Both the position numbers and the translations under genes were made by a program. From contig JAFTWC010000048.1 in the NCBI GenBank assembly GCA_017465475.1, positions 1 to 58,905 of the forward strand: a stretch of 58,905 nt of DNA, given 5' to 3'. This document shows, in pieces, positions 1 to 58,905 of this stretch (position 1 is its first letter; each line of letters begins with the position of its first letter). Origin of the DNA: Lachnospiraceae bacterium (GTDB lineage: Bacteria; Bacillota; Clostridia; Lachnospirales; Lachnospiraceae). The notes under the pieces are model-generated. The model made no database searches. It was not told the origin of the DNA and saw nothing but the letters and a program-made list of their open reading frames with translations.

Positions 1-286
1 CGATTACACCACTGTAGGAAAAGGTATAAAGCGGGTCACTTGCTACATTTACACCCACATGCTTCATGGAGAACATGGCACGTACACCGGAAATTGCCGC
101 ACCGATTGCCACCTCTGCAGCCACCTTTTCATTCGGCGACCACTCAGAGTAAATCTCCTTATACTGCACAATATTTTCGCTAATCTCCGTACTCGGAGTT
201 CCCGGATACGCAGCCGATACCTTCACGCCTGCTTCATAAGCACCGCGGGCAATGGCTTCGTTACCCAACATAATTTTCTTTGCCAT
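1..286 (-). CDS. iorA: Indolepyruvate:ferredoxin oxidoreductase alpha subunit, N-terminal part (runs off the window)
   Basis: The first 95 codons of IorA are present; the rest lies beyond base 1. IorA is the thiamine-diphosphate subunit that oxidatively decarboxylates aryl pyruvates from aromatic amino acid breakdown to aryl-acetyl-CoA, reducing ferredoxin in the cytoplasm. The visible part matches the family N-terminus: YPGTPSTEI near residue 27, then a stretch with EWSPNEKVAAEVA, MKHVGVNVASDPL and YTFSYSGV. The ATG at 284-286 follows an AAAGGA ribosome site by about 8 bases. It diverges from an acyl-CoA ligase gene, which suggests that aryl-acid CoA chemistry is shared. The truncation is only the window edge. 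Confidence 0.93.
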   Translation of the reverse strand, partial: MAKKIMLGNEAIARGAYEAGVKVSAAYPGTPSTEISENIVQYKEIYSEWSPNEKVAAEVAIGAAISGVRAMFSMKHVGVNVASDPLYTFSYSGVI

Positions 287-588
287 AAATATGTATCCTT
301 TCTATTTTTTGACCTTTGTTAAGCCTTTCTTTGCAACGTTTTCTATCACTGAAAACGAATCCAACGTATATTCTATCACACTTTTCCGCAATAGGAAAGC
401 CCTAAATTATGTCTTTTCTTTAACAATATAACACTTTAATGCACAAATTCATCAAAGAAATAAATTAATGCATAAGTTCCCATTGACTTTTTGCCTTCTT
501 TCCCTTATACTTTATTGGTGGAAAGCGAAAAAGTGTTTTATTTATCAGTTCGACTTTCCGATACTAATTAGATTTGAGGAACAAAAAC
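287..588. other. Divergent intergenic region between iorA and the acyl-CoA ligase
   Basis: About 300 AT-rich bases carry the control signals of two diverging genes. The plus-strand promoter is clear (listed separately). On the minus strand a TAGAAT-like -10 lies near 372-377, but I see no convincing -35 for iorA. No open reading frame of interest is present. Confidence 0.6.
483..511 (+). promoter_or_regulatory. Sigma-A type promoter of the acyl-CoA ligase gene
   Basis: TTGACT at 483-488 and TATACT at 506-511 are separated by 17 bases. The transcript would start about 70 bases before the ATG at 589. Confidence 0.8.
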
Positions 589-2223
589 ATGCCGATTACA
601 AACATTTTGGAAAAGAACTGCGAAATGTACGGAAACGAAATCTGCCTGGTAGAGATTAACCCGCAGCTTCCGGAAACCCGTCGTATCACCTGGAAAGAAT
701 ACGAACTGATGGAGCCGACCAAAAGCAGCTACTATCGTCGGGAAATCACCTGGAACGTATTTAACGAAAAAGCAAATCGTTTCGCAAATTTCTTACTCTC
801 CCGTGGTGTAAAAAAAGGAGACAAGGTTGCGATTTTACTTATGAACTGTCTGGAATGGTTGCCGATTTACTTCGGTATTTTAAAGACCGGTGCTTTGGCA
901 GTACCGCTTAACTTCCGCTACTCCTCCGACGAAATCGATTACTGCGTAGGCTTGGCCGATGTGGATATTTTAGTGTTCGGTCCGGAGTTTATCGGACGTG
1001 TGGAAGAAATTGCAGACACCTTAAGCAAAAATCGTCTGCTCATTTATGTGGGTGATAACTGTCCGACTTTTGCAGAAGACTATACCTCTCTTACTGCGGA
1101 CTGTTCCAGCATGACTCCGAATATTCCCCTTACGGATGACGATGATGCTGCGATTTATTTTTCCTCCGGCACCACCGGGTTCCCGAAGGCTATCTTACAT
1201 AAACACAGAAGTCTCATGCACTCCTGTCTCGTTGAGCAGAATCATCATGAAACCAAGCATGAAGATGTTTTCCTTTGTATTCCGCCGCTCTATCATACCG
1301 GTGCCAAAATGCACTGGTTCGGAAGCTTTTTGGTAGGCGGTAAAGCAGTTCTTTTGAAAGGAACAAAGCCGGAATTCATTTTAGACGCCGCTTCCAAAGA
1401 ACGCTGCTCCATCGTATGGCTTTTAGTTCCGTGGGCACAGGATATTTTAGATGCTATTGACAGAGGTGATGTCAACCTTTCCGATTATGAGCTTGACCAG
1501 TGGCGTCTCATGCATATCGGTGCACAACCGGTTCCGCCGAGTCTTATCACCCGTTGGAAAAAGCTGTTCCCGAACCACAAGTATGACACCAACTACGGTC
1601 TTTCCGAATCCATCGGACCGGGCTGCGTACACCTCGGCATGGACAACATCCACAAGGTAGGTGCCATCGGTATTCCGGGCTACGGCTGGGAAACAAAGAT
1701 TGTGGACGAACATCGTAACACCGTACCGCAGGGCGAAGTAGGTGAACTGGCCGTAAAGGGTCCGGGTGTTATGACCTGCTACTATAAAGATGAAAAAGCC
1801 ACCAATGAAGTGCTGGCCGACGGCTGGCTCTTTACCGGTGATATGGCAATGCAGGATGAGGACGGTTTCATCTTCTTAGTTGACCGTAAAAAGGACGTTA
1901 TTATCAGTGGTGGCGAAAATATTTATCCGGTACAGATTGAAGACTTCCTTCGTAAGCATGATGCCATTAAAGATGTGGCTGTAATCGGTCTTCCGGACAA
2001 ACGTCTCGGCGAAATCACCGGTGCTATCATTGAAGTAAAGCCGGGCTGCACCTTAACTGAGGATGAAGTAAATACCTTCTGTCATGCTCTTCCTCGTTAT
2101 AAGCGTCCGCACACAATTATTTTTGCAGATGTACCGCGTAACCCTACCGGTAAAATCGAGAAGCCGAAGCTTCGCGAATTGTACGGCGGCAAGGGCCTGG
2201 TTGCGGCTCAGAATCAAGGCTAA
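589..2223 (+). CDS. AMP-forming acyl-CoA ligase (aryl or fatty acid type)
   Basis: A 544-residue adenylate-forming enzyme expected to activate a carboxylic acid with ATP and CoA in the cytoplasm. The P-loop-like motif YFSSGTTGFPKAI is near residue 190, the substrate/adenine region has TNYGLSESIGP near 330, the hinge motif reads GWLFTGDMAMQDEDGFIF near 405 and DRKKDVIISGGENIYP follows. The catalytic lysine is in NPTGKIEKPKLRE near the C-terminus. Length is normal for the family. The ATG at 589 is preferred to the in-frame TTG at 574 because GAGGA at 576-580 sits 8 bases before it. Substrate is unknown. The divergent iorA suggests aryl acids such as phenylacetate or indoleacetate, but that is inference from position. 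Confidence 0.88.
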   Translation: MPITNILEKNCEMYGNEICLVEINPQLPETRRITWKEYELMEPTKSSYYRREITWNVFNEKANRFANFLLSRGVKKGDKVAILLMNCLEWLPIYFGILKTGALAVPLNFRYSSDEIDYCVGLADVDILVFGPEFIGRVEEIADTLSKNRLLIYVGDNCPTFAEDYTSLTADCSSMTPNIPLTDDDDAAIYFSSGTTGFPKAILHKHRSLMHSCLVEQNHHETKHEDVFLCIPPLYHTGAKMHWFGSFLVGGKAVLLKGTKPEFILDAASKERCSIVWLLVPWAQDILDAIDRGDVNLSDYELDQWRLMHIGAQPVPPSLITRWKKLFPNHKYDTNYGLSESIGPGCVHLGMDNIHKVGAIGIPGYGWETKIVDEHRNTVPQGEVGELAVKGPGVMTCYYKDEKATNEVLADGWLFTGDMAMQDEDGFIFLVDRKKDVIISGGENIYPVQIEDFLRKHDAIKDVAVIGLPDKRLGEITGAIIEVKPGCTLTEDEVNTFCHALPRYKRPHTIIFADVPRNPTGKIEKPKLRELYGGKGLVAAQNQG

Positions 2224-2233
2224 AACAATTTCA

Positions 2234-2264
2234 AAGGGTGCCGCATGATGCGGTGCCCTTTTTA
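2234..2264 (+). terminator. Rho-independent terminator after the acyl-CoA ligase
   Basis: GGGTGCCGCA and TGCGGTGCCC form a 10-bp stem with two G-U pairs, a TGA loop and a following T run. Confidence 0.85.
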
Positions 2265-2301
2265 CATTACTACGAAGGACTGTTCGGAAACCAGAAGTAA
2301 A

Positions 2302-2330
2302 TTTACATTCCTTATTTTTTGTGATATACT
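2302..2330 (+). promoter_or_regulatory. Promoter of the CotH-domain lipoprotein gene
   Basis: TTTACA at 2302-2307 and TATACT at 2325-2330 have 17-base spacing, with a TGA extended -10 just before the hexamer. Confidence 0.75.
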
Positions 2331-2374
2331 ATACAAAACACCGAAAATATATTTTGTAGGAGGTCTTTTCCCTT

Positions 2375-4666
2375 ATGATAAAACGAAAACGATTTACCTC
2401 AAATTCACTTTTTTATGTAGTTACATGTTCTGCCTTCCTATTATCGTTTGCCGCATGTAACTCCACTCCCCCGGGTAATGAAGTTCCGGGAACCAATACC
2501 CCGACGCCGATTACGGACACCGCAACCGATGCCACTCCGGCACCGGTTACCAATGCTGTATCCGACATTACATCCGCGCCTGACGAATCTGCGAACAAGC
2601 AGGAAGAAGCCATGGCACCGGTATTTTCGGCAGATGGCGGTTTTTATAAGAAAGCCTTTTTACTGGAACTTTCTTCCCCCGACGACTCGGAAATCTTTTT
2701 TACAAAAGACGGCAGTGACCCCCGGACTTCCGATACCGCCACTCTTTATACCAAGGGCATTTTCCTTTATAACAACACGGACGAGCCCAATGTCTACAGT
2801 GCCATAAAAGACATTACCCTGACGGACTATAATCCCCCTCAATACAACATCGACAAAGGATTTACCATCCGTGCCGTTCTAAAATCAAAAGACGGTACGT
2901 ACGGATCTGTTGTGACTAACAGCTATTTCATCGGTAAATCCGCATCCTATTATTCTGAAATGAAAGTCATCTCCATGGTTACCGACAAAGATTACTTGTT
3001 TCACAAAGATACCGGTGCCTATATGATTGGCTCTAAATACTACGAATGGCTTGAAAGCGAAGATTTTGTACAGTACGATGCCGGCGATGTGCTAAATGTC
3101 ACCAACTACAACACCAGCGGCCGTGAAACCGAATTCCCGGTTTCCGTACAAGTCTTCGAAAATGGAAAATCCATGTATTCCGCCGATATAGGTGCAAGAA
3201 TTTCCGGTAACTGGTCCCGTGCTCATGCCCAGAAAAGCTTCCGCCTTTACGCAAGAAAAGAATACGGCGACGGGAAAATGCGATATGCATTCTTTGATGA
3301 ACTTACCGACGTAAACGGGGAATTAATTGAAAAATTCGATAAAGTAACCATTCGAAACGGAGGAAACGATTATCAGGAACTTCACTTCCGTGATGCACTA
3401 TTCCACGACTTAACAAAGGATTTAGCCATTGACGTAATGGCTTCCGAACCTTGTATCCTGTTTATAAACGGCGAATTCTGGGGCTTTTATATGATTCGTG
3501 AAAAAACCGACGGAGATTATATTGAATCCCACTACGGCATTCCGAAAGAAGACGTTGCTGTCATCAAAAACAGCGGAATCGAAGAAGGTACCGAAGAAGA
3601 TTTAGAAGAATTCCGTCAGTTCTGTATTTGGGCAGCTTCCGCTGATTTGACCGATGAGAAGAACTATAAGAAATTTTGCGATTCCGTAGACATTCAAAGT
3701 TTAATGGATTATGTTACCGTAGAAACTTACGTTAACAACAACGACTGGGCAAACGGTGTCAGCAATAACTGGGAAGCATGGCACGCAAAAACCGTGAATC
3801 CGGACCTTCCGAAGGCCGACGGCAAATGGCGGTTCATCCTCTATGATACAGAATTTTCCAGTGGTCTGTACAACAGCGAAAACACGCAGTATAAATACGA
3901 TTTATTAAACCGCATGTCCGTTGGCGAAGAAGATTTTAATATTCCCGACATTCTGCGGAACGCCTGCAAGAACGACACCTTCCGTCAGGCATTTTATGAC
4001 AACTATTTACATATTATGGAGACTTGCTTTGATTCTGACACCGTAAGCAAGAAGATCGATGAATATGCTGCCGCCTACGGTGCTGCCACCAAAGACACCT
4101 TCTTCCGTTTCGGAATGGACTGGGCAGCCTGGAGTTATGACAACGAAGTAAATGAATTTAAAAACTACTTTTCCAAAAGACCGAAGTACGCAAAGCGTTA
4201 TTTAAATACCTTCTGCGGAATTGAAACCGAAGCATCCGATGTTTCTTCCGAAAATCTGATGCCGGAAACAATCACGTGGAACTACTACGGTGATGCCGAA
4301 TTTTTCGCAGATGTAAGCGACAATTCCTTCCATGTCACTGTTCCGCGCCAGTGTACGAATGTCTGGGACATTCAATCCCAGTCAGCCAAGCTGACATTGG
4401 AAGAAGGCTGTGATTACCGCTTAACCTTTGAAGCTTCCTCCACAAATTCATCTTCCATAAAGCTCTTTTTCAATCGTTTTGACGGTTGGGGATACCCGAA
4501 TTGCTGGGTAGCGGATGCATCACTTACTCCTGAGTTAAAACAGTATACCTTCGAGTTCACCATGGACTCTTACACCGAGCATGACTGGAAGCTATGCCTT
4601 AACTTCGGACACGGCACAGGAGACTTCGTTTTCAAAAATGTTTCCTTAAACCGGATGACTCAGTAA
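2375..4666 (+). CDS. CotH-kinase-domain lipoprotein with beta-sandwich ends
   Basis: A 763-residue predicted lipoprotein. Residues 1-28 form a signal peptide ending in a lipobox-like FAAC, followed by a Pro/Thr/Asp-rich linker to about residue 75. Residues 80-190 resemble the chitobiase C-terminal type domain (FTKDGSDPRTSDTA). The CotH protein-kinase-like domain occupies about 195-610: GARISGNWSRAHAQKSFRLY, RNGGNDYQ, LFINGEFWGFYMIREKTDG and RFILYDTEFSSGLYN. The C-terminal 150 residues look like a carbohydrate-binding beta sandwich. CotH proteins phosphorylate serines of spore-coat or extracellular partners. Here the lipid anchor places it on the cell surface, and its partner is unknown. The ATG follows TAGGAGG at 2357-2363. 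It is a single-gene unit with its own promoter and terminator. Confidence 0.85.
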   Translation: MIKRKRFTSNSLFYVVTCSAFLLSFAACNSTPPGNEVPGTNTPTPITDTATDATPAPVTNAVSDITSAPDESANKQEEAMAPVFSADGGFYKKAFLLELSSPDDSEIFFTKDGSDPRTSDTATLYTKGIFLYNNTDEPNVYSAIKDITLTDYNPPQYNIDKGFTIRAVLKSKDGTYGSVVTNSYFIGKSASYYSEMKVISMVTDKDYLFHKDTGAYMIGSKYYEWLESEDFVQYDAGDVLNVTNYNTSGRETEFPVSVQVFENGKSMYSADIGARISGNWSRAHAQKSFRLYARKEYGDGKMRYAFFDELTDVNGELIEKFDKVTIRNGGNDYQELHFRDALFHDLTKDLAIDVMASEPCILFINGEFWGFYMIREKTDGDYIESHYGIPKEDVAVIKNSGIEEGTEEDLEEFRQFCIWAASADLTDEKNYKKFCDSVDIQSLMDYVTVETYVNNNDWANGVSNNWEAWHAKTVNPDLPKADGKWRFILYDTEFSSGLYNSENTQYKYDLLNRMSVGEEDFNIPDILRNACKNDTFRQAFYDNYLHIMETCFDSDTVSKKIDEYAAAYGAATKDTFFRFGMDWAAWSYDNEVNEFKNYFSKRPKYAKRYLNTFCGIETEASDVSSENLMPETITWNYYGDAEFFADVSDNSFHVTVPRQCTNVWDIQSQSAKLTLEEGCDYRLTFEASSTNSSSIKLFFNRFDGWGYPNCWVADASLTPELKQYTFEFTMDSYTEHDWKLCLNFGHGTGDFVFKNVSLNRMTQ

Positions 4667-4705
4667 CCAAGAATCCTCTTAATTAACAGTTTCATAGTTA
4701 AATCA

Positions 4706-4740
4706 ATCCCTCTGCAACAGGTTTGTTGCAGAGGGATTTT
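4706..4740 (+). terminator. Terminator between converging CotH lipoprotein and alpha-galactosidase genes
   Basis: A 14-bp perfect stem, ATCCCTCTGCAACA with TGTTGCAGAGGGAT, is followed by TTTT on the plus strand. The minus-strand tail is a weaker T run, so it may act partly in both directions. Confidence 0.85.
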
Positions 4741-4761
4741 CTACTCTACCATATTTCGTTA

Positions 4762-6597
4762 CTATTTCTCATAAATCCATGCCTTTGCACAAAACTCACC
4801 GGAAAGATCTCCGAAAGTTGCAAGCACAGTAGCTCCATCCAGGAACTCCGTCTCAACTTCCTTAGAATTCGCAAACCGATGGACCACTGCCAGATACTTC
4901 GTTCCAAGCTGTCTGATCACAAGCTGCTCTCCTACCGGATTTAAGTAGCTTTCCGTATCACAGGAAATAAGCGTGGTCTTTCCATCCTTAATAATCGGTG
5001 CTGCCTTACGGTAAAACTCCATTCCTTCCTCAATGCAAGCCCACTGCTCATCGGACAGTTCATAAATATCTCCGCTGATACACATACGTCCCAGCAAAGT
5101 ATTCACCAAAGAATATTGTAATCTCTGAATGCTGTCTTCTTTCCGAAGTACCGCCCAAATCTGACTCTGTTCCGGTCGAATGACACGGTGTAAGTTTGCC
5201 GCAATAATCGGAATACAGGTAATCTCATGGGCATCGGAGAAGCTGGACTGGGAAGAAATCTCCATCATGGAAGGTTCCAAACGGTGTCCGCCGCTGGAAC
5301 AGTTTTCAATGACAATATCCGGAATCTCCTCCTTAATCTTACGGAAGAATGCCTGAGAAGCAAGCGCATACTTTCGAACCCCTTCTCCAAAGCCCTCCGG
5401 ATCATCACAGCCCATACCGATGGTATCGTTATAGTCTACTTTAATGTATCCGAATCCGCACTCTTTTAACAGCTTAATGACCTTTTCACTCAAATAATCT
5501 ACAACCCACGGATCCGCCATATCAAAGAACCGGTGCTCTCCCACCGTAATCGGTACGCCGTCCCTCTTTAGCAGATGTTCCGGTACGTTGTAATGTTTGG
5601 AGCCGGTACCTACAGACTCGAATTCGAACCAAATGCCCGGAATCATACCGCATTGTCTGACATAGTCCGCCATAGGCTTTAAGCCTCCCGGGAACTTCGT
5701 CTCATTAATATCCCAGTCACCCACACAGGTCCACCAATACTTTGCATTTCCGTACCAGCCGGAATCCATAACAAAATACTGTAAGCCCTTGTCCTTTAAC
5801 TTGTCACACATCTTCTTTACATTCTCAAGACTCGGATTCCCCCATGTGGTACAATACTCATTAAACATAATTCCCATCTGACAGTCTATCGGTGAAATAT
5901 CCGGCTTCTGCGCCTTAACAAGCTTATCACACACGTCATAGATGGAATCTCCCACTGCCACCGCTGCCTTCGGTGTAGTAAAACTCTCCCCGGGTGCTAT
6001 GGTCTTGGTCCAGTTACCGAAATCCCGGTCCGCAATCCCTCCTGCCACCGTCACTGTATTATCTCTGCCGGTCACAATCAACTCCATCTGCCAGGAAGAC
6101 GGGGAATACAGCTGAATACCGATAAATTCCCCCTTCTCACTGTTCTCCAATACAAGAAACGGGAAGAACTTTCTCACCGGCATGGAGCCTACTGTTCCGA
6201 ACTTTTCCACACGATAGCCGTTTCCGCTCCAGGAATGCTCCAGATGTAAGTCATAAATGCTTTCCTTCCGAAGCTTTCCTTCCGCACTCCAAAAGGACTG
6301 CATCCGATAAAAGGAATCCACATCAAGACCTTTTATAGCGAAACTTGATAACAGTTCCAATACTGCCGGTTCATCACTTTCATTTGCAAAGGTAGTCTGT
6401 AAAAACGTTACATCCCCTTCTGTCTCCCGGTGCAGGGTTACTTTATGTTTTCTGTTATCTTCATATACTACTTGTCTGTCATCTGCCTGCACCTTCTTAA
6501 GCTCTCTTGTGGACTGTCCGTCACACATGGTAAGACCGGCTGAATACCCTCCGGCAAAAGCATCCTTTTGTAATCTCAATTCAACATACTGCTCCAT
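4762..6597 (-). CDS. Alpha-galactosidase, glycoside hydrolase family 36 (melibiase type)
   Basis: A 611-residue retaining glycosidase expected to remove terminal alpha-1,6-galactose from raffinose-family sugars or melibiose. There is no signal peptide, so it should act in the cytoplasm. The N-terminal half is the beta-supersandwich domain, and the TIM barrel begins near residue 245 (MFNEYCTTWGNPS). The nucleophile aspartate lies in YIKVDYNDTIG near 400 and the acid/base aspartate in SQSSFSDAHEI near 470. Substrate-shaping tryptophans are seen in DSGWYGNAKYWW. It is shorter than the typical 700-730 residue GH36 enzyme. The ATG is preceded by AGGAGG at 6605-6610. No sugar transporter is adjacent, so uptake must be encoded elsewhere. 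Confidence 0.88.
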   Translation of the reverse strand: MEQYVELRLQKDAFAGGYSAGLTMCDGQSTRELKKVQADDRQVVYEDNRKHKVTLHRETEGDVTFLQTTFANESDEPAVLELLSSFAIKGLDVDSFYRMQSFWSAEGKLRKESIYDLHLEHSWSGNGYRVEKFGTVGSMPVRKFFPFLVLENSEKGEFIGIQLYSPSSWQMELIVTGRDNTVTVAGGIADRDFGNWTKTIAPGESFTTPKAAVAVGDSIYDVCDKLVKAQKPDISPIDCQMGIMFNEYCTTWGNPSLENVKKMCDKLKDKGLQYFVMDSGWYGNAKYWWTCVGDWDINETKFPGGLKPMADYVRQCGMIPGIWFEFESVGTGSKHYNVPEHLLKRDGVPITVGEHRFFDMADPWVVDYLSEKVIKLLKECGFGYIKVDYNDTIGMGCDDPEGFGEGVRKYALASQAFFRKIKEEIPDIVIENCSSGGHRLEPSMMEISSQSSFSDAHEITCIPIIAANLHRVIRPEQSQIWAVLRKEDSIQRLQYSLVNTLLGRMCISGDIYELSDEQWACIEEGMEFYRKAAPIIKDGKTTLISCDTESYLNPVGEQLVIRQLGTKYLAVVHRFANSKEVETEFLDGATVLATFGDLSGEFCAKAWIYEK

Positions 6598-6752
6598 TTT
6601 GCTACCTCCTATGCTTCTATCTTACCATACTTTTATCTTCTTTAACATGTCATTTGATGCAAAGTTTTCGTTATCAATGTCCTATCATCGAAGTTATCTT
6701 CCAACCCCACAGATACTCCCTTTTTCCCTGTCATACCCTTTTCCTATAAAGT

Positions 6753-6785
6753 CAAAAAAGGCCGTAACATCTCTGCTACAGCCTT
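6753..6785 (-). terminator. Terminator of the two-permease ABC operon
   Basis: Read on the minus strand, AAGGCTGTAGC pairs with the segment ending GGCCTT (11 bp with G-U pairs) and runs into TTTTTT. Confidence 0.8.
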
Positions 6786-6796
6786 AGCAATATAAC

Positions 6797-7894
6797 CTAA
6801 TATTCGCAGATATCTGCCCGATGCATCTGTCTGCATCTGGTAAGAATCAGCGGAACGAGAATAATGACGTTACAAATAGCCAATCCCATAAACGCCACAT
6901 TGTTAAAGTAATCCAAATACTTTCCTGCAGGATACAACACCAGATTGTTCAGCAAGTATAAGCCAAGGAAAAACAGCACTCCGCCGCCAATAAGAGCAAT
7001 TCCTTCCATCCAGAGGAGCTCTCCCACAATCTTTCCCGTAATCTTTCGTTTTCCCATCCCGATGGCACGGTATACCGCAAACTCAAACGTCCTGCTTTGG
7101 TAAACACCTACAAATACCGCATTGACCGTCACCGCCATAATAATTGCCACCAGCACAAGCACCGAAATATAAATGGTAGGGAGGAAGGAAAACGTACGGT
7201 CTACATCTCTCATGTCTACTTCATAATCATGAATCGTTACCGGGTACTGTACTTCCAACAGGTCCAGATAAGCTTCATATTCTTGCTTACTCTTTCCTGT
7301 ATTAACCACCAGATAGTTGCCTACCTCGCCTCCTTCTTCCAAAAAGTAAGAGGCATAGGTGGTTTGATCGGTTATTACATCTAACGTAAATTCCTCCGAG
7401 ATGCCTTCAAACTCTTCCGGAGTGAGGACATCCCCTAATTTTATCCCCAAATTATTTGCCATCCGCTCACTCATAATCGCACTTCTTCTTCCAAGCTTTG
7501 TGACATCACATGCAATATCGTTTACCTCACAAAACAACTTTACATCCTCTTTGTTTAGGAAAGTTAACGACTGATACCCTACCGTAAAACTCATCACACT
7601 TTCTACGTTAAAATAGTTTCCCCAACCCAACTCCATCAACTGCACATTTTCTTCGTTTCTCACATCCTCTGCCGCATCCTCGTACCCCTGCAGAGAGACC
7701 TCATCCCTAGCCTTCAATCCGATAAATGCCGAAGACTCATACAACTCCTCTCCGAATTCTTCAAAACTTGTTACAACATTCATTACATATAAGCCTGCCA
7801 AATATGCCGCAAAACTTAAAAATATCATAAAGATTAACACGGCACAGCGGGCCTTATTTTGCTTTATAAAATACAACGGCGAAAATGATTTCAT
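6797..7894 (-). CDS. ABC transporter permease, FtsX-like (second permease)
   Basis: A 365-residue membrane protein with the MacB/FtsX permease layout. One helix at about residues 18-38 is followed by a roughly 190-residue extracytoplasmic domain, and three helices lie near 245-265, 295-320 and 330-355. The cytoplasmic coupling segment is seen in FEFAVYRAIGMGKRKITGK. Its ATG overlaps the TGA of the ATPase gene by one base (TGATG), so the two are translationally coupled. It probably forms a heterodimeric exporter or sensor with the other permease (8579-9733) and the ATPase. Such units often handle lipids, peptides or cell-envelope antimicrobials; the substrate here is unknown. Confidence 0.85.
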   Translation of the reverse strand: MKSFSPLYFIKQNKARCAVLIFMIFLSFAAYLAGLYVMNVVTSFEEFGEELYESSAFIGLKARDEVSLQGYEDAAEDVRNEENVQLMELGWGNYFNVESVMSFTVGYQSLTFLNKEDVKLFCEVNDIACDVTKLGRRSAIMSERMANNLGIKLGDVLTPEEFEGISEEFTLDVITDQTTYASYFLEEGGEVGNYLVVNTGKSKQEYEAYLDLLEVQYPVTIHDYEVDMRDVDRTFSFLPTIYISVLVLVAIIMAVTVNAVFVGVYQSRTFEFAVYRAIGMGKRKITGKIVGELLWMEGIALIGGGVLFFLGLYLLNNLVLYPAGKYLDYFNNVAFMGLAICNVIILVPLILTRCRQMHRADICEY

Positions 7895-8568
7895 CAGACA
7901 CCGCCTTCCTTTACGGAACTAACCATACCGTCCCACATTTCTACCAACACGTCAGCATCTTTTAAAATGGAATGGTCATGGGTAATGACAAGCACCAGAT
8001 TCTCCTTTGCATACTCCTTTAAAATATCCATAACCGCAAAAGCATTCTCGTGATCTAACGCAGCTGTGGGTTCATCCGCAAACAGCACCTTCGGAGCATT
8101 CATCATAGCTCTTGCAATAGCTACACGTTGCCTCTGTCCGCCGGATAACTTTCCCGGACGCTTTTTCATTTCCTTTTCTCCCAAACCAAGGCTCTTAAGC
8201 AATGTTTCTGCCCGCTTTATAACCTCTTCCCCTTTTCCCTTTGCTGCCACCGTTACATTGGCAAGAGAATTCATATACGGCACCAAAAAATGCCGTTGAA
8301 ATACAAAACCGAACTCCTCCCTGCGAAGTTTCTCCCTCTCTTGCTCTTTCAGTGTCGTGATTTCTTTTCCGTTGTAAATAATTTCACCGGCAGTAGGTGT
8401 TTTTAAGCTGGAAAGACAATACATCAAAGTTGACTTTCCGGAACCGGACGGACCGATAATTCCTACCAAGCCCTTATCCGGCAGCTTTAAATCAAATCCG
8501 CCCAAGGCATACACCTTTTCTTCTTTTTCCATATCATAAATCATTGTTATATTTTTTATCTCAAACAT
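7894..8568 (-). CDS. ABC transporter ATP-binding protein (LolD/MacB type)
   Basis: A 224-residue ATPase that powers the flanking FtsX-type permeases. Walker A is GPSGSGKST near residue 40, the signature is LSGGQRQRVAIARA near 140 and Walker B is VLFADEPTAALDH near 160, followed by the switch histidine in LVITHDHSI. The start is taken as the ATG at 8566-8568, because AGGAGGG at 8574-8580 lies 5 bases upstream; a longer in-frame reading lacks a ribosome site. The stop of the upstream permease falls inside that ribosome site. It is the middle gene of a permease-ATPase-permease operon. Confidence 0.92.
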   Translation of the reverse strand: MFEIKNITMIYDMEKEEKVYALGGFDLKLPDKGLVGIIGPSGSGKSTLMYCLSSLKTPTAGEIIYNGKEITTLKEQEREKLRREEFGFVFQRHFLVPYMNSLANVTVAAKGKGEEVIKRAETLLKSLGLGEKEMKKRPGKLSGGQRQRVAIARAMMNAPKVLFADEPTAALDHENAFAVMDILKEYAKENLVLVITHDHSILKDADVLVEMWDGMVSSVKEGGV

Positions 8569-8578
8569 GGGAACCCTC

Positions 8579-9733
8579 CTAATATAAATCTTCTTCCATG
8601 GCATCTACAGTACGAATCTTTTGTAATGCAAACCGAATCGGTAATTGCAGCAAAACAAATACTACTGCGTATCCGCATACAATCTCCCCGATAACAGCAA
8701 CATCCGTATAATTACATGCAAGCCCCATGGGTGAAATCAGGAATGCATCCACTGCCACCATACCGACTGCCGTCAGCACTGTACCGGCAACTACCGCCAC
8801 TGCAAAGTAAAATAACATTTCACGCAAAATAGAAAGATAAACAGCTTTTCTGCCATAACCGATGGAACAATACAAGCACCATTCACCGTGACGATCACGC
8901 AACATCGTGGTATACACTAAAAACAACATGATTGCCATAACAATCATTACACCTTTAAACACAATATTGGCCGGTGTTTCCACCTCGGCAAACACATCTT
9001 CATACTCCTCATACCCGGTTTGATAATCCCAAATATCCGCCTCGTTATCACTAAACTCATACCCCATCTTGCGAAGCATTGCTCCCACATCCTCAATACT
9101 TCCGTCCGAGAGAATACAAACCGATTTGGAATACCCTCGATTTTGCACCTGGATTCCACTGCCGAAATAGGAATCACTTTCCGCGATTCCCACAATTTGA
9201 AACGCTTCATCCGAAAGCTTTTGTCCGAGAGTCAAACCGGAATTTTTCATAATCCCGTCTGACAGAATAAGTTCTCCCGGTGCATCCGGAAGTTCCCCTT
9301 CTTTTAGGGTTGCTCCCATATGCTCCATATAGGTTTTTAAAAATGCTTCGTCCCCTATAGGAAACGAAAAATGATACTGCCCTATCATAGCATAGATGGT
9401 TACACCCAAGCCTTGGACTTTTTGTACCGTTTTCACGCCATCCTCTTCTCTTAACCGTTTCATCAGCGTATCCACTGCTTTCATATCAGCTTCTCTCGTC
9501 TGTTCCTCCCCCAACACATCCGGATCTATTCCAAATGCGCTGTAAGGCAGTTGTACCATTTGCATCTTCTTTGTATCTTCCACCAGTATCTTTTTGAAAC
9601 TTTCCGTACCGGAAGACAAAATAAACTGCGTCATATAGACAATCACCAAATACAGTGCCAGACTGACAATCAGTACCGCCGCACGCCGCTTATTGTTTCG
9701 TATGTAGTTCATTGCGGACAATTTCTGTCTCAT
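8579..9733 (-). CDS. ABC transporter permease, FtsX-like (first permease)
   Basis: A 384-residue membrane protein and the first gene of the transporter operon. One helix lies near residues 17-38, a long extracellular domain follows, and three helices lie near 255-275, 305-330 and 345-370. Sequences typical of the coupling helix are visible (GEWCLYCSIGYGRKAVYL). The ATG at 9731-9733 follows AAAGGAGG at 9742-9749 by 8 bases; in-frame upstream codons run through the promoter and are excluded. Control is probably by the adjacent two-component system, through palindromes just upstream of its promoter. Confidence 0.85.
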   Translation of the reverse strand: MRQKLSAMNYIRNNKRRAAVLIVSLALYLVIVYMTQFILSSGTESFKKILVEDTKKMQMVQLPYSAFGIDPDVLGEEQTREADMKAVDTLMKRLREEDGVKTVQKVQGLGVTIYAMIGQYHFSFPIGDEAFLKTYMEHMGATLKEGELPDAPGELILSDGIMKNSGLTLGQKLSDEAFQIVGIAESDSYFGSGIQVQNRGYSKSVCILSDGSIEDVGAMLRKMGYEFSDNEADIWDYQTGYEEYEDVFAEVETPANIVFKGVMIVMAIMLFLVYTTMLRDRHGEWCLYCSIGYGRKAVYLSILREMLFYFAVAVVAGTVLTAVGMVAVDAFLISPMGLACNYTDVAVIGEIVCGYAVVFVLLQLPIRFALQKIRTVDAMEEDLY

Positions 9734-9758
9734 GTTCCTAACCTCCTTTGTTGCTCCC

Positions 9759-9787
9759 ATTATAGCAACCAAAGTCTTACCTAAAAA
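9759..9787 (-). promoter_or_regulatory. Promoter of the ABC operon with a weak -35, probably activator-dependent
   Basis: A perfect -10 TATAAT lies at 9759-9764. The -35 position (9782-9787) reads TTTTAG or TTTTTA and matches poorly. The palindromic region at 9791-9822 abuts it on the upstream side, the usual place for an activator. Confidence 0.65.
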
Positions 9788-9790
9788 GTA

Positions 9791-9822
9791 ACCACAGTCA
9801 TAAATTCCCATGACTGTGGTCA
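9791..9822. promoter_or_regulatory. Operator: nested palindromes upstream of the ABC operon promoter
   Basis: ACCACAGTCAT at 9791-9801 and ATGACTGTGGT at 9810-9820 form a perfect 11-bp inverted repeat with an 8-base spacer. The right arm also contains TGACTGTGGTCA at 9811-9822, a TGAC-N4-GTCA element that recurs at 9845-9856 and 11784-11795. I infer that this is the binding site of the NarL/LuxR-type response regulator encoded next door. Confidence 0.6.
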
Positions 9823-9844
9823 TATTCTGTCTTTTGATTTCGTA

Positions 9845-9856
9845 TGACTTTTGTCA
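9845..9856. promoter_or_regulatory. Second TGAC-N4-GTCA element in the ABC operon control region
   Basis: TGACTTTTGTCA is embedded in a longer imperfect palindrome from GTAT at 9842 to ATAC at 9862. It shares the TGAC-N4-GTCA core with the sites at 9811 and 11784. Confidence 0.5.
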
Positions 9857-9878
9857 GCATACCGTATTATAGTCTTAA

Positions 9879-10517
9879 CTAACCCTTCATGGCTACGATA
9901 AGCTTTCCCCGGTCATGAATCCCTGTTTTATCGTAAATGGAAGAAATATAATTCTTCACCGTGCCTTCCGAAATATAGAGTTGTTCCGCTATCTGACGAT
10001 TTGTCAGCCCTTCTGCCAAAAGGGTGCAAATCTCCTTTTCTCGTTCCGTCATATCCGGTGCCAATTCTTCTCTTGGGCTTTCCTTTTGGGATTCCTTTGC
10101 TCCCATCAGTGCCGCAAGTCTTTGCATCACCTTATGATCGATGACATTTCGTCCGCTTAAAATCTGTTCAATTGCTCCTAATATGGCCTCTTTTCCGCTG
10201 TCTTTTAAAAGGTACCCGTCCGCACCGTTGGCAATGGCTTTTGTGATGTTTTCATCATCATAAAAGGTCGTCAGTACCAAAATCTTCACTTGCGGATACA
10301 TCTTACGAAGCTTGTCAATAAGCTCAATACCCCCCATGCCCTTCATGTTCAGATCCACCAATGCCAAATCACAAATGGCAGCTTCCAGACACCGTAACGC
10401 TTCGTTCCCGTCCTTTGCTTTTCCTGCAATCTCCATACCGTTCATGGACAAAATAATTTCCAAGCTATCTAACAACAACGGTTCATCGTCCACCAAAAGA
10501 ATCCTACATTTCTCCAT
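9879..10517 (-). CDS. Response regulator, NarL/LuxR family
   Basis: A 212-residue two-component response regulator. The receiver domain (about 1-120) has the acidic pair D10-D11 and phosphoacceptor D55 in LVDLNMKGMGG, with the conserved lysine in YLLKDSGKE. A LuxR-type helix-turn-helix lies near 148-205 (TEREKEICTLLAEGLTNRQI). The ATG at 10515-10517 has a GGAGG site 6-10 bases upstream and overlaps the end of the kinase gene by 14 bases, so kinase and regulator are co-translated. It probably binds the TGAC-N4-GTCA palindromes at 9811, 9845 and 11784, controlling the transporter and itself. That assignment is inferred from position and symmetry. Confidence 0.92.
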   Translation of the reverse strand: MEKCRILLVDDEPLLLDSLEIILSMNGMEIAGKAKDGNEALRCLEAAICDLALVDLNMKGMGGIELIDKLRKMYPQVKILVLTTFYDDENITKAIANGADGYLLKDSGKEAILGAIEQILSGRNVIDHKVMQRLAALMGAKESQKESPREELAPDMTEREKEICTLLAEGLTNRQIAEQLYISEGTVKNYISSIYDKTGIHDRGKLIVAMKG

Positions 10518-11736
10518 CTGTTTCCTCCCGTATGATTGGCACAGTCAACACCGCGCAAAATCCGTTTTCGTTTGTAAACTTTGCATCTCCGCCACATCGT
10601 TTTAAATAAGAGATAATCTTTTTCAATCCAAAACCTGCCTTTATCTTTAATTCCTTATTTTCCTCAGAAAAATCCCCGGTTCCGTTATCCCGGACAGAAA
10701 CCTGAAGATGGGCACTGTCTGCTCTGACAGAAAGCAAAAAGCGAGTTGCAGTTCCGTGCTTTACTCCGTTTGTAAAAAGTTCCTGTACCGCACCTGTCAA
10801 AAACTCTGTATGTTCCTTCGGAAGTGACCTAAGCTCCGGCACAACATGTACATCCGTCTTTACCGTAAGCTCCGTATCCATCACAAAATTCTCCGCTACC
10901 GCTGACAACTCCCGGAGGAAATCCTCCACCTGTACTCCCTTACTTTCCTTATCCAGCACCCGCACCGCACATCGAATGGCAGTGAGTCCCTCCTTCATCC
11001 GTTCCTTCGCCGTTACCACACGCTCCTTTGCTTTTAGAGCATCCACATCCAGTAGTAGTTCCGCCGCATCTAACGTCATCACCGCCGCCGTAATGGTATG
11101 ACCCACACTGTTGTGAATGTTGCGACTGATATTTTCCCGTTCTTCCAGGCGTGCATTCCGCTCCGCAAGGTAATTTTTCATTCTTAATTCCCGGTTCAAC
11201 TTTTTCTCATATAGCTCATTAATGGCCGTTCCGCGAACAGCCACAGCGCTTTCCCTCTGTATTTTCAGGTAATGTGCCACTGCAGACTCCACCGAAAAAA
11301 ACACTGCGGAACAAAGCGTAAGAAGTATCATTTGCCAAAGAAGATGCGGTAAGGATTCCCTTGTAACTCTGCAAAGAAAGCATAACACACCCGGAAGAAA
11401 TATCCTAAGAACCGTATCCCCTTCTTTTTCTTCTCCTGCTTTTCCTGAACCCTCCTGCTTTTTTCTGCTTTCTGCCCTTAACCGCAACTCATAGAAAATC
11501 AGATACGCCGCGAAATGTCCCGCCATCAAAGAAAAAAGCAAAGAAAGAATCCCCTGTACCACCAAGGAAGTCAAACTTTGCTCATCCGTTAAACTCTGTA
11601 TTTGAAATACCACAATAAGGGCTGCCCCACATAAAAGGCATCCCGTAAAATGCTCCGCAAAAAATCCGGCTATTAAAAGTAACCCGGCCACCATTATAGT
11701 CGCCCACACAAAACGTATCATTTTATTTTCAGACAT
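10504..11736 (-). CDS. Sensor histidine kinase, HisKA_3 (NarL-partner) family
   Basis: A membrane histidine kinase of about 410 residues. The N-terminal 160 residues hold about five hydrophobic helices with very short loops, so there is no sizeable extracellular sensor; stimuli are probably sensed in the membrane or through the linked ABC permeases. The phosphoacceptor histidine is in ENISRNIHNSVGHTITAA, followed by a HATPase domain with ELFTNGVKHG and DNGTGDFSEE. The start is placed at ATG 11736 (or 11742), because a longer in-frame ATG at 11754 overlaps the -10 box of the promoter at 11753-11781. It is the first gene of a kinase-regulator pair that lies ahead of the ABC operon. Confidence 0.88.
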   Translation of the reverse strand: MSENKMIRFVWATIMVAGLLLIAGFFAEHFTGCLLCGAALIVVFQIQSLTDEQSLTSLVVQGILSLLFSLMAGHFAAYLIFYELRLRAESRKKQEGSGKAGEEKEGDTVLRIFLPGVLCFLCRVTRESLPHLLWQMILLTLCSAVFFSVESAVAHYLKIQRESAVAVRGTAINELYEKKLNRELRMKNYLAERNARLEERENISRNIHNSVGHTITAAVMTLDAAELLLDVDALKAKERVVTAKERMKEGLTAIRCAVRVLDKESKGVQVEDFLRELSAVAENFVMDTELTVKTDVHVVPELRSLPKEHTEFLTGAVQELFTNGVKHGTATRFLLSVRADSAHLQVSVRDNGTGDFSEENKELKIKAGFGLKKIISYLKRCGGDAKFTNENGFCAVLTVPIIREETDGEM

Positions 11737-11752
11737 ATACATCACCGTCTTC

Positions 11753-11781
11753 ATGATACCACAAAGCAGGAAACTTTACAA
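11753..11781 (-). promoter_or_regulatory. Promoter of the histidine kinase/response regulator genes
   Basis: TTGTAA (11776-11781) and TATCAT (11753-11758) have 17-base spacing on the minus strand. The expected start near 11746 leaves only about 10 untranslated bases before the ATG at 11736. Confidence 0.7.
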
Positions 11782-11783
11782 TG

Positions 11784-11795
11784 TGACCGGGGTCA
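11784..11795. promoter_or_regulatory. TGAC-N4-GTCA operator upstream of the kinase promoter
   Basis: TGACCGGGGTCA is a near-perfect 12-base palindrome ending 2 bases before the -35 box. It matches the cores at 9811 and 9845, which points to autoregulation by the response regulator. Confidence 0.6.
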
Positions 11796-11812
11796 TGTTT
11801 TATACCAAAATG

Positions 11813-12991
11813 TTAGTATTTTAAAAACACCGATACGATTTTCTTCGCCGCCTTATACACAGGTCCCTCCAGTTCCTTCTTGGCATTCTGTAGCTCTTTC
11901 CGTATTTCAATTTGCTGCGGACAATGCGTTTCGCATTTTCCGCAACCGATACAGTTAGAAGCCGCCGTAGCATCCTTACGAAGTGTGGTACACCAAAGAT
12001 ATTCCATTAATGCCCTTCTTTTTCCGTCTGTAGCACACTTATTATACGCAGAAAACACTCCCGGAATATCCACACCCTTCGGACATGGCATACAATACCC
12101 ACAACCGGTACAACCGACTTTCATCTTTTCATTGATGGCCTCTACTACTCCGGCAATCAGTGCATGATCTTCCTCCGTAAACTCTCCCGCCTGGGACCCA
12201 TCTGCATTTACTACATTCTCCTGTACCATTTCCAGGGAATTCATTCCGGACAGCACACAAGTCACTTCCGGTTGGTTCCATAGCCAGCGAAATGCCCACT
12301 CCGCCGGTGTCCGTCCGCTAGGATGCTGTGCAAACAACTTCTTTGCCTTTTCCGGCAAGTTATTCACCAGACGACCGCCCCTGAGGGGTTCCATAATCCA
12401 CACCGGAATTCCCTTGGATGCAGCATATTGTAATCCTCTCTTTCCTGCTTGGGAATGCTCATCCAGGTAATTATACTGAATCATGCAAAAATCCCAATCA
12501 TAAGCATCCAAGAGTTTACAAAACATATCCGAATTGCCGTGATAGGAAAACCCGATTTGACGAATTGCTCCCGACTCTTTCTTTTCCCTAATCCACTCTT
12601 CCACGCCAAGCGCCTTTAAACGGTCCCATGTTTTTACATCCGTTAACATATGCATCAAATAATGGTCTACATAATCAGTGCGAAGACGCCGTAATTCCTC
12701 CGCAAAGGTCTTCTCCACTCCCTCTCTGCTTTTCATCAAATAGTGAGGAAGCTTCGTTGCGATTTTCACCTTATCACGGATTCCGTTTTTCTCAAACACT
12801 TCTCCTAAAAACTCTTCGCTTCCGCCGTAAATATACGCGGTATCAAAGTAATTCACTCCGGCTTCGTACGCCGCCAAAATCTCCTTCTCTGCTTTTTCAA
12901 ATTCAATCTTTCCGGCCTTTTTGGTGAAACGCATACACCCGTAGCCCAGCACGGAAATGGGATTCCCGTATTTATCGTTACGATACTGCAT
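11813..12991 (-). CDS. Aldo/keto reductase with C-terminal 4Fe-4S ferredoxin domain
   Basis: A 392-residue cytoplasmic oxidoreductase. Residues 1-280 form an aldo/keto reductase barrel; the catalytic set is visible as FDTAYIYGGSEE (Asp, Tyr), KIATKLPHYL (Lys) and YLMHMLTDV (His). The C-terminal 110 residues contain two cysteine clusters, CTGCGYCMPCPKGVDI and CIGCGKCETHCPQQIEI, expected to hold two 4Fe-4S centres. This combination marks a widespread clostridial subgroup of unknown physiological substrate. The ATG at 12989-12991 follows AGGAGG at about 12998-13003; an upstream in-frame ATG would add 20 residues with no ribosome site. It is read in the same direction as the kinase genes but ahead of their promoter. 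Confidence 0.9.
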   Translation of the reverse strand: MQYRNDKYGNPISVLGYGCMRFTKKAGKIEFEKAEKEILAAYEAGVNYFDTAYIYGGSEEFLGEVFEKNGIRDKVKIATKLPHYLMKSREGVEKTFAEELRRLRTDYVDHYLMHMLTDVKTWDRLKALGVEEWIREKKESGAIRQIGFSYHGNSDMFCKLLDAYDWDFCMIQYNYLDEHSQAGKRGLQYAASKGIPVWIMEPLRGGRLVNNLPEKAKKLFAQHPSGRTPAEWAFRWLWNQPEVTCVLSGMNSLEMVQENVVNADGSQAGEFTEEDHALIAGVVEAINEKMKVGCTGCGYCMPCPKGVDIPGVFSAYNKCATDGKRRALMEYLWCTTLRKDATAASNCIGCGKCETHCPQQIEIRKELQNAKKELEGPVYKAAKKIVSVFLKY

Positions 12992-13013
12992 TACTTTCCT
13001 CCTGTTTTCATTC

Positions 13014-13457
13014 CTATATAGTTTTATCTGGTTCAGATAGCAAACAATCAATTACCGGATGGAATATTTCGCTCTGATCTATTTTATTAATCGCACACAA
13101 CTTCTTTCCTGCATCTTTACTGGATGCACCACAATGGTACACTTGCTCCGTAGACAACCCATAAGCAAGCATATAAATCCCCTGCTCAGTGAAAGCGTAA
13201 GGCATGCTTCTCGACATCGAACTTCTGATTGCGGTGACATTTTGGCACCGCAAATTTTCATTCTCCTCTTCTGTAAGCTGAAACATAAAATCTTCCGGAA
13301 ACCTGGCAATATTGCGTTTCACTTGTCTATTAAGATTCTTTACCTCATATCCGTAAATCTCAGCCAAATCATAATCCAGCATGACCTGTTGTCCGCGTAT
13401 CACATATACCCGATTTTGTATATTATCGACAGTCAATACCTCCGTCTTCTCTCCCAT
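13014..13457 (-). CDS. ORF6N-domain protein with a large internal in-frame deletion
   Basis: A 147-residue product related over both ends to the intact 337-residue protein at 25180-26193. Residues 1-100 hold the ORF6N DNA-binding domain (VYVIRGQQVMLDYDLAEIYG, then RSMPYAFTEQGIYMLA). The next residues, YGLSTEQVYHCGASSKDAG, match residues near 294-312 of the intact copy. About 190 residues, including the coiled-coil linker and most of the PLD-like domain, are missing without a frameshift. The start is the ATG at 13455-13457, with GGAGG 6 bases upstream, matching the MGE start of the other copy. It overlaps the XRE gene by 35 bases. It may be a decayed gene or a mini-regulator that keeps DNA binding. 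Confidence 0.75.
   Translation of the reverse strand: MGEKTEVLTVDNIQNRVYVIRGQQVMLDYDLAEIYGYEVKNLNRQVKRNIARFPEDFMFQLTEEENENLRCQNVTAIRSSMSRSMPYAFTEQGIYMLAYGLSTEQVYHCGASSKDAGKKLCAINKIDQSEIFHPVIDCLLSEPDKTI
13229..13253. repeat. Palindrome inside the deleted ORF6N gene
   Basis: TTGCGGTG at 13229-13236 and CACCGCAA at 13246-13253 are perfect 8-bp arms around 9 bases. The arms encode the LRCQNVTA segment between the ORF6N core and PYAFTEQG. The intact copy has a different palindrome at the same codons (25957-25985). Confidence 0.8.
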
Positions 13458-13662
13458 TCTCATCCTCCACCGTATCTATCACACCCAGCTTTTCCATCCG
13501 TATCATATACTCCATCATCCGAAGCACATACTCTGGTGCATTTCTCGTTCCTCGTTCCCACTCCGTCACAGTCCGATAAGGAATCATAAAATACTCACAA
13601 AACTCTTTCCGGTTCATGCCGGTTCGTTTGCGGAGTTCAATCACTTTCTGTTGACAATCCAT
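13423..13662 (-). CDS. Small XRE-family helix-turn-helix regulator
   Basis: A 79-residue protein that is almost entirely a Cro/C1-type helix-turn-helix (KRTGMNRKEFCEYFMIPYRT, then VTEWERGTRNAPEYVLRMME). The C-terminal tail is acidic. The ATG at 13660-13662 has AGGAGG 7 bases upstream. It overlaps the following ORF6N remnant, a layout that resembles the XRE/ORF6N pair at 25180-26619. Such pairs are common on prophage-derived or defence-like cassettes. It likely represses its own promoter at 13703-13731. Confidence 0.8.
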   Translation of the reverse strand: MDCQQKVIELRKRTGMNRKEFCEYFMIPYRTVTEWERGTRNAPEYVLRMMEYMIRMEKLGVIDTVEDENGREDGGIDCR

Positions 13663-13702
13663 AAGATACCTCCTATACCATATATTCTTTTATCCTGTAC
13701 TT

Positions 13703-13731
13703 ACTATAACACACCTCTTTCCTTTACGCAA
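13703..13731 (-). promoter_or_regulatory. Promoter of the XRE/ORF6N-remnant pair
   Basis: TTGCGT (13726-13731) and TATAGT (13703-13708) have 17-base spacing on the minus strand. Confidence 0.65.
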
Positions 13732-13767
13732 TGTGTATTCAAAAAACATTTACTTCTCTCTCAGAAC

Positions 13768-13816
13768 AAAAAGCCGGTTCCAACGATTCTCCCACAAATC
13801 ATCGGTTCCGGCTTTT
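13768..13816 (-). terminator. Strong bidirectional-looking terminator
   Basis: AAAAGCCGG and CCGGCTTTT close a long imperfect hairpin whose inner part also pairs (CGATT with AATC). T runs flank both sides. It ends the 14.6-13.86 kb transcript. Confidence 0.8.
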
Positions 13817-13858
13817 CTATCCTTTACTTTCTCTCCTGTTCCCTATTATCATTTTCCC

Positions 13859-14008
13859 CTACCTTTTCCTACGTTTCGTTTTCTCCCACTCCCCACTTTC
13901 TACTCCCTTTCCTACCCTCACAAACACACCTATCCCCTCGGCGTACTCCCTGTTCCTTGCCACTTTTTCCGCAAGACGAATGGCAACAATTCTTTCCTTC
14001 ACAGACAT
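13859..14008 (-). CDS. Small 49-residue protein, MSVKERIVAIRL type
   Basis: The ATG at 14006-14008 has a perfect GGAGG at 14016-14020, 7 bases upstream, and a TAG stop at 13859-13861. The product begins MSVKERIVAIRLAEKVARNR, continues EYAEGIGV and ends in a basic tail, KTKRRKR. The first 28 residues look like a helical mini-domain. I recall similar short MS(V/I)KERI...RL-EK proteins in Lachnospiraceae but cannot name a function. It lies 34 bases after the gene at 14043-14603 and before a terminator, so it is the last gene of that unit. Confidence 0.6.
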   Translation of the reverse strand: MSVKERIVAIRLAEKVARNREYAEGIGVFVRVGKGVESGEWEKTKRRKR

Positions 14009-14042
14009 AGCACCACCTCCGCCCGGTTTTCTCCTTGTTAAG

Positions 14043-14603
14043 TCACCCTATTAACTCACATTCCTTCACAAAACATACCGTATAAGGATTTCCGAAAATC
14101 ACAAGAGATTTCATCAGTTCTACTCCCACCGCTTTATTATGTTCTATTCCCATCCCGTTACCGACCATCCCTATATAATACAGCAACGCAAAATAGTACT
14201 CCGCAAGCTCCTCATATACCTTGGTTTCTCTCAAAATCCCGATTAGAAGCATCCCCGTTTCATAGCAGTTTTTCGTGTACTCCGTATTTTCTCCCCTTAC
14301 TGCTTCCCCGTCCACGGAACATGCATACCCTAAACATAACGCCCACAATAAATTTGCCACAGATTCCAATGTGCCGGATTCCTCATAAGACTTTCGGTAC
14401 TCTTCCAAAGCCTGCTCCAAATGCTGTTTCATGGAAGCCCACCGTTCTTTTGTCTCTATGGCATAGATCTGACAAGAATGCGCAAATCCCTTTGTAAAAT
14501 GTGTATCTTGTAATGCTGTTTTTGTACTGACAATCGGAAACATGGTCCGAAATACTGAACTGTATTGCTCCCAAGTTGTTTCTGCTGCCTCTTCCTCTAT
14601 CAT
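14043..14603 (-). CDS. Hypothetical protein, 186 residues
   Basis: I do not recognise this family. The product is mostly alpha-helical, without a signal peptide or clear membrane segment. It contains three cysteines in the middle third (LWALCLGYACSV) and two near the C-terminus. The start is the ATG at 14601-14603, with GAGGAGAGG just upstream. Longer readings start at 14630 or 14660, but a TATAAT at 14663-14668 would place the transcript start near 14656, which rules out the longest. The 49-residue gene at 13859 follows closely. Confidence 0.6.
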   Translation of the reverse strand: MIEEEAAETTWEQYSSVFRTMFPIVSTKTALQDTHFTKGFAHSCQIYAIETKERWASMKQHLEQALEEYRKSYEESGTLESVANLLWALCLGYACSVDGEAVRGENTEYTKNCYETGMLLIGILRETKVYEELAEYYFALLYYIGMVGNGMGIEHNKAVGVELMKSLVIFGNPYTVCFVKECELIG

Positions 14604-14662
14604 ATCCCTCTCCTCGCTTTGTGTTCTCATTCCGATAACACCCGTCCCCTTTGTATGCACTT

Positions 14663-14668
14663 ATTATA
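14663..14668 (-). promoter_or_regulatory. Minus-10 box of the 14.6 kb transcript
   Basis: TATAAT is perfect, but the -35 position holds only a T-rich hexamer, so the promoter call is partial. Confidence 0.45.
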
Positions 14669-14732
14669 CCCTGACATTTCCTCTGAAAAAATGATTGTAT
14701 CAGCAAAATAGCACTACCTATTTGGGTCATTA

Positions 14733-14789
14733 CGGCAAAAAAGGGGGCTCTCCGGTCTCTTTGACTTTCGGAATCCCCTCTTTGCCGTT
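14733..14789 (-). terminator. Terminator of the MATE/glucuronidase/HTH operon
   Basis: On the minus strand CGGCAAAGAGGGG pairs in two blocks with GCCCCCTTTTTTGCCG, and an inner CCG/CGG pairing reinforces the stem. A run of six T lies within the 3' arm. Confidence 0.65.
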
Positions 14790-14795
14790 TTACTT

Positions 14796-15311
14796 CTATT
14801 TTTCTTTGTTTTTATATGCGTTGTAAGCTTCAATATCTATCACATCGTTGGCCAGCATCTGCTCCGACCAAAGCTGCAGTGTTTCCACCGTAATGGATAT
14901 CTTTTCCAATTCCTCCTGAATATGGATAAAATCTTTTATCTCATCCCCTTCTATCTTTCCGTCCGCAGTAATCTCAATGAGACGTTCCTGTTTTTTGTGC
15001 ATGGAATTTAAGGAAGCCAGCATCTCCAGAACAATCTGGGAAAGATCCTTTATCTTGATTTCCGGTACATATTGTTTTCCGATGGGACATTCATTGGCAC
15101 AATAGTGATTGCACAGATTCGGCATCTTGTAGGCTTCGGACATCAGCAGAACTTCATCCGGATGAGGTAATGATTTTTCACTTTCGATTTTTTCAATCCG
15201 GTCCGCCGGCATAGTTTCCAAAAGCTCACTTGCTTTTTCTCTGGACAGGCCCAGTTCCTCCCTCCGAAGCTGATAGATATTCTTATTTTCTTTCACAGAC
15301 ACGCGTCCCAT
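14796..15311 (-). CDS. Helix-turn-helix protein with cysteine motif
   Basis: A 171-residue protein with an XRE-like helix-turn-helix at about residues 10-60 (YQLRREELGLSREKASELLE). A cysteine cluster follows near residue 70 (CNHYCANECPIG), which could bind a metal. The C-terminal 90 residues are helical, probably a coiled coil. It begins two bases after the glucuronidase stop and probably uses GAGGAG inside that gene, so it is translationally coupled. A role as regulator of the operon is plausible but unproven. It is the last gene before a terminator. Confidence 0.65.
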   Translation of the reverse strand: MGRVSVKENKNIYQLRREELGLSREKASELLETMPADRIEKIESEKSLPHPDEVLLMSEAYKMPNLCNHYCANECPIGKQYVPEIKIKDLSQIVLEMLASLNSMHKKQERLIEITADGKIEGDEIKDFIHIQEELEKISITVETLQLWSEQMLANDVIDIEAYNAYKNKEK

Positions 15312-15313
15312 AC

Positions 15314-17155
15314 TTACTGTTCTCCTCTTTTTTCTTCATAAAACTTTTGTAACACATAAAAGGCCGGTTTCTTATAACTCTTATCCTCAGACAACAGCCC
15401 CTTACGGTTATAATATTTTTGAATTGCCGCCGTTCTTCTCGGACAACGGAAATCATACAAAATCCACGGAGTCATTCCCTTAATATATGAAATGTTCCGT
15501 ATCGTCTCTATTTGACGTTCATACACATAGGCCTGGTACTCCTCTGTGCCTTTGTCTTCCGTGGTGCCGTGAAGCCCCGTTAATGCATCCGCACCGAACT
15601 CGGTAATAATCACCGGCTTATCCGGGTTACTGTTCTGAAACAGTTGCGGAAGCTTTTCAAAGTCCGGAGAATACCATCCGTAATACTCGTTAATACCGAT
15701 TACATCCAAATAGTCCGTCAACCGGTCTGCGATTTGATTCTTTTCTCCATCCACCAAACATGCAGCAGAAATCAAACGTGTAGAATCTTCCTTTCGTGCG
15801 CATTGTGCCAGACGGCTCATAAAGCTTAACCGCTCGTCGGAATCCGCGTTTTCATTTCCGACTGACCATACAATCACGCTGGCACGATTCCAGTCTCTTG
15901 TTATCAGTTCTCTTAACTGGTTCTTTGCATCCTCATAGGTTTTATCCCGATCAAATAATATTGCCCAATACACCGGGATTTCCTCCCACAACAAAATCCC
16001 CAGTTCATCTGCAAACTTCGCCATATTTTCATGATGCGGGTAATGTGCAATACGCATAAAATTACAGCCCAGTTCCTTCGCAAGCTTAATATTTTCTATA
16101 CGTTCCTCGTCTGTCAGTGCTTTTCCGTTTACTGCACTATCCTCATGACAACTGATACCTCTTAAGAAAACAGGCTTGCCGTTTAATAATATTTCTCCCT
16201 GCTCCACTTTAATCTCACGAAATCCGACCCGGTCACTGACCGTGTCGCCCATACAAGATGCGGTAACATCATAAAGCTTCGGATGCTCCGGGGACCAAAG
16301 CTCCAAATCCGGCTCCGATACAGACTGTTCTTTTGTTCCCACCCCATTTCCATGTCCGATACCGGAAAACTCCAGAATACACTCTCCCATGCCTTCTGTC
16401 ACCGGAACTACTGTTTTTATTCCCAACTCCTCGATACAAACTTCTGCCGCTGCTTCAACCGGCGCAGACATTTTCACCTGAACCTGAATCTTATGATACG
16501 TCCCATCCGGCACCAAACCGATACGGAAATCCTTCATATGTACCTTCGGCACCCGTATCAGTTCAATATCACGATACACACCGCCGTAGTTGAACCAGTC
16601 CGTATTTTCCGTCGGCACCTGTTCCGGACGTCTGGTACTGTCTGCCGCAATGAGGATTCTGTTTTCCTCTTTTATCTGCTCCGTCACCCGAAAAAACGCC
16701 GGTGTGGAACCGCCCCGGTGCATTCCCACGTACTCCCCGTTTAAAAAGACACGACAAATGTAGTTCGCTGCTCCGATGCGTAAATACACCTCTTCCTCAT
16801 CCTTCCGGTCAAAAGAAAAGGTCTTTGTAAATACCATGCTTCCGTCATAAATAATAAACTCCGGGCGTACTACATTCCAACACGCCGGAAGCTTCGTTTC
16901 CGGCCACGTATCAAAAGAATAGTCCACCGGCAGTGTAAAGCCTTGTTCGTCTACATACCTTTCGCGAAACCACTTTTGACGAAGGCAGGTATCATACTGA
17001 TCCACAGCATACTTCCAGGTTCCGTTTAATGAAACCGTTTCTCTGCCGCCCATGAAGACCGCATCTTCGACCGTTGCCTGCTTGCCCTCATACTGGTCCG
17101 TATAGTTTTCCAAATGAATATCCGACAAATAAATTTTTGGCTTGTTCTCTGACAT
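15314..17155 (-). CDS. uidA: Beta-glucuronidase (glycoside hydrolase family 2)
   Basis: A 613-residue cytoplasmic enzyme expected to hydrolyse beta-D-glucuronides. The sugar-binding jelly roll spans about 40-220, the Ig-like domain 220-305 and the TIM barrel 305-613. The acid/base glutamate is in [10 protein letters not shown] and the nucleophile in [22 protein letters not shown] matches the glucuronidase-specific NxYYGWY region, and YNRKGLLS supplies the N-x-K motif that contacts the glucuronate carboxylate. That motif is why I call glucuronidase rather than galactosidase. The segment between [10 protein letters not shown] and ELITRDWNR is short, so it lacks the extended loop 1 of drug-processing types. 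It lies between a MATE exporter and an HTH gene. Confidence 0.87.
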
Positions 17156-17199
17156 CCTACTCTCCTCCGTTTTCTCTTTCTTCGTTAGTTCAAGCTATG

Positions 17200-18591
17200 T
17201 TACTCTGCACTCTGTTCCAGCCGGTTCTCCGTTCCCCAGTCATCTCTTGTAATATTATTCAGCCACTTTCCGCTCTTATAATGCTTAATTACCCACGGCC
17301 ACTTTACAAACTCGTCGGTACAGAGCAGGAAATAGACTACCATCACCGGCCACTTAAATACAAAGGCTGCTAAAAGCCCCACCGGTATGGCATAGCACCA
17401 CATGTCAATGGTATCACAAATAAAGCCGAACTTGCTGTCGCCTCCCGCCCGGAAAATACCGGCAATCAAGGATGTGTTTACCGCCGTTCCCGAAATGTAA
17501 TAGGAGTTAATCAAAAGCATCCATTTCAGATACCCCTGGGCTGTCGGAGTCAGTTTCACAGCCGAGTAAGCCACCACCGCCGGCGAAACGGCAAGCACAA
17601 TAAGGCCTCCGATAATTCCGCTGATGACCGTCAGCTTCATCATCTTCCTGGCACCTTCCTTCGCCCCCTCCAAGTTGTTTTCTCCGATAATTTTACCGAT
17701 TAAGATACCGCCGGCACTGGCGATTCCGTAACAGAGAATCGTACCGAACTGACGCACCACTACTGCAACTGCGTTGGCCGCCACCGCATCATCGCTGATG
17801 TTTCCGATAATGGCCGCATACATGGAAAAAGCCACGCCCCAGACCACATCGTTTCCAAGGGCCGGAAGGGACAACCGAACAAAATCTTTAAACAAAACTT
17901 TATTTTTAATAAACATATACGAAAGTTTCAACTTTGCATCTTTACTTCTTGCCGACACAATAAAGCATCCGATCAGTTCTATGACACGGGATGCGGACGT
18001 AGCAATCGCCACTCCAAGTACCCCTAACTTTGGTGCTCCAAACCAGCCAAACAAAAGAACTGCATTTAAAAATACATTTAAACCAAATGCCATAATGTTT
18101 AATACGCTACAAACCGCAACTCTCTCCACGCTGCGAAGTACCGACAAATATACTTCGATAATACCCCAGCAAAAATAGCTGATACTGACAATACGCAGAT
18201 AATCTGCCCCCAACTCAATTAACCGCTCGTTCTTCGTAAATAACCACATCATCTGTCTTGGTATCAGTGCTGCACATAACGCAAAAGCTGTACAGAATAC
18301 CATAGAAAACCGCATAGCGATTCCCTGCACCACATTGATTGCATTCATATCCTTTTTTCCGTAATACTGGGCACATAACATGGTAATACCTGTTCCCAAG
18401 CCGTAAAATACAGAAAATAAAACATTGGCATACTGGGAAGCTAACGATACAGCCGACATATAATCCTGATCTACCATACTAAGCATTACGGTATCTGCAG
18501 AACTTACCATGGAGCTTAAAAGATTTTGTATTAAAATCGGGAGTACCAGTTTCCATATTTGACTGTAAAACGTATCCTTTGTCTTCGTCAT
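17200..18591 (-). CDS. MATE family multidrug/toxin exporter
   Basis: A 463-residue membrane protein with about twelve helices in the two-lobed MATE arrangement (NorM/DinF-like clan). The N-terminal lobe begins QIWKLVLPILIQNLLSSM, with MVDQDYMSAVSLASQ following, and the second lobe begins near residue 235 (RLSLPALGNDVVWG). MATE proteins export drugs or metabolites by Na+ or H+ antiport. The start is ATG 18589-18591, with AGAGGA about 8 bases upstream; the 25 codons before it lie in a hairpin-rich leader. The glucuronidase gene follows 44 bases after the stop, so the two are probably co-transcribed. Confidence 0.9.
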   Translation of the reverse strand: MTKTKDTFYSQIWKLVLPILIQNLLSSMVSSADTVMLSMVDQDYMSAVSLASQYANVLFSVFYGLGTGITMLCAQYYGKKDMNAINVVQGIAMRFSMVFCTAFALCAALIPRQMMWLFTKNERLIELGADYLRIVSISYFCWGIIEVYLSVLRSVERVAVCSVLNIMAFGLNVFLNAVLLFGWFGAPKLGVLGVAIATSASRVIELIGCFIVSARSKDAKLKLSYMFIKNKVLFKDFVRLSLPALGNDVVWGVAFSMYAAIIGNISDDAVAANAVAVVVRQFGTILCYGIASAGGILIGKIIGENNLEGAKEGARKMMKLTVISGIIGGLIVLAVSPAVVAYSAVKLTPTAQGYLKWMLLINSYYISGTAVNTSLIAGIFRAGGDSKFGFICDTIDMWCYAIPVGLLAAFVFKWPVMVVYFLLCTDEFVKWPWVIKHYKSGKWLNNITRDDWGTENRLEQSAE

Positions 18592-18618
18592 AATTTTATC
18601 CTCTTGTTTTCTTTTATA

Positions 18619-18641
18619 CGCATGCTCGCTCGGGCCATGCG
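18619..18641. repeat. Hairpin with CGAGCGAG core in the MATE leader
   Basis: CGCATG and CATGCG arms of 6 bp surround an 11-base loop that reads GGCCCGAGCGA on the minus strand. A CCGAGCGA string also occurs in the pheS leader element (50271-50399), also just upstream of a gene start. Confidence 0.45.
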
Positions 18642-18669
18642 AAAAATCTTCGCTTCCTTCCCACAAAAG

Positions 18670-18694
18670 CAGGGGCGGTACAAGTCCGCCCCTG
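18670..18694 (-). terminator. Terminator after the EF-G paralogue
   Basis: CAGGGGCGG and CCGCCCCTG form a perfect 9-bp stem, followed on the minus strand by CTTTTGT. Confidence 0.85.
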
Positions 18695-18781
18695 TCCTTA
18701 CCACTATTTTACCATAGTCGGGTCTGCCCGACAACCCCTTGCACCGTTCCTTTTCAAGGAGTTTTTACCGTCTGCTGTTTG

Positions 18782-20848
18782 CTATGCATTCTCCTCCACT
18801 ACCTTGGCCTGTACATCGGAAGGAGCAGCCTCGTAACGGGTGAATTCGTAGGAATACTCTCCCACGCCCATGGTCATGGAACGCAAATCTGCGGAATATC
18901 CGCAAACTTCCGCCATCGGAATCTCTGCCACAATCTCCTGCTTATTATTGTGAAGAGCATTCATGCCGTACACACGCCCCCGTCTGCGATTTAAGTCTCC
19001 CATAATCTCTCCGGTGTACTGTTCCGGTACCACAATCTTAAGGGTGGCAATGGGCTCCAAAAGTATCGGTGTGGCACTCATGATTCCTTCCTTAAATGCC
19101 TGACAGGTGGCAGTCTTAAATGCCATTTCAGAGGAATCTACATCGTGGTAGGAACCACCGGTCAACGTTGCCTTGATACCTACCACCGGATAGCCCGCCA
19201 GCGGACCTTCCTTTACGCTGTCCGCAATGCCCTTTTCCACCGCAGGGAAAAAGTTCTTCGGTACTGCACCGCCGAATACGCTCTCATGGAATTCAAAGGC
19301 CTCATCCAGATTACCGGACGGTTCAAAATCAATAATTACATGGCCGTACTGCCCGTGTCCGCCGGACTGTTTTTTGTACTTATGCTCCGCCGTCACCTTC
19401 TTACGAATGGTCTCACGGTATGCCACACGCGGTTTACAAAGTTCCATTTCCACCTTGTACCGTGCCGCAATCTTACTTGCGGTTACCTCAAGATGTTGTT
19501 CTCCGAGACCGTATAACAAGGTCTGTCTGTTCTCCGGGTCGTTAACCGCCCGAAGGGTTAAATCTTCTTCCATCATACGGGCAACCGCCTGGGAAAGCTT
19601 ATCCTCATCTCCCTTATTTTTTGCGCGATAGGCACGATATTCATAGGGTACGGAAATCTTCGGCAGGTCGTAAATGACCGGGGTATCCTTCTCTGTCAGA
19701 GAATCTCCGGTTAACGTATCCGTAAGCTTTGCCACCGCACCGATATCTCCCGCATACAGTTCCTTTACTTCGTACTGAGTCTTTCCTCGTAATACATAAA
19801 GCTTCGCAACCTTTTCCTCACACTCTCTGTTCGGATTGTACACCGTATCACCGGCTTTTAAAATACCGGAGCAAACCTTTATCAAAGAAAATCTGCCTAA
19901 GAACGGATCCGCAATGGTTTTAAACACTTTTGCCGTCATCGGTTTGTTGGCATCATAATCCGCTGCAAAGGTATTGTCGGTCTTGGTATTGATACCAACC
20001 AATACACATTTATTCGGCGACGGGAAATACCTTTCCACCGCCTGCAACAACATGGTAGTCCCTTGTGCATGAAGTCCGGAACCACACAGCACCGGCACAA
20101 GGGTACAATCAATTACACTGCTCCTGAGAGCTGCGGAAATCTCCGTTACGGAAAACTCCTCTCCGTTAAAATACTTCTCCATCAAAGCTTCGCTGGTTTC
20201 CGCCACTGCCTCCATCAAAAGTTCTCTGTATTTGTCCACATATTCCTTTGAGTAATCCGGAATCGGACATTCATTATACTCACTGTTCTTTGTAAATCGA
20301 CGGCCTGCCATCTTCACCACATTGACAAAGCCTACAAATTTCTCATTCTCACGAATCGGGGAATGGAACGGAGCAATTCGTTTTCCGTACCGTTTCGTTA
20401 AATCCTCCACTACCTGACGGAAACTGGCATTATCCACGTCCATATCCGTAACGAAGAAGATACGAGGAATTTTATACCTCTCACAAAGCTCCCAAGCCTT
20501 CTCCGTGCCGACTTCGATCCCCTTTCTCGCCGAAACTACAATCACCGCCGCATCACAGGCGCTGACTGCTTCTTCCACTTCTCCCACAAAGTCAAAATAC
20601 CCCGGTGTATCAAGAAAATTAATCTTAATATCCTCCCAAATCACCGGTACAATTGACGTACTGACTGAGCATAGACGTTTTGCTTCCTCTCTGTCGTAAT
20701 CACTGATGGTGTTTCCTTCTTCCACTTTGCCCTGGCGGGTCGTTACCCCTGTGGTAAACGCAATCGCTTCCACCAGTGTAGTCTTACCCGCTCCGCCGTG
20801 TCCCAACACAGCCACATTTCTGAGCTTTTCATATTTGTAAGTATCCAT
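18782..20848 (-). CDS. Elongation factor G-like GTPase (EF-G paralogue)
   Basis: A 688-residue translational GTPase with the five-domain EF-G layout. G1 is GHGGAGKTTLVEA (residues 16-28) and G3 is NFLDTPGYFDF near 77. The G4 motif, normally NKMD, reads TDMD in FFVTDMDVDNASF near 130. Domain IV is present (KSGGHGQYGHVIIDFEP) and the C-terminal domain ends with the EF-G-type MGVGEYSYEFTRYE. The altered G4 marks it as a diverged paralogue rather than the main FusA, so GTP selectivity may differ. Proposed roles for such paralogues include ribosome recycling, ribosomal protection or regulated translation. The ATG follows AGGAGG. It is monocistronic, with its own promoter and terminator. Confidence 0.85.
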   Translation of the reverse strand: MDTYKYEKLRNVAVLGHGGAGKTTLVEAIAFTTGVTTRQGKVEEGNTISDYDREEAKRLCSVSTSIVPVIWEDIKINFLDTPGYFDFVGEVEEAVSACDAAVIVVSARKGIEVGTEKAWELCERYKIPRIFFVTDMDVDNASFRQVVEDLTKRYGKRIAPFHSPIRENEKFVGFVNVVKMAGRRFTKNSEYNECPIPDYSKEYVDKYRELLMEAVAETSEALMEKYFNGEEFSVTEISAALRSSVIDCTLVPVLCGSGLHAQGTTMLLQAVERYFPSPNKCVLVGINTKTDNTFAADYDANKPMTAKVFKTIADPFLGRFSLIKVCSGILKAGDTVYNPNRECEEKVAKLYVLRGKTQYEVKELYAGDIGAVAKLTDTLTGDSLTEKDTPVIYDLPKISVPYEYRAYRAKNKGDEDKLSQAVARMMEEDLTLRAVNDPENRQTLLYGLGEQHLEVTASKIAARYKVEMELCKPRVAYRETIRKKVTAEHKYKKQSGGHGQYGHVIIDFEPSGNLDEAFEFHESVFGGAVPKNFFPAVEKGIADSVKEGPLAGYPVVGIKATLTGGSYHDVDSSEMAFKTATCQAFKEGIMSATPILLEPIATLKIVVPEQYTGEIMGDLNRRRGRVYGMNALHNNKQEIVAEIPMAEVCGYSADLRSMTMGVGEYSYEFTRYEAAPSDVQAKVVEENA

Positions 20849-20930
20849 AGCAACCTCCTATCCGGTTTCAAAGTTTCCCTTCTTAACCAACTGCGACATG
20901 ATGTTTTGCCATTTCTTAACACCCACTTAT

Positions 20931-20959
20931 ATTTTACTAAATACTTGTCGCTTTTACAA
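20931..20959 (-). promoter_or_regulatory. Promoter of the EF-G paralogue
   Basis: TTGTAA (20954-20959) and TAAAAT (20931-20936) have 17-base spacing. The leader would be about 75 bases. Confidence 0.7.
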
Positions 20960-21141
20960 GAGTTTTCTTTGTTCTTTATGTTTGTTTTCTTTTTGTCAAA
21001 CAACTGCATTTTGTTTTTCTTCCTTTCCGCTGACTACGGTACAACGTTTAGATTCTGCTTTATGTTTTTTTCACGTTATGATATACTAATTATAGTATAC
21101 CGTACCCAAAAGTTCGGCACATCATTTCGGAGGAAATTCCC

Positions 21142-22059
21142 ATGAAGAAAAAAGCATTGATTATCGGCGGAAGCGGTGGTCTTTCCGGTCGTCTCGCTGT
21201 TTTGGCAAACAAAGAATATGACGTATGGACACTGACCAGAGGAAAACGTCCTCTGCCAAAGGGTGTCACTCCCATTACCTGTGACCGCGAGGATTCCGCC
21301 GGCTTTCAAAACGCCATTTTAGGACAGCATATCCGTTGGGACGTGGTGTTTGACTGCATTTGCATGAACAAGTTGCATGCCGAGCAGGACCTTCAGGTAC
21401 TTTCTAACGTCACCAACCGCCTTGTGGTCATATCCACCGACTCGGTTTATGATCCGACAAAAAAACGTACCCCGCAAAATGAGCAGGGTATCTTTATCGA
21501 AGAACAGGGTGCACCGTCTGTGTGCAGTTATGCCGGCAACAAACGAAACATGGAGCATGTTTTTCTGGATTATTTTATAGAATCCGAAGGAAACTTAAAT
21601 GTAACCATCTTCCGACCGGGCCATATTTACGGTCCGGGATTTATGCTCGGCTGTTTTCCGGAACACAGCCGTCAGAATGACCTGGTGCGACTGATTCAAG
21701 CCGGGGAACCCTTACGCTTAGTCGGCGGCGGCATCTATCTGACTCAACCGATTTTTGTGGACGACTTAGCCCATGCCATGTTAAACTGCGTGGATAAAGA
21801 GAAAACTTATAACGAAATCTTTTGCATCGGCGGTCCGGAAGCAGTGGAAAATAAGCGCTACTACGAAATCATCGGAGAACTGTTAGGAAACACTGTATCC
21901 GTAAAAGAAGTGCCTCTCACCGGCTATGCGGAGGCTCATCCGGAGTTTGCGGGACACCTTTGCCACCGTATCTATGACATTTCAAAACTCAGGGATGCAG
22001 GGGTTTCGCTCCCTTCCACTTCATTGGCGGAAGGAATGAAACGGACGTTAGATTTATAG
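21142..22059 (+). CDS. NAD-dependent epimerase/dehydratase family protein (extended SDR)
   Basis: A 305-residue Rossmann-fold protein. The nucleotide-binding glycine motif is GGSGGLSGRL near residues 9-18, where the family norm is GxxGxxG. VVISTDSVYDPT gives the beta-4 serine region, and YAGNKRNME carries the Tyr-x3-Lys pair. FRPGHIYGPG matches the substrate-side motif of sugar-nucleotide epimerases and mRNA-binding-like SDRs. The ATG follows CGGAGG by 8 bases. It stands alone between a bidirectional terminator and a plus-strand promoter region near 21060-21100. The substrate cannot be inferred. Confidence 0.83.
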   Translation: MKKKALIIGGSGGLSGRLAVLANKEYDVWTLTRGKRPLPKGVTPITCDREDSAGFQNAILGQHIRWDVVFDCICMNKLHAEQDLQVLSNVTNRLVVISTDSVYDPTKKRTPQNEQGIFIEEQGAPSVCSYAGNKRNMEHVFLDYFIESEGNLNVTIFRPGHIYGPGFMLGCFPEHSRQNDLVRLIQAGEPLRLVGGGIYLTQPIFVDDLAHAMLNCVDKEKTYNEIFCIGGPEAVENKRYYEIIGELLGNTVSVKEVPLTGYAEAHPEFAGHLCHRIYDISKLRDAGVSLPSTSLAEGMKRTLDL

Positions 22060-22088
22060 GAAGTTGCGCAACTTGCCATATAGTAAAA

Positions 22089-22129
22089 AATAAGGAGACG
22101 AAGCACTTAAATGCGTCCGTCTCCTTATT
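22089..22129. terminator. Bidirectional terminator between converging genes
   Basis: AATAAGGAGACG and CGTCTCCTTATT form a perfect 12-bp stem with T runs on both strands. Confidence 0.88.
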
Positions 22130-22140
22130 CTTTTCCGTAA

Positions 22141-23412
22141 CTATTTCTCGTAGTCAAAATAATTCTTATGCTCTACTTTATATCCGTAAAGTCCACCGTA
22201 CATAATTTCATAAGGCATCTCTTCGATGGTAAAACTGCGTAATGCAATGTTCAGGTCTTTATTCTGATAAAGGACCGTCATTTCATCGTACACAATCTCG
22301 TGAAAACCGTAGTATGCCGTCTCTTTATTTGTACCGTTTAAAACTGCTCTGGTATCGGCACATCCTTCGTCATAGAAAGCCGGCATGTAATCATGGCCCT
22401 GGCAGGAATACATGCAAATAAGGAAATTCTGCTTCGTGTCCACCTTTTCCGTGGTGACCCATTTCTTAATCTCTTTGATAGTCTTAAATTTCTTAATACT
22501 CTTCGTATAATCTCTAAACCTTCCCGAGCCGTCATTGTTCCATGCGTTATCGCTGATTACCTCGGTAAAATCCATGATATAGTAATAGCCGTCTTCGTAA
22601 AACCAGTTGAAAATATGTCCCTGATTACCGGATATTAAAATATTTCCCCAATCCTCATAATTACCCGCCAACATATAATTTCCCATCTGGGCCACCTGTA
22701 CACACACACCGCCACTCATGGCAAAAATGATTTCAGGGTCTTGCGTCCACTGCCATCTTCCGGCGTTGACAAATTCCGGCTCTTTTGCAAAATCATATAC
22801 AAAATTTCTTGCCTGGAGATAATAGCACATATCCTGAATGGTATTTACCTGCGTTTTCCAATACTCCGGAGTTTTTGTATTATACCATTTCCACAACTCA
22901 TCATACTCAAAGGAACGGGCTTTCACCACATCTTTTCCGTCATTATAGGTGGTTACCGCAAAAACATTTTTCTCCAATTCCTTCTTTTTTGCATTGTACG
23001 CAGTTACCGTGACAATGCCCTGCTTCTTTCCGACCAACTCATTCCCTTCAATGGCAGCAATGGTTTCATCCGAAGAGGAAAAATAAACCGCTTCTTCGTT
23101 TAACATCGGCAAATAATAAGGATTTCCCAAATAAAGAACTTTATCGTATTCTTTGCCCTTTAAGAAGCTTTTCTTTTCCTTCCCCACATAGTAGGGCATC
23201 TCCACCTCGGACAGCTGCACCATCCGGGTCATACTGTCATACTCATCCACCATTCCCAGTCTGTTCGAAGTCAGAAACTCCATAGTCTCGGCAATCTCAA
23301 TTTTCGTTAAAATCTCTTCTTCGCCCGCATTTACTTCCATCACAGTTCCGGAAGCAGCTATTCCTATTACAGTAGCAAGCACAAGCACTGTTGCAATCAT
23401 CTTTTTTATCAT
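22141..23412 (-). CDS. Secreted transglutaminase-like protein with Ig-like domain
   Basis: A 423-residue exported protein. A signal peptide covers about residues 1-30 (MIKKMIATVLVLATVIGIAA, cleavage near VNAGE). Residues 90-155 look like a BIG2-type Ig fold (YFSSSDETIAAIEGNEL). The second half contains a transglutaminase-like triad in the expected order: Cys in SGGVCVQVAQ near 240, His in NQGHIFNWF near 275 and Asp in YYIMDFTEV near 288. There is no sortase motif or transmembrane anchor, so it is probably released or cell-wall associated. Whether it crosslinks or cleaves is unknown. A perfect TATAAT lies about 50 bases upstream of the start, with a weak -35. Confidence 0.75.
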   Translation of the reverse strand: MIKKMIATVLVLATVIGIAASGTVMEVNAGEEEILTKIEIAETMEFLTSNRLGMVDEYDSMTRMVQLSEVEMPYYVGKEKKSFLKGKEYDKVLYLGNPYYLPMLNEEAVYFSSSDETIAAIEGNELVGKKQGIVTVTAYNAKKKELEKNVFAVTTYNDGKDVVKARSFEYDELWKWYNTKTPEYWKTQVNTIQDMCYYLQARNFVYDFAKEPEFVNAGRWQWTQDPEIIFAMSGGVCVQVAQMGNYMLAGNYEDWGNILISGNQGHIFNWFYEDGYYYIMDFTEVISDNAWNNDGSGRFRDYTKSIKKFKTIKEIKKWVTTEKVDTKQNFLICMYSCQGHDYMPAFYDEGCADTRAVLNGTNKETAYYGFHEIVYDEMTVLYQNKDLNIALRSFTIEEMPYEIMYGGLYGYKVEHKNYFDYEK

Positions 23413-23526
23413 AGATACAACCTCCTTAACAGTTTGTAAACCATATTACTCTTCTTATCTCCGATTATATCTTACTTTTTTATGAATTTCATGTACTGCG
23501 AGCATACTGATGCTATTATTTTTGTT

Positions 23527-24159
23527 TTATTTCTTTCCAATGCCGTTATTTTCTGAATATTTTCTTCTTAACTTCTTCGAAAGGCCCTGCTTTTGTTTCT
23601 GTGGTTTGTTGCGGTTCCTATTTCGTTTTTCCGCCACAAATACATAATATCCATCCTGTTCATATACCTTCACCCCACCGAACACGGCGGTCAGCTTATT
23701 TCGGTACCAAGGGAGCCTTTTTGTTACCATCACCAATTTTCCGCCAAGTACAAGCTTTTTATATCCCTCTTCAATAAACGCTTTTGCTACCGAAAAGTCC
23801 GTATGATACGGCGGATTCGATAAAATCAACGTAAAATCAGCGTCCGTAATTTCCTTAAGTCCATCACTTTTTACGACTTTGACCCCTTCCAAGTCATTCT
23901 TTGTTAAATTGTAAGAAGTCAGCTCCAATGCCTCCTCCGAAATATCGCTCATAACCACCCGTTCTCCCCCGATTTGTTTCGCCAGCACAATCCCTACCAC
24001 CCCATATCCGCAGCCCAAATCCAAAACCTTTTCATTTTCTGTCACTTGCACCTTGGATAACAGAAACAAAGTCCCTTTATCAATACTGTTTGGTGAAAAA
24101 TAATAGTTACCGGTCTCAAGAATAAGTTCCTGCCCATTAATCGTTTCTTTTATTTCCAT
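23527..24159 (-). CDS. Class I SAM-dependent methyltransferase, RsmC/RlmG-like
   Basis: A 210-residue protein corresponding to the catalytic half of RsmC, which methylates G1207 of 16S rRNA, or of related RlmG. The SAM-binding motif is VLDLGCGYGVVGI near residue 45, and the guanine-N2 methyltransferase signature NPPYHTDF is near 118. Single-domain versions of this size are usual in Firmicutes. The C-terminal 35 residues are strongly basic and Asn/Gln/Lys-rich (NRNRNKPQKQKQ), which fits RNA binding. The ATG has AGAGG about 8 bases upstream. Confidence 0.82.
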   Translation of the reverse strand: MEIKETINGQELILETGNYYFSPNSIDKGTLFLLSKVQVTENEKVLDLGCGYGVVGIVLAKQIGGERVVMSDISEEALELTSYNLTKNDLEGVKVVKSDGLKEITDADFTLILSNPPYHTDFSVAKAFIEEGYKKLVLGGKLVMVTKRLPWYRNKLTAVFGGVKVYEQDGYYVFVAEKRNRNRNKPQKQKQGLSKKLRRKYSENNGIGKK

Positions 24160-24195
24160 ATATTTTTTCCTCTTATCTATTTCCTCGCAGATGAA

Positions 24196-24225
24196 AACCG
24201 GCCGTAGGATTTCCCACGACCGGTT
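24196..24225 (-). terminator. Terminator after the HTH-GNAT gene
   Basis: On the minus strand AACCGGTCGT pairs with ACGGCCGGTT (10 bp, one G-U pair) and runs into TTTTC. Confidence 0.75.
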
Positions 24226-24251
24226 GCATTTTTCGGCAATCTAACCGACTC

Positions 24252-24998
24252 TTATTTGTGAATATACATCCTGGACGGTTCTTCTTCTCCGTCTCCCCGG
24301 GCCATACACAAGAATTCCCAACCGTATCGCTCGTAGAACGAAATGTGGTCGGTGAGAAGATATACCGGAGAAACACCCTTTGTCCGCATCTCTTCCACTG
24401 CCATGGTAAGGAGCTTTCCTGCAATACCCTGACAACGATACGCTTCCTCGGTGTATACTGCGCACACATTCGGCGTCAAATCCTTTCGGTCATGAAAATC
24501 GTTATCAATGATACCCAGACCGGCCACAATCACTTCACCGTCCATGCAAAGGTACCAACCGTTCTTTGTAGCACCGGAAAGATACTCCTCCATACAGGAA
24601 AGATATGCTTCCTCCGGCACGCCCCATTTCTCATGGAACCATTTTGCTGCCTTTGTTTTCAGCTCCGGTCGCTTCAATAAATCGATATACTTATATTCAC
24701 TCATTGTATTCCTCCGCGTATTCTCTGCAATATTCTGTTCTCTTTGTGTCCGGATAATTCTTTGGATACTTTTATCCGACAGCGCATACTCCGCTGCTAA
24801 TTCCTGCACCGAAACACCCTCCCGATGCTTTTCAAAAATCTCCCGGTTTCGTATATCCAGGATTTGCTTCGTATCCGTTCCGCTGCCCCAATCCGACTTT
24901 TCTTTTGCCGGTATGTAAACACTTTGTCCGTCCACATATTGCTGAACCGCTTCCAATAACTCCTTTGGCAGAATCTCTTCCCCACGTAAATAGCTCAT
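24252..24998 (-). CDS. Fusion of a CD3324-type HTH domain with a GNAT acetyltransferase
   Basis: A 248-residue two-domain protein. Residues 1-90 match the CD3324 family (LPKELLEAVQQYVDGQSVYI, then VQELAAEYALSDKSIQRIIR), which carries a Mor/HTH-like DNA-binding fold. Residues 100-248 form a GNAT fold with the acetyl-CoA loop in YRCQGIAGKLL and the C-terminal HISFYERYGWEFL typical of small-molecule acetyltransferases. It could acetylate a toxic compound or antibiotic and also regulate its own gene, but neither is shown. The ATG follows AGGAGG at 25006-25011. Upstream lies an 8-codon leader reading frame with competing hairpins, which suggests translation-linked control. Confidence 0.8.
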   Translation of the reverse strand: MSYLRGEEILPKELLEAVQQYVDGQSVYIPAKEKSDWGSGTDTKQILDIRNREIFEKHREGVSVQELAAEYALSDKSIQRIIRTQREQNIAENTRRNTMSEYKYIDLLKRPELKTKAAKWFHEKWGVPEEAYLSCMEEYLSGATKNGWYLCMDGEVIVAGLGIIDNDFHDRKDLTPNVCAVYTEEAYRCQGIAGKLLTMAVEEMRTKGVSPVYLLTDHISFYERYGWEFLCMARGDGEEEPSRMYIHK

Positions 24999-25016
24999 TT
25001 TAAATCCTCCTAAAAG

Positions 25017-25076
25017 TGAATCTTTTGGGATTCATCTGAGCTCACGAATTCGTTTTATAAGCTCAGACTACTGAGC
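25017..25076 (-). promoter_or_regulatory. Competing hairpins in the HTH-GNAT leader (attenuator-like)
   Basis: Segment 1 (25071-25076, GCTCAG in the RNA) pairs with segment 2 (25061-25066, CTGAGC) around a 4-base loop. Segment 2 extended (25060-25066, CTGAGCT) also pairs perfectly with segment 3 (25036-25042, AGCTCAG). The two pairings exclude each other. A third hairpin, TGAATC with GATTCA (25017-25034), precedes the ribosome site. The stop codon of the leader peptide lies in the loop of the 1:2 hairpin. Confidence 0.55.
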
Positions 25077-25094
25077 AATAACATATTTTCTCAT
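25068..25094 (-). CDS. Leader peptide MRKYVIAQ
   Basis: An ATG at 25092-25094 with AGGAGG 9 bases upstream (25104-25109) opens an 8-codon frame ending in TAG at 25068-25070. It lies just downstream of a good promoter and overlaps the first hairpin arm. A ribosome stalled or terminating here would mask segment 1 and favour the 2:3 pairing. A chance short frame cannot be excluded. Confidence 0.5.
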   Translation of the reverse strand: MRKYVIAQ

Positions 25095-25118
25095 ACGCAA
25101 ACTCCTCCTTTTATGGAT

Positions 25119-25147
25119 ATTATACAAGCAGTAATGTCGGAACGCAA
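25119..25147 (-). promoter_or_regulatory. Promoter of the leader peptide/HTH-GNAT transcript
   Basis: TTGCGT (25142-25147) and TATAAT (25119-25124) have 17-base spacing. Transcription should start near 25112, a few bases before the leader ribosome site. Confidence 0.72.
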
Positions 25148-25179
25148 CCTCACGTTTTCTTCGAAACATGTTTGCGCCG

Positions 25180-26193
25180 TTATACCGACTTATCAGGATT
25201 CAAGAGTAGCTTATCCACCACCGAATGAATCATTTCCGTTTCCGCTATGGTATTAATGGCACATAGTTTCTTCCCCGCATCCTTGCTGAATGCACCACAA
25301 TGAAATGCTTGTTCCGTCGGTAATCCGTAATCCAAAACAATCAATCGATCATGACAATCCGGATTGGGTTTTATCCGCAAGGATGGATACTCCTGCATAA
25401 AATCATTCACAACTGTCATAGTTAAAAAACCTTTCATTCCGTGACCGTTCTCCGTAAACAGAATCACTTCTACTCCAGTCTTCTTCTGAGACAAAAGCTG
25501 CAACGTCTTTGTGTTTACATAATCGTCCACCACGTAAATACTTTTCTGCGCCTGCTGATAGATGTCTATGTAAGCCGCATCCGCCTCAAACTTCTGTCCT
25601 TTGTAGATGACAAAATTTTTGATATCCTTCTCTGACACAAAATTTTCACTAAGCGTATCTATACTCTTTTGAATGTTTAACACATCCTGCTCCGTTTTCT
25701 TCTGCCGGTCAGTCATACTTGCCATCTGCACCGACATTTCGGACACCCTGGCATTTACAAGATGCATCTCCGCCTGAGTAACAAACTGCTGATTCTGCTT
25801 TATGTAATGTCGCATTTCACGAAAGGCGCGCATAATAAAGATACTTTGCTGTTCGGCCAATTCTCCACGAAGAACCGTAGCTAGCATATAGATGCCTTGT
25901 TCAGTGAAAGCATAAGGCATTTTCTTCATATGCATACCACGCTTATTTCCTTGATCGTTTAAAGTCGAAATTTTCGACTTTAAACATCCTTCCGGAATCT
26001 CATTCTTTTCCAATTGGAACATAAAATCTTCTGGAAATCTTGAAATATTATTCTTTACCTGTTCATTCAAACGTTTCACTTCATACCCATAAATCTCAGC
26101 CAAATCATAATCAAGCATAACCTGCTGTCCACGTATTACATATACTCGATTCTGAACATTTTCTACCGTCATCAATTCTGCATTTTCTCCCAC
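25180..26193 (-). CDS. ORF6N-domain protein with C-terminal PLD-like domain
   Basis: A 337-residue protein. Residues 1-105 form the ORF6N DNA-binding domain (VYVIRGQQVMLDYDLAEIYG and MPYAFTEQGIYMLATVLRG). Residues 120-195 are a helical linker, likely coiled coil. Residues 200-337 resemble a phospholipase D-like nuclease/phosphatase fold: SIYVVDDYVNTKTLQLL, VEVILFTENG, CHDRLIVLDYG with an HxR-x4-D pattern, and FHCGAFSKDAGKKL. Only one such motif is present, so dimerisation would be needed for catalysis. It starts with GTG at 26191-26193 after AAGGAGG. It is paired with the upstream XRE gene. Such pairs belong to phage-derived or defence-like islands; its exact role is unknown. Confidence 0.82.
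   Translation of the reverse strand: MGENAELMTVENVQNRVYVIRGQQVMLDYDLAEIYGYEVKRLNEQVKNNISRFPEDFMFQLEKNEIPEGCLKSKISTLNDQGNKRGMHMKKMPYAFTEQGIYMLATVLRGELAEQQSIFIMRAFREMRHYIKQNQQFVTQAEMHLVNARVSEMSVQMASMTDRQKKTEQDVLNIQKSIDTLSENFVSEKDIKNFVIYKGQKFEADAAYIDIYQQAQKSIYVVDDYVNTKTLQLLSQKKTGVEVILFTENGHGMKGFLTMTVVNDFMQEYPSLRIKPNPDCHDRLIVLDYGLPTEQAFHCGAFSKDAGKKLCAINTIAETEMIHSVVDKLLLNPDKSV
25957..25985. repeat. 29-base perfect palindrome inside the ORF6N gene
   Basis: GTTTAAAGTCGAAA and TTTCGACTTTAAAC are 14-bp perfect arms around one base. They encode the LKSKISTLN segment, the same position as the palindrome in the deleted copy (13229-13253), though the DNA sequences differ. Confidence 0.88.
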
Positions 26194-26218
26194 AATAATC
26201 CTCCTTCTCCTGCATTCG

Positions 26219-26241
26219 TGAAATCACAAATTGTGATTTCA
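26219..26241. repeat. Palindrome between the XRE and ORF6N genes
   Basis: TGAAATCACAA and TTGTGATTTCA are perfect 11-bp arms around one base, lying in the 60-base gap between the two genes. It could be an operator or an mRNA hairpin; there is no T run for termination. Confidence 0.75.
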
Positions 26242-26253
26242 TCGTTTGACACC

Positions 26254-26619
26254 CTACTCCATCTCCTCCAACCGCTCCAACTCTTTCAAAGCCTCCACAT
26301 ACGCAAGCAACCGCTCCTTCTGTGCTTTCTGCAGCCCATGATAATCCTCAATAATCTGCCAATCCACCGGGGTAATCACCACATCCTCTTTTGAAGTGCC
26401 TTGTTCGTTTTCCTCACCCAGACCACGTCCGGATAAAAGCTGCTCCGGTGTTACTTCAAGAACAGCACAAATATCCATAATCTTATCCGCGGAAGGATTG
26501 GTCTTTCTTTTCTTCCACTCACTGATTGTACTGCAGGCAACCCCTACACGTTTCGCAAACTCTGACTGCGTCATCTTTTTATCATTTAAAATCTTAAAAA
26601 TACGTTCACTTATAATCAT
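26254..26619 (-). CDS. XRE-family transcriptional regulator
   Basis: A 121-residue Cro/C1-type repressor. The helix-turn-helix is at about residues 12-65 (MTQSEFAKRVGVACSTISEW, DKIMDICAVLEVTPEQLL). The C-terminal region is charged and helical and may dimerise. The ATG lies about 10 bases after AAAGGA. A perfect 9-bp inverted repeat at 26642-26665 overlaps the expected transcription start, so autorepression is likely. The ORF6N gene follows in the same direction. Confidence 0.85.
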   Translation of the reverse strand: MIISERIFKILNDKKMTQSEFAKRVGVACSTISEWKKRKTNPSADKIMDICAVLEVTPEQLLSGRGLGEENEQGTSKEDVVITPVDWQIIEDYHGLQKAQKERLLAYVEALKELERLEEME

Positions 26620-26641
26620 AGGGCTTCACATCCTTTTCACT

Positions 26642-26665
26642 TATATGAATTTTCTCATTCATATA
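26642..26665. promoter_or_regulatory. Operator of the XRE regulator
   Basis: TATATGAAT and ATTCATATA (9-bp perfect arms, 6-base spacer) lie at about +1 to +24 of the promoter at 26673-26701, a typical repressor position. Confidence 0.65.
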
Positions 26666-26672
26666 TATGTAC

Positions 26673-26701
26673 AGTATAACATATCTCATTTCAAAGTTCA
26701 A
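26673..26701 (-). promoter_or_regulatory. Promoter of the XRE/ORF6N pair
   Basis: TTGAAC (26696-26701) and TATACT (26673-26678) have 17-base spacing. Confidence 0.75.
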
Positions 26702-26744
26702 TCCCCTTAATCCACATTACAAATCAAATTCAGCACCCATATAC

Positions 26745-26792
26745 AAAAAAACAGACCATGGTTGCATTTCAAAACATTGCAACTATAATCTG
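26745..26792 (-). terminator. Terminator of the DUF1653/GNAT transcript
   Basis: A 15-position stem between 26752-26766 and 26778-26792 pairs at 14 positions (two G-U) and is followed on the minus strand by seven T. Confidence 0.8.
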
Positions 26793-26828
26793 CTTTTAAA
26801 CTGTGTCTTGAGCCTCACTTAAGAGGCC

Positions 26829-27473
26829 TTATCTCTCGCAAGGTCTCGGTCTTTTGGACTTCTCATGATGTGCACGACACTCGTCACATTTTCCATGTCT
26901 TTCACAACTTCTCTTTTTACACGGGCAATTTCCATCCAACGAAAACCACCGTTCCCTTGTCATTACATTCGTATGACCGATGCGAATTTCTCCCATAAGC
27001 GGAACTTCCACTTCATTACAAGTATGATGATACGCAAAGCCCAACTTTTCCTGCACCCGCTTTGACTTTGCGTTTCCGTCATAATACCCGCACCAGATGG
27101 TACGCATTTCCAAATCTTCAAATCCGTGACGAAGAAGCTCTCTCGCCGCCTCCAGGATTAACCCCTGTCCCCAAAACTCCTTTCCCAGCCAGTAACCCAG
27201 CTCGCATTCATCGTCCTGTTCCGTCATATCGGTTTCTCCGTTTAATTTCAAAGCAATGGAACCGATTGCTTTGCCGTTCTCCTTCAAGCAAACCGCATAA
27301 CACTCTTTCCCGGAAAACACACCCCGAATGATGCTCCGACTCTCCTCCACACTTTTGTGCGGCGGCCAACCTGCAATCGGTCCGATGTCCGGGTCCTTTG
27401 CATAGTTATATAAATCTTCTGCATCCGATTCCTGCCATGGACGGAGAATCAGACGCTTTGTTGTTAGTTGCAT
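26829..27473 (-). CDS. GNAT acetyltransferase with cysteine/histidine-rich tail
   Basis: A 214-residue protein. Residues 1-165 form a RimJ/RimL-type GNAT domain ([45 protein letters not shown]). The last 35 residues hold a dense C/H cluster ([21 protein letters not shown]), expected to bind zinc. The tail is followed by basic residues and could recruit nucleic acid or a protein partner. The substrate is unknown. The ATG overlaps the end of the DUF1653 gene by 10 bases, so the two are co-translated. Confidence 0.83.
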
Positions 27474-27748
27474 ACCTCTACCACCTTCTCAAATCGATAT
27501 TTTTGTTTTATATCCGGATATTTTTCCCTGTCCACTTCACTGAGAAACATAGTTTTCGGTCTTGCATAAGTTCCGAAATCCCCGTATAAGGCCTGATAAA
27601 TCACAAGCTCTTCTTCCGTTTCGGTATGTCTGGCAAAGTTCCGAATAACGTAGGTATATTTATTCTCTCGTTTTTCCTGATCCGACAAGGTTTCATATTT
27701 AAAATGTCTTACGATGTCACCAATGGTAAGATTTCCGGTTTCATTCAT
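27464..27748 (-). CDS. DUF1653 family protein
   Basis: A 94-residue protein matching the DUF1653 pattern ([54 protein letters not shown]). Members are small cytoplasmic proteins of unknown function. The ATG at 27746-27748 has TAGGAG about 7 bases upstream. A 215-base leader with apparent RNA structure precedes it. It is co-transcribed with the downstream GNAT gene. Confidence 0.83.
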
Positions 27749-27849
27749 TATTTATACTCCTAATTCATTTTGTTAAAAATCATTTGCAATACTCCATAAC
27801 TGTTTAGAAAAAACAACGACAATGTGAAAAGTACTCTACGAGAATAATC

Positions 27850-27965
27850 CCAAAAGAGAGACATTATCTCAAGAAGAGAAATAAAAATAGAGTTACCGCG
27901 GTGCACGGTGAATCTATAGATTCCTCTGCTCGATACGTCCAAAACGTCCCACGTTCTCCTCTTTA
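27850..27965 (-). ncRNA. Candidate structured leader RNA upstream of DUF1653
   Basis: From a promoter at 27970-27997 the RNA would begin near 27963. AAGAGGAGAA (27954-27963) can pair with TTCTCTTCTT (27871-27880), ten pairs with one G-U. Enclosed are hairpins AACGT/ACGTT (27943-27955) and GAATC/GATTC (27910-27923), then a GTGCACCGCGG string that resembles part of a T-box but lacks its full consensus. No matching terminator arm is seen. I cannot assign it to a known riboswitch class. It may instead be an independent small RNA. Confidence 0.4.
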
Positions 27966-27969
27966 GAAT

Positions 27970-27997
27970 AGTATACAACAAATCGAGAAAAATGCAA
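27970..27997 (-). promoter_or_regulatory. Promoter of the DUF1653 leader transcript
   Basis: TTGCAT (27992-27997) and TATACT (27970-27975) have 16-base spacing. Confidence 0.65.
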
Positions 27998-28072
27998 GTC
28001 GCAAACGACACCGAGAAATTCTACATCATATGGGGCGGTTCCTTCAACTTTCCATGTTTTCTTCAAAAAGTA

Positions 28073-28102
28073 AAGGGATAAAGCAGCTAAGCTTTATCCC
28101 TT
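28073..28102 (-). terminator. Terminator of the DUF6273-like lipoprotein gene
   Basis: AAGGGATAAAGC and GCTTTATCCCTT form a perfect 12-bp stem, followed on the minus strand by a T-rich tail. Confidence 0.85.
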
Positions 28103-28132
28103 ACATTTTGAAGCATTCCGTTTTGTTGTTTC

Positions 28133-29535
28133 TTAGTTAACTTTCTCTACCTTCGCTGTAGCCACATCAATCCAGACAACAGGACGAACACCAGCTTCAA
28201 CTTTTGCTATATGCTTCCCACTCGAAACCATCCGACTGGATGCTGACAAGTATACTGCATACTGAGTTAATCCTGTCGTACGCAACCACCAGTCACTGTA
28301 CTCCTTATACCAGTATGTAGACTTCTCTCCTCTTGTGTAAACTCCCTGCAGTAGAGCATAGGCTGTCGGAAGTCCAAGCTGTTCCGTTTTCTCCGGAAGC
28401 TCTTCCTTACTACGACCAATCATCTCATTACCGAAATACTCCAGTGCTTCCGCGTCACTTAACAGATACACATAGTCTTTGGTGTCCGGACCGGAATCTT
28501 CACCATTCTTGACATTGTCCGTGTTTTTCACCTTTGTAAGCAGTACGCTTTCCTGATCCGCCTCGCTAAATGCGGTATTATAGAATGAATCGTTTAACCA
28601 CTCACGAAGGTCGCACTCTTCCCAACTGGTTTCATAATAAAACTCCGTCTCCCAGTCAAAGTCATCACTTTCGAACATCTTGTGGTAAGGATGCGCATCC
28701 AGAACATACTTGGAAAGTAAAAATGCCTTTCCTGACTCCGTCTTTAACACTTGCCATTCAATCGGCTCACATACAAAGTAACATACATCATCTACCTGCC
28801 ATGCCGGGTTATCCTCCAAAAGACGCTTCTTGTAGTATTCGGTTGCCCAGTCATAATCCTCCTGGGTAACATACTTCCCTACTACATGTGAATTCGGATA
28901 CGGCAACTTACTCGCATGTTCCGTAAGGTCTGCTCTGTAGTAAAATACTCCATTTACTTCAGCGATTCCATTCTCGTCGTACTTTGCATTTACAACCTCT
29001 TCGCCAACCTCATCTGCTGTCAATCCAAGGCCTTGCGGATAATGACCGAAGTCACATAATCACCTGCAACAATCCCTTTTACCGGTACCGGAGTCGGACT
29101 CGGTGTAGGTTTTGTCGTTGGTTTTGGAGTCGGTGTTGCTGTAGGCTTTGGTGTTGCCGTTGGTGCCGGCGTATTTGTCGGTACCGGGGTCGGTGTATTT
29201 GTCGGCACCGGCGTTGCCGTTGGTTCCGGTGTCATGGTCGGCATCGGAGTCGGCATAGGTGCTACTGTAGGCTCCGGAAGTTCTGTCGGTGTCAGCTCCG
29301 GTGTTGCCGTCGGCTTTACCGCCTCGGTCAGTTCTATAACCGGTGCTTCTGTCGCCACAATTTCCTCTGTAGGAACAACCACTTCCGTAGGTACCGCTTC
29401 CTGTGTAGGTGCTACGGTTGCTGTCGGTGCGGATGTAGGTGTTGCTACCATGATCTCCGTATTACATCCCGTTGCAAAAAGTAAAGTTACCGTTGCCAGT
29501 GTCCAAATGGTTCGTTTTGTTGTCTTATTCATCAT
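28133..29535 (-). pseudogene. Lipoprotein with Pro/Thr linker and DUF6273-like domain, split by a frameshift
   Basis: Two adjacent frames form one gene. The first (29020-29535) encodes a lipoprotein signal (LLFATGC) and about 110 residues of Thr/Pro repeats, then IVAGDYVTS and a premature TGA. The second (28133-29023) continues with a DUF6273-like domain (CEPIEWQVLKTESGKAFLLS, WLNDSFYNTAFSEADQ, WWLRTTGLTQYAVYLSA, GVRPVVWID). Just before the stop, the second frame reads FGHYPQGLGLTADEV, matching the GDYVTFGxYPQ start usual for this domain. Restoring one T in ACTTCGG near 29047-29053 would join them. This may be a recent inactivation, a phase-variable gene or a base-call error. Confidence 0.75.
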
Positions 29536-29574
29536 GTGTCTACCTCTCTTTCCCTGTAATAATATTGTTTATAA

Positions 29575-29679
29575 ACAGGGAAAGCCCTCGCGGAAATCCC
29601 TGTTATTGCTACTTGGGATTCCCCCTTGTATAAAGGAACGACTACTATCGCTCCTTCACTACTGCCGCCGGCGGTAGTG
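29575..29679 (-). other. Hairpin-rich leader of the split lipoprotein gene
   Basis: Two strong hairpins are seen: CACTAC/GTAGTG around a GC-rich inner stem (29657-29679) and ACAGGGA/TCCCTGT around 15 bases (29575-29603). A TATAAT at 29704-29709 would start the RNA near 29697, giving a leader of about 160 bases. No known riboswitch consensus is recognised, and neither hairpin carries a clear T run. Confidence 0.4.
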
Positions 29680-29812
29680 ATAGAAATATATATTTATACC
29701 TGTATTATAAACGTTAAATGACGCTTTTTTATCAATGCATGTTTCAGTACAAGTCATTCGACAACTTTTCCGACAATCCATCACATAAATCAAGCTATTA
29801 GCTACTACACTC

Positions 29813-30919
29813 TTAACACTTAGAAAGTAAGTCCATATCTTCTTTTTCCTTCTGCTGAAGATAAAACATTGCTTTCTGTGTCTCGATTTCTTCTCTCAGT
29901 TCCTGTTCAGTTGGCAAATATAATTTGTATTTTGTTGCAAATAATTGCTCATTTCCATGCAAAACAGAGTATCTGGCAATATCTTCATCTGTTTCTGTAC
30001 ACATAACAACACCTAATGTCGGATTATCGTCTGGTGTTTTTTTGATTTCATCATACATACGAACATACATATCCATCTGTCCAACATCTTGATGTGTTAT
30101 TTTCCCTGTCTTTAAATCCACTAACACAAAACATTTCATTAAATAGTTATAAAATACAAGATCAATAAAATAATCTTCTTTTTCCGTTTTTATATGCTGC
30201 TGTCTAGCAACGAAAGCATAACCTTTTCCCAATTCCATCAAGAAACTTTGTATATTCGAAATAATACACGTTTCTAATTCAGTTTCAGTAAAACTTGCGT
30301 TAGACGATAAACCTAAAAACTCCGCAATCACCGGATTTTTAATAAACTCCAGTTTATCATTTTGAAATTCTATAGTTTTCTCTAACATTTCCTGTTCAAC
30401 TAGTTCTTTGTTCTGTGACTGTAAAATTCGATAATAGTATTGTGTGTTTACATTACGTTGTAATGTACGCACACTCCATGTTTGTTCATATGCTTCTTTT
30501 TCGTACCATGCTCTGGCTACATCATCTTTTACTTGCAACAGAGTTCTATAATGAGTCCACGAAAGTAATCTTTCAAATTTTCCACTCGCCGAGTGGAAAA
30601 TCTCCGGAAAATATTTATAGAATGAATAGAAACTATAAAGATTCGTTTTTGTATACCCTTTTCCAAATTTCGCAGTTAATTCTTTTGATAATTTCTTAAT
30701 TATCTGTGCACCATACTCGGCACGTTCTTCCCCTAATAAAGTTTCCTCCGCAATTCGATACCCAATTAACCAATTTCTTTTCAGAAGAATGGTATCAACT
30801 GCTCGATATGCACTTTTCTGTGATGCTTCAATAATACCCTGAATATCATTCACAATATTATCTGATTTAAAATAATTGTCCATGATATCAGTATTTCTGT
30901 TTTTTTCAATTTCATTCAT
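29813..30919 (-). CDS. PDDEXK nuclease-domain protein, YhcG/DUF1016 family
   Basis: A 368-residue protein. The N-terminal half is the YhcG helical domain (LLKRNWLIGYRIAEETLLGE, KFGKGYTKTNLYSFYSFYKY). The C-terminal half is the PD-(D/E)XK-like nuclease fold, with FIDLVFYNYLMKCFVLVDLK carrying the Asp and Asp/Glu-x-Lys positions. YhcG proteins are linked to DNA cleavage and often accompany restriction or phage loci. The gene is visibly more AT-rich than its neighbours, which suggests transfer. The ATG at 30917-30919 follows AGGAGGGG, which overlaps the stop codon of the upstream rlmD gene. Translation of the nuclease is therefore coupled to that gene. Confidence 0.87.
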   Translation of the reverse strand: MNEIEKNRNTDIMDNYFKSDNIVNDIQGIIEASQKSAYRAVDTILLKRNWLIGYRIAEETLLGEERAEYGAQIIKKLSKELTAKFGKGYTKTNLYSFYSFYKYFPEIFHSASGKFERLLSWTHYRTLLQVKDDVARAWYEKEAYEQTWSVRTLQRNVNTQYYYRILQSQNKELVEQEMLEKTIEFQNDKLEFIKNPVIAEFLGLSSNASFTETELETCIISNIQSFLMELGKGYAFVARQQHIKTEKEDYFIDLVFYNYLMKCFVLVDLKTGKITHQDVGQMDMYVRMYDEIKKTPDDNPTLGVVMCTETDEDIARYSVLHGNEQLFATKYKLYLPTEQELREEIETQKAMFYLQQKEKEDMDLLSKC

Positions 30920-30932
30920 CTTCAATCCCCTC

Positions 30933-32345
30933 CTATTTTCCCACAATTTTATGATAATCCTTCATATCTAAAGACCTTTCCACATAGGAATCAGGTTTGC
31001 GGTTGCTCATACGACTTAAAAGGCAAACGCTCTCACAATGCTTCGTTCCCGGAAACATATCCACCGGCTGTATCACTTCCACCTTATACCCCTTAGCAAC
31101 CAGCTTTTTTAAATCCCTTGCCTGGGTTTCCGGGTTACAGGAAATGTACACCACCCGCTCCGGTGCCATAATCACAAGGGAAGACAAAAAAGCATCGTCG
31201 CTTCCTGCCCGCGGCGGGTCCATAATCACCACCTGGGGAGCGGTTCCCTTCTTTGCCTGTTCTCTCATAAATGCTCCTGCATCCTGACAAATAAACTCTA
31301 CGTTGGTACAATTGTTCCGCTTTGCGTTGTCTTTCGCATCCTTTACCGCCTGGGCGTTTACTTCCACACCGATGACACGGCCTGCATAATCCGCTGCCAT
31401 CAATGAAATCGTACCAATGCCACAGTAAGCATCAATCACCGTATCTTCCTTTGTAATCTTTGCCAGCTCCACCGCGGTTTTATAAAGCACTTCCGTCTGC
31501 TCGGAGTTTACCTGATAAAAGGAATTTGCCGAGATACGGAAGGTATGTCCGCATAACGTGTCCGTAATATACCCGGTCCCGTACAACACCGTTTCCTTTT
31601 TCCCCAGCACCATACTGTTTTTCTGTGGATTGATATTGTGAATAAGGGTCACGATTTCCGGGTGCTTCTTCTTTATCTCAGCCGCAAACTTCGACTTTGC
31701 CGGAAACTCCGGTGTACCGGTCACCAATGCCATCAACACCTCGCCGCTTACGCGACCGGTACGAAGAAATACATACCGTATGGTTCCTCTGCCGGTATCT
31801 TCGTTATAAGGCTCCGTGTGGGTGTCCTGCATAAGCTTCCGCACCGTGCGAAGATATTCCGCTGCCCGCTTATCCTGAATGAAGCAATCGGCGGTCTCAA
31901 TGACCCGGTGGCTCTCTTCCTCGAAAATGCCGGAAATAATCTTACTTCCTTTTCCTACCCGTTTCCGTGCAAAGGCCGCATGGACTTTATTTCGATAATT
32001 CTTCGGATTCCCAGACGTCAGAATCGGACGTACTTTTCCAAAGCCTCCCAGCAGCTTCTCACACAGGCCCTGCTTAAAGGCTTTTTGAGCCGTTTCACTC
32101 ATATGAAGCAACTGACATCCGCCGCACTTATCAAACACCGGGCATGCCGGTTCTACACGGTCAGAGGATGCCTCCAGCACCTGACACAGCCTTGCTCCCG
32201 TCTCTTTTGCCCGGTACACCAGCTCCATGGTGGCCAGTTCCCCCGGCAAAAGTCCTTTCATAGAAAACTTCCGTCCGTTAAATTCTACGATGCCCCGGCC
32301 TTCCTCATCCAATCCTTTACAACGTACCCGATATTCCTTCGCCAT
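30933..32345 (-). CDS. rlmD: 23S rRNA (uracil-5-)-methyltransferase, RlmD/RumA family
   Basis: A 470-residue enzyme expected to form m5U in 23S rRNA using SAM. The N-terminal TRAM domain covers about 1-60, the iron-sulfur cysteines are in CPVFDKCGGCQLLH, and the methyltransferase fold has VIDAYCGIGTISL near 300. The catalytic cysteine motif is VVYISCNPETQARDL. The start is ATG 32343-32345, with GAGAGG upstream; an in-frame ATG 33 bases earlier lacks one. After the usual C-terminus (HCESVCLLSR) there is an extension of about 24 residues. The YhcG gene follows directly. Confidence 0.92.
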   Translation of the reverse strand: MAKEYRVRCKGLDEEGRGIVEFNGRKFSMKGLLPGELATMELVYRAKETGARLCQVLEASSDRVEPACPVFDKCGGCQLLHMSETAQKAFKQGLCEKLLGGFGKVRPILTSGNPKNYRNKVHAAFARKRVGKGSKIISGIFEEESHRVIETADCFIQDKRAAEYLRTVRKLMQDTHTEPYNEDTGRGTIRYVFLRTGRVSGEVLMALVTGTPEFPAKSKFAAEIKKKHPEIVTLIHNINPQKNSMVLGKKETVLYGTGYITDTLCGHTFRISANSFYQVNSEQTEVLYKTAVELAKITKEDTVIDAYCGIGTISLMAADYAGRVIGVEVNAQAVKDAKDNAKRNNCTNVEFICQDAGAFMREQAKKGTAPQVVIMDPPRAGSDDAFLSSLVIMAPERVVYISCNPETQARDLKKLVAKGYKVEVIQPVDMFPGTKHCESVCLLSRMSNRKPDSYVERSLDMKDYHKIVGK

Positions 32346-32422
32346 ACAAACCTCTCTGTTTCTTTTTCTAAATGTCACACCCTATCCTGAAAGTTCGGTG
32401 CAACCGACTCAACTTCCTTATC

Positions 32423-33409
32423 CTATGAATTAGCCGCCGTAGTCGCTGCAGCGGTACTTGCCATCACAGCCATCATGGCAGCTTCCTGGGCTACTATGGT
32501 TGCCACAGCACTCTGCACCAGTGCCGATTCCGATAAATCCCCTTCTTCTTCCTGCTCCTGCAGTAACATTCCTCCGAACATCAGCCGCTGCTTTACCGTA
32601 ATACTTCCCCAAAAGCCGAAGCCCTTCTGTTTTGACAGCCAGGTACTTATTTCCTGCAGTTCCTCTGCCAAGTGTTCAAAATCACTGTTGTTTACCGCCA
32701 ATATTCCAAGCATCGGCAGTTCGTAAATATTTCCGTATTTTAACCCGCAGGCATGTAATGTATCATACAGCTCTATGGTCTTTTCACACTTTTCTTCCGG
32801 TACTCCCTCACACAACGCCAGCACGTGACTCAGAGACTGCACCGAATTCTTCGGAAAACGGGTATGCTCCGTAAGAAAACGATAGCACCGTTCCGCTTCC
32901 GTCACAAGCTCTTCTGTACTCTTTTCCGACAATGCTAAAAGCGCACAGAAGGAAACATCCTCCGCAGAGGTTAGGAACGGATGCTCTTTCTTTATTAAGT
33001 CATAAATCTCTTTGGTCTTCTCTACAATCTCTTCATACCGCTCTGCCGGTGCCAGCCGGGCGATGGACATGGCCGCCATCGGAAGGTACGCAGAATCCCA
33101 CATTCTTTTCTTTAACATCTTATATACCGTAAGTCCGTTTTCCAAGGTTCCTTCCGGATTGTGTCCTAACGCCAATGTGGCAGCAATCACCGTTTGGACA
33201 TTTCCCCGGAATCCCGAAAACACACCGGTCTTATCTTTAATCAAGTCCCGGCACATCTGAAGCCGTTCCCCATCCACCGTTTTTCCCTTCATTGTATACA
33301 TACAGGCCTCTGTCACACATAAAAGTCCGTGGCCCCATCGAAACACCTTCTGTATGGCATCCCGGTTTGCAATCATACTTTCACAACGTCTTCTTACTTC
33401 GTCCCTCAT
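32423..33409 (-). CDS. DUF4003 family protein
   Basis: A 328-residue all-helical cytoplasmic protein matching the DUF4003 family (FSGFRGNVQTVIAATLAL, FPKNSVQSLSHVLAL, YELPMLGILAV, SKQKGFGFWG). The last 50 residues are Ala/Met/Thr-rich and low in complexity, a usual feature of the family. Function is unknown. AAGGGGG precedes the ATG by 8 bases. It may be co-transcribed with rlmD, which starts about 80 bases later. Confidence 0.8.
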   Translation of the reverse strand: MRDEVRRRCESMIANRDAIQKVFRWGHGLLCVTEACMYTMKGKTVDGERLQMCRDLIKDKTGVFSGFRGNVQTVIAATLALGHNPEGTLENGLTVYKMLKKRMWDSAYLPMAAMSIARLAPAERYEEIVEKTKEIYDLIKKEHPFLTSAEDVSFCALLALSEKSTEELVTEAERCYRFLTEHTRFPKNSVQSLSHVLALCEGVPEEKCEKTIELYDTLHACGLKYGNIYELPMLGILAVNNSDFEHLAEELQEISTWLSKQKGFGFWGSITVKQRLMFGGMLLQEQEEEGDLSESALVQSAVATIVAQEAAMMAVMASTAAATTAANS

Positions 33410-33455
33410 GGTAAATCCCCCTTCTTATCACTTGTTTTTTCTAAAACATACTTTT

Positions 33456-33484
33456 ATTATATTTCTTGTAAGTTAGAAAAGCAA
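33456..33484 (-). promoter_or_regulatory. Promoter of the DUF4003/rlmD transcript
   Basis: TTGCTT (33479-33484) and TATAAT (33456-33461) have 17-base spacing. Confidence 0.7.
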
Positions 33485-33516
33485 GGAAAATCAATCAGAA
33501 CAAATTTCCTCACAAA

Positions 33517-33560
33517 AAAGGTGTACCCCCACCTGCTTTCACAGAAAGATGTACACCTTT
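33517..33560 (-). terminator. Terminator of the ABC exporter operon
   Basis: AAAGGTGTAC and GTACACCTTT form a perfect 10-bp stem with a long loop. The minus-strand side continues into six T. Confidence 0.85.
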
Positions 33561-33585
33561 ATAATACCCTCTTCTTTTTATAAAA

Positions 33586-35859
33586 CTATTCTGTACCTTT
33601 TAACGCTTCTACCATATCGATTTTTTTATTTTTCCGAGCCACAAAAAGTCCTACTACAATAGATACCCCAAAGGTTACCACGATACTTACCACATAAGTA
33701 AGCGGTCCCATTATCAGTCGAAGTTCGTATTCTGATGCCAATGCTTTGATTAACACATAAAGCACACCAACACCGGAAGGCAATCCGATTATAACGCCTA
33801 CTACCGTAAGCCATACATTTTGGCTAATCAAAATCTTGCCAATCTGCTTATCTTTAAAGCCCAACACCTTCAGGGTAGCCAGTTCTCTGGAACGCTCCAC
33901 ATAACTCATTATGCCCAGATTATACAATACAATAATTCCAAGCACCACCGCCGCCAGTACCAAAATATAGACCATAATATTCATAATTTCCATAAACGCA
34001 TCAAAAGACTCCATTAATGCTTGCTTCGACTGTTTTCCGGAAATAAATGCCTCATCCTTTATATTTTCCTGCGCTTCCATTGTGAAAACCGAACTAATAT
34101 GGTAAGGGATACCTACCTGTTCCGCATATTCCTTTGTCATCACAAGGTTTTCCGTCAATACGGAACGAAGAATTCCGGCTACCTTCACGGAATAGGTTTC
34201 TTCTTCTCCATATGGAGAGAAGGAAACAGTATCTCCTACCTTAATTCCATTTTCTGCAAGACGAATACAAATATAAGCACCGTCATCTTCCAGAGTCACA
34301 CCGGCATTGTCTTCATCAATGAACCGAACCATATCATGCGTAACATCATAAATTTCCAAGGAAACTGTCTTATCTTCCAACTGAATTCCTGATGTAGCCA
34401 TCCAATCTCCGCCAACTTTTTCCGCAAATTGCTCCACCGTCTCGTTATCTGCCGTTTCTACAATATTGATTTTCGTATTATAGTCATATACTTCTTCATC
34501 AATCAGAGAAATAAAACCTTTCATGGTATCTTTCATTCCGAGTCCGCCCACCAGCAGCAACATACAACCTAATATACCGAATAACGTCATGAATGAACGG
34601 GATTTGTGTCGCATAACATCACGAAAATTCCACTTTGTTGCAAAAGCCATCTTCTCCCAAAGCTTTGTTCCTTCGATTTTCATGGCTTTTACTTTCTTCG
34701 GCTGGTAAGGACGCAGTGCATCTGCCGCCGTACCCCAAAGCATCTTTTTTACCGACAACAAGCTGATTAATGTAAGCAAAACAATTGTTAATACCACCAT
34801 AATCCAGCCGATCCACGGTACATATAGGGTCCAGTTCGGCATATCCATGAACGTTCCCATCATTCCATTCGGATTTACCACAACCCACGCTACAAGATAC
34901 CCCAGCGCAATACCGATTACCGATCCGACCACCCCTAAAAACAATCCATAGGAAGTATAATGACGAAGAATTCGTCTGTCCTTGAATCCAAGTGCCTTTA
35001 ACGTACCGATTTGTACTTTTTCATTACTGGAAATTCGATGCATGGTAGTTACCATGGTAAGAATTGCAATTCCAAGAAATAATACCGGCAAAATCGCCGC
35101 CATGGTCTTTCCTTCTTCAATCTCACTTTGAGCACCCGCATAAGGATAATGCTCCTCCTTTGACGTCACCAGTGTTGTTTTCCCCAGTGCCGTACGAAGT
35201 GCATCTTCCATCTCATTTTTTTCCAGTTCGGAGCAAATGTTAATTTGCGGGTAAAATTCCATCCTCAGTTTACCAAACACGGTTTGCGGCGATGCATACA
35301 CAAATCCGAAGTTATCATAGTCAGGCATTAACTGATTCTCATCAGCCACACAAACCATATACTCTGCACTGTAGATAAGTCCCTTTACCTTTCCTGCAAT
35401 CTCTATACCGCTATAGGTTAACGTCAGTGTATCCCCGCACGCCACATTATTCGCCTTTGCATAGCTTCCGGAAAGCCAAAATCCCTCCTCATCAGCATCA
35501 TAAGCTGTACCTTCCATTAATACAGAAGTGGATACCGTATCTTTCTCCGGTACAAATAACGCAAGTTTATCCGTATCTCCCTTCATATCTACGTTTACCG
35601 CAAACACTCTGCTTGCGTCCTCTACTTCAGGAATTTCCTGAATACGTTCTATCTCCTCCTCCGAAAAGCCCGTCTCACTGTAAATACGAAAATCCGCGTA
35701 ATTTGTCCCCTCAAAAAACTCACTTGTATTTACATCCAAGCTATACCACTCCATATTAAACCCGACAAAAATCCCCACACCGATGGCGACCATCAGTATC
35801 ATGGAAATAAACTGTGCCTTGTACTTCCATGCGGTTCGAAACAATTTTCTTATCAGCAT
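33586..35859 (-). CDS. ABC transporter permease with two FtsX domains
   Basis: A 757-residue membrane protein with two FtsX units of the macrolide/lipoprotein exporter type. The first helix is near residues 12-35, three helices follow near 260-380 (SNEKVQIGTLKALGFKDRRI), then a linker. The second unit begins near 425 (RHKSRSFMTLFGILGCMLLL) and ends with three helices (ATLKVLGFKDKQIGKILISQ). Large extracytoplasmic domains lie in each half. The start is the ATG at 35857-35859, one base after the ATPase stop and preceded by GGAGTGG. With its ATPase it probably exports a peptide, lipid or envelope-acting compound. Two repressor-like sites precede the operon. Confidence 0.88.
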   Translation of the reverse strand: MLIRKLFRTAWKYKAQFISMILMVAIGVGIFVGFNMEWYSLDVNTSEFFEGTNYADFRIYSETGFSEEEIERIQEIPEVEDASRVFAVNVDMKGDTDKLALFVPEKDTVSTSVLMEGTAYDADEEGFWLSGSYAKANNVACGDTLTLTYSGIEIAGKVKGLIYSAEYMVCVADENQLMPDYDNFGFVYASPQTVFGKLRMEFYPQINICSELEKNEMEDALRTALGKTTLVTSKEEHYPYAGAQSEIEEGKTMAAILPVLFLGIAILTMVTTMHRISSNEKVQIGTLKALGFKDRRILRHYTSYGLFLGVVGSVIGIALGYLVAWVVVNPNGMMGTFMDMPNWTLYVPWIGWIMVVLTIVLLTLISLLSVKKMLWGTAADALRPYQPKKVKAMKIEGTKLWEKMAFATKWNFRDVMRHKSRSFMTLFGILGCMLLLVGGLGMKDTMKGFISLIDEEVYDYNTKINIVETADNETVEQFAEKVGGDWMATSGIQLEDKTVSLEIYDVTHDMVRFIDEDNAGVTLEDDGAYICIRLAENGIKVGDTVSFSPYGEEETYSVKVAGILRSVLTENLVMTKEYAEQVGIPYHISSVFTMEAQENIKDEAFISGKQSKQALMESFDAFMEIMNIMVYILVLAAVVLGIIVLYNLGIMSYVERSRELATLKVLGFKDKQIGKILISQNVWLTVVGVIIGLPSGVGVLYVLIKALASEYELRLIMGPLTYVVSIVVTFGVSIVVGLFVARKNKKIDMVEALKGTE

Positions 35860-35860
35860 G

Positions 35861-36562
35861 TTACCACTCCATTTCCTCTGCGGAAAGCGGATTTTCCTGC
35901 TTTTCACAAGACTTAATCTTACCGTTTTTCACACGAATCACCACATCTGCCATCTTTGCGATATTTTGGTTATGAGTCACAATAACAATGGTCTTGCCAT
36001 AATTTCTTGCCATTGAAAGTAACAGTTTTAATACCATAACGCCGGTTTCAGAATCAAGCGCTCCCGTGGGCTCGTCACAAAGTAAGATTTTCGGATTCTT
36101 TGCCAATGCTCTTGCAATGGAAACCCTTTGTTGTTCCCCCCCGGAAAGCTCAGACGGAAAATTCTTAGAATGATCAGAAAGTCCTACCTCCGCAATCATT
36201 TTGGCCGGATTAAACGGATTCTTTGAAATTTCTTTTACCAATGCTACATTTTCATATACCGTAAGTGTCGGAATCAGGTTATAGAACTGAAACACAAATC
36301 CAACCTTATTGGACCGATACTCCGCCAGTTCATTAGCACTTAACGTGGAAATATCCTTTCCTTCCACTAAAATCTGTCCGCTCGTGGGACTGTCCAATCC
36401 CCCTAACATGTTAAGAAGCGTACTCTTTCCCGCTCCGCTCGGTCCTAAAATAACGACAAACTCTCCTTCTTCCAGCGTCATATTCACACCGTTTAACGCC
36501 CTAAGCTCGTGGTCACCGTTTGTGTAAATCCGTGTGACATCCTTAAACTCTACCAAACTCAT
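35861..36562 (-). CDS. ABC transporter ATP-binding protein (LolD/MacB type)
   Basis: A 233-residue ATPase. Walker A is [12 protein letters not shown] near residue 39, the signature is [14 protein letters not shown] near 140 and Walker B is [16 protein letters not shown] near 160. The switch histidine is in [10 protein letters not shown]. It drives the two-domain permease encoded just downstream. AAGGAG precedes the ATG by 9 bases. The transcript begins at the strong promoter 36680-36708. Confidence 0.93.
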
Positions 36563-36611
36563 CTTCGGTCACTCCTTGTTATGTATTCTCCCATCCTATT
36601 GTACTTTTACT

Positions 36612-36629
36612 AGTTAGTGTCAGCTAACT
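36612..36629. promoter_or_regulatory. Operator-like inverted repeat 1 before the ABC exporter
   Basis: AGTTAG-N6-CTAACT, 6-bp perfect arms. The same AGTTAG-N6-CTAA pattern recurs at 36655-36672. The spacing and symmetry resemble TetR-type operators, but no such regulator is in the window. Confidence 0.55.
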
Positions 36630-36654
36630 TTATTTCAAAAACAAAAGCAACTTC

Positions 36655-36672
36655 GATTAGCCGTTGCTAACT
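36655..36672. promoter_or_regulatory. Operator-like inverted repeat 2 before the ABC exporter
   Basis: Read on the minus strand, AGTTAG-N6-CTAATC. It begins at about the transcription start of the promoter at 36680-36708, so binding here should block initiation. Confidence 0.55.
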
Positions 36673-36679
36673 GATTGGA

Positions 36680-36708
36680 AGTATAATCCTGTTTCTTGAT
36701 TTTGTCAA
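36680..36708 (-). promoter_or_regulatory. Strong promoter of the ABC exporter operon
   Basis: A consensus TTGACA (36703-36708) and TATACT (36680-36685) have 17-base spacing. Such a strong promoter with downstream palindromes implies repression. Confidence 0.85.
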
Positions 36709-36724
36709 GCTTTTTTCATAAAAA

Positions 36725-36758
36725 TAAGAAGCCACAGTTTCATTGCCATGGCTTCTTA
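36725..36758 (-). terminator. Terminator of the XRE-TPR regulator gene
   Basis: TAAGAAGCCA and TGGCTTCTTA form a perfect 10-bp stem, followed on the minus strand by TTTTT. Confidence 0.85.
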
Positions 36759-36771
36759 AACTCTTCTATTC

Positions 36772-37797
36772 TTATCCTATCAAACGCTCCAACTGTGCAA
36801 TCTCGTTTTTCGCCCAGGTTATATCGTTATCCTCATCCGTAATACCGTAATCGTTCACCAGACCCTCGATAATCAACTCCCATTCCTTCTTTGCTTCCGC
36901 AAAACGTCCCAGCTTTTTATAAAGTAATGCTAACGAATACATCATATCCATCTTACGCGGTGCCGTCTGTGCCTCATATGCGTTATTGAAACACTCAATG
37001 GCTTTTTCGTATTCATTAAGACGGTTAAAACGTTCACCGGTCTCATACTGTCCCAGCCAGTCTGTCTGCGGAACCGTACTCCAAATCTCCTTTGCCTTCG
37101 CCGCATCTCCCTTTGCAAGAGCGATATCCCCAAGTAATACTTCCTTCATGAACTTGTTTTCGCCTGTAAACTTTACCGCACCAAGCAACTCCTCTGCTCT
37201 GTCAAAATACTTCTTAGAAATCATTGCCTCGATTAACATACGGTACAACCCGATGTTTTGCGGATACTTTCTTGCGTACGGCTCACATACCCGGATAAAC
37301 CAATCATTATCGCTGTGCTGCTTGTATTCGCCACCGCCGCGAACATTACGGTATAGTCCATACACTTCCTCATCAAGCGGTGCAAACTCCATTGCCTGTT
37401 CCAGCATCCGTCCTGCCGCAATCATATCCGTATTTGTCTTTGCCAGATACACACGAACATACCGCTTTACAGCCTCCGCATCCTTCGGGTTCTCCCGTAA
37501 GATTCCGTCTAATATCCGCTTTGCGTAAGCGTAATTCTGATCCGTCATAGTCTCACGCTGTAACATAGCATCAATTCGCTCCAGTTCATCCTCATGATTC
37601 ACAGAAAACAATTCATCGATTCTGACTCCGAAGAAAACTGCCAGCTTTGGTAATAATGTAATATCCGGCAATGTCGTCCCTGTCTCCCACTTACTTACTG
37701 CCTGATAGGAAATTCCCAAATACTCCGCCAATGCATCCTGGGTTACTCCCTGCTCGTTACGCAATCTCTTAATCACACTTCCTAAATTAAAATTCAT
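36772..37797 (-). CDS. XRE-family regulator with tetratricopeptide-like C-terminal region
   Basis: A 341-residue protein. Residues 1-65 are a Cro/C1 helix-turn-helix (RNEQGVTQDALAEYLGISYQ, AVSKWETGTTLPDI). The remainder is a helical repeat region of TPR type (AKRILDGILRENPKDAEAVK, YEKAIECFNNAYEAQ, LALLYKKLGRFAEAKKEWE). This layout is common in Lachnospiraceae and recalls peptide-responsive RNPP regulators, although ligand binding is only inferred. The start is the ATG at 37795-37797, with GGAGG 9 bases upstream; the ATG three codons earlier touches that site. Direct repeats at its promoter suggest autoregulation. Confidence 0.83.
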   Translation of the reverse strand: MNFNLGSVIKRLRNEQGVTQDALAEYLGISYQAVSKWETGTTLPDITLLPKLAVFFGVRIDELFSVNHEDELERIDAMLQRETMTDQNYAYAKRILDGILRENPKDAEAVKRYVRVYLAKTNTDMIAAGRMLEQAMEFAPLDEEVYGLYRNVRGGGEYKQHSDNDWFIRVCEPYARKYPQNIGLYRMLIEAMISKKYFDRAEELLGAVKFTGENKFMKEVLLGDIALAKGDAAKAKEIWSTVPQTDWLGQYETGERFNRLNEYEKAIECFNNAYEAQTAPRKMDMMYSLALLYKKLGRFAEAKKEWELIIEGLVNDYGITDEDNDITWAKNEIAQLERLIG

Positions 37798-37817
37798 ATC
37801 TATCATCCTCCGTAATT

Positions 37818-37867
37818 GTTGTATCAGCTGATGGTTGTATCATACCGCATTTTTTACGGACTTTCAA
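37818..37867 (-). promoter_or_regulatory. Promoter and direct-repeat operator of the XRE-TPR regulator
   Basis: TTGAAA (37862-37867) and TATGAT (37839-37844) have 17-base spacing. GTTGTATCA occurs twice on the plus strand (37818-37826 and 37834-37842), 16 bases apart, overlapping the -10 and the start region, with a TCAGCTGA palindrome between the copies. Confidence 0.7.
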
Positions 37868-38265
37868 TAACTGCATACGTTAGAAGGTTCAACCAACAAG
37901 CGAGCCCTGGCAGCATACTACACACTTTTGGGTCATTTCATGGATTTTCTTAGAATCTGCCCCACCACCACATTCCATTCTTTCATTTCCAACATATTTT
38001 CGCCTGATTTTCATGCATCTATCAACTGTATTTTCTCAAATCCTTATAAAAAGTTACATTTGAGAAATCTTTTGCTTCTTTCTCGGGTACAAACAACTAA
38101 AATGAATTGTTCTGAGAAAATCGACCGTCAAAAACTTCAGAATTGGCCTCTATCGTACGATTTCCTCATGTGTTTTGGGCCAAATTACTAAAAGACATAC
38201 TTTTTGAGAAAAACTTTCATTTCATACTGATAGTGAAAAGACTACTCCCCTTGCCTATATGCAGA
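37868..38265. other. AT-rich intergenic region without a recognisable gene
   Basis: About 400 bases separate the XRE-TPR gene from the tpiA terminator. TGAGAAA or its complement occurs four times (near 38029, 38059, 38112 and 38204), and two copies form the pair TCTCAAAT/ATTTGAGA. No frame has a ribosome site with credible coding content. It may be the decayed remnant of an inserted element. Confidence 0.5.
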
Positions 38266-38307
38266 AAGACACCCGGTATCGAAGTTTCCTCCGTTACCGG
38301 GTGTCTT
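38266..38307 (-). terminator. Terminator of the gap-pgk-tpiA cluster
   Basis: AAGACACCCGGTA and TACCGGGTGTCTT form a perfect 13-bp stem 36 bases after the tpiA stop. The minus-strand tail is T-rich. Confidence 0.85.
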
Positions 38308-38342
38308 ATTAACGCTTATTCAAATAGTCGTTCAATTGTCTC

Positions 38343-39092
38343 TTACTTATTGTAATTTACAATTTTACCGAAGTCCGGCTTTAAGCTTGCGCCGCCAACC
38401 AAACCACCGTCGATGTTTGCCTGTGCAAACAACTCCGGAGCGCTTGCTGCGGATACGCTGCCGCCGTACTGGATACGGATTGCATCTGCGGTAGCTGCGT
38501 CGTAAATCTCAGCGATGCAAGCACGAATTGCTGCACATACTTCCTCAGCCTGCTCGGTGGTAGCAACCTTACCGGTTCCGATAGCCCAAATCGGCTCGTA
38601 AGCAATTACAGCGGTCTTTGCCTGCTCTGCGGTTACGTTTAAGAACGCAATCTTAATCTGCATACGAATCCAATCAATGGTAATGCCCTGCTCTCTCTGA
38701 GTTAAAGACTCACCACAACAGATAATCGGGGTAATGCCGTGCTCGAATGCCTTAAGAACCTTCTTGTTAACGGTCTCGTCGGTCTCAGCAAAGTACTCAC
38801 GTCTCTCGGAATGTCCGATGATAACGTACTTCACACCGATATCAGTAAGCATGTTCGGAGCGATTTCGCCGGTGTAAGCACCGGACTCTTCGTAGAACAT
38901 GTTCTCTGCACCGATTTCAATGTTGGTTCCCTTTGCAGCCTCTAAAGCCGGGATCAGGGAAATAGCCGGTACGCAGAATACAACATCAACGTCGTCATTC
39001 TTTACAAGCGGCTTTAACTCTTCGATTAACTTCACGGTCTCACTCGGAGTCTTATTCATTTTCCAGTTTCCTGCAATAATCTTCTTACGCAT
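38343..39092 (-). CDS. tpiA: Triosephosphate isomerase
   Basis: A 249-residue TIM-barrel enzyme that interconverts dihydroxyacetone phosphate and glyceraldehyde 3-phosphate in glycolysis. The start motif is [11 protein letters not shown], the catalytic histidine is in [10 protein letters not shown] and the catalytic glutamate is in [15 protein letters not shown]. The phosphate loop is [12 protein letters not shown]. Length is standard. GGGGGAG precedes the ATG. The gene lies 12 bases after pgk and is the last of the glycolytic cluster. Confidence 0.97.
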
Positions 39093-39104
39093 AGATATCT
39101 CCCC

Positions 39105-40298
39105 CTACTTATCGTTTGCTGCTGCAACACCCGGAAGCTCCTTACCCTCAAGGAACTCTAAGGAAGCGCCGCCACCGGTGGAGATGTGGGACATCTTGTC
39201 ACCGTAACCAAGCTGGTTAACAGCTGCTGCGGAATCACCACCACCGATAATTGTAGTAGCATCGATGTTTGCAAGAGCCTCAGCTACAGCGATGGTACCC
39301 TTTGCAAAGTTGGACATTTCGAATACGCCCATCGGTCCGTTCCAAACAACGGTCTTTGCATTCTTAATAGCATCAGCGTAAAGCTCACGGGTCTTCTCAC
39401 CGATATCAAGACCTTCCTCGTCTGCAGCAATTTCGCCGCGACCTACGGTACGGAACGGAACATCGTTGGAAAATTCCTTAGCAACAACGGTATCAACCGG
39501 GATTAACAACTTAACGCCGTTCTTCTCAGCCTTTTCCATCATTTCCTTAGCATAATCAAGATAATCAGCCTCAAGTAAGGACTTACCAACTTCATCGCCC
39601 ATAGCCTTCATGAAGGTATAAGCCATACCACCACCGATGATTAAGGTATCAACCTTATCAAGGAGGTTGTTGATAACGGAAATCTTAGAGGAAACCTTAG
39701 AACCACCAAGGATTGCAACAAACGGACGAACCGGATTGTTAACTGCATTTCCGAGGAAGTCGATTTCCTTCTGCATTAAGTAACCAACAACTGCGGTATC
39801 TACATATTCGGTAACACCAACGTTGGAGCAATGTGCTCTGTGTGCGGTACCGAATGCATCATTTACGAAAACATCACAAAGAGAAGCAAGTTCCTTGGAG
39901 AAAGCCTCTCCGTTCTTGGTCTCTTCTGCTCTGTAACGGGTGTTCTCTAAGAGAACTACATCACCGTCGTTCATAGCTGCTACAGCTGCCTTAGCGTTGT
40001 CACCAACTACGGTTGCATCTGCTGCAAACTTAACTTCTTTACCAAGGAGCTTAGATAAAGCTACTGCTACCGGTGCTAAAGATAACTCCGGCTTCGGTTC
40101 TCCCTTCGGCTTACCGAGATGAGAACAAAGAATTAACTTGCCGCCGTCATTGATTAACTTCTTAAGAGTCGGAAGAGCTGCTACCAAACGAGTATCGTCG
40201 GTAATCTGGCCATCCTTTAACGGTACGTTGAAATCACAACGAACTAACACTCTTTTGCCCTTTACATTGATATCATCAACAGACTTCTTGTTTAACAT
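39105..40298 (-). CDS. pgk: Phosphoglycerate kinase
   Basis: A 397-residue glycolytic kinase transferring phosphate from 1,3-bisphosphoglycerate to [22 protein letters not shown] gives the substrate-binding arginines, [10 protein letters not shown] follows and the C-terminal nucleotide motif is [13 protein letters not shown]. The start is the ATG at 40296-40298, with AAAGGAG upstream; a longer in-frame reading runs through hairpins of the leader. It follows gap after a 226-base structured gap and precedes tpiA closely. Confidence 0.97.
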
Positions 40299-40342
40299 GA
40301 TGAATCTCCTTTCAAAGTAAGATAGTAGATGAAAATATAGAT

Positions 40343-40364
40343 AAAGAATCGCTTGCGATTCTTT
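40343..40364. repeat. Palindromic hairpin in the pgk leader
   Basis: AAAGAATCGC and GCGATTCTTT are perfect 10-bp arms around two bases. It is followed on the plus strand by a CG dinucleotide run and a GTCC/GGAC hairpin. It lies 45 bases before the pgk start. Confidence 0.75.
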
Positions 40365-40425
40365 CGCGCGCGCGGTGTCCGAAGGACTATTTACCATTCC
40401 GCGAGCTGTGCATCATTGCAAAGCG

Positions 40426-40471
40426 ACCCTTTTATCAATTTCCAAAAGATTTTGGAAATTGATAAAAGGGT
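40426..40471. repeat. 22-bp perfect inverted repeat between gap and pgk
   Basis: The arms 40426-40447 and 40450-40471 are perfect complements (ACCCTTTTATC outward, TTCCAAAA inward) with a 2-base loop. It partly overlaps the gap terminator, so in RNA the two hairpins compete. Confidence 0.9.
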
Positions 40472-40495
40472 CCGGTCCAAATCAGACCGGACCCT
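40467..40495 (-). terminator. Terminator or partial terminator after gap
   Basis: AGGGTCCGGTC and GACCGGACCCT form a perfect 11-bp stem, followed on the minus strand by TTTATC. The 3' arm is shared with the adjoining 22-bp inverted repeat. Confidence 0.8.
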
Positions 40496-40524
40496 CTAGG
40501 ATCAATTTAAATGATAGACTCGAA

Positions 40525-41541
40525 TTATGCTAACTCAGCGAAGTACTTAATGGTTCTAACCATCTGGCTGGTGTAGGAATTCTCGTTATCGTACCAGGAA
40601 ACAACCTGTACCTGATAAGTATCCTCATCGATCTTGCTAACCATGGTCTGAGTAGCATCAAAAAGGGAACCGTAGGTGATACCAACGATATCAGAAGATA
40701 CAAGCTCTTCCTCGGTGTAACCGAAGGATGCGGAAGAAGCTGCCTTCATAGCTGCGTTGATGCCTTCCTTGGTAACGTCCTTGCCCTTAACAACTGCAAC
40801 AAGGATGGTGGTGGAACCGGTCGGAACCGGAACTCTCTGAGCAGAGCCGATAAGCTTGCCGTTTAACTCCGGAATTACAAGACCGATTGCCTTTGCAGCA
40901 CCGGTGCTGTTCGGAACGATATTTACAGCTGCTGCACGAGCTCTTCTTAAGTCACCCTTTCTGTGCGGGCCGTCAAGAACCATCTGGTCACCGGTGAAAG
41001 CGTGAATGGTGCTCATGATACCGCTCTGAATCGGAGCGTAGTCATTTAATGCCTTAGCCATCGGAGCTAAGCAGTTAGTGGTACAAGAAGCAGCGGAGAT
41101 GATCTTGTCATCAGCCTTTAAGGTCTTCTCGTTTACGCTGTATACAATGGTCGGAAGATCGTTACCAGCCGGAGCGGAAATAACAACCTTCTTAGCACCT
41201 GCATCGATGTGAGCCTGTGCCTTATCCTTAGAGCAGTAGAAACCGGTACACTCAAGAACTACGTCTACACCGATCTCGCCCCACGGAAGGTCTGCTGCGT
41301 TCTTCTCAGCATAAATCTTGATGGTCTTGCCATCAACGGTGATGGAATCCTCACCTGCAACAACCTTGTCAGCAAGAGCATATCTGCCCTGTGCGGAATC
41401 ATACTTTAACAAGTGTGCTAACATCTTTGCATCGGTTAAGTCGTTGATTGCAACGATTTCATAACCCTCTGCTCCGAACATCTGTCTGAATGCAAGACGT
41501 CCGATACGACCAAAGCCGTTAATTGCTACTTTTACTGCCAT
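40525..41541 (-). CDS. gap: Glyceraldehyde-3-phosphate dehydrogenase, NAD-dependent
   Basis: A 338-residue glycolytic dehydrogenase. The NAD-binding start is [14 protein letters not shown], with [15 protein letters not shown] in the Rossmann domain. The catalytic cysteine is in [13 protein letters not shown] near residue 155. The C-terminal motif is [14 protein letters not shown]. An aspartate in [10 protein letters not shown] fits NAD preference. AGGAGG precedes the ATG by about 8 bases. It is first in the gap-pgk-tpiA cluster and has a perfect palindrome in its leader. Confidence 0.97.
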
Positions 41542-41595
41542 TTTAAATGTCCTCCTGTAAAATGATTTTCATTATTAAAAGGCTTGTCATTTTTT

Positions 41596-41612
41596 TGTCA
41601 ATCCGATTGACA
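41596..41612. promoter_or_regulatory. Operator-like palindrome upstream of gap
   Basis: TGTCAAT and ATTGACA are perfect 7-bp arms around three bases, lying about 35 bases downstream of the gap -10 box. A repressor of central glycolytic genes could bind here, but no regulator is identified. Confidence 0.5.
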
Positions 41613-41645
41613 CCCAAAACGACCTACCCTAACGAACCATTTCAT

Positions 41646-41674
41646 ATTTTACCTAATATGATAAAAAATATCAA
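41646..41674 (-). promoter_or_regulatory. Promoter of gap
   Basis: TTGATA (41669-41674) and TAAAAT (41646-41651) have 17-base spacing. A second TTGACA lies closer to the gene, inside the palindrome, but its -10 is poor. Confidence 0.7.
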
Positions 41675-41694
41675 GTACTATTTTCAAAAATTTA

Positions 41695-42234
41695 CTATTC
41701 GTTCACAGTTCCGAACTTAGAGAACGGAAATATCCGTAAAACAAGTTTTCCTTCCATTCTGGAAAGAGGCACAACTCCTACGCTTTCCGAACGGCTGTCT
41801 TTACTGATATCTCGGTTGTCGCCTAAGACAAAATACTCTTTTTCACCCAGCACTACCGAACGTTCTGCAATACCGGCATGTCCCATATCCGTAGCACCGA
41901 ATGACTCGTCAAGACGTTCACCGTTGATGAAAATATCATTTCCTTCAATCAAAACCGTTTCCCCCGGCAATCCGATGATTCTTTTAATATAATATCGGCC
42001 TCCGGTCTCCTTTGACTCCTCATCCGGATAAAACACAACAATATCAAAGCGGTCAAGTGCACCAAAGTATCTGGTAACCTTTTCCACTAAAATATTGTCG
42101 CCGTCCTGTAAGGTATTTTCCATAGACGGACCGTCTACTATGACACGTTCCATCACATACTTCGGAATTCCGAACAAGAGTAATGCGGCTGCGATGACCA
42201 AAATCACCGTATCCACAACTTTCTTTTTCTTCAT
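41695..42234 (-). CDS. lepB: Signal peptidase I
   Basis: A 179-residue membrane serine protease that removes signal peptides from exported proteins. One N-terminal helix (residues 7-24) is followed by the catalytic serine in VDGPSMENTL, the lysine in YYIKRIIGLPGE and the C-terminal box GDNRDISKDSR. The size is typical of Gram-positive type. GAGGAAG precedes the ATG. It starts 6 bases after rpoZ, so it belongs to the yicC-remA-rpoZ-lepB operon. Confidence 0.95.
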   Translation of the reverse strand: MKKKKVVDTVILVIAAALLLFGIPKYVMERVIVDGPSMENTLQDGDNILVEKVTRYFGALDRFDIVVFYPDEESKETGGRYYIKRIIGLPGETVLIEGNDIFINGERLDESFGATDMGHAGIAERSVVLGEKEYFVLGDNRDISKDSRSESVGVVPLSRMEGKLVLRIFPFSKFGTVNE

Positions 42235-42240
42235 ATGTTT

Positions 42241-42480
42241 CTATTCTTCCTCTTCGTCTCCGACGATTTTTACTTTTCCCTGATATACTTCCTCAACTGC
42301 AACGGAAAGCGGCTTGTTGCACTTTGCTTCCGCATACGGCTGTGCACCGGAAATAAGCTGACGTGCTCTCTTTGCCGTAGCCAATACTACGGAATAACGG
42401 CTGTTTACTACCGGAGCCTCTCCCGGTTCAACCTCACTGTTTAAAACCTGCATTAAATCTGCATAAGACGGATGTAACAT
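42241..42480 (-). CDS. rpoZ: RNA polymerase omega subunit
   Basis: A 79-residue protein beginning MLHPSYADLMQVLN, with the omega core in NSRYSVVLATAKRARQLI and CNKPLSVAVEEVYQGKV. Omega helps assemble the beta-prime subunit. The start is the ATG at 42478-42480, with GGAG 7 bases upstream; longer in-frame starts overlap the previous intergenic region. The acidic tail DEEEE is common. In many Firmicutes gmk lies between remA and rpoZ; here it does not. Confidence 0.9.
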   Translation of the reverse strand: MLHPSYADLMQVLNSEVEPGEAPVVNSRYSVVLATAKRARQLISGAQPYAEAKCNKPLSVAVEEVYQGKVKIVGDEEEE

Positions 42481-42526
42481 ACTTAGTTCTCCTTCCATAA
42501 TCTCTATTTTCCGGCTTTCGCCTAAT

Positions 42527-42775
42527 CTACTGTTCCATTCTTTCGTTGACACGACCTGCTATGGTCTCCGGCAATAATGCCGACAACACAACCATGCCGT
42601 TCTCCGTAACAATCACGGACTTACACTTTCGTCCGCAAGTGGCGTCCAGACACCGTTCCGTATCCTTTGCGTTCTGCACCATACGTCGCACCGGAGACGC
42701 TTCCGGCTTCACCACACCGATAATCTTGGCGGCATTTACCATATTGCCGAACCCGATGGGAATCATACGTTCCAT
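42527..42775 (-). CDS. remA: RemA-family regulatory protein (DUF370)
   Basis: An 82-residue protein matching the RemA/DUF370 family (IPIGFGNMVNAAKIIGVVKP, VRRMVQNAKDTERCLDATCG, SVIVTENGMVVLSALLPETI). In Bacillus RemA is a DNA-binding activator of matrix and osmoprotection genes. The gene order yicC-remA is conserved. GGAG precedes the ATG by about 9 bases. Its own role here is inferred only from family membership. Confidence 0.9.
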   Translation of the reverse strand: MERMIPIGFGNMVNAAKIIGVVKPEASPVRRMVQNAKDTERCLDATCGRKCKSVIVTENGMVVLSALLPETIAGRVNERMEQ

Positions 42776-42789
42776 GTCTTCACGCTCCG

Positions 42790-43668
42790 TTACTCAATAT
42801 TCTGAATCTGCTCACGGATTTTCTCAATCTCGGTCTTTAAATCAATGGCGATATTGGAAACCGTAATATCGTTTGCCTTGGATAAAATCGTGTTAGCTTC
42901 ACGGTTCATCTCCTGTGCCACGAAATCTAACTTACGACCGATATTCTCCCCCTGCTTAAAGGTATCCAACATATTGGTCACATGACTGCGAAGACGCACG
43001 GTCTCTTCATCCGTACAAATCTTATCCGCATAAATCGTAATCTCGGTAGCAAGCACCCGTTCATCAATCTTGGTGTCGCCCAGCACCTCGGCCACCTTAT
43101 CCGTCAGCTTCTTACGGTATTCTGCCATAATCTGCGGAGAACGCTCCTCTACTGCTGCCACAAGCTCCGATACCTTCTCGCACTTAGCGGTCAAATCTTC
43201 ACAAAGACGCTCGCCCTCTGCAATACGAGTCTCCACAAACTGCTCACAGGCGCCTTTCACCGCACGCTCTAAAAGACTGTACAATGCTTCTTCATCCTGC
43301 TGCGCGTTTTCAATAGTCAGCACCTCCGGATATCTGGAAAGCCCGGAAATCCGAATATCGTTCTCTATCGGGAACTCCTCTGCCATACGCATCAGTATGT
43401 CATAATATTCCTTTGCAAGTTCCGCGTTATACTTTACACAGCCCTTTCCTTCGGTTTCGTCCTCGTAGGAAACGAAAACATCCACCTTACCGCGACTGAT
43501 GTACTGCTTCAAAATGTTACGTACCATCACATCGCACACATTCAGGCGCTTCGGCAACTTTACGGAAAACTCGCTGTAACGATGATTTACCGCCTTCATT
43601 TCAACGGTAACTTTCCGTCCTTCTTCCGCTAATTCGCATCTGCCGAAACCGGTCATACTTTTAATCAT
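42790..43668 (-). CDS. yicC: YicC family endoribonuclease-like protein
   Basis: A 292-residue protein with the YicC N-terminus MIKSMTGFGR and C-terminus TEIEKIREQIQNIE. The conserved block GENIGRKLDFVAQEMNREAN is present in full. YicC proteins form hexamers and are linked to RNA decay. The start is the ATG at 43666-43668, with AAAGGAG upstream; a longer in-frame ATG has no ribosome site. It is the first gene of the yicC-remA-rpoZ-lepB operon, driven by the promoter at 43729-43757. Confidence 0.93.
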   Translation of the reverse strand: MIKSMTGFGRCELAEEGRKVTVEMKAVNHRYSEFSVKLPKRLNVCDVMVRNILKQYISRGKVDVFVSYEDETEGKGCVKYNAELAKEYYDILMRMAEEFPIENDIRISGLSRYPEVLTIENAQQDEEALYSLLERAVKGACEQFVETRIAEGERLCEDLTAKCEKVSELVAAVEERSPQIMAEYRKKLTDKVAEVLGDTKIDERVLATEITIYADKICTDEETVRLRSHVTNMLDTFKQGENIGRKLDFVAQEMNREANTILSKANDITVSNIAIDLKTEIEKIREQIQNIE

Positions 43669-43728
43669 GGCGGCTCCTTTCTCCGTGGGTATCCCACCGT
43701 ATGCGCATAAAAACGCATTATCCAATTA

Positions 43729-43757
43729 ATTATATAGTGGATTTCATAAAAAGTCAA
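43729..43757 (-). promoter_or_regulatory. Promoter of the yicC operon
   Basis: TTGACT (43752-43757) and a perfect TATAAT (43729-43734) have 17-base spacing. The leader of about 55 bases contains a GTGGG/CCCAC hairpin just before the ribosome site. Confidence 0.85.
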
Positions 43758-43810
43758 GCAATGGAAAAGATTTTTTCCATCAGCCGGTGTCACAAATTAT
43801 TTTCGCAAGA

Positions 43811-43852
43811 AAAGCCGTGGTACAGAGTTTTCCTCACATACCACGGCTTTTC
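43811..43852. terminator. Bidirectional-looking terminator upstream of yicC
   Basis: AAAAGCCGTGGTA and TACCACGGCTTTT form a perfect 13-bp stem with flanking A and T runs. It ends the transcript of the small membrane protein gene at 43885. Confidence 0.88.
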
Positions 43853-43884
43853 ATTCTTCTTATCTTTAAATCAAAAAACTTCCG

Positions 43885-44124
43885 CTATCTTATCAGGTAC
43901 AGAACAAACGCAAAAATAATAAGCCAGACGCCCAAAACAATACAAGAAAGAATCAATCCTATTTTTCCGCAGACCCTGCTTTTCTTCTTCTGCAAAACAG
44001 CCGGTATTGCCAGTCCCAACGACAAAAGAGCCGCCACAAGCCCGACACTGTGTATAACTGTAGCCAATGCAAAAATCCCAAGAATCATGGCGTATATCCC
44101 CAACAGACTTTCTTCTTTTTTCAT
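43885..44124 (-). CDS. Small membrane protein, DUF4190-like
   Basis: A 79-residue protein with two hydrophobic helices (about 8-38 and 52-78) and a short basic loop, QKKKSRVCGK. Both halves show the glycine-rich repeat style (GIYAMILGIFAL, GKIGLILSCIVLG) typical of DUF4190. The function is unknown. A strong AGGAGGGGGAG precedes the ATG. A terminator follows within 75 bases, so it is probably monocistronic. Confidence 0.72.
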   Translation of the reverse strand: MKKEESLLGIYAMILGIFALATVIHSVGLVAALLSLGLAIPAVLQKKKSRVCGKIGLILSCIVLGVWLIIFAFVLYLIR

Positions 44125-44195
44125 TTAGACTCCCCCTCCTATGTGAAATAACACCATTATAGTATCACACACTGAGGGATTTTGTCATTAAAATT

Positions 44196-45122
44196 TTAAA
44201 ACTGCTCACACCACTGAATCAAAAGTTCTTTTGCCCGCTCAAAATCTTCCGGATAATACATAAGGCTCAATTCATAATACACGGCTCCGTCTACTACGGC
44301 TCCGACCATCCAGCGGTTTCCGCCAACGCCTTCTTCAAATACTTCGTTTACAAACACCGCCGTCTTCCCGCTTGCGGTCGTATACTCCTCACTCCTGTAA
44401 TCCGGCTTCAATTGCACTACCTCAAAAAAATCCTTGGAATGTCGGATTCCGGTCCCAAACAACGAAATAGGGCTTTCTTCGGTAAATACCGCTGCTGTTT
44501 CATTTATATAGATATCACCCTCTTCGGTCCGGACAAACAAAGATACCTCACCGAGATTCCCCTCCGTATCTCCGATGACACGGACATTGACCTCTTCCAC
44601 TGTCCCCGGAACTTTTGTTTCCTTCATCCCCGCATAACCGATGTAGGCTCTTGCCTCCTCCACGGTATCAAACCGCTGTAACCAACTCGGATAGGTCTGA
44701 CTATAATCTTCCTGCGCCATATAGTCCCGCAAAAAGCCTTCCACTTCCTGAATGTCTCCGGTCAGTTCTTCCGCCGAAATCCGCTCCGTCTCTGTCATCA
44801 GAGAAAAACCATGATTGTCTTTGTCTTCACTCTTTGTAAACTGTAATACACCCAGTTTTGCTGCGTAGGCCACTCCACCGCCACACAACAAAAGCACTAC
44901 CGTTGCCGCCACCGCCCATTTTGCTGCGGTCTTGCTAAAGATTCCGAAACGTACGGTCCTTATAGACTTTTCGCTGTATTCTTCTGCCGCCTTCGCACCG
45001 ATTTCTTCGTAACATTTCTCAACCCATTCTTCCGGCAATTCGTTCATTACCTTTAATAACTTGCTTCCGGTCAATGCATTTTCTTGCATCTTTTCTGTTT
45101 CTTTCATTATCTTCTTTGTCAT
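44196..45122 (-). CDS. Probable anti-sigma factor (single-pass membrane protein)
   Basis: A 308-residue protein whose ATG overlaps the TGA of the ECF sigma gene (ATGA), a strong sign of a sigma/anti-sigma pair. Residues 1-65 are cytoplasmic and should hold the sigma-binding part. One helix lies at about 68-90 (AAKWAVAATVVLLLCGGGVA). The remaining 215 residues are extracellular and resemble DUF4367-type sensors (YTTASGKTAVFVNEVF, VYYELSLMYYPEDF). Signal and targets are unknown. Confidence 0.8.
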   Translation of the reverse strand: MTKKIMKETEKMQENALTGSKLLKVMNELPEEWVEKCYEEIGAKAAEEYSEKSIRTVRFGIFSKTAAKWAVAATVVLLLCGGGVAYAAKLGVLQFTKSEDKDNHGFSLMTETERISAEELTGDIQEVEGFLRDYMAQEDYSQTYPSWLQRFDTVEEARAYIGYAGMKETKVPGTVEEVNVRVIGDTEGNLGEVSLFVRTEEGDIYINETAAVFTEESPISLFGTGIRHSKDFFEVVQLKPDYRSEEYTTASGKTAVFVNEVFEEGVGGNRWMVGAVVDGAVYYELSLMYYPEDFERAKELLIQWCEQF

Positions 45123-45661
45123 ACTGCATCCTCCTTTTTTAATTCACTCCACAATTGTTTGCGTAAGCGGAACAAGATACTTTTTACTTTGCTTTCCCGG
45201 TAACCGAAGGCCATTGCCAGCTCCTTTACGGATTCCCCGTACCAATACCTTCGAAGGAACAGCTTCCGTTTTTCCTCCGGCAAGTCCTTTAAGAACTTTA
45301 CTATCAGTTCACGAAGTCCCGTCTCGTCCCCTACCTGTACATTATCCGGGATGCATTCCATCAGTTCTGCAGAAAGTTCCACCACAGCAGCGCTGCGCTT
45401 TGCTGCTTTATCTCGTTCTATCTTGTTTAAGACCAGATTTCGACAAATTTTTGCCGCATAGGCGAATAAGTATTCCGGCCGGTTCGGCGGTACACTGTTC
45501 CACACCGCCAAATAGGTATCATTGACGCATTCCTCTGCATCTTCTTCCGGGACCATACGTCCGGCCAGTATCTTTAAGCGGGTACCGTACTTTCGTTCCA
45601 GCTCCGAAAGTGCCAACTCTTTTCGCTCCAAAAAAAGCTCCAGAATTTCGCTGTCTTCCAT
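45119..45661 (-). CDS. RNA polymerase sigma factor, ECF family
   Basis: A 180-residue sigma factor. Region 2 spans about 20-90 (PEEDAEECVNDTYLAVWNSV, YLFAYAAKICRNLVLNKIER) and region 4 about 120-175 (KLFLRRYWYGESVKELAMAF, then RESKVKSILFRLRKQLW). The start is the ATG at 45659-45661, with AAAGGAGG 7 bases upstream; a GTG six codons earlier overlaps that site. Upstream (45700-45710), GCAACCT could be an ECF-type -35 for autoregulation, but I see no clear partner. The next 400 bases upstream hold the alternating-repeat array. Confidence 0.9.
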   Translation of the reverse strand: MEDSEILELFLERKELALSELERKYGTRLKILAGRMVPEEDAEECVNDTYLAVWNSVPPNRPEYLFAYAAKICRNLVLNKIERDKAAKRSAAVVELSAELMECIPDNVQVGDETGLRELIVKFLKDLPEEKRKLFLRRYWYGESVKELAMAFGYRESKVKSILFRLRKQLWSELKKEDAV

Positions 45662-45789
45662 CCCATTTCCTCCTTTCACCTTAATAAACAGAAAAACATG
45701 TGGGTAGGTTGCGTGTAAAATAAAAAAAGTAGTAGATACTTTGGTTTATAATCCGCCTGCAATATATATACAACAAACCGCCTGGCATT

Positions 45790-46182
45790 TACCATGAGGA
45801 CACGATGATTAATATATTTCATGGTACACTAATTTTTCCAATCCGAGAATTTACCATGAGATATACTGATAGCTGTCTCTATCATGGTACAAAGCAAAAT
45901 CCTTCAACGAATAATTACCATGAAATATCTCATATCCTTATGTATCATGGTAAACAACTCGTCTTTCCCGACAGTGAAAGTTCAAATTTACTCAAAAAGC
46001 AAGAATAAACTCAATAATTTACCATGAGATATCATGGTTGCACCTCCTCTCATGGTAATAAACGACGACAGCACTTTTTTCTTACCATGATAACTCATGA
46101 ATACGACGTATATCATGGCAAATAGAAGAAACAAAAAAAATTCCTTACCATGATATAAGAAGAAAACCATTTCGTCATGGTA
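45790..46182. repeat. Array of six inverted pairs of TACCATGA with regular spacing
   Basis: TACCATGA starts at 45790, 45852, 45916, 46020, 46083 and 46146. Its complement TCATGGTA starts at 45819, 45882, 45945, 46050, 46113 (one mismatch) and 46175. Each pair encloses 21-22 bases of unrelated sequence. Pairs are separated by 25-26 bases, except one gap of 67. Successive right half-sites are 63, 63, 105, 63 and 62 bases apart. Several arms extend to TTTACCATGA. Every unit could form an RNA hairpin of 8-10 bp. The array lies between the ECF sigma gene and the terminator of the pheST-GNAT transcript, and contains no credible gene. No match to a known repeat class is recognised. Confidence 0.93.
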
Positions 46183-46193
46183 AACATAAAAAC

Positions 46194-46217
46194 AGAGGCC
46201 GTCTTCCGACGACCTCT
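46194..46217 (-). terminator. Terminator of the pheS-pheT-GNAT operon
   Basis: On the minus strand AGAGGTCGTC, loop GGAA, GACGGCCTCT (10 bp, one G-U) is followed by TGTTTTTAT. The last repeat unit ends 11 bases away. Confidence 0.85.
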
Positions 46218-46228
46218 TCTTACACTTC

Positions 46229-46663
46229 TTATAAATCCCGTTCCATATCCTTGTCACCTTCAAACTCGGCACCGGTGTGCACAAAGCCAACACTTTCATA
46301 AAGTCTTAAGGCCACGTCATTTCCTTCATGATACGTGACGGATACTCGTTTGTACCGCCCTTCTTCACGCATCTTTTCAAGAACCAGCAAAAGTGCGGCT
46401 TTCCCGTACCCTCTGCCTTGATACCTCCTATCGATGAAGAACTGACAAAGATTGTATACATTTAACTCCGGAAGGTCTGCATAATAAATTAAGCCTACCG
46501 GAAGTTCATCCGCAAGGATTTCAAACAAGCTCGCATGTAACTCCGCTTCCTCTTTTACATCCTCAATCATCTGTTCCGCTGAATGTACAAACGGTTCCTG
46601 TTCAGTTGAAACCGCCAGATTCGTTACATATCCTTCCGGATTAATTCTACGAATGGTAACCAT
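46229..46663 (-). CDS. GNAT family N-acetyltransferase (diamine acetyltransferase-like)
   Basis: A 144-residue GNAT protein. The fold is complete, with the acetyl-CoA loop in FFIDRRYQGRGYGKAALLLV and the C-terminal NDVALRLYESVGFVHTGAEF. The style matches spermidine/spermine or PaiA-like acetyltransferases, but the substrate is not determined. The start is the ATG at 46661-46663, with GGGGAG upstream; an ATG four codons earlier is too close to that site. It follows pheT by 21 bases and is the last gene of the operon. Confidence 0.83.
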   Translation of the reverse strand: MVTIRRINPEGYVTNLAVSTEQEPFVHSAEQMIEDVKEEAELHASLFEILADELPVGLIYYADLPELNVYNLCQFFIDRRYQGRGYGKAALLLVLEKMREEGRYKRVSVTYHEGNDVALRLYESVGFVHTGAEFEGDKDMERDL

Positions 46664-46684
46664 GATACTCCCCACTTTATTCCT

Positions 46685-49105
46685 TTAGCTTCTCAACTCT
46701 ACACCGTAGCTCTTACCAAGCTGCTTTAAAATCTTCTTTACGAAACCGTCCACGGACTCAGCGGTGAATGCTTCCTCCTTCGGAGTGAACACAACGGAGA
46801 ATGCCATACTCTTCTTGTCTGCTGCAATCTGCTCACCCTCGTAAATATCGAAGAGGTTGATGCTGGTGATGTACTTACAGGACTCCTTCATTACCTTCTC
46901 GATTTCGCCGCAAGTGATAGTTCTGTCCACAACGAATGCCAGGTCTCTCTTTTCCTCCGGGAACTTGGAAAGCGGGGTGAATACTGCCTTCATACCGTAC
47001 CACTGGGACACGGTCTTTAAATCCATCTCTAAGATGAAGGCCTGGGTACGCATATCGCAGGTATCCATTACGTCGTAAGCCAACTTACCGAAGTAACCGA
47101 TTTCAATACCGTCGCATAAAATCTTTGCGGTCTGGTACGGATGTAAGAAGGTGTTCTGCATCGGCTCGTAGGTGAAGGTAAGCTGCAACGTCTCAGCTAC
47201 CTTTTCTGCCATACCCTTCATGGTATAGAAGTTCTCCTTCTCACCGAATACACCGATACAAAGTCTCGGCTTCTCGTCCGGATACTGCGTAAGCGGTAAC
47301 TCATACGGAAGGAATACATTACCGATTTCATAAAGTCTACCCTCTAAGTTGCCCTTCTTCTGGTTATTCGCAATGGCATTAATCATGGAAGCCGCAAGGG
47401 TGGTTCTCATGAGAGAAAGCTCCTCACTGATCGGATTCACGATACGGATTGCCTTACGCTCTACCGCATTCTCCGGAAGCTTTAACATATCCAAATCTGC
47501 CGGAGAGAAGAAGGAGTAATGGATGCACTCGTAAGCACCGGTAGCACAGAGCGCCTTCTTTAAACGAAGCTCACTCTTCTGGGTCTGATTAAGGCCTCCT
47601 AAGGTTACCTGTGCGGACGGCATGAATGCCGGAACCACATGCTCGTAGCCGTACAGACGAATCACCTCTTCCGCTACGTCCTGATAGGTTTCCATATCCT
47701 CACGGAATGCCGGCACCTGAAGAGTTAAGGTATCGCCCTCAATCTTCGGTGCGAAGGTCAGGTTATTCATAATTCTTAAAATATCATCGTTCGGAACCGT
47801 AATACCAAGCACCTTGTTTACCTTCTCGATGCTGACGGAAAGAGTCTTCGGCTCTACGCTGTTACCGGTATTGACATCCACATGGGTACGTCCTACCTTA
47901 CCGCAGCCAAGCTCCTCGATCAAGTGAAGGGCTCTCTTCATTGCCATTACGGTTGCGTACTCGTCTACACCCTTTTCGTAACGGGCACTGGAATCGGAAC
48001 GCTTACCCAGGGCTCTGGAAGTTCTTCTGATATTATCTCTTGCAAACTTTGCGGACTCGAACAGAACTGCGCTTGTGGTCTCACGAATCTCAGAGTTAAG
48101 ACCGCCCATCACACCGGCTAATGCTACCGGCTTTACACCGTCGCAGATTAACATATTGGCATCGGTGAGGGTAAGCTCCTGCTCATCTAAAGTCACAATC
48201 TTCTCACCGTTAGTTGCACGTCTTACATTAATTGCATTGCCCTCTAAAGTAGAAAGATCGAAAGCATGCATCGGCTGACCAAGCTCCTTTAAAATGTAGT
48301 TGGTAATATCTACTACGTTGGAAATCGCATCAATTCCCACAAGAGCCAGTCTTCTCTTCATCCAAGCCGGAGACTCTGCAATCTTTACATCGGTTACATA
48401 ATGTGCGCTGTAACGCGGACATAAATCCGGGCAATCTACCTTTACGGAGAATCCGTCTAAAGAAGCATCGGTCTCGGTGTAATCAAGGGCCGGCATTTTA
48501 AGCTCCTTCTGAAGCACTGCCGCAACTTCTCTTGCAATACCGAAAATACTCTGGCAATCCGGTCTGTTAGCAGTAATTGCAATATCGAAAATCCAGTCAT
48601 CAAGGCCTAACATCGGCTTTACATCAGCACCAATTTGTGCATCTTCCGGAAGAACCAAAAGTCCGTTGTAACCCGCACCCGGATACATATTTTCACTAAC
48701 ACCAAGCTCTACACCGGAGCAAAGCATACCGAAAGACTCGTAACCACGAAGCTTACCCTTACCGATGGTCATAACGCCCTCTATGGTCTTATGATCCTTT
48801 GCGGTTGCGTAAACCGTTGCGCCAACCAATGCTACCGGGAACTTGCCCCCTGCCGCTACGTTATCCGCACCACAGCAAATCTGGAAAGTACCGTGCTCGC
48901 CGCAATCTACCTGACACACATGTAAATGGGTATCCGGAATAGCCTCACAGGTCAAAACCTTACCGACAACAACTTTACTGATATCCTTACCCACTTCGTA
49001 TAATTCTTCTACTTCAAATCCACAAGAGAACAACTTATCCTGTAACTCCTGCGGAGTAACATCTACATCAACATAATCTTTAATCCAACTTAATGGTGCT
49101 ATCAT
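46685..49105 (-). CDS. pheT: Phenylalanyl-tRNA synthetase beta subunit
   Basis: An 806-residue subunit of the alpha2-beta2 enzyme that charges tRNA-Phe. It begins MIAPLSWIKDYVDVD; the tRNA-binding OB domain spans 40-150 (THLHVCQVDCGEHGTFQICC). The B3/B4 editing domain lies near 200-370 (GQPMHAFDLSTLEG), B5 near 405-475, the catalytic-like core follows, and an FDX-ACB anticodon-binding domain ends it (SKFPEEKRDLAFVVDRTITC). Length is standard. It is co-transcribed with pheS, whose stop is 93 bases upstream, and is controlled by the pheS T-box. Confidence 0.96.
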   Translation of the reverse strand: MIAPLSWIKDYVDVDVTPQELQDKLFSCGFEVEELYEVGKDISKVVVGKVLTCEAIPDTHLHVCQVDCGEHGTFQICCGADNVAAGGKFPVALVGATVYATAKDHKTIEGVMTIGKGKLRGYESFGMLCSGVELGVSENMYPGAGYNGLLVLPEDAQIGADVKPMLGLDDWIFDIAITANRPDCQSIFGIAREVAAVLQKELKMPALDYTETDASLDGFSVKVDCPDLCPRYSAHYVTDVKIAESPAWMKRRLALVGIDAISNVVDITNYILKELGQPMHAFDLSTLEGNAINVRRATNGEKIVTLDEQELTLTDANMLICDGVKPVALAGVMGGLNSEIRETTSAVLFESAKFARDNIRRTSRALGKRSDSSARYEKGVDEYATVMAMKRALHLIEELGCGKVGRTHVDVNTGNSVEPKTLSVSIEKVNKVLGITVPNDDILRIMNNLTFAPKIEGDTLTLQVPAFREDMETYQDVAEEVIRLYGYEHVVPAFMPSAQVTLGGLNQTQKSELRLKKALCATGAYECIHYSFFSPADLDMLKLPENAVERKAIRIVNPISEELSLMRTTLAASMINAIANNQKKGNLEGRLYEIGNVFLPYELPLTQYPDEKPRLCIGVFGEKENFYTMKGMAEKVAETLQLTFTYEPMQNTFLHPYQTAKILCDGIEIGYFGKLAYDVMDTCDMRTQAFILEMDLKTVSQWYGMKAVFTPLSKFPEEKRDLAFVVDRTITCGEIEKVMKESCKYITSINLFDIYEGEQIAADKKSMAFSVVFTPKEEAFTAESVDGFVKKILKQLGKSYGVELRS

Positions 49106-49198
49106 CTTATTTCCCTTACCTTTCTGCTTTTCGCTTCAAGCAATCTTTTCGTTTTACTGTCTGTTTTCACTTCTACTTTTTCAAACAACAAGCTTTCC

Positions 49199-50224
49199 TT
49201 AGTCATTTAACTGCTTCAGCACGCGCAAATCGGACTCAAACAACAGCTTAATATTGTTGATACCGTACTTCAACATTGCAGTACGCTCAATACCGATACC
49301 GAAAGCAAGACCACTGTACTCGTTCGGGTCAATGCCACAGTTTTCCAATACCTTGTTGTTTACGATACCGGCACCGAGGATTTCAATCCAACCGGTACCC
49401 TTACAAAGCTTACAGCCCTTACCGCCACACTCGAAGCAGCTACAGTCAACTTCTACCGACGGCTCGGTAAACGGGAAATAAGACGGACGAAGACGGGTCT
49501 TGGTCCCCTCACCGTAAATCTTCTTAACAAATACATCTAACATACCCTGCAAATCGCAAAGAGTAATGCCCTTATCTACTACAAGACCTTCCATCTGGGT
49601 GAACATCGGAGAATGGGTCGCATCGTCATCGGAACGGAATACCTTACCCGGAGATAAAATCTTAATCGGCGGCTTCTTATTCTCCATAACGTGAATCTGT
49701 CCTGCGCTGGTCTGGGTTCTGAGAAGGAACTCCGGAGATAAGTAGAAGGTATCCTGCATATCTCTTGCCGGGTGATCCTGCGGCGTATTAAGGGCCGTGA
49801 AGTTGTAGTAGTCGGTCTCAATCTCGGTACCCTCAAAAATCTCGAAGCCCATGCCTGCAAATACATCAATGAGTTGGTTGCGGATTAAGGTAATCGGGTG
49901 AAGATTTCCCTCTTCTGCTTTCTCTGCCGGAAGGGTGATGTCAAGCTTTTCTGCCTCGTATCTTGCTTCCAGTTCCTTTGCTCTCATCTCTAAGTCCAGC
50001 TCACCAAGGAAGGCAAGCGCCCATTCCTTTAACTCGTTCACGCCCTTACCATAGGCTGCTCTCTCCTCCGGCGCGATGTTTTTCATCTCCTTCATTAAGA
50101 GACCGATTTTACCGGTCTTACCGTCCAAGTAAGATTTCTTGAACTCATACACTTCTTTGGAGGAGGTCAGTGCCTCACTACCCGTCATGATTTCCTGCTT
50201 GATTTGCTCTAAATTTGCATTCAT
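49199..50224 (-). CDS. pheS: Phenylalanyl-tRNA synthetase alpha subunit
   Basis: A 341-residue class II synthetase subunit. The N-terminal coiled coil spans 1-85, then motif 1 ([20 protein letters not shown]), motif 2 region ([35 protein letters not shown]) and motif 3 ([18 protein letters not shown]). A zinc-like cysteine cluster ([19 protein letters not shown]) replaces the usual FCxxC region, as in other clostridia. The start is the ATG at 50222-50224, with AAAGGA upstream. Expression is controlled by the T-box at 50411-50700, and an extra structured element lies in between. Confidence 0.96.
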
Positions 50225-50270
50225 CTTTTTTCGTCCTTTCATTATTAGTCTTCTTAACCTCTCTTGTTTA

Positions 50271-50399
50271 CGTGCAGTCGGCACTTTGTGCCTACCCCAA
50301 CCTCGCGACACAGTCGCTCGGTCGTGGGCGCGTTCGCATAATCAGAAATTTTCGGAAGCAAGCTTCCAAAATTTCATCTATGCTCACTTTGCCTGCACG
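50271..50399 (-). other. Structured element between the T-box terminator and pheS
   Basis: CGTGCAG (50393-50399 on the minus strand) pairs with CTGCACG (50271-50277), closing about 115 bases. Inside are a long hairpin, GAAATTTT-GGAAGC with its complement (50345-50375), and GGCAC/GTGCC (50280-50292). The GC-rich middle contains CCGAGCGA, also present in the MATE leader. T-box leaders normally run from terminator to ribosome site within a short distance, so this 130-base element is extra. Confidence 0.5.
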
Positions 50400-50410
50400 C
50401 AAAAAGAAAA

Positions 50411-50700
50411 GTCCCCTGTATGTTTCCATACAAGGGACGAAATAAATTCCGCGGTACCACCCAACTTCCCGAGCCTACGGCCCGGACTCTCATTTGCTTA
50501 ACGCGCATCACGGTTCGAACTACTTTTTGTCTTATCCGATTTCTGAAGCAAACCTCAAAACCACAGATACAACAAATTTGGCACGAACAGCTCCGGTGGG
50601 AAATTCGACATTTCATCTGAACTTAAGGAAGCTTTCAGCCGGTGACTTCCTCTCTCTGATAGAAAATGAAACTCTACTGTACACCTTCATTGCTTTTACA
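50411..50700 (-). promoter_or_regulatory. T-box riboswitch controlling pheST
   Basis: The conserved T-box GGGTGGTACCGCGG lies at 50450-50463 on the minus strand, followed by the terminator GTCCCTTGTATG/CATACAGGGGAC (50411-50438) and a T-rich tail. The upstream AGAGAGAGGAAG...GCTGAAAGCTTCC (about 50615-50655) is a typical stem I. A TTC triplet in GAATTTCCC (near 50603) is the probable Phe specifier. Uncharged tRNA-Phe would stabilise the antiterminator. Confidence 0.92.
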
Positions 50701-50709
50701 TTTGCCCCC

Positions 50710-50738
50710 ATCATACCCAATTTCCGAAAAAAAGTCAA
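50710..50738 (-). promoter_or_regulatory. Promoter of the pheST T-box transcript
   Basis: TTGACT (50733-50738) and TATGAT (50710-50715) have 17-base spacing. Confidence 0.85.
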
Positions 50739-50782
50739 GCAAATTTTCACATTTTATTCAGATTTCCTAAGACAGGCACCTA

Positions 50783-50811
50783 TTGACACTCTTCTCAATC
50801 CATGGTATTAT
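50783..50811 (+). promoter_or_regulatory. Promoter of the CNNM/CBS membrane protein gene
   Basis: TTGACA (50783-50788) and TATTAT (50806-50811) have 17-base spacing, divergent from the pheST promoter. Confidence 0.82.
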
Positions 50812-50844
50812 GAAAATACTATACATAAAAAGGAGGAGATCTTT

Positions 50845-52125
50845 TTGGACCCCACAGCACAAATAATCGTGCTCATTATTCTTTTAGTGCTTTCCGCACT
50901 ATTCTCTTCTGCGGAAACTGCTCTTACCACCGTAAACAAGATTCGTATCCGAAGTCTTGCGGAGGAAGGCAAACGCAGTGCAAAAACCGTTGCAAAACTA
51001 ATCGAAGACCCGTCAAAGATGATTAGCGCCATTCTTATCGGCAATAATATCGTTAACCTTTCGGCGTCCTCCCTTACGACAACCCTTGTAATCGAACAAT
51101 TCAACTCGATTCCCGCGGGGATTGCAACCGGTATTCTTACCGTTCTTATCTTAATTTTCGGTGAAATCACCCCGAAAACACTGGCAACCATTTACAACGA
51201 AAAACTTTCTCTCATTTATGCTCCGGCGATTCTTTTGCTCACCAGAATTATGACTCCGGTTATATTTTTGTTGAATTTTGTTTCCCGCGGTCTTTTGTTG
51301 TTGTTCCGCATCGATCCGAACAAAAAAGTAGCTGCCATGACAGAAAACGAGCTTCTCACCATTGTAGAGGTAAGTCATGAAGAAGGTGTCATCGAAAGCG
51401 AAGAACGGGAAATGATTAACAATGTAGTAGACTTCGGTGATTCTCTCGCAAGAGATATTATGGTTCCGCGTATCGACATGAACTTTGTGGAAGATACGGT
51501 AAACTTTGATGAACTTGTATCAGCTTTTGAAGAAAATATGTATACCCGTCTCCCGGTTTATCATGAAACCAGAGACAACGTGGTAGGTATTGTAAACCTT
51601 AAGGACGTTTTCTTCTATAAAGGCTCCAAAGAAGAGTTCCGTATCAAAGACTTTTTACGCGAACCGTATTTCACCTATGAATATAAGAAAACCTCCGAGC
51701 TTCTTCGGGAAATGCGAAAGGAATCCATCGCACTGGCCATCGTCCTTGACGAATACGGTGCCACTGCCGGTCTTGTGACTGTGGAGGACTTGATTGAAGA
51801 AATCGTCGGAGAAATCCGTGACGAATACGACGAAGACGAGGAAGATGTAATTACCTCCGTCGGGGAAAATGAATATCTTGCAGACGGTGCCGCAAAGCTT
51901 GATGAAATCAATGAAGCATTGGGACTCTCTCTTACTTCCGACGATTACGATTCCATTGCCGGACACGTCATTTACTTACTGGATCACCTTCCGACGGAGG
52001 GTGAGACTCTCACCGACAAAGGTGTTACCTACACGGTAGCCCAGGTGGACAAAAACCGAATCGATAAAATTCACATTAAGTTGGACCCGGACTATGAGCC
52101 GGAGGAAGAAGAAACTGAAGAGTGA
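50845..52125 (+). CDS. CNNM-domain protein with CBS pair and CorC/HlyC domain
   Basis: A 426-residue membrane protein. The CNNM (DUF21) domain with about four helices spans 1-185 (VLSALFSSAETALTTVNKIR, GNNIVNLSASSLTT). A CBS pair follows near 205-320 (DIMVPRIDMNFVEDTVNFDE, LAIVLDEYGATAGLVTVEDL) and the CorC/HlyC transporter-associated domain near 340-420. Members are linked to Mg2+ or Na+ handling and were formerly called hemolysins. The start is TTG at 50845-50847, because AGGAGG at 50831-50836 is 8 bases upstream and the longer in-frame reading crosses the pheS leader. It is a monocistronic gene. Confidence 0.9.
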   Translation: MDPTAQIIVLIILLVLSALFSSAETALTTVNKIRIRSLAEEGKRSAKTVAKLIEDPSKMISAILIGNNIVNLSASSLTTTLVIEQFNSIPAGIATGILTVLILIFGEITPKTLATIYNEKLSLIYAPAILLLTRIMTPVIFLLNFVSRGLLLLFRIDPNKKVAAMTENELLTIVEVSHEEGVIESEEREMINNVVDFGDSLARDIMVPRIDMNFVEDTVNFDELVSAFEENMYTRLPVYHETRDNVVGIVNLKDVFFYKGSKEEFRIKDFLREPYFTYEYKKTSELLREMRKESIALAIVLDEYGATAGLVTVEDLIEEIVGEIRDEYDEDEEDVITSVGENEYLADGAAKLDEINEALGLSLTSDDYDSIAGHVIYLLDHLPTEGETLTDKGVTYTVAQVDKNRIDKIHIKLDPDYEPEEEETEE

Positions 52126-52169
52126 TGAACAGGGGCCGTGGCAGTTACTACTGCGCGGCCCTGCTCATC
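52124..52169. terminator. Hairpin between the converging CNNM and methionyl-tRNA synthetase genes
   Basis: GATGA-CAGGG-CCG-CAG pairs with CTG-CGG-CCCTG-TCATC through a long GC-rich stem overlapping the CNNM stop. T runs on either side are weak, so termination efficiency is uncertain. Confidence 0.55.
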
Positions 52170-52185
52170 ATAAAATTACTTACTG

Positions 52186-53820
52186 TCAATGTATTCCAAT
52201 TTGCCTAAGTTTCTCCGTTTCCTCCTCAATCACCTTCTTATCGATTCTCTGGAACAAAATCTCCACTTCCGGCAATTTATATCCGGCTACTACCGATTGT
52301 TTCTCCCATTTATTGTTTATTCCAAGCCAGCCACACACCTTCTCGGAAGAAAACGGTAAAAACGGTGCCAATAGTACTGCAAGATTCGCAATAATCTGAA
52401 CGCACTGGTACAACGTATTTCTGCAAGCTTTCACATCCGTTGTTCTGGTCACCCAAGGCTGTTCTGTATCAAAAAATTTATTGGAAAATCTTACAAATTC
52501 AAATATTTCATCAATGGCATCCTTAAACGCTCCGCCTTCTATCTTCGTCCCTACAGAAGTATACAGAGCATCCAGTCTCTCTTCTATCTCCGAATTAAAA
52601 ACTCCCTCCGGTACAATCCCATCAAGGTATTTTGCAATAAATGTCAGCGACCGATTAATAAAGTTTCCGTATGCACCAAGCAGTTCTCCGTTATGACTGT
52701 TTACATATTCTCTCCAAGAAAAGTCTGCATCTTTTTTCTCCGGTCCGTTTGCCAAAAAGAAATACCGAATGGAATCTGTTTCGTATTTGTCCAGTAGCTC
52801 TTTTATCCAAATCGCATAGTTGTGACTCGTAGAAATTTTCCGTCCTTCCAGGGTCAAATACTCACTTGATATAATGCGATCCGGCAAATGCCACCCTTCA
52901 CCGTTTCCAAACAAAAGTGCCGGCAAAATAATGGTATGAAACGGTATATTATCCTTTCCGTGCACATAATAATGGGTTGCATCTTTGCCCCACAATTCGG
53001 TAAAATCAGTCCCACGTTCGTCTGCTGCCACTTTGCTCGCAGACAAATATCCTAATACATTTTCCGCCCAGATATAAATCGATTTGTTCTCGTAACCTTC
53101 TTTCGGAACTTCGATTCCCCACTCCAAATCTCTGGTAAGGGCACGATCCCTCAACCCCTCCGCAATATACCGATTGGTAAACGCAACCGCATTTTTTCTC
53201 CATTCCGGATGAGTATCTACCAATTCCTTTAATTCCTCTGTAAGCTCCGAAATCGCAATATATAAATGCTTCGAATTCTTGAAATCAATCGACTTTTTAC
53301 ATACTGCACAAATCGGTTCTGACAGATTCTCCGGTTCCAAAACCGTTCCGCATGCATCACATTGATCTCCTCTTGTATCCTCTCCGCACTTCGGACATTT
53401 TCCTAACACAAAACGGTCCGCTAAAAAGGTATTACAACTTTTGCAAAACGCTTCCGGAGCTTCTTTTTCATAAACATGCTTGCTTTCGTATAACTTCCTG
53501 TGAAATTCTCTCACAAATTCTTTGTGTTCTTTCGCAGATGTTTTTGTATATACATCGTAGCTAAACCCAAGCTTTTCAAAACATTCTGCAAATTCTTCGT
53601 GATAAAAATCACTGATTTCCCGTGGTGTCCTGTTTTCCTGTTTTGCCCGAATCGCTACGGGTGTTCCGTAACAATCACTTCCTGATACAAAATACACGTC
53701 GTCCCCCACCGCTCTGTGATATCTTGCTAATACATCCCCCGGCAACAATCCGGCAATGTGACCGATATGCAATGAACCGTTTGCATACGGCCATGCTCCT
53801 CCGATTAAAATTTTCTTCAT
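52186..53820 (-). CDS. metG: Methionyl-tRNA synthetase, short form with KISTS motif
   Basis: A 544-residue class I synthetase. HIGH is seen as SLHIGHIAG (residues 16-24). The zinc region has four CxxC pairs (CKSCNTF, CPKCGED, CDACGTV, CAVCKKS). The KMSKS loop reads GRKISTSHNYAIW. The WAENVLGYLSASK block and the C-terminal anticodon-binding helices are complete, but the EMAP-type tRNA-binding domain of longer forms is absent. The KISTS variant suggests a type-2-like clostridial enzyme, perhaps a second MetRS. The gene is slightly more AT-rich than its neighbours. GAGGTAG precedes the ATG. A methionine T-box controls it. Confidence 0.9.
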   Translation of the reverse strand: MKKILIGGAWPYANGSLHIGHIAGLLPGDVLARYHRAVGDDVYFVSGSDCYGTPVAIRAKQENRTPREISDFYHEEFAECFEKLGFSYDVYTKTSAKEHKEFVREFHRKLYESKHVYEKEAPEAFCKSCNTFLADRFVLGKCPKCGEDTRGDQCDACGTVLEPENLSEPICAVCKKSIDFKNSKHLYIAISELTEELKELVDTHPEWRKNAVAFTNRYIAEGLRDRALTRDLEWGIEVPKEGYENKSIYIWAENVLGYLSASKVAADERGTDFTELWGKDATHYYVHGKDNIPFHTIILPALLFGNGEGWHLPDRIISSEYLTLEGRKISTSHNYAIWIKELLDKYETDSIRYFFLANGPEKKDADFSWREYVNSHNGELLGAYGNFINRSLTFIAKYLDGIVPEGVFNSEIEERLDALYTSVGTKIEGGAFKDAIDEIFEFVRFSNKFFDTEQPWVTRTTDVKACRNTLYQCVQIIANLAVLLAPFLPFSSEKVCGWLGINNKWEKQSVVAGYKLPEVEILFQRIDKKVIEEETEKLRQIGIH

Positions 53821-53929
53821 ATAATCTACCTCATTTCTTTTTGATGTGATAACTAAATTTCCGATGTCCTATGACACTAAGTTTCATACAAAGGATGTTT
53901 CTTTCCGCTATCCTTTGCTATAAAATGCA

Positions 53930-54215
53930 ATAAAAAAAGCCCTCCTCTCTGAAAAATTTCTTTTTCAGGGACGAGAGCAACGGCTTCGTGTTACCACCCC
54001 AAATTCACCTACACCTCACGGTATAGGCCTTATCAACTACGGACGAGAAATGATTCATCGATAGTATATCACTGTAACGGGTGCACCCGTCGTAGCCTTG
54101 GCAAACATGCTTCGGTACGCAGCTCCGAGACCATTTTCGGTAGTTCCTTCTGTGCCTGTTCTCACCAATCCGGGCTCTCTGTAACATATCTAACTACTTA
54201 CTTTTCTCTTCCTAG
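53930..54215 (-). promoter_or_regulatory. T-box riboswitch controlling the methionyl-tRNA synthetase
   Basis: On the minus strand the T-box GGGGTGGTAACACG is at 53987-54000, followed by a terminator (about 53935-53985) whose inner stem is CTGAAAAA/TTTTTCAG, ending in seven T. Stem I starts with ACAGAGAGCCC near 54180, and an ATG triplet in GAAAATGGTCTCGG (near 54130) is the probable Met specifier. Confidence 0.9.
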
Positions 54216-54236
54216 CATTTTTCAATATTTTCGTTG

Positions 54237-54265
54237 ATTATACAACTACTCTTTTCTTTTGTCAA
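54237..54265 (-). promoter_or_regulatory. Consensus promoter of the methionyl-tRNA synthetase T-box transcript
   Basis: A perfect TTGACA (54260-54265), 17-base spacer and perfect TATAAT (54237-54242). Confidence 0.92.
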
Positions 54266-54299
54266 TCAAATTTTTAATAAAAAATGTCAATAAAAAATT

Positions 54300-54944
54300 T
54301 TATCTCCACTTATGCCCTTCCGGGTACAGCATATCTATGGTCTTTTCAAACCATGCTCTCTGCTCCCCGTTCAATCTCTCTACCGTCAACTCAAAATCCT
54401 GCTGATATCCTTCCCGTTCAATATCGGTGGATTTGAACAACAGGCAAAGTTCCGGGGACAAATACGGTATCCCGTCTTTTTTTAATAGTGCTTTCTCCAA
54501 CTCACGTTTCACTCGATTATCTCTGACATAGACAAATTCATCCTCTGTTTTTTCATTAAACAGGAACTCAATATAATTGAGTTTTGACAGTCCTATATGT
54601 TGAAAATCAAAGTAGAATACATCTTGTTCTTCCGTATCATACAACCGTACCAATTCACAATCCTTAGTACAACAAAAAATATTTTTTCTTAATTTTTCCT
54701 GTGTCCGGATGTCCGTAATACGATGTACTTTACCTCCACCCAGCATCTCAAAAACACAAAAGCCCTTAGATTGCATAAAGATAATAATCTTTTCTCTATC
54801 CTCCCAAAAGGCTAAAACATCAATATCACCATGCACTCTGCTTTCATAGCCCAAGAACAAATCTAATGCAAAGCCTCCGCAAATCGCATAGGAAAAATCC
54901 TGTCCTTGTAAAAGGGTATTTGCTTCTTCTACCAGTCGGTTCAT
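54300..54944 (-). CDS. Nucleotidyltransferase, aminoglycoside-2''-adenylyltransferase-like
   Basis: A 214-residue protein with the MNT-fold signature: ICGGFALDLFLGYESRVHGD then IDVLAF, that is GG-x-A-x-D with an H-x-D-I-D-V metal site. A helical C-terminal half follows (YLSPELCLLFKSTDIEREGY). The pattern is close to the AAD-2''/LinB class, which adenylylate aminoglycosides or lincosamides, but chromosomal homologues of this kind often have no known resistance role. The start is the ATG at 54942-54944, with GAGGAG overlapping the upstream stop; an earlier in-frame ATG has a poor site. It overlaps the transcript of the membrane protein gene before it. Confidence 0.72.
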   Translation of the reverse strand: MNRLVEEANTLLQGQDFSYAICGGFALDLFLGYESRVHGDIDVLAFWEDREKIIIFMQSKGFCVFEMLGGGKVHRITDIRTQEKLRKNIFCCTKDCELVRLYDTEEQDVFYFDFQHIGLSKLNYIEFLFNEKTEDEFVYVRDNRVKRELEKALLKKDGIPYLSPELCLLFKSTDIEREGYQQDFELTVERLNGEQRAWFEKTIDMLYPEGHKWR

Positions 54945-54951
54945 TTTCTCT

Positions 54952-55347
54952 TTACTCCTCTGCATCACTTTCTTCTTCGGAGACTTCTACAGAGTCGGCA
55001 GTCTCGTCTTCTTCTGAATCTTCCTCTTCTTCCTCCACCCCATACTTCTCTTCAATTTCCTTTGCAAGCTTCTCCGGATCTTCTCCGTTCTTCAATCGCT
55101 TATTATACTTACGCACTTCCCTGTAAGACATTCCCTGCGGTGCATTTTTTCTTGCCCACTTATCCAGTACAAGAAATCCGTATATCAAAATAGGGATAAT
55201 GATGGTGGCCAAAAGGCTTGCCATAAACATACCTTCCGCTCCCGGCTTCGCCATGAGGGCAAGCACAAAGCTCACCACATACATTCCCACTAACAACAAA
55301 AGTCCTACTGCTGCAAATATCTGTCTGAACGTTACTTTCTTTTTCAT
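54952..55347 (-). CDS. Small membrane protein with acidic tail
   Basis: A 131-residue protein with two membrane helices (about 12-33 and 42-62) and a cytoplasmic region. That region carries the short motif RKNAPQGMSYREVRKYNKRL, then a strongly acidic Glu/Asp/Ser tail (YGVEEEEEDSEEDE). I do not recognise a named family. AGAGGAG precedes the ATG. The gene sits between rarA and the nucleotidyltransferase, all in one direction. Confidence 0.65.
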   Translation of the reverse strand: MKKKVTFRQIFAAVGLLLLVGMYVVSFVLALMAKPGAEGMFMASLLATIIIPILIYGFLVLDKWARKNAPQGMSYREVRKYNKRLKNGEDPEKLAKEIEEKYGVEEEEEDSEEDETADSVEVSEEESDAEE

Positions 55348-55429
55348 ACGATAAAATCTCCTCTGTCTAAAAAATCATTCCATTCACCGAATCACTGCCG
55401 GCTCTCATCTAAACGGTATTCTACATCCT

Positions 55430-56761
55430 TCATTCCGGTCTCTGTGCTCCCTTAAGGAACGCCAACCATTCCTTCTGGGTCTTTTCATACCCCTGCTCCG
55501 TCGGTTCGTAGAATTTCTCTCCTACCACGCCGTCCGGCAGGTACTGCTGTTCTACATAATGATTCGGAAAAGCATGGGCATACTGATAACCGATGCCGTG
55601 GTTTAACTTCGCTGCCCCTTTATAATGAGCATCCATCAAATGCACCGGAACCGGTGCGGTCTTATGGGTCGCCACATAGTTCATGGCACGCTCAATAGCA
55701 GTCACCGCCGAATTACTCTTGGGTGCACATGCCACATAGGCCGCTGCCTGTGCCAGCACAATCTGTGCCTCCGGCATTCCAAGCCTCTCCGCAGCCAATG
55801 ACGCATTCACCGCTACTACTAATGCCTGCGGGTCCGCGTTGGATACATCTTCCGCCGCACATATCATAATACGCCGCGCAATAAAGGCCGGTTCCTCTCC
55901 TGCATATAACATCTTTGCCAAATAATACACCGCCGCATCCGGATCAGACCCCCGCATACTCTTAATAAAAGCAGAAATATTATCGTAATGGTTGTCGCCG
56001 TCCTTATCATACCGAAGCACGCGCTTCTGGATACAGTCCGCCGCCACTTCTCTCGTAATATGTATGAGGCCGTCTTCACTACGTTCCGTAGTTAACACAC
56101 CCAGTTCAATGGCATTTAAAGCCGTTCTTCCGTCACCGTTTGCCACATCCGCAAGAAAGGAAATGGCCTCAGGGTCTGCCACTGCCTTGTACGCCCCAAG
56201 CCCCCGTTCCGTATCCTCAATGGCACGATAGAGAAGCTTTTCTACATTTTCCTTAGAAAGGGGCTTTAACTCAAATATCACAGAGCGGGAAATCAGTGCT
56301 CCGTTTACCTCAAAATACGGGTTCTCTGTAGTCGCACCGATTAAGGACACTGTGCCATCCTCTACAAAAGGAAGCAGATAGTCCTGCTGACTCTTATTAA
56401 AACGATGAATCTCGTCTACAAACAAAATGGTCTTTTTCCCGTACATGCCAAGGGTCTCTTTCGCCTTCGCGATAACCTCTTCCATGTCCTTTTTACCGGC
56501 CACCGTGGCATTGAGCTGGGTGAACTCGGAACTGGTAGTATGGGCAATCACTTGTGCCAGAGTGGTCTTGCCCGTTCCCGGCGGTCCGTAAAAAATCACG
56601 GAACCCAGCTTGTCCGCTTTAATTGCTCTGGAAAGAAGCTTCCCTTCTCCCAAAATATGCTCCTGTCCCACCACTTCCTCTAACGTTCGCGGACGAAGCC
56701 TCGCCGCCAACGGAGATTCCTTTTTCGAGGTCTCTGCCCGCATATATTCAAACAGGTCCAT
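55430..56761 (-). CDS. rarA: Replication-associated recombination protein A (RarA/MgsA) AAA+ ATPase
   Basis: A 443-residue clamp-loader-like ATPase acting at stalled replication forks. Walker A is FYGPPGTGKTTLAQ near residue 53, Walker B is ILFVDEIHRFNKSQQDYLLP near 105 and sensor 1 is IGATTENPYF. The C-terminal tetramerisation domain contains ERAMNYVATHKTAPVPVHLM and the typical HAFPNHYVEQQYLPD. The start is the ATG at 56759-56761 after AGGAGG; a longer in-frame reading has no ribosome site. It follows the HAD phosphatase gene in the same direction. Confidence 0.95.
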   Translation of the reverse strand: MDLFEYMRAETSKKESPLAARLRPRTLEEVVGQEHILGEGKLLSRAIKADKLGSVIFYGPPGTGKTTLAQVIAHTTSSEFTQLNATVAGKKDMEEVIAKAKETLGMYGKKTILFVDEIHRFNKSQQDYLLPFVEDGTVSLIGATTENPYFEVNGALISRSVIFELKPLSKENVEKLLYRAIEDTERGLGAYKAVADPEAISFLADVANGDGRTALNAIELGVLTTERSEDGLIHITREVAADCIQKRVLRYDKDGDNHYDNISAFIKSMRGSDPDAAVYYLAKMLYAGEEPAFIARRIMICAAEDVSNADPQALVVAVNASLAAERLGMPEAQIVLAQAAAYVACAPKSNSAVTAIERAMNYVATHKTAPVPVHLMDAHYKGAAKLNHGIGYQYAHAFPNHYVEQQYLPDGVVGEKFYEPTEQGYEKTQKEWLAFLKGAQRPE

Positions 56762-56850
56762 GGCATTTCCTCCTGTCAATTCTCGCATTTGTTTCATATA
56801 GGTCAATTATATCGGAACACCGCAAAAAAAGCAATGCTTCCCGTATTTCA

Positions 56851-57606
56851 TCAGTTTTTCAAAATGTGGTCCTCAATCCACCGTGCCACACCATCCGCAT
56901 CATTACTTTCTACAACCTTATCCGCCACAGCCTTTACCTCCGGAATCGCATTGTCCACTGCTATCCCAAGACCACAGAACTCCATGGATTCCGCATCATC
57001 CTGATCATCTCCGAAATATACCGCTTCTTCCGGAGAAATTCCGAAGGCATCCAGCATGACCGCCACACCGTTTCGCTTCTTTGCATCCTTACTCATAATC
57101 TGCACCAGATATCCGTTTGCCACAGTACAGTGTAAGTCTTCTGTCAGATTCTCTTTCACAAACTCTGCCGCGCCTTCCCCACTCACCAATATCTTATATG
57201 CCGTTTCCCCTGCAGGAAGTTTCGGAAATTCCGTATGTAACGTGTACTGAAACTCTGCAATATGTTCTGCGGCATAAAGGATTTCCCCTGTCTCTACAGA
57301 AAAAAGAAATTCCTTCCGTTCGCATACCTTGGCAAGCATTTCCTCCGCAAGCGCATCCGGTATTCCGTAAGTCATCCTCTTCTCACCTACCATCACTTTC
57401 GCACCGTTCATCACTGTCACTGCATCAAAGCCGATAGCCTCATCATACTCCGTAATTGTACGCTCAGGTCTTGCGGTAGCTGCCATAATCTTAATTCCCC
57501 GCGCCTTACAGTCCCTTAACACTGCTATCGTGTATTCAGACAAAGACTTATCCGTACGAAGTAAGGTTCTGTCTAAATCGGTGATAATTGCTTTGATATT
57601 CTTCAT
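56851..57606 (-). CDS. HAD-superfamily hydrolase, Cof subfamily (IIB)
   Basis: A 251-residue phosphatase. Motif I is ITDLDRTLLRTDKSLSEY, with the DxD replaced in usual Cof fashion by DLDRT, motif II is the threonine in MAATARPERT, motif III is the lysine in SKDAKKRNGVAVML, and motif IV is YFGDDQDDAESM. Cof proteins dephosphorylate sugar phosphates or similar small molecules; the substrate is unknown. The start is the ATG at 57604-57606, with GGGAGG 9 bases upstream. It lies between the phospholipase-like gene and rarA. Confidence 0.9.
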   Translation of the reverse strand: MKNIKAIITDLDRTLLRTDKSLSEYTIAVLRDCKARGIKIMAATARPERTITEYDEAIGFDAVTVMNGAKVMVGEKRMTYGIPDALAEEMLAKVCERKEFLFSVETGEILYAAEHIAEFQYTLHTEFPKLPAGETAYKILVSGEGAAEFVKENLTEDLHCTVANGYLVQIMSKDAKKRNGVAVMLDAFGISPEEAVYFGDDQDDAESMEFCGLGIAVDNAIPEVKAVADKVVESNDADGVARWIEDHILKN

Positions 57607-57698
57607 TCCGAGTATCCTCCCTAAAATAAAATGGCAGAAGTCGCAGTTCTTCCCAACCGCTCTTCCACCATTATACTTTACCAACCACAGAAAGGCAA

Positions 57699-58487
57699 TC
57701 ATTTTTCCGCCGCAAAACTCCTGTAAAATCTTCTCCCCAACCTTCGTTTTCCTGCTCTTGCCTTCATATATTCCTCAATCATCTCCACTGCCTGTTCCAC
57801 GCATCTCCAGTATATCTTCTTCATCTCCCGACAACTTTCCACGCATCGCGCACTGGGACGTTTCTTTATCACCATGCCGTACAATAACCGATAGGTTCCG
57901 GTTGTGGCAAAAAGCACTTGTAACGTTACCCTTTTCATCGTCCCTCGCGCCGATAAGAAATGATGACACCGGAGCATATCCCTTAAAGTTCCCTTAATCT
58001 GTCGTACTGACAGCCACGGAAAGAACCGGTGAATCACCTCTGCATTTTCCGCAGACGGTACCACATGACCAGCCAACGGATATTCAAATGGGTTTAACCC
58101 ATCTGTCACCATCAAACTCCGGTCCAGCTCCGCTTCGATTTCCAAATGTCTGACTCCGTATCTTTTCTCATACTCTGCAATATAATCATGACACTGTCCG
58201 TCCAATACAAAGTGACAAATAAATCCTAACATATAGGAAAGTGTCTTCTCGTCCGTTGTCAAAGTAAGACTCCGCTTAAAGAATCCGTACGCGTTCCGCT
58301 TATGCATCCGAAATCCGGTGAGACTTACCGGATTTGCCACAGCCCCATGGTAATAAAACAAAATATCCGGCCCGTAAAGCCCGATATCAAATAAATCCTC
58401 ATGCAAATCCACAATCTTCCGAAGTCCCTTCGGCAGACGTTGCTTCACATCCTGCCCAAATCGAAAATGCGTATAAGTTGCCGGCAT
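57699..58487 (-). CDS. Zinc-dependent phospholipase C-like protein
   Basis: A 262-residue protein resembling the zinc-dependent phospholipase C family (PF00882). Metal-site residues are visible in MPATYTHFRFG, LYGPDILFYYHG, MLGFICHFVLDGQCHDYI and EIEAELDRS. There is no signal peptide, so it may act inside the cell or not be a classical toxin. The C-terminal third is basic (KKRPSARCVESCREMKKIYW). GGAGG precedes the ATG by 8 bases. It starts a likely operon with the HAD and rarA genes. Confidence 0.82.
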   Translation of the reverse strand: MPATYTHFRFGQDVKQRLPKGLRKIVDLHEDLFDIGLYGPDILFYYHGAVANPVSLTGFRMHKRNAYGFFKRSLTLTTDEKTLSYMLGFICHFVLDGQCHDYIAEYEKRYGVRHLEIEAELDRSLMVTDGLNPFEYPLAGHVVPSAENAEVIHRFFPWLSVRQIKGTLRDMLRCHHFLSARGTMKRVTLQVLFATTGTYRLLYGMVIKKRPSARCVESCREMKKIYWRCVEQAVEMIEEYMKARAGKRRLGRRFYRSFAAEK

Positions 58488-58582
58488 ACTAAAACCTCCG
58501 TTTCTGGTGACTCTTCTAAGCTTTTGTTAGTATGCACGGCTATTATGATATAAATCCTCTTTCTCTTTAAAAAACTAACTAA

Positions 58583-58614
58583 AAAAGGAAGACATATAGC
58601 CCCGCCTTCCTTTT
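58583..58614 (-). terminator. Terminator after the Rpn-like gene
   Basis: AAAAGGAAG and CTTCCTTTT form a perfect 9-bp stem; the minus-strand side ends in TTTTTT. Confidence 0.82.
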
Positions 58615-58622
58615 CATAAACT

Positions 58623-58905
58623 TTATTTTTCTTTTAAAAGTGCCTGTAGACGAGCAATTTCTGCGTCTTTTTCAAGAAGCTCCTCGTCTTTTCTTCCAAT
58701 CACTTTCTCTGCTTCCGCTAACTTCCCTTCTGTTTCCGTCAGCTTCCCTTCTGTTTCCGTCAGCTTCCCTTCTATTACCGACAATTCGACCTTCCCTTTT
58801 TCAATCTTTTCCTTCATATCATCCACCATATACCGAATGGTATTGCGGTCCATTTCCCGTAACATCTCTGAAAACATCGTCATCAACTCCTCCGGCTTTC
58901 GCCCA
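58623..58905 (-). CDS. C-terminal end of an Rpn/PD-(D/E)XK transposase-like protein (runs off the window)
   Basis: The last 93 codons of a gene that begins beyond the window; the frame stays open to the edge (RKPEELMTMFSEMLREMDRN). This stretch, followed by TIRYMVDDMKEKI, resembles the C-terminal part of Rpn-family recombination-promoting nucleases of Lachnospiraceae, though the nuclease domain itself is not visible. It ends in a coiled coil with heptad repeats (LTETEGK twice, then LAEAEK). The partial view keeps confidence moderate. Confidence 0.55.
   Translation of the reverse strand, partial: GRKPEELMTMFSEMLREMDRNTIRYMVDDMKEKIEKGKVELSVIEGKLTETEGKLTETEGKLAEAEKVIGRKDEELLEKDAEIARLQALLKEK
58720..58782 (-). 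repeat. Three 21-bp tandem repeats coding for a coiled-coil heptad
   Basis: Units 58720-58740, 58741-58761 and 58762-58782 differ by one base (first pair) and three bases (second pair). Each encodes seven residues of the LTETEGK type, so copy-number change keeps the frame. Confidence 0.85.

Follow-up and report, generated by a model that had tools for sequence, protein, structure and literature searches.

Helically phased arrays of alternating half-sites between genes of a Lachnospiraceae genus: a candidate DNA-binding lattice

The array beside pheT

The window (the whole stretch of DNA analysed here, 58,905 nucleotides of a contig from a Lachnospiraceae bacterium) carries on its minus strand pheT (46685..49105; phenylalanyl-tRNA synthetase beta, named by recognition), a GNAT acetyltransferase gene (46229..46675) and a gene for an ECF-type sigma factor (45119..45679). 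The array that concerns us lies between the last two, with the acetyltransferase gene upstream and the sigma gene downstream. The pheST-GNAT unit ends in a terminator-like hairpin followed by a T run (46186..46216, minus strand; arms 46195-46203 and 46208-46216, read by eye), and 3 bp separate this hairpin from one edge of the array, while 110 bp separate the other edge from the sigma gene.

The array itself consists of twelve half-sites that alternate in orientation across 45790-46182, 11 of them being exact copies of TACCATGA or its reverse form TCATGGTA. Taken as inward pairs (the first half-site forward, the second reverse), they form pair 1 (45790..45826, 37 bp; TACCATGA at 45790-45797 and TCATGGTA at 45819-45826), pair 2 (45852..45889, 38 bp; 45852-45859 and 45882-45889) and pair 3 (45916..45952, 37 bp; 45916-45923 and 45945-45952), then a central gap of 67 bp (45953..46019) with no half-site at one mismatch or fewer, and then pair 4 (46020..46057, 38 bp; 46020-46027 and 46050-46057), pair 5 (46083..46120; 46083-46090 and 46113-46120, the latter reading TCATGGCA, with one mismatch) and pair 6 (46146..46182, 37 bp; 46146-46153 and 46175-46182). 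Pair 4 starts 104 bp past the start of pair 3, which amounts to about four extra helical turns. An additional, off-lattice copy (AACCATGA, 46032-46039, minus strand) was seen within pair 4. Our recount agrees with an earlier sequence-only reading of this DNA, which had described the alternation and placed the right half-sites 63, 63, 105, 63 and 62 bp apart. Allowing up to one mismatch, the motif occurs 76 times in the window, compared with 41.1 +- 6.5 times in 100 shuffles (none of which reaches 76), and the exact copies are concentrated in the array, with 11 in its 393 bp and 4 in the remaining 58.5 kb (Poisson P ~1e-25). A protein-coding repeat gene was considered and rejected, since the unit steps (62, 64, 104, 63 and 63) break the reading frame, as the earlier claim that this is not a gene implied; the longest frames across the array are partial, with 67 and 103 amino acids.

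Distribution, spacing and half-site types in the genus

The genome to which the window belongs (G000; 3.07 Mb in 81 contigs, 89% complete) contains at least 13 such arrays, including the one in the window. We call class 1 (or GA-type) those made of TACCATGA...TCATGGTA pairs, and assign to a second class those with TACCATTG or TACCAT-YY half-sites. All 41 exact class-1 pairs of G000 fall within nine arrays, with none found for the reversed-pattern control, and four more arrays (C11, with two pairs only, C37, C38 and C48) have TACCATTG-type or mixed half-sites; a lone T-type pair is also found on C17. Arrays are present in six of the ten genomes of the genus, with three consecutive core half-sites matching, on forward and reverse strands together, 84 times in G000, 8 in G001, 7 in G003, 10 in G005, 63 in G007 and 34 in G009, and zero times in G002, G004, G006 and G008 (in these core-pattern searches the backwards-read control matches the outer spacing of the arrays, and is thus no true control for them). 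Exact class-1 pairs occur in four of the ten (41, 40, 8 and 2, most of them in G000 and G007) and in none of 51 other genomes.

Beyond the genus the pattern fades quickly. Among 397 genomes of the family, more than one exact class-1 pair was found only in G000, three others having one each (the control gave one genome with one), and the three-core-half-site pattern matched two genomes outside the genus, once each, exactly as the reversed pattern did; these matches are at chance level. In a collection of 84,980 genomes, the class-1 pattern of three half-sites matched 12 stretches from three Lachnospiraceae MAGs (from sheep colon, water buffalo caecum and a source unstated), which are apparently not additional to G003, G005 and G007. 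Two array patterns had no match among viral contigs, and the window array had none among phages and plasmids. A motif-blind scan for the architecture, in which 853 kb were covered as 60 stretches drawn from as many other genera of the family, produced no match, with 24 of 24 positive controls recovered, and is a weak negative, since only about three to four arrays would be expected in that much DNA if every genus had them.

Throughout these arrays of gut bacteria, which span about 400 bases, the conserved core TACCAT recurs every 31-32 bp (three helical turns) in alternating orientation. Given that our first spacing counts came from a filtered list, we repeated them without any spacing filter on the 19 class-1 arrays of four genomes, where 109 of 112 left half-sites have a right partner at 29 or 30 bp and three have none, the other left-to-right distances within 60 bp being 12 and 18, once each. 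From right to left, 79 of the distances within 60 bp measure 33 or 34, two measure 32 and three have other values; larger gaps of 65, 75, 76 and 77 were each seen once to six times. Gaps in class-1 arrays add about one, three, four or five helical turns. All 19 class-1 arrays start with an inward half-site and 17 also end with one, the first pair being of the short (29) type in 18; among T-type or mixed arrays 13 of 15 start inward, the exceptions being L082 and L165. In ten T-type or mixed arrays measured on the exact TACCAT core, 52 of 53 inner distances fall at 30-32 and all 40 outer distances at 31-32. Inner and outer core distances being equal (mostly 31-32 bp), the half-sites form an even lattice of alternating elements. 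The inverted pairs proposed by the sequence-only reading consequently survive in part, in the inward pair with which class-1 arrays begin, while the core distances make no distinction between the inside and the outside of a pair.

The lattice is also in register with the helix. Among the steps from one left half-site to the next in 13 arrays, the 63-bp step gives a peak at 10.5 bp per turn. The ten odd steps (74, 95, 104, 105, 106 and 116 bp) give theirs at 10.5-10.6 bp per turn, with weaker alias peaks at 9.6 and 11.7-11.8 bp per turn that the 63-bp step excludes. The half-sites thus lie on one helical face at constant phase, and spacing in relatives, which had been set beforehand as a check on function, is not random. 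A common layout comprises three pairs, a gap of about four extra turns and three further pairs; other arrays have five to nine pairs and no gap. One array, L005, has an extra half-site inside its gap, and at one locus shared by G000 (L010) and G007 (L069) the central gap is 65 in the former and 45 in the latter, a difference of about two helical turns, the number of pairs differing too. Part of the regularity comes from duplication, as recent tandem copies of a 63-64 bp unit are found in L005, L067, L068 and L079.

A logo of 221 class-1 half-sites reads (T/G)TACCATGANAA, with T-rich sequence upstream and an AT-rich pair centre. The two bases that follow TACCAT are uniform within most arrays. 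Both sides have GA in GA/GA arrays, and L064 and L160 combine T-type half-sites on the left with GA on the right (10 of 10 on each side). L078, L163 and L165 pair a YY side with a TG side, three of their 32 half-sites deviating, and in L079 the right half-sites are TG, as are most of the left ones; in L085 the two bases are nearly random. We also observed that the base at position -1 of TACCATGA in class 1 (mostly T or G) is anti-correlated between neighbours, with 17 matches between outer neighbours where 33.7 are expected.

Half-sites of opposite orientation are complementary, and so the arrays fold strongly when compared with full shuffles (z -4.6 to -10), as would a transcribed run of short hairpins acting as an RNA element, which was among the possibilities first raised for the window. 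When only the spacers are shuffled, two of ten strand tests stay low (L065, plus strand, z -2.7; L066, plus strand, z -3.4), but in the other eight no clear signal is present over and above the half-sites (z -1.3 to +0.7). Between outer neighbours, a single flanking position of 23 over-matches palindromically (position 11, p ~0.006), whereas in 116 inward pairs no adjoining position does so and several under-match, partly as an effect of strand composition. Seventeen of 20 pairs with a variant second base are uncompensated, no Rfam family matches at its gathering score or near it, and the spacing is equal inside and outside the pairs and helically phased. The covariation and the structure beyond sequence conservation that mark a structured RNA were thus not found, the two low fold tests pointing the opposite way; with the shuffling, compensation and palindromic-extension tests giving no consistent support, we regard the hairpin explanation as very improbable.

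Conservation and turnover at shared loci

In four orthologous comparisons, in which the half-sites served as alignment anchors, half-sites are 91-98% identical and spacers 63-66% (47-50% when the spacers are shuffled), and the distances between half-sites are equal within 2 bp. Since half-sites and distances are kept while the spacers diverge, selection acts on the half-sites and on the lengths between them, and the earlier proposal that only the motif and its spacing are constrained is supported. The same comparisons bear on a CRISPR-like or spacer-acquiring array, which would be suggested by short repeats with unrelated sequences of 21-25 bp between them. Such an array has direct repeats and foreign-derived spacers; here the repeats alternate in orientation, the spacers of a given locus drift by substitution between species and the window array matches no phage or plasmid, so that, in line with what was first said of the window, a classic CRISPR is not at hand and the probability of any relative of it is negligible.

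Occupancy of each locus is patchy across genomes, and four of them (G002, G004, G006 and G008) do without arrays. The gap between rplA and rplJ holds an array in G000, G003, G005 (where the copy is shortened by other sequence) and G007, and none was found within the stretches examined in the other six genomes. In L055 (G004) the position of this G000 array is taken by a long inverted-repeat element (GAATTCGGGTGTCAAAGC ... GCTTTGACACCCGAATTC), and G006 likewise carries other sequence there. Five genomes can be read at pheT, and the answer to the same-locus check suggested for close strains is divided: G007 shares the array (with only about 100 bp between it and pheT), and G003, G004 and G009 do not have it there, G004 presenting a clean empty site. 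The ilvE locus bears an array in six species, of type GA/GA in G000, G003 and G007, of type TG/YY in G001 and G005, and loose (L085) in G009. At ilvE, the location is kept while the half-site type differs between species. The GA arrays resemble each other, as do those of G001 and G005, and no similarity beyond the motif was found between GA-type and T-type arrays of this locus, for which reason replacement of the array is as likely as change of its sites. Two other proposed correspondences were rejected: L082 (G009) is not the L005 locus (purL), its array lying on the other side of a DeoR-type gene, and L079 (G000) and L160 (G007) are not one locus but opposite ends of a segment whose genes differ.

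Patchy presence, the empty site in G004 and the recent 63-64 bp duplications described above would also suit a selfish, satellite-like or mobile element, in which transposase-binding or self-spreading repeats move as units and grow by duplication of 63 bp. The mixed TG/GA arrays L064:7042-7389 (G000) and L160:6068-6413 (G007) are homologous from edge to edge (69%) with unrelated flanks, which suggests movement of a whole array. In G009, L083 and L084 share array and flank, with inverted ends of the GGGxCTGTCGCAT type. As seen by eye, the T-type array at L084:6530-7105 lies inside an apparent small element with GGGxCTGTCGCAT / ATGCGACAGACCC ends, L083:6385-6660 shares one such end and part of the L084 array, and the array of L082 is flanked on one side by both end motifs, which stand 30 bp from each other. 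One or two arrays of G009 seem to belong to a mobile element, and certain arrays may be able to move as whole units. For the arrays as a whole, nevertheless, this explanation is unlikely. No 12-bp inverted repeat (with at most one mismatch) was found within 160 bp on either side of 32 loci, some of whose flanks are short at contig ends, so that shared terminal inverted repeats, as of a transposon or MITE, are confined to what was seen by eye in L084 and part of L083, where the ends lie farther out; ends of the GGGxCTGTCGCAT type are absent near arrays other than L082-L084. Moreover, what non-orthologous arrays share in their flanks is limited to short dispersed repeats, an IS-like end and the case of L083 and L084, arrays stand at the same places in up to six species with half-sites and lengths under selection where measured, the window array has no phage or plasmid match, and viral contigs lack the two patterns searched.

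Further repeats were noticed around the arrays: other tandem repeats (units of about 50-70 bp, by eye) directly beside two of them (L008:7718-7928 and L006:5480-5630) and a dispersed palindromic repeat of the GAGTCCGCAAAGCGGACTC type near several (L008:7156-7236, L011:7620-7661 and L070:6261-6316). Several contigs end near arrays.

A proposed binding lattice between transcription units and its place among known systems

The genes next to the arrays are ordinary and unrelated (rplA, pheT, purL, ilvE, sigma genes, ABC exporters, GH9 and dUTPase, which, beyond the ten proteins scanned with Pfam, we take to be such by recognition). Among those ten, neither ParM/ParR nor ParA/ParB families were found, the other neighbours having been seen as ORFs only. 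A coiled-coil protein encoded beside L080 was considered as the binder and rejected, being present in nine of the ten genomes of the genus, including all four without arrays, and missing from the array-bearing G005. By our own reading of ORFs, the neighbours are co-directional at about 11 of the 18 loci where they can be read, convergent at six and divergent at one (five further loci were unreadable in this respect).

The window array, the rplA-rplJ array and several others follow the end of a transcription unit and precede the start of another. This position would be expected of operators through which a transcription regulator specific to the genus, whether activator or repressor, controls the adjoining promoter, and clustered, phased dimer sites suit cooperative regulators. 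However, at least six independent loci lie between convergent genes, where there is no promoter to control, and a pure promoter switch is disfavoured for that reason; additionally, the neighbouring genes have no visible common theme, and an operator built of at least six dimers in fixed phase would be extravagant. We consider that the arrays are probably not operators.

The RNA-hairpin, CRISPR, coding, REP/BIME (see below) and inverted-end transposon readings, all of them tested, fail for the window array and for most others. The reading we prefer, with a probability of roughly one half, is that the arrays are a DNA-level binding lattice for one or more dimeric, sequence-specific proteins, and a candidate chromosome-organising or insulating site between transcription units. 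Its first part, the lattice on the DNA, is well supported by the sequence comparisons, and the binding array in helical phase for a DNA-organising protein, one of the original proposals for the window, gains support from the genus; for another of them, a cluster of recombination sites, nothing in favour was seen. In this lattice, each inward pair would be occupied by a dimeric protein, with possibly several paralogues serving the GA, TG and YY types of half-site, and adjacent dimers, which all share a single helical face, would join into a cooperative, one-sided filament or bridge. With less certainty, the complex may be a chromosome-organising or insulating site and not the switch of a single gene, acting by bridging arrays or by blocking read-through or the spread of supercoils. 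This role is suggested by the location of the arrays between transcription units, with unrelated neighbours and also between convergent genes, and the preference for organisation or insulation over regulation is the least certain element of the proposal.

A wider version, which we put forward as speculation, would make of the half-sites an address code in a lineage-specific chromosome-organising system. Paralogous DNA-binding proteins would recognise TACCAT half-sites distinguished only by the two bases that follow (GA, TG or YY), bind them as homo- or heterodimers (GA/GA, TG/GA, YY/TG and TG/TG) and form one-sided filaments of about six dimers at some 13 chromosomal sites. These filaments would meet one another or insulate the adjoining transcription units, with species differing in the code used at each site. 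If the lattice reading is true, the DNA of these bacteria encodes a scaffold in helical phase at fixed positions on the chromosome, and the half-site types of this scaffold vary between arrays and, at one shared locus, also between species. It would then be a natural case for the co-evolution of a DNA-protein recognition code with its sites, and a defined target on which sequence-specific organisation or insulation of chromosomes could be tested in Firmicutes.

We found no account of this kind of array in the literature covered, most subscription journals lying outside it. The nearest repeats are REP sequences and BIMEs. In one account (PMC2817692), the REP unit is a palindrome headed by GT(A/G)G, and BIMEs are intergenic elements that have been proposed to act in protein binding, in chromosome organisation and in termination; hybrids of two REP kinds exist among them. 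The arrays are likewise intergenic, with regularly spaced units that alternate in orientation, but each unit is a half-site of 8 bp without palindromic symmetry, the spacers are unrelated and the spacing is tied to the helical turn: TACCATGA is not a palindrome, inward pairs have no palindromic extension and the logo lacks the head. The RAYT transposase (Y1_Tnp, PF01797) was found in two of the ten genomes of the genus (G003 and G008), and neither in G000 (89% complete) nor in G007; membership in the REP/BIME family was rejected on the unit structure and on this absence.

Other known systems resemble the arrays in one respect or another. Plasmid centromeres (ParR/parC, AlfB/parN) and iterons have clustered short sites, cooperative assembly and two half-clusters around a gap, but they are mostly direct repeats that adjoin their own operon on a plasmid, whereas here at least 13 arrays of alternating half-sites lie on a chromosome. 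The sites of parS/Noc, matS/MatP and RacA are dispersed in many copies over the chromosome and read by one protein for its organisation, as single palindromes or loose clusters; we know of no lattice with a fixed three-turn pitch and array-specific half-site types. Subterminal arrays of transposons have multiple short transposase-binding motifs, in both orientations, near the ends of the element, while here element ends were seen only in G009 and half-sites are conserved at fixed host loci. None of the repeat families tested fits these arrays.
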